Shown here in pieces: positions 1 to 14,128 of a DNA stretch of 14,128 bases. The notes below the pieces were generated by a model. That model worked only from the letters and a program-made list of their open reading frames with translations. It was not told the origin of the DNA and did not search any database. The DNA is from Chloroflexota bacterium. GTDB taxonomy: Bacteria; Chloroflexota; Chloroflexia; JAMDCE01. The translations under genes and the position numbers were made by a program. The stretch lies in the NCBI GenBank assembly GCA_023489135.1, contig JAMDCE010000568.1:5434-19561 (forward strand). Reading direction: 5' to 3'. The stretch's first letter is position 1. The number at the start of each line of letters is the position of its first letter.

Positions 1-816
1 AGCGCCATAGGGGTCGTTGGCGTCATCGCGGCCGGGTTGTCGTCCAACAACAAGTACTCGCTCCTGGGCGCCTTTCGCGCCGCGGCGCAGATGGTCTCTT
101 ACGAGATTCCGATGATACTGGCTCTGATCAGCGGGGCTATGCTGGCGGGAACCCTGTCACTTGGCGGCATCGTGAGGGCGCAGGAGCACTTCTGGCTTGT
201 GCTCCTGCAGCCTCTGGGCTTTGCCATCTACTTCGTTTGCGCTCTCGCCGAGACGAACCGCAACCCCTTCGACCTGCCGGAGGCGGAGTCGGAGCTGGTG
301 GCCGGGTACCTGACCGAGTACAGCGGGATTCGCTGGGCGATGTTCTTCCTGGGCGAATACGGCAATATGATCATCGTGTCGGCCATAGCCACCACCCTCT
401 TCCTCGGCGGGTGGCAGGGGCCGATTCTGCCGGGAGTGATCTGGTTCCTGGGCAAGACCTACCTGCTGCTGTTCGTGTTCATCTGGCTGCGGTCCACGCT
501 TCCGCGGCTTCGCGCCGATCAGCTCATGGAGTTTTGCTGGAAAGGGCTGATACCCCTGGCCCTGTTCAACGTGGCCATCTCGGCGCTGATCGTCCTGCTC
601 TTGCCCGGCAACTACATCCTGCCGCTCACGGCGGTCAACTGGGTGCTGCTCGCCGTCTTGATCCTTTTCGGACGGCGCCTGGTGTACCGCTCCATCGGAT
701 TCAATCGATCCGAGCGCATGGCCCGGCCGCAATTGCCACCGCGGAGAATAGCCGGCAGCCCTCGATTGGACGTGGGACTGACCGCCGCGGACGGGAATGG
801 AGGCAAACCATGCTAG
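1..816 (+). CDS. nuoH: NADH-quinone oxidoreductase subunit H (NuoH), 5'-truncated by window
   Basis: This is the membrane subunit of complex I that lies next to the quinone chamber and links the peripheral arm to the proton-pumping arm. The frame is open from base 1, so the gene starts upstream; a TTG at 37 is internal. The first visible residues include SSNNKYSLLGAFRAAAQMVS followed by YEIP, a NuoH signature. The acidic loop AETNRNPFDLPEAESELVAG and the following YLTEYSG, another signature of the family, are intact. Several hydrophobic membrane segments follow. The conserved Trp that usually precedes SSNNKY is Leu here. The C-terminus carries about 40 polar residues after the last membrane segment, longer than usual. 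The stop overlaps the next gene by 7 bp, so the two are probably translationally coupled. Family assignment is firm; whether the complex uses NADH is doubtful given the genes downstream. Confidence 0.95.
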   Translation, partial: SAIGVVGVIAAGLSSNNKYSLLGAFRAAAQMVSYEIPMILALISGAMLAGTLSLGGIVRAQEHFWLVLLQPLGFAIYFVCALAETNRNPFDLPEAESELVAGYLTEYSGIRWAMFFLGEYGNMIIVSAIATTLFLGGWQGPILPGVIWFLGKTYLLLFVFIWLRSTLPRLRADQLMEFCWKGLIPLALFNVAISALIVLLLPGNYILPLTAVNWVLLAVLILFGRRLVYRSIGFNRSERMARPQLPPRRIAGSPRLDVGLTAADGNGGKPC

Positions 817-1406
817 GCATATTGCAGGGGATGAAGGTCACCCTGGAGCACGCCTTCCGGAAGAAGATAACCCACGTATATCCTTACGAGAAGCCGCGGC
901 TTCCTGAGCGCAGCCGCGGGCTCATCCAGCTAATCCGCGAGCCCGAAACCGGGGTCTTGAAGTGCGAGGCGTGCCTGCTGTGTGAGAAGGTCTGTCCGCC
1001 TCGAGCCATCACCATCTCCTACCGCTTCCGAAACGCCTTTCGGCGGCGGCCGCTTTTCCGCCCCCGGACTCAGAGCGCCTTCTACCGGCCGCGAATGTCG
1101 ACCCCCGCACCTTACCAGGGGCGGCCCGCGTCGTTCGTGTTCGATCTTCCGGATCCCTCGGCCGCGCCCGAAAACACGGATGAACTGGTCGAGCGGATAC
1201 TGGCCGGTTCTAAGCCGGACGCCGATGTAATGGAGATGCTGGAGGCAGTTCAGGATGCCGTCGGCTACCTGCCACAGCAAGCCGCACGGCGCATATCCGA
1301 TTCGCGACAACTGCCGATGTACGACCTGTACGCTCTGGCCACGCTCAATCCTTCCCTCAGGCTCACCCCTGAAGGAAATGGGATCGGAGGCGGCGATGGC
1401 AGATAA
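810..1406 (+). CDS. NuoI N-terminal half fused to cysteine-less NuoE-like helical domain
   Basis: A 198-residue hybrid iron-sulfur protein of a complex I-like operon. ATG 810 follows GGAGG (799-803) and overlaps nuoH by 7 bp. Residues 1-70 match the start of NuoI: an amphipathic N-terminus, a YPYEKPRLPERSRG stretch, then one [4Fe-4S] motif with C52, C55, C58, C62 and Pro63, equivalent to half of the N6a/N6b pair. The second CxxCxxCxxxCP that every ordinary NuoI has is absent. A basic, aromatic linker follows, and residues about 125-198 resemble the N-terminal helical part of NuoE (DELVERIL, EAVQDAVGYLP, YDLYALATLNPSLRL). The protein ends where NuoE would begin its thioredoxin-like [2Fe-2S] domain, so cluster N1a has no ligands. 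Domain recognition is from motif reading. The missing NuoI half is found at the C-terminus of the 2697-5069 product. Confidence 0.85.
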   Translation: MLGILQGMKVTLEHAFRKKITHVYPYEKPRLPERSRGLIQLIREPETGVLKCEACLLCEKVCPPRAITISYRFRNAFRRRPLFRPRTQSAFYRPRMSTPAPYQGRPASFVFDLPDPSAAPENTDELVERILAGSKPDADVMEMLEAVQDAVGYLPQQAARRISDSRQLPMYDLYALATLNPSLRLTPEGNGIGGGDGR

Positions 1407-2700
1407 AGATTTCCGCCCGGTAATCCTCGCGGGATGCGGGTCCGTCGATCCGGAGAGCATCGATTCCTACATTTCCAACGGCGGATACTCCGCCTTGCGC
1501 ATGGCTCTCTCCGATTCGACTCCGGAAAGCGTGATCGCGCGCGTGGAGGAGGCCGGCCTGCGGGGAAGAGACGGGGGATTCCCGGTAGCTCGAAAGTGGC
1601 GAATAACCAGGGAGGCGGAGGGAGACCACAGGTTCGTGGTGGCCAACGCCTACGATGCCGATCCCCTGTCGCCCATCGGGCGCACTTTGCTCGAGCAGAT
1701 GCCTCATCGGGTTCTCGAAGGAACGATCATCGCCGCCTACGCCATCGGCGCCGACGAGGGTATCATCTACTGCCGGGGCGACGGCAAGACGGCCGTGTAC
1801 CGCGTGCGCCGGGCCATCGCCCAGGCTGAAGAGAAGGGCTTTCTGGGTCCTAACGCCCTGGGTTTCGGCCGGGGCCTCAGAGTGCGCCTCGCGCTGGGCT
1901 GGGCCGGATTCATAGGGGGAGAGGAAACCGCGGCGATAGCGGCCATAGAGGGTCGCCGGGCCATGCCGACGCAGCGGCCACCTTTCCCCGCGCAGAGCGG
2001 CCTGTTGAAGCTGCCCACCGCCCTCGACTCCGCCGAGACGCTCGCCATCATCCCCTCCATTGCCGGCGCCGGACGGACTGTCGACGTATCTCGGTCTGCC
2101 GGCACCAAGGTATTCTCGATCCAAGGAAGCGTGCGAAACCAAGGGTTGATCGAGCTGCCGCTGGGGCTGAGCCTCCGCCGGATGATCGACCACGCGGGCG
2201 GGACAAGCCGGGGTACGGTGAAGGCGGTGCAGAGCGGCGGGCCGACCGGGGCATGCATACCGGCCGATGCTTTGGATAGCCCGATAAGCTTTGAGTCGCT
2301 GCCGGAGCTGGGCACCCGTATGGGATCGGGCCGAATCGAGGTTCTGGACGACTCCGTGTGCCTGGTCGGCTTCGCCGGAAGGGTGATGAGCTACCTCAAG
2401 GACGAGGCCTGCGGAAAGTGCGTCCCGTGTCGGCTGGGCACCAAGCGAATGGCCGGGATAGTGGAAGCCATAGCCAGTGGATTGGGCCAGGCAAGCGACC
2501 TTGAGCTACTGGAAGACCTTTCGGCTAACGTATCGGCCGCCTCCATCTGCGGGTTCGGGGTGGCCGCACCCTGCGTGGTGACCTCGACCCTCAAGCACTT
2601 TCGTGGCGAGTACTTGAGCCACACAGAGGAGAAGAAATGCCCCACCGGCGAGTGCCGGCCCAGCAGGCAGCACAGCTATCAGAGGAGGAAGGTACTGTGA
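1396..2700 (+). CDS. nuoF: NuoF-like subunit with altered FMN/NADH site
   Basis: A 434-residue homologue of NuoF, the complex I subunit that normally binds NADH, FMN and cluster N3. ATG 1396 has GGAGG at 1386-1390 and overlaps the previous gene by 11 bp; a longer frame from 1255 would lie wholly inside that gene. The N3 ligands are present: C339, C342 and C345 in EACGKCVPCR, and C385 in SICGFG. The GEET of the flavin site and the PPFPAQSGLL segment are also kept. The glycine-rich loop, usually RGRGGAGFPTGLKW, reads RGRDGGFPVARKW (from R56), one residue shorter and with Asp in place of Gly. The usual CNADESEPG reads ANAYDADPL, and AYICGEE reads GFIGGEE. FMN or NADH binding may therefore be weakened or lost, while N3 electron transfer looks possible. 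The C-terminal tail contains CPTGEC. Family assignment is firm; loss of NADH oxidation is inference. Confidence 0.9.
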   Translation: MADKDFRPVILAGCGSVDPESIDSYISNGGYSALRMALSDSTPESVIARVEEAGLRGRDGGFPVARKWRITREAEGDHRFVVANAYDADPLSPIGRTLLEQMPHRVLEGTIIAAYAIGADEGIIYCRGDGKTAVYRVRRAIAQAEEKGFLGPNALGFGRGLRVRLALGWAGFIGGEETAAIAAIEGRRAMPTQRPPFPAQSGLLKLPTALDSAETLAIIPSIAGAGRTVDVSRSAGTKVFSIQGSVRNQGLIELPLGLSLRRMIDHAGGTSRGTVKAVQSGGPTGACIPADALDSPISFESLPELGTRMGSGRIEVLDDSVCLVGFAGRVMSYLKDEACGKCVPCRLGTKRMAGIVEAIASGLGQASDLELLEDLSANVSAASICGFGVAAPCVVTSTLKHFRGEYLSHTEEKKCPTGECRPSRQHSYQRRKVL

Positions 2701-5069
2701 GCGAGCTGCGGCACATGGAGCACGAGACGGTAGGCCCCGGCTTCGAGGGACGGGCCACGGTGAGCCTGAACATCGACGGCCGCGACGTTCAGGGCCCGGC
2801 GGGCTACAGCGTCCTCGAAATCGCACAGATGGCAGGGATCGAGATACCCACTCTCTGCAGCGACGAGAAGCTCGAATCGATGGGCGGCTGTCGAATGTGC
2901 CTGGTGGAGATCGAAGGACGGGATCGCCCGCTGCCTTCTTGCAGCACCGTGGCCGAGGAAGGCATGGTGGTGCAGACCGCTACCGACAGGTTGAAGTCCA
3001 TCCGGCGCATGGTTCTGGAGTTCATGCTTTCGGATCACAATGCCTATTGCCAGCCGCCCTGTCAGATAGGCTGCCCGACCCACATCGACATTCCCGGCTA
3101 CCTGGAGCTGATCGTGGCCGGCGACTACCGGGGAGCGGCGCGCCTGGTCAAGGAAGTCCTTCCCTTCCCCTATACCCTCGGGCTGGTTTGTCCCCGCCCT
3201 TGCGAGAACGTCTGCCGCCGCAAGCTGGTCGAAGAAGAGATATCGATCTGCCAGTGTCACGGCTACGCCGGGGAGAGCGCGCTCGAAGATCCCCCAACCC
3301 CCTGGCCGCAGGAGCCGCCCACGGGCAGGCGTGTCGCGGTCATCGGCGCCGGTCCGGCCGGACTCAGCGCGGCCTATTACCTGGCCCTGAGGGGTCACTC
3401 GGTCAAGGTCTTCGAGGCGCTGCCGAAGCCGGGCGGGATGCTGCGGTACGGGATTCCGGAGTACCGCTTGCCCAAGGCCATGCTGGACCAGGAGTTTAAT
3501 TGCGTGTGGAACCTCGGCGTGGAGCTGGAGTGCAACGCCAGGCTGGGAAAGGACTTCAGCATCGACGATCTCTTCGCCCAGGGCTTCGAAGCCGTCTTCC
3601 TCGGCCTCGGCGCTCATCGCAGCAACGAGCTGGGAGCCGAGGGGGAGCACCTGCCGGGGGTGTGGCACGCCATCGATATGCTGCGCCGGGTCCAGCTGGG
3701 AGAGAAGGTTGAGATCGGCCGCCGGGTGGTGGTCATCGGCGGAGGCTTCACCGCCTTCGACGCCGCCCGCACCTCCAAGAGGCTGGGCGCCGAGGAGGTG
3801 ACCGTGGTTTACCGGCGGTCGCGCAAGGAGATGGGCGCCCACCCTACCGAGGTCGACGACGCGGAGCACGAAGGGGTGCGGCTGGAGATCCTGGCCGGCC
3901 CGCTGCGCGTGGTGGAGAAGGATGGCCGGGCCGCTGGCGTGGAGCTCATCCGCATGCAACTGGGCGAACCGGACGCCCGAGGGCGCCGGTCGCCGGTTCC
4001 GGTTCCGGGCTCCGAGTTCATCGTCGAGGCCGAGTCGGTCATCGCCGCCATCGGACAGATTCCCAATCTGGATTGCCTCCAGAACGAGCGCGATGTCGAG
4101 GAGAGCCAGCGTCATACCATCGTCGTCGATCCGGACAGCTACTATACCGGTCGCCGGGGGGTATTCGCCGGCGGGGATGCCACCCTGGGCGCTTCGACGG
4201 TGATTCAGTCGGTGGCCTGCGGGAAACGAGCGGCCAAAGTCATCCACCTCTATCTGCAGGGCGAGGACATGGCGGAGGCGGCCGGCCGTCTCAAGCTCGA
4301 CGAAGTGAAGCCCGACCTCATCGACATCGTGCCCTACAAGCCGGCGTGGCCCAAGGTTCAAATGCCGATGCTCCCTTACGAGCAGCGCCGGCACAACTTC
4401 AAGCTGATCGAGCTGGGATACTCCGAGGAACAGGTCCGGAAGGAGGCCGCTCGCTGCCTGCAATGCGCCTGCCCGGCGGCCGGGCGCTGCCATCTCCAAA
4501 GACTGTCCATCGAACACGGACTGACGGATAATCGCTTCCACAACGGGGAAGCGCGCGATTACCACGACTACGAGCCGGACGTGTCCCACAGCTTCATCCT
4601 GCGCGATCCCAACAAGTGCATCAACTGCACCCAGTGCGTCCGGATGTGCCGGGACGTCATCGGCCCCAACTGCTATGGTCTGATGGGCCACGGTTTCGAT
4701 AGCATCGTCACCACCCCGTTCAACGCCTCCCTCAACGATAGCGACTGCGTCTCCTGCGGCGCCTGCGCCGAGACCTGCCCCACAGGGGCTCTCATGCTGC
4801 GAGAGCGCGACCTGGAATACTACGACCTGGATTACTCCCGCTGCATCTTCTGTGGAGACTGCGTGGAGGTCTGCCCTCACGGCGCGTTGGGCGAGACCCC
4901 CAACTTCGAGCTGGCACGCTACGAACGATTCGACCAGATGGTGCTCGACAAGGACCAGCTCGCGGATGCCCCCAGCTACACGGTCCCCAAGACGCCACCA
5001 CGACAGGTAGACGATTCGAACCTATCGTCGGTGGTGAGGCCGCTCGAGCCCAGGGGCTGGCGGGAGTAG
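2697..5069 (+). CDS. NuoG-type Fe-S / GltD-type FAD-NAD(P) oxidoreductase fusion with NuoI C-terminal half
   Basis: A 790-residue cytoplasmic electron-transfer protein. The GTG start overlaps the nuoF stop as GTGA, and AGGAGG lies at 2683-2688; an in-frame ATG at 2637 is less likely. Domains in order: a NuoG/hydrogenase-type [2Fe-2S] domain (C54, C65, C68, C82); a GltD-type Fe-S domain (C118, C122, C126, C165, C169, C173); a FAD Rossmann fold (GAGPAGLS, 217-224); an NAD(P) Rossmann fold (GGGFTA, 348-353); a flavin-closing segment FAGGDATLG; a cysteine cluster at C587, C590, C592 and C598 followed by HLQ, like the NuoG N5 site; two ferredoxin motifs at 641-651 and 684-694; and a last [4Fe-4S] motif at 716-726. 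The end, RCIFCGDCVEVCPHGAL then PNFELARYERFDQMVLDKDQ, closely resembles the second half of NuoI. It probably passes electrons between NAD(P)H and the complex I chain; direction and partner are inference. Confidence 0.88.
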   Translation: MSELRHMEHETVGPGFEGRATVSLNIDGRDVQGPAGYSVLEIAQMAGIEIPTLCSDEKLESMGGCRMCLVEIEGRDRPLPSCSTVAEEGMVVQTATDRLKSIRRMVLEFMLSDHNAYCQPPCQIGCPTHIDIPGYLELIVAGDYRGAARLVKEVLPFPYTLGLVCPRPCENVCRRKLVEEEISICQCHGYAGESALEDPPTPWPQEPPTGRRVAVIGAGPAGLSAAYYLALRGHSVKVFEALPKPGGMLRYGIPEYRLPKAMLDQEFNCVWNLGVELECNARLGKDFSIDDLFAQGFEAVFLGLGAHRSNELGAEGEHLPGVWHAIDMLRRVQLGEKVEIGRRVVVIGGGFTAFDAARTSKRLGAEEVTVVYRRSRKEMGAHPTEVDDAEHEGVRLEILAGPLRVVEKDGRAAGVELIRMQLGEPDARGRRSPVPVPGSEFIVEAESVIAAIGQIPNLDCLQNERDVEESQRHTIVVDPDSYYTGRRGVFAGGDATLGASTVIQSVACGKRAAKVIHLYLQGEDMAEAAGRLKLDEVKPDLIDIVPYKPAWPKVQMPMLPYEQRRHNFKLIELGYSEEQVRKEAARCLQCACPAAGRCHLQRLSIEHGLTDNRFHNGEARDYHDYEPDVSHSFILRDPNKCINCTQCVRMCRDVIGPNCYGLMGHGFDSIVTTPFNASLNDSDCVSCGACAETCPTGALMLRERDLEYYDLDYSRCIFCGDCVEVCPHGALGETPNFELARYERFDQMVLDKDQLADAPSYTVPKTPPRQVDDSNLSSVVRPLEPRGWRE

Positions 5070-5095
5070 ATGCCCAAATTTCAACTCAAAATGGG

Positions 5096-5124
5096 TAGAC
5101 ACGCGGGCTCTGCTGTAGTAAAAT
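5096..5124 (+). promoter_or_regulatory. Sigma-70-type promoter, TAGACA-N17-TAAAAT
   Basis: A -35 box TAGACA (5096-5101) and a -10 box TAAAAT (5119-5124) are separated by exactly 17 bp. They lie 27 bp after the last gene of the complex I-like operon and about 40 bp upstream of the leader ATG at 5166. Transcription would start near 5131. It is the only well-formed -35/-10 pair I see in the window, and it separates the secreted glycosidase gene from the respiratory operon. No terminator hairpin is visible between 5069 and 5096. Confidence 0.6.
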
Positions 5125-5165
5125 ACCACCCTAGTGGACGACCATCTACTCCCACCACCCACCAA

Positions 5166-5201
5166 ATGAACGTTGCCATCGTCCACGATTGGTTGTGTTG
5201 A
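5166..5201 (+). CDS. 11-codon leader ORF resembling a glycosyltransferase family 4 start
   Basis: ATG 5166 opens MNVAIVHDWLC and stops at TGA 5199-5201. The peptide matches the first beta-strand of many GT4 glycosyltransferases, which often begin M-K/N-V-A-I-V-H-D-W-L. The stop overlaps a possible TTG start (5198) of the downstream gene as TTGA. Two readings are open: a leader peptide coupled to the next gene, or the stub of a glycosyltransferase gene joined by recombination to the glycosidase gene. No good Shine-Dalgarno precedes the ATG. Too short for certainty. Confidence 0.35.
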   Translation: MNVAIVHDWLC

Positions 5202-7822
5202 ACAAGATACTTTCGTCCAAGATTCTGTGCGTCTCGCTGGCGTTTTTCTGGGTTGTCTTGCTCATTCCAGGTGTCCTGGTGGCTACCGCCGAGGTGACCC
5301 CGGCGCCCACGGTTCAGGGCGATAGCCACTTCGGGGTCACCTGGATTAACCCACCCGGCCAGGTCGCTTCGCCGCAAAGGACGCGCCAGGCCGTGGATCT
5401 GGGCGCCCGGTGGGACCGCTTCCCCTTCTACTGGAACGAGATCCAGCCCGCGGAAGGCTCCTTCGATTTCAGCTACCTGGACAGAGCCGTCGACAACGAC
5501 ATCTCCCACGGCTTTCAAGTGCAGGGCATCCTGTTAGGCGCCCCCGGCTGGGCGGTCAAAGGCGGAAGGATTTCCCCGGAGGCCTGGCAGAATTACGTCA
5601 CCCAGACCGTGAGCCACTTCAAGGGCCGGGTGCGCTACTGGGAGGTCTGGAACGAGCCCGACCTGATCAACCCTGATGGTTCCGGAGTCTTTTGGCACTG
5701 GTCCGTATCCGACTTCTACCAACTCTTGAAGACAGGGTACAAGGCGGCCAAGGCGGCCAATCCCGACAGCCAGATACTGACGGGCGGATTGGCCTTCCCG
5801 TTCGATAACCTGGATTTCTTCCCCAAGCTCCTCGAAGAGATGTCCCGGGATGCAACGGCCAAGCAGAACAACTACTACTTCGATATCCTCCCGCTGCACC
5901 TCTACGGTCGGGCCGGCACGCTCTTTGACCTGCCGATGGGCTACGTCGGCAGCCCCGATTTCGCCGGATTCCATAGCTTGATGCGCAACCTCGGATTCGA
6001 CAAACCGATTTGGGTTAATGAGGCCGGCGTAGGCGTATGGGATACCGGAACCGGCAGCAATGCGCCGGGCCGGGCCACGCAGTCGGAGCACGCATCCTAT
6101 ATCATCCAGGCTTTTGCCTATGGCTTGGCCGGCGGCGTGGACAGAATCTTCATCTTCCAGCTTTACGACGATGGGGCAGGAGCGAACGACCCCAGCACCG
6201 GTAAGAAGGTAGAATACTACGGACTGGTGTCCAACGAGGGAACACCCAGACCCGGCTACACCGCCTACCAGACGGCCGCCAGGTACTTCTCCAACGCGCA
6301 GCTGGTCACCCGAATCAATCTCAATCGCAACGGCTCGGCCGATGTGAAGGGGCTCGACATCGTCACGATGTACGGCACGCCCAACGGTAAGGTTACGGTG
6401 CTGTGGAACAACGACGGGAACCCCAATCAACAGGTTCGACTCGTGGCCGATGCGGCGCAGGCCATCCGTATGGACAAGCTGGGCCAGCAGCAGTCGATAG
6501 CTGCGGTTGACGGCGCCTACACCATCGGGCTGGCCGCCGCCACGAATAACAACAATTTCGGCTGCTACACCTCACGCGGATGCAATCCCAACGACTTCAT
6601 CCTCGGCGGCGATCCCGTTATCCTGATCGAGCCCGATTACCGAGTTCCCACCACAGTAGTCAGACCTCTTCCCTCCGGGGTGAGAGCGCCTTTCGAGGTA
6701 ACCTGGGGCACGACCTCGTCCGCCACCGGGCAGACGAAGTTCGACGTCCAGTTTATGGACGCCTCCGATGGAGTCTGGAGGGATTGGATTACCAATACCA
6801 TCACATCCTCGGCTCAGTTCGGCACCGGCTCGACCTTCACTCAGCTCAACCACACCTACGTTTTCCGAGCCAGAGCCAGAGACGCCGCCGGGAATCTGCT
6901 GGGAGGCTACGATTACTCCTCGAACGGCATGGCCTCGACCGTGGTATTGGGGGGAAGCGTCACCAACAATCCTCCTCCACTCCCACCGCCGGCCCCGGCG
7001 CCCCGGGGGCCCGGGGAGGTGGACGCCAAGATACAGATAGTCTGGCCGCATGACAACAAGCCGGTAGATCAAGCTACTCGCGCCAACATCGGCGCCTACG
7101 TCTTCAATCGCAACGGTTTGGTGTCGGTAAATCCCTCCTTCGATCGGCCGGCCAAACTGTATCGGGCGCGCAACAACGACGTGGAAGAAGAAGTTGCCAC
7201 CGGGACGAAGGATTTCATCACCAGGGGCCTGTTGAAGTTCCCTGTCTGGCAGTTTAACGACGTGGATGTTAGCTTCGCTCGCGACCGGCTGAACAAGCTC
7301 TTTTTCCGCGTAGCCGTGGAAGGGGCCAACAGCTTCGGTAACATTTGGAGCCACGGGGCAGATGCCCGCACTTACTTCCCTCTGACCGACGTTCCCGCGA
7401 AGGTGCTCAGCGCGCCGCCCTCCATGGTGGATGCCAAGATCGAGATCGTCTGGCCTCAAGACAACCTGCCGGTCGAAAAGGCCGCGCGAGCCAACGTCGG
7501 CGTGTACCTCTTCGAGCACGGCACTCTGAACTCGTTGCCCCTGGATTACGACCGCCCGGTGAGGCTGTGGCAAACGCTCAATAACAACGTGGAGAAACCC
7601 GCTGCCGTGGGGGTCAGGACGACGAAGACCGAGAAAGGAATCACCTTCCCCATCTGGGAGTTTAACGACGTCGACGTCAGCGCCGCGCGCGACGGCCTCA
7701 GCAAGTACTATCTCCGCGTGTCGGTGGACGGCGTGCGGACCTACAGCAACGTATGGAGCCATGGCAAGGACGCCCGCACCAACTTCCCCAAAGCGGACGA
7801 ACCCAGCGGGGTTTTGCCGTAA
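5195..7822 (+). CDS. Secreted glycoside-hydrolase-like protein with Fn3-like domain and two C-terminal repeats
   Basis: About 875 residues, exported. The start is uncertain: TTG 5189, GTG 5195 and TTG 5198 are possible, none with a clear Shine-Dalgarno; numbering here uses 5195. A hydrophobic signal segment (LCVSLAFFWVVLLIPGVLVA) lies near the N-terminus. Residues about 40-370 look like a clan-A (beta/alpha)8 glycosidase: RFPFYWNEIQPAEGSFDF, then YWEVWNEPD with E154 as probable acid/base, and PIWVNEAG with E276 as probable nucleophile. The order and the 122-residue gap suit GH39- or GH5-like enzymes; the substrate is unknown. Residues about 485-585 resemble a fibronectin type III domain, followed by a proline-rich linker. 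Two copies of a roughly 130-residue domain begin at 609 and 745 (VDAKIQIVWPHDN and VDAKIEIVWPQDN). It probably acts on cell-surface or environmental polysaccharide. The catalytic class is a motif-level call. Confidence 0.85.
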   Translation: MLNKILSSKILCVSLAFFWVVLLIPGVLVATAEVTPAPTVQGDSHFGVTWINPPGQVASPQRTRQAVDLGARWDRFPFYWNEIQPAEGSFDFSYLDRAVDNDISHGFQVQGILLGAPGWAVKGGRISPEAWQNYVTQTVSHFKGRVRYWEVWNEPDLINPDGSGVFWHWSVSDFYQLLKTGYKAAKAANPDSQILTGGLAFPFDNLDFFPKLLEEMSRDATAKQNNYYFDILPLHLYGRAGTLFDLPMGYVGSPDFAGFHSLMRNLGFDKPIWVNEAGVGVWDTGTGSNAPGRATQSEHASYIIQAFAYGLAGGVDRIFIFQLYDDGAGANDPSTGKKVEYYGLVSNEGTPRPGYTAYQTAARYFSNAQLVTRINLNRNGSADVKGLDIVTMYGTPNGKVTVLWNNDGNPNQQVRLVADAAQAIRMDKLGQQQSIAAVDGAYTIGLAAATNNNNFGCYTSRGCNPNDFILGGDPVILIEPDYRVPTTVVRPLPSGVRAPFEVTWGTTSSATGQTKFDVQFMDASDGVWRDWITNTITSSAQFGTGSTFTQLNHTYVFRARARDAAGNLLGGYDYSSNGMASTVVLGGSVTNNPPPLPPPAPAPRGPGEVDAKIQIVWPHDNKPVDQATRANIGAYVFNRNGLVSVNPSFDRPAKLYRARNNDVEEEVATGTKDFITRGLLKFPVWQFNDVDVSFARDRLNKLFFRVAVEGANSFGNIWSHGADARTYFPLTDVPAKVLSAPPSMVDAKIEIVWPQDNLPVEKAARANVGVYLFEHGTLNSLPLDYDRPVRLWQTLNNNVEKPAAVGVRTTKTEKGITFPIWEFNDVDVSAARDGLSKYYLRVSVDGVRTYSNVWSHGKDARTNFPKADEPSGVLP
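7019..7816 (+). repeat. Tandem repeat of a ~130-residue domain at the C-terminus of the glycosidase-like protein
   Basis: Unit 1 starts at 7019 and unit 2 at 7427. Both run in the same order: VDAK-IxIVWP-DN-PV; RAN-G-Y-F; a DRP segment; NNNVE or NNDVE; FP-W-FNDVDVS-ARD-L; and NxWSHG-DART-FP. The copies differ at many residues, so this is an old domain duplication and not a recent DNA repeat. The fold is unrecognised; an adhesion or carbohydrate-binding role is plausible. Confidence 0.8.
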
Positions 7823-7974
7823 GAGTAGCCTTCAGCGGCTGCCACCATATGCTTGTCGTCAAACCTTTCCCTCTTGCCTCATCCTGATGCACAAAGCCGG
7901 CCCCCGGCACGCAACTTGCTCACAGACTAAGTGGAAAACCAACCAATCGGTAGATCGCGAGAGCAATAGCCAAC

Positions 7975-9312
7975 ATGGGCGACCAGTTGCATCCCCTAAA
8001 CGGCGAGGCCACTTTGGCCCAGCGACACGAATCGACCGACGCTACGGGCGCCACGCCCCCGGAAAGTACCGCCGGCGCGTGGTTCTCCTGGATGCGCCTG
8101 CGTGAAGTGGGCCCTTATCTTGGCCCCGCAATCCTCGTGAGCGTGGGCTACATGGACCCCGGCAACTGGGGCACGAACATTGCAGCCGGCTCCGATTTCG
8201 GCTACACCCTCCTGTGGGTGCTGCTGGTTAGCAACGTCATGGCCATATTCCTCCAGAGCCTCTCGGCGAAACTGGGCATAGCCACGGGACACACTCTAGC
8301 CCAATGCTGTCGCCAGGAGTTCGGCAGACGAACCTCGATCTTCCTCTGGCTAACGGCAGAGGGCGCCGCCATGGCCACCGACCTGGCCGAGTTCCTGGGC
8401 GCCGCGCTCGGATTCTACATCCTGTTCAACATCCCACTGTTCGCCGCGGGCATACTAACCGGTTTTGCCGTCTTTCTAATCCTCGGGCTGTACCGGTTTG
8501 GTTACCGCAGCGTAGAATTGCTAATCCTTGGATTCGTCAGCATCATAGGATTGGCGTACGTGATAGAGGTGTGGTTAGCCCAGCCCGATTGGGGCCAGGT
8601 AGCCGGGGGGGTGCTGATTCCCAGGGTCAGCAGCCAGAGTATACTCATCGCCGTGGGTATGCTGGGGGCGACGGTAATGCCGCATAACATATTCCTCCAT
8701 TCGGCGGTGGTGCAGACCCGCGTGCTCCGGGCCGGCCAATTGAGCGACCAAATCAAGCGGCGGCTCTTCGGATTCGCCGTTGTGGATTCACTTCTGGCGC
8801 TAAACGCCGCCTGGGTCATCAATTCGGCGATGATAATCGTGGCCGCAGCGGTATTCTTCCACCAGGGAACTCCGGTCGGCTCGATTGTGGAGGCTCACCG
8901 CACGCTCGCGCCGGCTCTGGGAGCCCTTTCCAGTCTGGCTTTTGCCATCGGCCTGTTGTCGGCAGGTCTCTCGTCGTCCGTCACCGGCACTATGGCGGGA
9001 CAGACCATAATGGAAGGTTTCCTGCAACGACGCATACCTATCTGGCTCCGCCGGCTCATAACGATGGTTCCGGCTTTGGTGGTCATTGCGCTCGGACTGC
9101 CGGAGATTCTGGTACTGGTGGTGAGCCAGGCGGTGCTGAGCTTGCAGCTTCCGTTCACGATTATCCCTTTGATCCTGTTGACCAACAAGGAGAGATTGAT
9201 GGGAAATTTTGCCAACGGACGCATCACAAGCACCGCCGCGTGGGCAATAGCCCTGATAATCATCGCGCTGAACCTGCTGCTGCTTTTCCAGACTTTCGGA
9301 GGAAGTTTTTAG
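7975..9312 (+). CDS. mntH: Nramp-family divalent metal (Mn/Fe) transporter
   Basis: A 445-residue inner-membrane proton-coupled metal importer, full length for the family. The first membrane helix has the metal-binding DPGN motif (D61-N64, in GYMDPGNWGTN). Helix 6 has MPHN (M235-N238), supplying the Met ligand that selects transition metals over Mg or Ca. About eleven hydrophobic segments can be read, and TAEGAAMATDLAEF in helix 3 is typical of bacterial members. The first 35 residues are polar and variable, so the true start could be a little later than ATG 7975, which has only a weak GA-rich sequence upstream. The next gene encodes a universal stress protein, a pairing seen with Nramp genes elsewhere. 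Mn versus Fe cannot be decided from sequence. No MntR or Fur box or riboswitch was recognised in the 152 bp upstream. Confidence 0.93.
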   Translation: MGDQLHPLNGEATLAQRHESTDATGATPPESTAGAWFSWMRLREVGPYLGPAILVSVGYMDPGNWGTNIAAGSDFGYTLLWVLLVSNVMAIFLQSLSAKLGIATGHTLAQCCRQEFGRRTSIFLWLTAEGAAMATDLAEFLGAALGFYILFNIPLFAAGILTGFAVFLILGLYRFGYRSVELLILGFVSIIGLAYVIEVWLAQPDWGQVAGGVLIPRVSSQSILIAVGMLGATVMPHNIFLHSAVVQTRVLRAGQLSDQIKRRLFGFAVVDSLLALNAAWVINSAMIIVAAAVFFHQGTPVGSIVEAHRTLAPALGALSSLAFAIGLLSAGLSSSVTGTMAGQTIMEGFLQRRIPIWLRRLITMVPALVVIALGLPEILVLVVSQAVLSLQLPFTIIPLILLTNKERLMGNFANGRITSTAAWAIALIIIALNLLLLFQTFGGSF

Positions 9313-9331
9313 AGCCCCTAACAAAACTGTG

Positions 9332-9383
9332 GCGCGGGGGCTTGTCCCCCGCCGGGGCGCGGGCGGGGGACAAGCCCCCGCGC
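9332..9383. repeat. Perfect GC-rich inverted repeat, 22-bp arms with 8-nt loop
   Basis: The left arm (9332-9353) and right arm (9362-9383) are exact reverse complements around an 8-nt loop. The arms are built from runs of five G or C around a CTTGT/ACAAG core. It sits between the mntH stop (9312) and the uspA start. There is no T-run after it, so it is not a classical rho-independent terminator. It resembles dispersed intergenic palindromes (REP-like or small MITE-like); no second copy exists in this window. It could also stabilise the mntH mRNA end. Confidence 0.85.
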
Positions 9384-9400
9384 TACAGACCAGGAAGATT

Positions 9401-10384
9401 ATGATAGGCGCTCTTAATGGGGGTTGGGAAGTGAGTAAACCATCGAGAGAGAAACAGAACGGAGCTATCGAGCGAATCCTGGTGCCACTCGACGATTCGG
9501 CGCTGGCAGCCGAGGTATTGCCTTACGTCGCATCCATCGCGGAGCGTTTCCGGTCGAAGTGCCTCATCTACCACGTGCGCGAGCCTCGCCCCAGGTGGCG
9601 CGAGGGAGAGCTCCCCAGCCAGATCGGGGGCCCGGCCGTGAAGAGCATCGAGGAGTATCTTGACCGGGTAGCCCAGAGGCTCGCCGGCCGTGGAATCGAG
9701 GTCGACACCCTCGTCGAATCGGGCGAGCCTGCCGGCATGATTCTTCGCGCCGCCAGGGGGCACAGGGCCGATCTGCTGGCCATCGCCACCCACGGGCACG
9801 GCGGGATAGGGCAATGGCTATTTGGCAGCGTGGCGCACCGCGTGGTCGAGCGGGCTAATACCACCCTTTTGCTCGTTCGACCATCTGCCTCGGCCCCACC
9901 TGTCGGCCCCATTGTGTTTCGCCAGATACTGGTTCCAGTTTACCCCTGTGAAGAGGGCGAAGCGCCGCTTCCCCTGGCCACGGAGTTTGCCGCGCGCCAC
10001 GGGGCTACCTTGCATCTCCTGCACGTCAACCCCACCCTGGAGTCGTTGCCGGCCACCCGACTGACCGCCGCCAGCATCAGCCCCGCCATGGCCGGCGAAT
10101 TCCTGGCGGCGGCCACCGCTGCAGCCCAGGCTTACCTCCAGGAGCTAGCCGCCAGACTGGCTGAGAAGCACATCGCGGTGGAGTACGACGTCCGACGGGG
10201 AGAGCCTGCGGAAGAGATTCTGAAATACGTCCGGCAAATGGGCATCGAGCTAACATTCATGGCCACGCACGGAAGGCTTGGCCTCGGCGGCGCCTGGTCC
10301 GGCAGCGTGGTGAACAAGGTTCTCCACCGGTTCACCACGCCTTTGGTCCTGGTCAGAGCCCCTGGGAAGCACGAGGAGGATTGA
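9401..10384 (+). CDS. Universal stress protein, tandem UspA domains
   Basis: About 327 residues, cytoplasmic, made of two Usp domains. Domain 1 begins IERILVPLDDSALA and ends with the nucleotide-binding loop THGHGGIGQWLFGSV then LLLVRP. Domain 2 begins FRQILVPVYPCEEG and ends THGRLGLGGAWSGSV then LVLVRAP. Both keep the G-x2-G-...-G-S pattern of ATP-binding Usp proteins, so ATP or AMP binding is likely. ATG 9401 has AGGA at 9392-9395; GTG 9431 is an alternative that starts nearer domain 1. An open frame back to 9329 would run through the palindrome and is rejected. It follows mntH at 88 bp, suggesting a shared role in metal or oxidative stress, though the hairpin between them could change relative expression. 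Domain call is firm; exact role unknown. Confidence 0.9.
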   Translation: MIGALNGGWEVSKPSREKQNGAIERILVPLDDSALAAEVLPYVASIAERFRSKCLIYHVREPRPRWREGELPSQIGGPAVKSIEEYLDRVAQRLAGRGIEVDTLVESGEPAGMILRAARGHRADLLAIATHGHGGIGQWLFGSVAHRVVERANTTLLLVRPSASAPPVGPIVFRQILVPVYPCEEGEAPLPLATEFAARHGATLHLLHVNPTLESLPATRLTAASISPAMAGEFLAAATAAAQAYLQELAARLAEKHIAVEYDVRRGEPAEEILKYVRQMGIELTFMATHGRLGLGGAWSGSVVNKVLHRFTTPLVLVRAPGKHEED

Positions 10385-10435
10385 TAGGCCTGTCCAGGTA
10401 CCCTTGCTACGGCTCCCCCACTGTCTTGACACCGA

Positions 10436-10444
10436 TGCTATAAT
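10436..10444 (+). promoter_or_regulatory. Possible extended -10 promoter (TGCTATAAT)
   Basis: A perfect TATAAT (10439-10444) is preceded by TG one base upstream, the extended -10 form that can work without a strong -35. A TTGACA at 10426-10431 is only 7 bp away, too close to serve as its -35. It would drive the membrane protein and M23 genes, leaving a leader of roughly 160 nt. The gap 10385-10609 shows no other clear signal. Confidence 0.4.
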
Positions 10445-10609
10445 ATGGTTGTTCGCTCGGTACAGTGACGATGTGGTGTGGGACAGTGGAAGCCAGTGTG
10501 CAGCGTTCAGTGTATTGGCAGCAAGACTGCCTCCTCTTCTATCTACTCCCCAAGCTCGCCGTATCGCTCCTAACCTTGCGAATCTTGACGGAGAAGGTTC
10601 GAACGCGCA

Positions 10610-11164
10610 GTGCAACGAGGCAACAACTTCGCCGATAAGCGAGAACCGCGAGTTGGCAATAGGGGCGTGAAGGACTGGCTAGGTCCTCACCTTCTTGCTG
10701 CCGTCGTTATTGTCATTGCCCTGCTCATCGGTGGAACCTGGCTGAGCCCTAGCTCCCGCCGGCAATCACTCGGGCCACAAACGCCATTCACGTCCTCTGA
10801 ATCGCCCACGTCCACGCCATCTCAGAGGCAGGCCGTCTGGGATGTTCCAGAAGCGACTGTTCCTCAGTCGGAGGCCCACAAACTCAAAGAGGCTCTGCGG
10901 CTCAAGCGAATTGCTTCAGATGACACTTACGTTCGTGTTACAGGCGCGACCGTCGCTGGAAATTGGGCGGTACTCGACGGGAAAGAGCAAACCGAAACGA
11001 CACAACTGGTTCAACCAACCGGCATACTGGAAGTCTTAGCCCAGAGGAGCGAGACAGGCTGGCAGATTATTGCGCCCGCCGATCCCGAGTTCTGTGAAAC
11101 ACTCGCGCGCGTTCCCGACAGTATTATCAGCAAAGACTACTATGTCGGGTGTCGCAGTCAATAA
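10610..11164 (+). CDS. Membrane-anchored protein of unknown function
   Basis: Not recognised. 184 residues from GTG 10610; GTG 10667 (165 residues) would give a cleaner N-terminal signal anchor, and neither start has a well-placed Shine-Dalgarno. One hydrophobic segment (LLAAVVIVIALLIGG) follows a basic N-terminus, then a Ser/Thr/Pro-rich linker of about 35 residues. The C-terminal domain, about 100 residues, is predicted outside the membrane. It has an alpha/beta look: LKEALRLKRI, then VRVTGATVAGNWAVLDGKEQ, then LEVLAQRSETGWQIIAPADP. Two cysteines near the end (in EFCETL and YYVGCRSQ) may form a disulfide. It lies 34 bp upstream of the M23-cytochrome fusion gene on the same strand, so a joint envelope function is likely. 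No enzyme motif is visible. Confidence 0.65.
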   Translation: MQRGNNFADKREPRVGNRGVKDWLGPHLLAAVVIVIALLIGGTWLSPSSRRQSLGPQTPFTSSESPTSTPSQRQAVWDVPEATVPQSEAHKLKEALRLKRIASDDTYVRVTGATVAGNWAVLDGKEQTETTQLVQPTGILEVLAQRSETGWQIIAPADPEFCETLARVPDSIISKDYYVGCRSQ

Positions 11165-11198
11165 TCTGAACGGTTCGTAATGGGGAAAGGAAAGTGTT

Positions 11199-13118
11199 TT
11201 GATCCGGCTCCTGGCGCCACTTGCTGTGGTTGTGTTTCTTCTCCCCTCAGTTGGGAGGGCCCAAGCTTCTGCCTATTCGGCGTACAAGTTGCCCGTGCCG
11301 GCCGGGCAGTCGATTTACTTAACCCAAGGGAACAGTAGCAGCTACAACCATACCTCGGCAAACGGGAGCGAGTGGGCGTTCGACTTCGCCACCAGAGGCA
11401 ACAAGCCATTTGATGTTGTTGCCTCTAGAGGTGGAAAAGTGATCGGGGCTCGGACAGACTCATCAGTCCAGTGTTCGGAGGCGAACCGCAAAACGGACGG
11501 CACGGAACTAAAAGGGTGCTGGAAGGAGGCCAACTTCGTCCTGATCGATCATGGGGACGGGACCTCTGCTCTGTATCTACATCTCGAGAAGGATTCGGTT
11601 CTGACAAGCGAGGGCAAAGAGGTAAGACGAGGGGAGCCAATTGCCACCGCTGGCGCTACAGGTTGGTCCGAGGTAATACACCTGCATTTTCAGGTCGAGA
11701 CGACGCCTTCACTGCAGGCCCAGAACGATAAGCCTAAAGGCTGGTGGTGGAACGAGTCGGTGGGAATCTCGTTCTCCGACAAAGACGTGCTGGCCAAGCG
11801 CTCCAACGGGGTGCCCACCAAGGACTCTAGCCCCTACGTCTCGGACAATTCTCCCTCCAGTGTCCCCGTCCCCGGAGGGGTGTGGATAAGCCCATCAGAC
11901 CGCAGCAACCTTGTACAGCCGTCCCTGCATTTTGCCGCCCGTGCCTACACCGCCAATCCGGGCGACCCGGAGATCGATCGTGTCAATTTCACCGCTTGGT
12001 GGCCATCTCTTGGGCAAAAGACCAGCCCATGGAAGATTGCCTGCACAGCCAATCAGGCGTCGTCTGGCGATACATACGAGTGCGATGTTGATCTCGCCAA
12101 GATAGGGGCTATCCCAGGGGAACTGCGGGTGTCGTTCGATGTCTACAATCGAGATGGAATCAAGAACCTTTCGCCAAACGGTGAGCGAATCGTGACATAC
12201 AAATTGGCCACGCCAACACCGCCACCCCTGCCAAGCAGCACCCCAACCGTTGCACCGACTCTGGCGCAACCCAATATTATCACGGCTACACCCACAGGCC
12301 CTGCTCCTTCCTGGAGGGTAGTATATCAAGCTGATTGGTCAGGCGGACCGGATAGTTGGACCGGCGATCGGGCCTGGCGCGTGGCGGATGGCATGTTGGT
12401 CAACGACGGGACAAGTATCGACTGGCTCAAAGGTATCACGGCGCCTTACGTTCCAGATGTCGCCGATTATGCGGTCGAGGCAGAGATCCGGCAGGTGAAC
12501 GATAGCGGCTGTATGAGCTACGGGATAATTGGTCGCCAGCGGCTGGAGAACGGCTGGGGCATCCATGCCGGTTTCATGGGGTGCGGAGGAGCGGTAGAAA
12601 GAACCAGCACCTGGTCAGGCGCTCGATCAGCGCCCGGCACCGGCGCTTACCTGCAAGCCAGAGACAACGGGAATGGGGCGATTGCCCGATTCAATGCGGG
12701 CCAAAGCTGGCACACTTATCGGCTGGAAATCATAGGTGCCAATCTGCGGTTGCTCGTCGACGGTTCGGTCACGCTGGAGCTTACAGATAACCACTTCCCG
12801 TCCCCCGGACGGGTAGGTATTTGGAGCGACAGGATACAGACCCAGATACGCAGCTTCAGGGTGTTAGTATCTTCCAGTGCAGTCCCTAGTACTACTCCAA
12901 CACCGCCCATACCTATTCCTTCAACCACCGTGACGACTCCTACCGCTACAGGTTTTGGCCAGGCCCCGGTTGTTGCGCACAGCGTGGGAGGCCGCGCGGA
13001 TTGCACCGTATGTCATTTTGTGGGAGCACCTGGCGTGGGACAGCCTGGCGGTCTTGGCATTCCGCCAAACCACCGTGGCCGCACCAACAATCAGTGTTTC
13101 GACTGCCATCCAAGATAA
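11199..13118 (+). CDS. Secreted M23-like peptidase / concanavalin-like / diheme cytochrome c fusion
   Basis: 639 residues from TTG 11199, with AGGA at 11188-11191. A signal peptide (LLAPLAVVVFLLPSVGRAQA) directs export. Residues about 30-190 form an M23/LytM-type metallopeptidase domain: H51 and D62 (in EWAFDF) and the H161-L-H163 pair in a GATGWSEVIHLHFQV segment fit the zinc site of peptidoglycan endopeptidases. A beta-rich region (about 230-330) and a Thr/Pro linker follow. Residues about 370-552 resemble the concanavalin-like fold of DUF1080/LamG proteins (SWHTYRLEI, LRLLVDGS, GRVGIWSD). After a second Thr/Pro linker the last 45 residues carry two heme c motifs, CTVCH (602-606) and CFDCH (633-637), with extra histidines in VVAHSV and PPNHRGR as possible axial ligands. 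Each module is clear by motif; the combined role, perhaps a wall-bound redox protein, is inference. Confidence 0.85.
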   Translation: MIRLLAPLAVVVFLLPSVGRAQASAYSAYKLPVPAGQSIYLTQGNSSSYNHTSANGSEWAFDFATRGNKPFDVVASRGGKVIGARTDSSVQCSEANRKTDGTELKGCWKEANFVLIDHGDGTSALYLHLEKDSVLTSEGKEVRRGEPIATAGATGWSEVIHLHFQVETTPSLQAQNDKPKGWWWNESVGISFSDKDVLAKRSNGVPTKDSSPYVSDNSPSSVPVPGGVWISPSDRSNLVQPSLHFAARAYTANPGDPEIDRVNFTAWWPSLGQKTSPWKIACTANQASSGDTYECDVDLAKIGAIPGELRVSFDVYNRDGIKNLSPNGERIVTYKLATPTPPPLPSSTPTVAPTLAQPNIITATPTGPAPSWRVVYQADWSGGPDSWTGDRAWRVADGMLVNDGTSIDWLKGITAPYVPDVADYAVEAEIRQVNDSGCMSYGIIGRQRLENGWGIHAGFMGCGGAVERTSTWSGARSAPGTGAYLQARDNGNGAIARFNAGQSWHTYRLEIIGANLRLLVDGSVTLELTDNHFPSPGRVGIWSDRIQTQIRSFRVLVSSSAVPSTTPTPPIPIPSTTVTTPTATGFGQAPVVAHSVGGRADCTVCHFVGAPGVGQPGGLGIPPNHRGRTNNQCFDCHPR

Positions 13119-13156
13119 CAAGACTGGAGCCTACCCGAAACCCCGAAAGGGAATCG

Positions 13157-13183
13157 GGGCGTGCGTCAACGCCCATGTTTTGT
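13157..13183 (+). terminator. Weak hairpin with T-rich tail, possible terminator
   Basis: GGGCGT (13157-13162) pairs with ACGCCC (13169-13174) across a 6-nt loop, then a T-rich stretch (ATGTTTTGT). It lies 38 bp after the M23-cytochrome gene stop. A second hairpin, CCCCGA (13141-13146) with TCGGGG (13154-13159), shares three G residues with it, so the two cannot form together. Stems are short; the call is tentative. Confidence 0.35.
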
Positions 13184-13268
13184 ACTAAGGATGCTCAAGG
13201 AGCCATACTTGGCAAGATTCGCTCAGGGACTGGAACGCAGTTTCCTTAATAATAACAGCGAGGAACCC

Positions 13269-13700
13269 ATGGGCAAGCACGCAATCTGTCGCAGTCATCT
13301 GTTCTTGGCCATCGCAGGTATCGCACTCATCGTGAGCATCGCCAGCGCCTGCTCGAACCCAGTCGCCGGTGGCAAGAACCCGCAGGAGCTGTTAAAGGCT
13401 CTGTTGACCACCCCGATCTCCGCTGACAAGTTGCCGCAGGGGGTCACCGTCCAGGGGAACTCTGCTGGTGACCCGGACGCGACCGCGAAGTCATTCAAGG
13501 CGGTCGGCATGGTAGGAATCCCGTTTACCGTTGCCAGCTCCAGACCTCCTGCCTACATTGGAGATAATGCTGGCCGCATTGATGGGGCTTTCGGCTACTT
13601 GGTTTTCCCCAGCGCTTCGGACGCCAAAGGCATGTACGATATCATGCTTACTCAGGGCAGCAGCCGCACGGTGTCTGGGTTTGGCGATCCGCGACAATAA
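13269..13700 (+). CDS. Putative lipoprotein, N-terminal part; probably frameshifted
   Basis: 143 residues from ATG 13269, which has GAGGA at 13260-13264; the open frame reaches back to 13161 but the extra part has no signal features. A basic start, a hydrophobic core (LFLAIAGIALIVSI) and ASAC make a lipoprotein signal with lipid-bearing C28. The mature part has no motif I recognise; it contains a GVTVQGNSAGDPDATAKSFK stretch and a GYLVFPSASDAKGMYDIML stretch that look like a small alpha/beta fold. The frame ends abruptly after SGFGDPRQ at TAA 13698-13700, and the next frame continues as a plausible remainder of the same protein (see the 13700-13891 entry). A one-base loss near 13691 would explain this. 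Family unknown; outer-face membrane-anchored location likely. Confidence 0.65.
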   Translation: MGKHAICRSHLFLAIAGIALIVSIASACSNPVAGGKNPQELLKALLTTPISADKLPQGVTVQGNSAGDPDATAKSFKAVGMVGIPFTVASSRPPAYIGDNAGRIDGAFGYLVFPSASDAKGMYDIMLTQGSSRTVSGFGDPRQ

Positions 13701-13891
13701 TGACCGGGGACAGCTCTGGTTATACCTTACCGACAAGTACTTTAGTTGTCTTGGTTGACAACGTAGTCATCGCTGTAGTGGCGAGACATCCGTCAAACGC
13801 AAACGGTATTGGCTTTGACCAGTCCCTAGCAGAGAGCAACGCGACCGCATTGGCAAAGGGAGCGGTGGCTCATCTAAAGGCGCTAAGGTAA
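13700..13891 (+). CDS. C-terminal part of the lipoprotein, in the next frame
   Basis: 63 residues from an ATG that overlaps the preceding stop as TAATG. It contains a beta-hairpin-like stretch (STLVVLVDNVVIAVVARHPS) and ends with an amphipathic helix (ATALAKGAVAHLKAL). No Shine-Dalgarno or signal peptide is present, so it looks like the tail of the 13269 lipoprotein. Read back, its frame gives GDP-ATIM-TGDSSGY if one base is restored near 13691. Alternatives are true re-initiation at TAATG or a sequencing error. No slippery heptamer is seen at the junction. Confidence 0.5.
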   Translation: MTGDSSGYTLPTSTLVVLVDNVVIAVVARHPSNANGIGFDQSLAESNATALAKGAVAHLKALR

Positions 13892-13952
13892 CAGGCGTCA
13901 ACCTTCTACACAAGGTGGGTGGGAAACCCTGATGATCAGGAGGGAAGGAGTC

Positions 13953-14128
13953 ATGCGTAGTAGCGATCTTGGCGTGCTCATTGACGCCCTCGGCGTCTCG
14001 GCGGATCCTAGGAAGCTCGTAGTAGCAGTTGCTGGTCTGGTAATTACTTGGGTGCCGGCCCTGCTCTTCTTCAACCTCGCCAGCCAATCTCGTGATGCTG
14101 GAGCAATCGTGAGTCTGCTCGGTTTACT
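13953..14128 (+). CDS. Start of an unknown membrane protein, truncated by window end
   Basis: ATG 13953 follows AGGAGG at 13938-13943 with a 9-nt gap, the best ribosome site in this part of the window. The 58 visible codons stay open to the last base. The product begins MRSSDLGVLIDALGVSADPR, then a strongly hydrophobic helix (KLVVAVAGLVITWVPALLFF) and a short polar turn. A basic residue just before the helix suggests a membrane anchor. It lies 61 bp after the lipoprotein tail and may be in the same operon. Function cannot be read from this fragment. Confidence 0.6.
   Translation, partial: MRSSDLGVLIDALGVSADPRKLVVAVAGLVITWVPALLFFNLASQSRDAGAIVSLLGL

Follow-up and report, generated by a model that had tools for sequence, protein, structure and literature searches.

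A NuoI subunit divided between two proteins, conserved in many Chloroflexota and probably part of a complex I variant

NuoI is regarded as one of the fixed core subunits of complex I. The locus described here raises the question of whether it can instead be supplied in two pieces by two different proteins. The window, that is, the whole stretch of 14,128 nt of Chloroflexota DNA that was analysed, carries the gene order nuoH, IE, nuoF, GI, and the first-pass annotation had proposed that NuoI was divided here, with its halves attached to a NuoE-like and a NuoG/GltD piece. The features are:

1..816, + strand: nuoH, 3' part only, cut by the window edge; quinone-site membrane subunit (PF00146, 2.5e-84)
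810..1406, + strand: IE, first half of NuoI plus a NuoE-like helical domain (TIGR01971 positions 1-72 of 121; PF01257)
963..998, + strand: CxxCxxCxxxCP motif of IE, C52-P63 (four Cys in 76/76 sequences)
1167..1379, + strand: NuoE/HydC-like helical domain of IE, without the thioredoxin part or N1a ligands (HydC 8a6t_C, 9bov_C)
1396..2700, + strand: nuoF, StnB-like, nucleotide motif altered, N3 cysteines present (9bov_B, 8oh5_B)
2697..5069, + strand: GI, NuoG-type [2Fe-2S] domain, GltD FAD/NAD(P) domain, NuoG/HydA-type Fe-S motifs and second half of NuoI (StnC 8oh5_C, 594 bits; TIGR01971 69-121)
2754..2984, + strand: [2Fe-2S] domain of GI, N1b-like, C54 C65 C68 C82 (PF13510, 2.9e-20)
3045..4265, + strand: GltD-like FAD/NAD(P) domain of GI with N-terminal iron-sulfur part (PF14691, PF07992)
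4455..4490, + strand: CxxCxC...C motif of GI, by alignment with StnC like the N5 / StnC C5 cluster
4617..4778, + strand: Fer4 motifs A (C641-C651) and B (C684-C694) of GI, HydA/StnC-type pair (TIGR02512, residues 634-702; StnC alignment)
4800..4967, + strand: second half of NuoI in GI, motif C (C716-C726) and C-terminal tail (TIGR01971 69-121 of 121; NdhI 6hum_I)

In this study, we observed that NuoI is split across IE and GI and that this split is conserved in many Chloroflexota. The 198-residue IE product, which had been read as the N-terminal half of NuoI, indeed contains a single CxxCxxCxxxCP motif (C52, C55, C58, C62) and no second one; the NuoI model TIGR01971 matches it with positions 1-72 of 121 (54.1 bits), and a profile of IE found the first half of NuoI chains among solved structures (best 7.7e-17). 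The GI product, 790 residues long with a GTG start, ends in RCIFCGDCVEVCPHGAL...NFELARYERF, and the reading of its tail as the second half of NuoI was borne out as well. TIGR01971 matches GI in two stretches (65.9 bits), the best being residues 702-755 at model positions 69-121, and a search of solved structures aligned the tail with NdhI/NuoI chains in their second half (best NdhI 6hum_I, 4.4e-13). The profile searches suggested as a check therefore gave complementary matches, which support the proposed division. A single NuoI chain with both CxxCxxCxxxCP motifs, as in complex I, is absent from this gene set, in which the halves lie on two chains. Joined artificially, the IE and GI halves align with TIGR01971 end to end (1-121) at 107.3 bits, below the NuoI cut-off of 113.05, and the same construct with the motif B stretch of GI reached 85.2 bits over positions 1-102. 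The AlphaFold model of IE is of low confidence in the cluster region (pLDDT blocks of about 47-53) and reaches 83-94 per block of ten in residues 121-190; GI 610-790 was also modelled with low confidence (pLDDT under 50).

Apart from the NuoI half, IE harbors a NuoE-like piece, which is closest by sequence to HydC and a StnA-like chain (HydC 8a6t_C 4e-11, 9bov_C 4e-11, StnA 8oh5_A 4.6e-09). The thioredoxin-like domain of NuoE with its N1a ligands was not recovered in IE, where PF01257 matches at positions 10-65 of 145 only (23.9 bits, just below the cut-off of 24.8) and N1a ligands are not conserved among 76 sequences. For the other electron-input proteins, too, the nearest counterparts are those of the Stn transhydrogenase, namely StnB for F and StnC for GI. 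Stn is described in passages of PMC10482914 as the Sporomusa-type Nfn transhydrogenase StnABC (PDB 8OH5). GI resembles StnC in combining NuoG-type [2Fe-2S], GltD and NuoG-type clusters in one chain; the match covers GI residues 21-723 and ends at position 696 of 1172 of the StnC chain, and the GI profile also finds the NfnI subunit 5jca_L (2.1e-109). Both GltD-insertion motifs are present in some form. The GI stretch YRRSRKEM aligns with YRRTIDEM of StnC, the GltD loop reads GGGF in GI and GGGN in StnC, and StnC Lys170, a ligand of the C7 cluster in passages of PMC10482914, aligns with the conserved His188 of GI. In contrast to StnC, GI has no FdhF-like C-terminal part and carries the second half of NuoI in that position. 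F, which scores 406 bits with 9bov_B and 398.7 bits with 8oh5_B against 268.8 bits with Nqo1 2fug_1, is matched to StnB at residues 105-529 of 584 and lacks the N-terminal thioredoxin-like and C-terminal ferredoxin-like domains of the latter. Unlike Stn, the split set is linked with complex I membrane and quinone-site genes.

IE matches were detected in 99 of 400 sampled Chloroflexota genomes, and in 97 once two in which the match is an ordinary NuoI (G258, G082) were dropped; at most seven candidates were scored per genome, so that 97 may be low. Carriers include Ktedonobacter racemifer, Thermogemmatispora carboxidivorans and Dictyobacter kobayashii. An IE frame of at least 100 aa was present in 76 of 77 loci. 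The IE gene of G067 is spread over two reading frames. All four motif cysteines, the remote one included, are conserved in the 76 IE sequences, and no other Cys column of IE is occupied in half or more of them. Among 55 GI sequences of at least 700 aa, 54 retain the four cysteines of the half-motif; the sole exception (L029) lacks these and the other ferredoxin cysteines, and its genome has the NuoI half in another open frame. Each [2Fe-2S] cysteine is found in 55/55 GI sequences, those of the CxxCxC...C motif are kept in 54 or 55 of 55, and the GltD part is well conserved. A sequencing break or pseudogene is excluded by the identical split in all 76 IE-frame sequences, and chance resemblance by the retention of the motif cysteines in both proteins.

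The same gene order, which had been named as a further check, recurs in relatives. In a tally of 69 loci and the window, F follows IE in 61/61 loci with enough room and GI follows F in 55/55; nuoB, nuoD or nuoH lies just 5' of IE in 65 of 67 loci with at least 600 bp before IE, and in L041 and L048 IE-F occurs without any of the three upstream. In Ktedonobacteria the cluster comprises no more than B-IE-F-GI, and a divergent group has the operon A-B-C-D-H-IE-F-GI-J-K-L-M-N (L136, L139, L140; partial versions in L134, L137, L138, L141), in which IE occupies the usual nuoI slot. In the NuoH tree, the window sequence groups with split-type NuoH in a clade of 22 rows (support 100/98).

A complete nuoI elsewhere in the genome had been named as a finding against the proposed division. 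No NuoI above the curated cut-off was found in 62 of the 76 carrier genomes searched, but an intact NuoI is also present in the other 14. The cut-off is strict: of 14 control genomes, only 7 have a match above it, although 11-13 give a match. Within one set of 12 carrier genomes, 11 (all but G010) also possess intact NuoI. Six intact-NuoI carriers examined for L/M/N have a second J-K-L-M-N operon without I, and the split set can thus be a second complex. A nuoI in the same operon had been raised likewise; IE fills its slot in the divergent group, and at 15 membrane-arm loci (A-C-H-J-K-L-M-N or part) in genomes without NuoI over the cut-off, the H-J gap of at most 225 bp (tblastn borders) leaves no space for it. 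In these 15 genomes the arm lies without I and apart from B-D-IE-F-GI. B, D, E, F, G and I gave no match at the 15 loci (E, F and G were sought there only), which makes IE-F-GI with B and D the evident partner. Several weak NuoI matches in the divergent group span both motifs; at nine loci inspected (L165-L172, L176) they lie next to a D homologue whose RICGIC motif is of NiFe type (L165, L170), belong to a different cluster with distant genes of C, D, B and M type (L166, L167, L168, L171, L176) or adjoin genes read as HdrA-like (L169, L172). At these nine loci the gene settings speak against a hidden intact NuoI, and some divergent-group genomes do have a two-motif ferredoxin, scoring below the NuoI cut-off, in an additional, distant cluster that resembles complex I.

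Relatives resemble complex I (NDH-1, nuoA-N) in having A, B, C, D, H, J, K, L, M and N, with the membrane arm (A, H, J, K, L, M, N) in the same genome, and in their operon order and NuoD/NuoH. The tandem Cys of NuoB for N2 is present in six of six split-type sequences inspected, and four of four NuoD sequences have an end like that of complex I; this evidence and that for the full membrane arm come from relatives, the window itself showing NuoH only. An NiFe hydrogenase was rejected as an explanation, as the inspected NuoB and NuoD of relatives are of complex I type. In contrast to complex I, NuoI is spread over two chains, NuoE is reduced to helices (in the window type) and NuoG is replaced by a NuoG-GltD protein ending in the second half of NuoI.

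The locus would thus represent the electron-input end of a Chloroflexota complex I variant, with the first half of NuoI carried on IE, fused to a putative NuoE remnant, and the second forming the tail of the StnC-like GI. Since two chains carry the halves, they probably must meet to restore the electron path to quinone. We consider it likely that the division of NuoI falls in the loop separating its two ferredoxin parts, that the halves dock and that their clusters are cross-ligated, with electrons passing via N2 to quinone. Docking would restore the two-cluster ferredoxin; for each cluster, one chain would supply three Cys and its partner the fourth, and the electrons would go on to N2 in NuoB. 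The membrane arm, in the same operon or elsewhere, would pump protons.

This assignment depends on how the motifs of GI pair. Motifs B and C might form a compact two-cluster ferredoxin, leaving the IE motif clusterless or paired with motif A, a reading that we hold to be improbable. The two-motif ferredoxin model NF009053 does match B and C in one chain (GI 680-746, 2.8e-16), and their spacing of 21 residues, typical of compact two-cluster ferredoxins, fits such a protein. The alignment with StnC also extends into the start of motif C, where StnC has different cysteines, which weighs against the cross-chain assignment. However, A and B align with both motifs of the StnC pair, and TIGR02512 covers most of both. 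If A and B pair as in StnC, motif C and the IE motif are left over, each with conserved cysteines; moreover, the NuoI-like tail belongs to motif C, and the invariance of the IE cysteines argues against a clusterless remnant. We give very little credence to the idea that the split proteins are a soluble transhydrogenase of Stn type, encoded beside nuo genes but outside complex I. In its favour, Stn/HydBC proteins are the nearest counterparts of GI, F and the NuoE-like piece alike, the Ktedonobacteria cluster is short and two loci lack even nuoB; yet the nuo genes just 5' of IE, the membrane-arm loci that need a partner, the single operon of the divergent group and the retention of both NuoI halves argue against it.

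For the split NuoI of a complex I variant, the electron donor is a separate matter. In NuoF, the D of the N-x-D-E motif is replaced by Y, M or I in 63/63 sequences, and NADPH at GltD may therefore be the main donor, a proposal for which we see about an even chance from sequence comparison. Electrons would then pass from NADPH at the GltD FAD through the NuoG-type clusters of GI to the split NuoI, NuoF being possibly a reduced or altered site. The second E of the motif is D in StnB as well, so that only part of the change distinguishes this family. NADH at NuoF as main donor, with GltD as an accessory or regulatory transhydrogenase site, seems less likely than not to us: the glycine loop is mostly kept, the EE pair is present in 63/63 and all N3 CxxCxxC cysteines in 56/63, but against this stand the altered D, the middle N3 Cys missing in 7/63, all from the divergent group, and the lack of conserved N1a ligands in IE. 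It is tempting to speculate, though with slightly less than even confidence, that a Chloroflexota complex I lineage was rewired to NADPH via a Stn-derived module, with the last two clusters before N2 held across two polypeptides and the ferredoxin split at its pseudo-twofold axis.

The occurrence of split NuoI in about a quarter of sampled Chloroflexota, with 62/76 carriers lacking a NuoI over the cut-off, suggests that two chains together can re-form the wire. Such a system lends itself to testing [4Fe-4S] ligation across chains and the way in which electron-input modules are exchanged; if NADPH is the donor, the NADPH pool of these bacteria would be coupled to proton pumping. Named strains among the carriers open the system to experimental test. 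A literature search covering titles, the beginnings of abstracts and some passages returned no split-NuoI layout. Nuo-Bfu, described in passages of PMC9304861 as a predicted complex I of 14 subunits that includes a BfuABC module, is similar in that the NADH module is swapped for a HydABC-related one; the groups given for it there are Deferribacteres, Proteobacteria, Planctomycetes and Nitrospirae, in contrast to Chloroflexota here, and the word NuoI does not occur in the main text. The 11-subunit complex I of Desulfitobacterium, without NuoEFG according to PMC11238625, shares the complex I core with another electron input; it lacks the NADH module, whereas the set described here has a Stn-like module and a divided NuoI.

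The first-pass annotation held that NuoI is divided between two products of one operon, here called IE and GI, and profile searches support this. The genes concerned follow one another with end-to-start overlap of their reading frames:

1-816, plus strand: nuoH, at the 5' end of the window and cut by its edge
810-1406, plus strand: IE (198 aa), NuoI first half and NuoE-like helical domain, next gene 3' of nuoH
1396-2700, plus strand: nuoF, between IE and GI
2697-5069, plus strand: GI (790 aa), NuoG-type and GltD-type domains with the NuoI second half at the end, 3' of nuoF

Against TIGR01971, a NuoI model of 121 positions with a cut-off of 113.05 bits, IE matched positions 1-72 (54.1 bits) and GI reached 65.9 bits in two stretches, the stronger of which places residues 702-755 at positions 69-121, so that the two matches are complementary. 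Joined artificially, these stretches spanned positions 1-121 with 107.3 bits, under the cut-off, and a control join using the neighbouring GI motif reached 85.2 bits (positions 1-102). Among solved structures, the IE profile hit NuoI chains over their first halves (best 7.7e-17) and the GI tail aligned with second halves (best 4.4e-13). Behind its NuoI half, IE continues with a helical domain like that of NuoE and HydC: PF01257 aligns at 10-65 of 145, slightly short of its cut-off, and HydC matches at 4e-11. In L136, L137 and L140, loci of a divergent group of split-NuoI carriers with single-operon layout, an extra region of IE is read as the rest of NuoE without the second pair of cluster cysteines.

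Fer4 motifs occur three times in GI, as A (641-651), B (684-694) and C (716-726). Motifs A and B align with a pair in StnC of the transhydrogenase StnABC (8oh5), and the alignment stops inside motif C; A is hence most likely the partner of B, so that motif C and the IE motif would remain. In a ferredoxin with two clusters, each motif contributes its fourth Cys to the cluster of the other one. If the IE motif and motif C pair, both clusters would thus be held by both chains. Docking of the halves, like the identity of the electron donor, is putative. An extra cysteine just past motif A, C659 (window 4671-4673), is kept in 54/55 GI sequences and absent from the aligned StnC chains.

At E 1e-3, IE drew 319 protein matches and the C-terminal part of GI 1391; 120 of each were listed, and weaker ones may be other ferredoxins. 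An IE relative is encoded in 69 of 95 candidate stretches from GTDB contigs, the 69 being titled as Chloroflexota lineages except L025 and L066, labelled Proteobacteria. IE matched at 1e-15 in 99 of 400 sampled Chloroflexota genomes; removal of two ordinary NuoI left 97, including 41 of the divergent group. The IE frame measures at least 100 aa in 76/77 loci (exception L069), with all four cysteines kept in 76/76. Among the 55 GI sequences with at least 700 aa, 54 have the half motif; GI of L029 has neither this motif nor the other ferredoxin cysteines, and the half is present in another open frame of that genome. GI copies lie side by side in Dictyobacter (L046 12172-19756, L027 12198-17171, L040 12173-17118, L068 12170-18389), and frames with repeated GI hold three NuoI second-half matches in genome G011 and two in G012.

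The gene order proposed as a check recurred in relatives: in a tally of 69 loci plus the window, nuoF follows IE in all 61 cases with room and GI follows nuoF in 55/55. Just upstream of IE, nuoB, nuoD or nuoH was found in 65/67 loci; L041 and L048 (Ktedonobacteraceae) have none there but do carry IE-F, with GI as well in L048. With single letters for nuo genes, the layouts are B-IE-F-GI (Ktedonobacteria and others), B-D-IE-F-GI, and A-B-C-D-H-IE-F-GI (L001), with which the window agrees over its visible part. Three Ktedonobacteria genomes have a separate A-C-D-H operon; a second J-K-L-M-N operon is present in five, and the L001 genome has this second operon too. In 15 genomes of the B-D type, NuoH lies within a complete or partial A-C-H-J-K-L-M-N set that lacks I and leaves no more than 225 bp between H and J (no A match in L102; L110, L117 and L118 end before N). 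The divergent group has a single operon A-B-C-D-H-IE-F-GI-J-K-L-M-N in L136, L139 and L140, partly visible in L134, L137, L138 and L141; GI and J are separated by as much as 2 kb of other sequence in L136, L140 and L141, and by little in L139. In a 53-row NuoH tree, the window NuoH falls inside a 22-row clade (21 split-type rows and L094; support 100/98) apart from canonical rows, with L001 as weakly supported sister (88/64). The divergent group forms a separate clade, which may or may not group with the other split-type rows. L094 (9783-11030) is a lone extra NuoH of Ktedonobacteria bacterium brp13.

The annotation took an intact NuoI elsewhere in the genome as a refuting result. None exceeded the cut-off in 62 of 76 carriers, and one did in 14, a count to be read knowing that many genomes are metagenome assemblies and that only 7 of 14 control genomes passed the cut-off, though 11 to 13 match. 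Such NuoI occurred in 11/12 genomes of a first set and 3/24 of a second (G010, common to both, had none), and in none of the 41 divergent-group genomes. Where both forms coexist, the intact nuoI sat within a canonical operon in all four loci examined (L070, L071, L100, L115). Some divergent genomes carry two-motif ferredoxins in other clusters. In the divergent-group genomes of L166, L167, L168, L171 and L176, genes for C, D, a two-motif ferredoxin, B and M-type proteins make up a second cluster that distantly resembles complex I; the RICGIC motif was not found in the first four. From these sequences, we regard the split-NuoI set as a real, conserved complex I variant, apparently undescribed in the literature searched. 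No description of a split NuoI was found by title and abstract start, preprints and most subscription papers being outside the scope. Closest among the described systems is Nuo-Bfu (PMC9304861), for which a complex I carrying a bifurcating BfuABC module is predicted.

GI resembles StnC over residues 21-723 (594 bits; 611 bits with 9bov_A). Where this match ends, StnC passes into an FdhF-like domain, whereas in GI the NuoI half occupies that place. Of the two GltD-insertion motifs of Stn, GI carries the first at 114-127 and, at 587-598, a variant close to the second. The GltD part is well conserved. NuoF is nearer to StnB (406 bits, 9bov_B; 398.7, 8oh5_B) than to complex I NuoF (268.8, Thermus Nqo1). 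Among 63 NuoF sequences, the N-x-D-E-x-E-P stretch, whose residues we take to matter for NADH/FMN binding, has D replaced by Y (59), M (3) or I (1), the following E by D, G or A, and the second E by D in 63/63, as in StnB. The middle Cys of the N3 CxxCxxC is lost in 7/63, all of the divergent group (L134, L136, L137, L138, L139, L140, L141), with Ala, Thr or Ser in its place. In the window NuoF, the glycine loop is shortened and altered (GRDG-GF); C415 and C420 of this protein, aligned with StnB cysteines, are kept in 62/63. According to PMC10482914, Stn passes NADPH electrons from the GltD FAD along C7-C6-C5-C4-C3, its C2-C1 branch is a non-functional remnant, and StnC Lys170 is a C7 ligand in one state. 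GI His188 (window 3258-3260), aligned with Lys170 as counted on the alignment, is invariant in a 21-row GI alignment. NADPH is favoured as the main electron donor, at about even odds, with NADH a possible alternative.

Genes 3' of GI encode a glycosyl hydrolase-like protein, an Nramp transporter, a universal stress protein and others, with no evident link. The product of 11199-13118 resembles M23 peptidases; it also has a weak match of sugar-hydrolase type, and its end may contain a CXXCH region.
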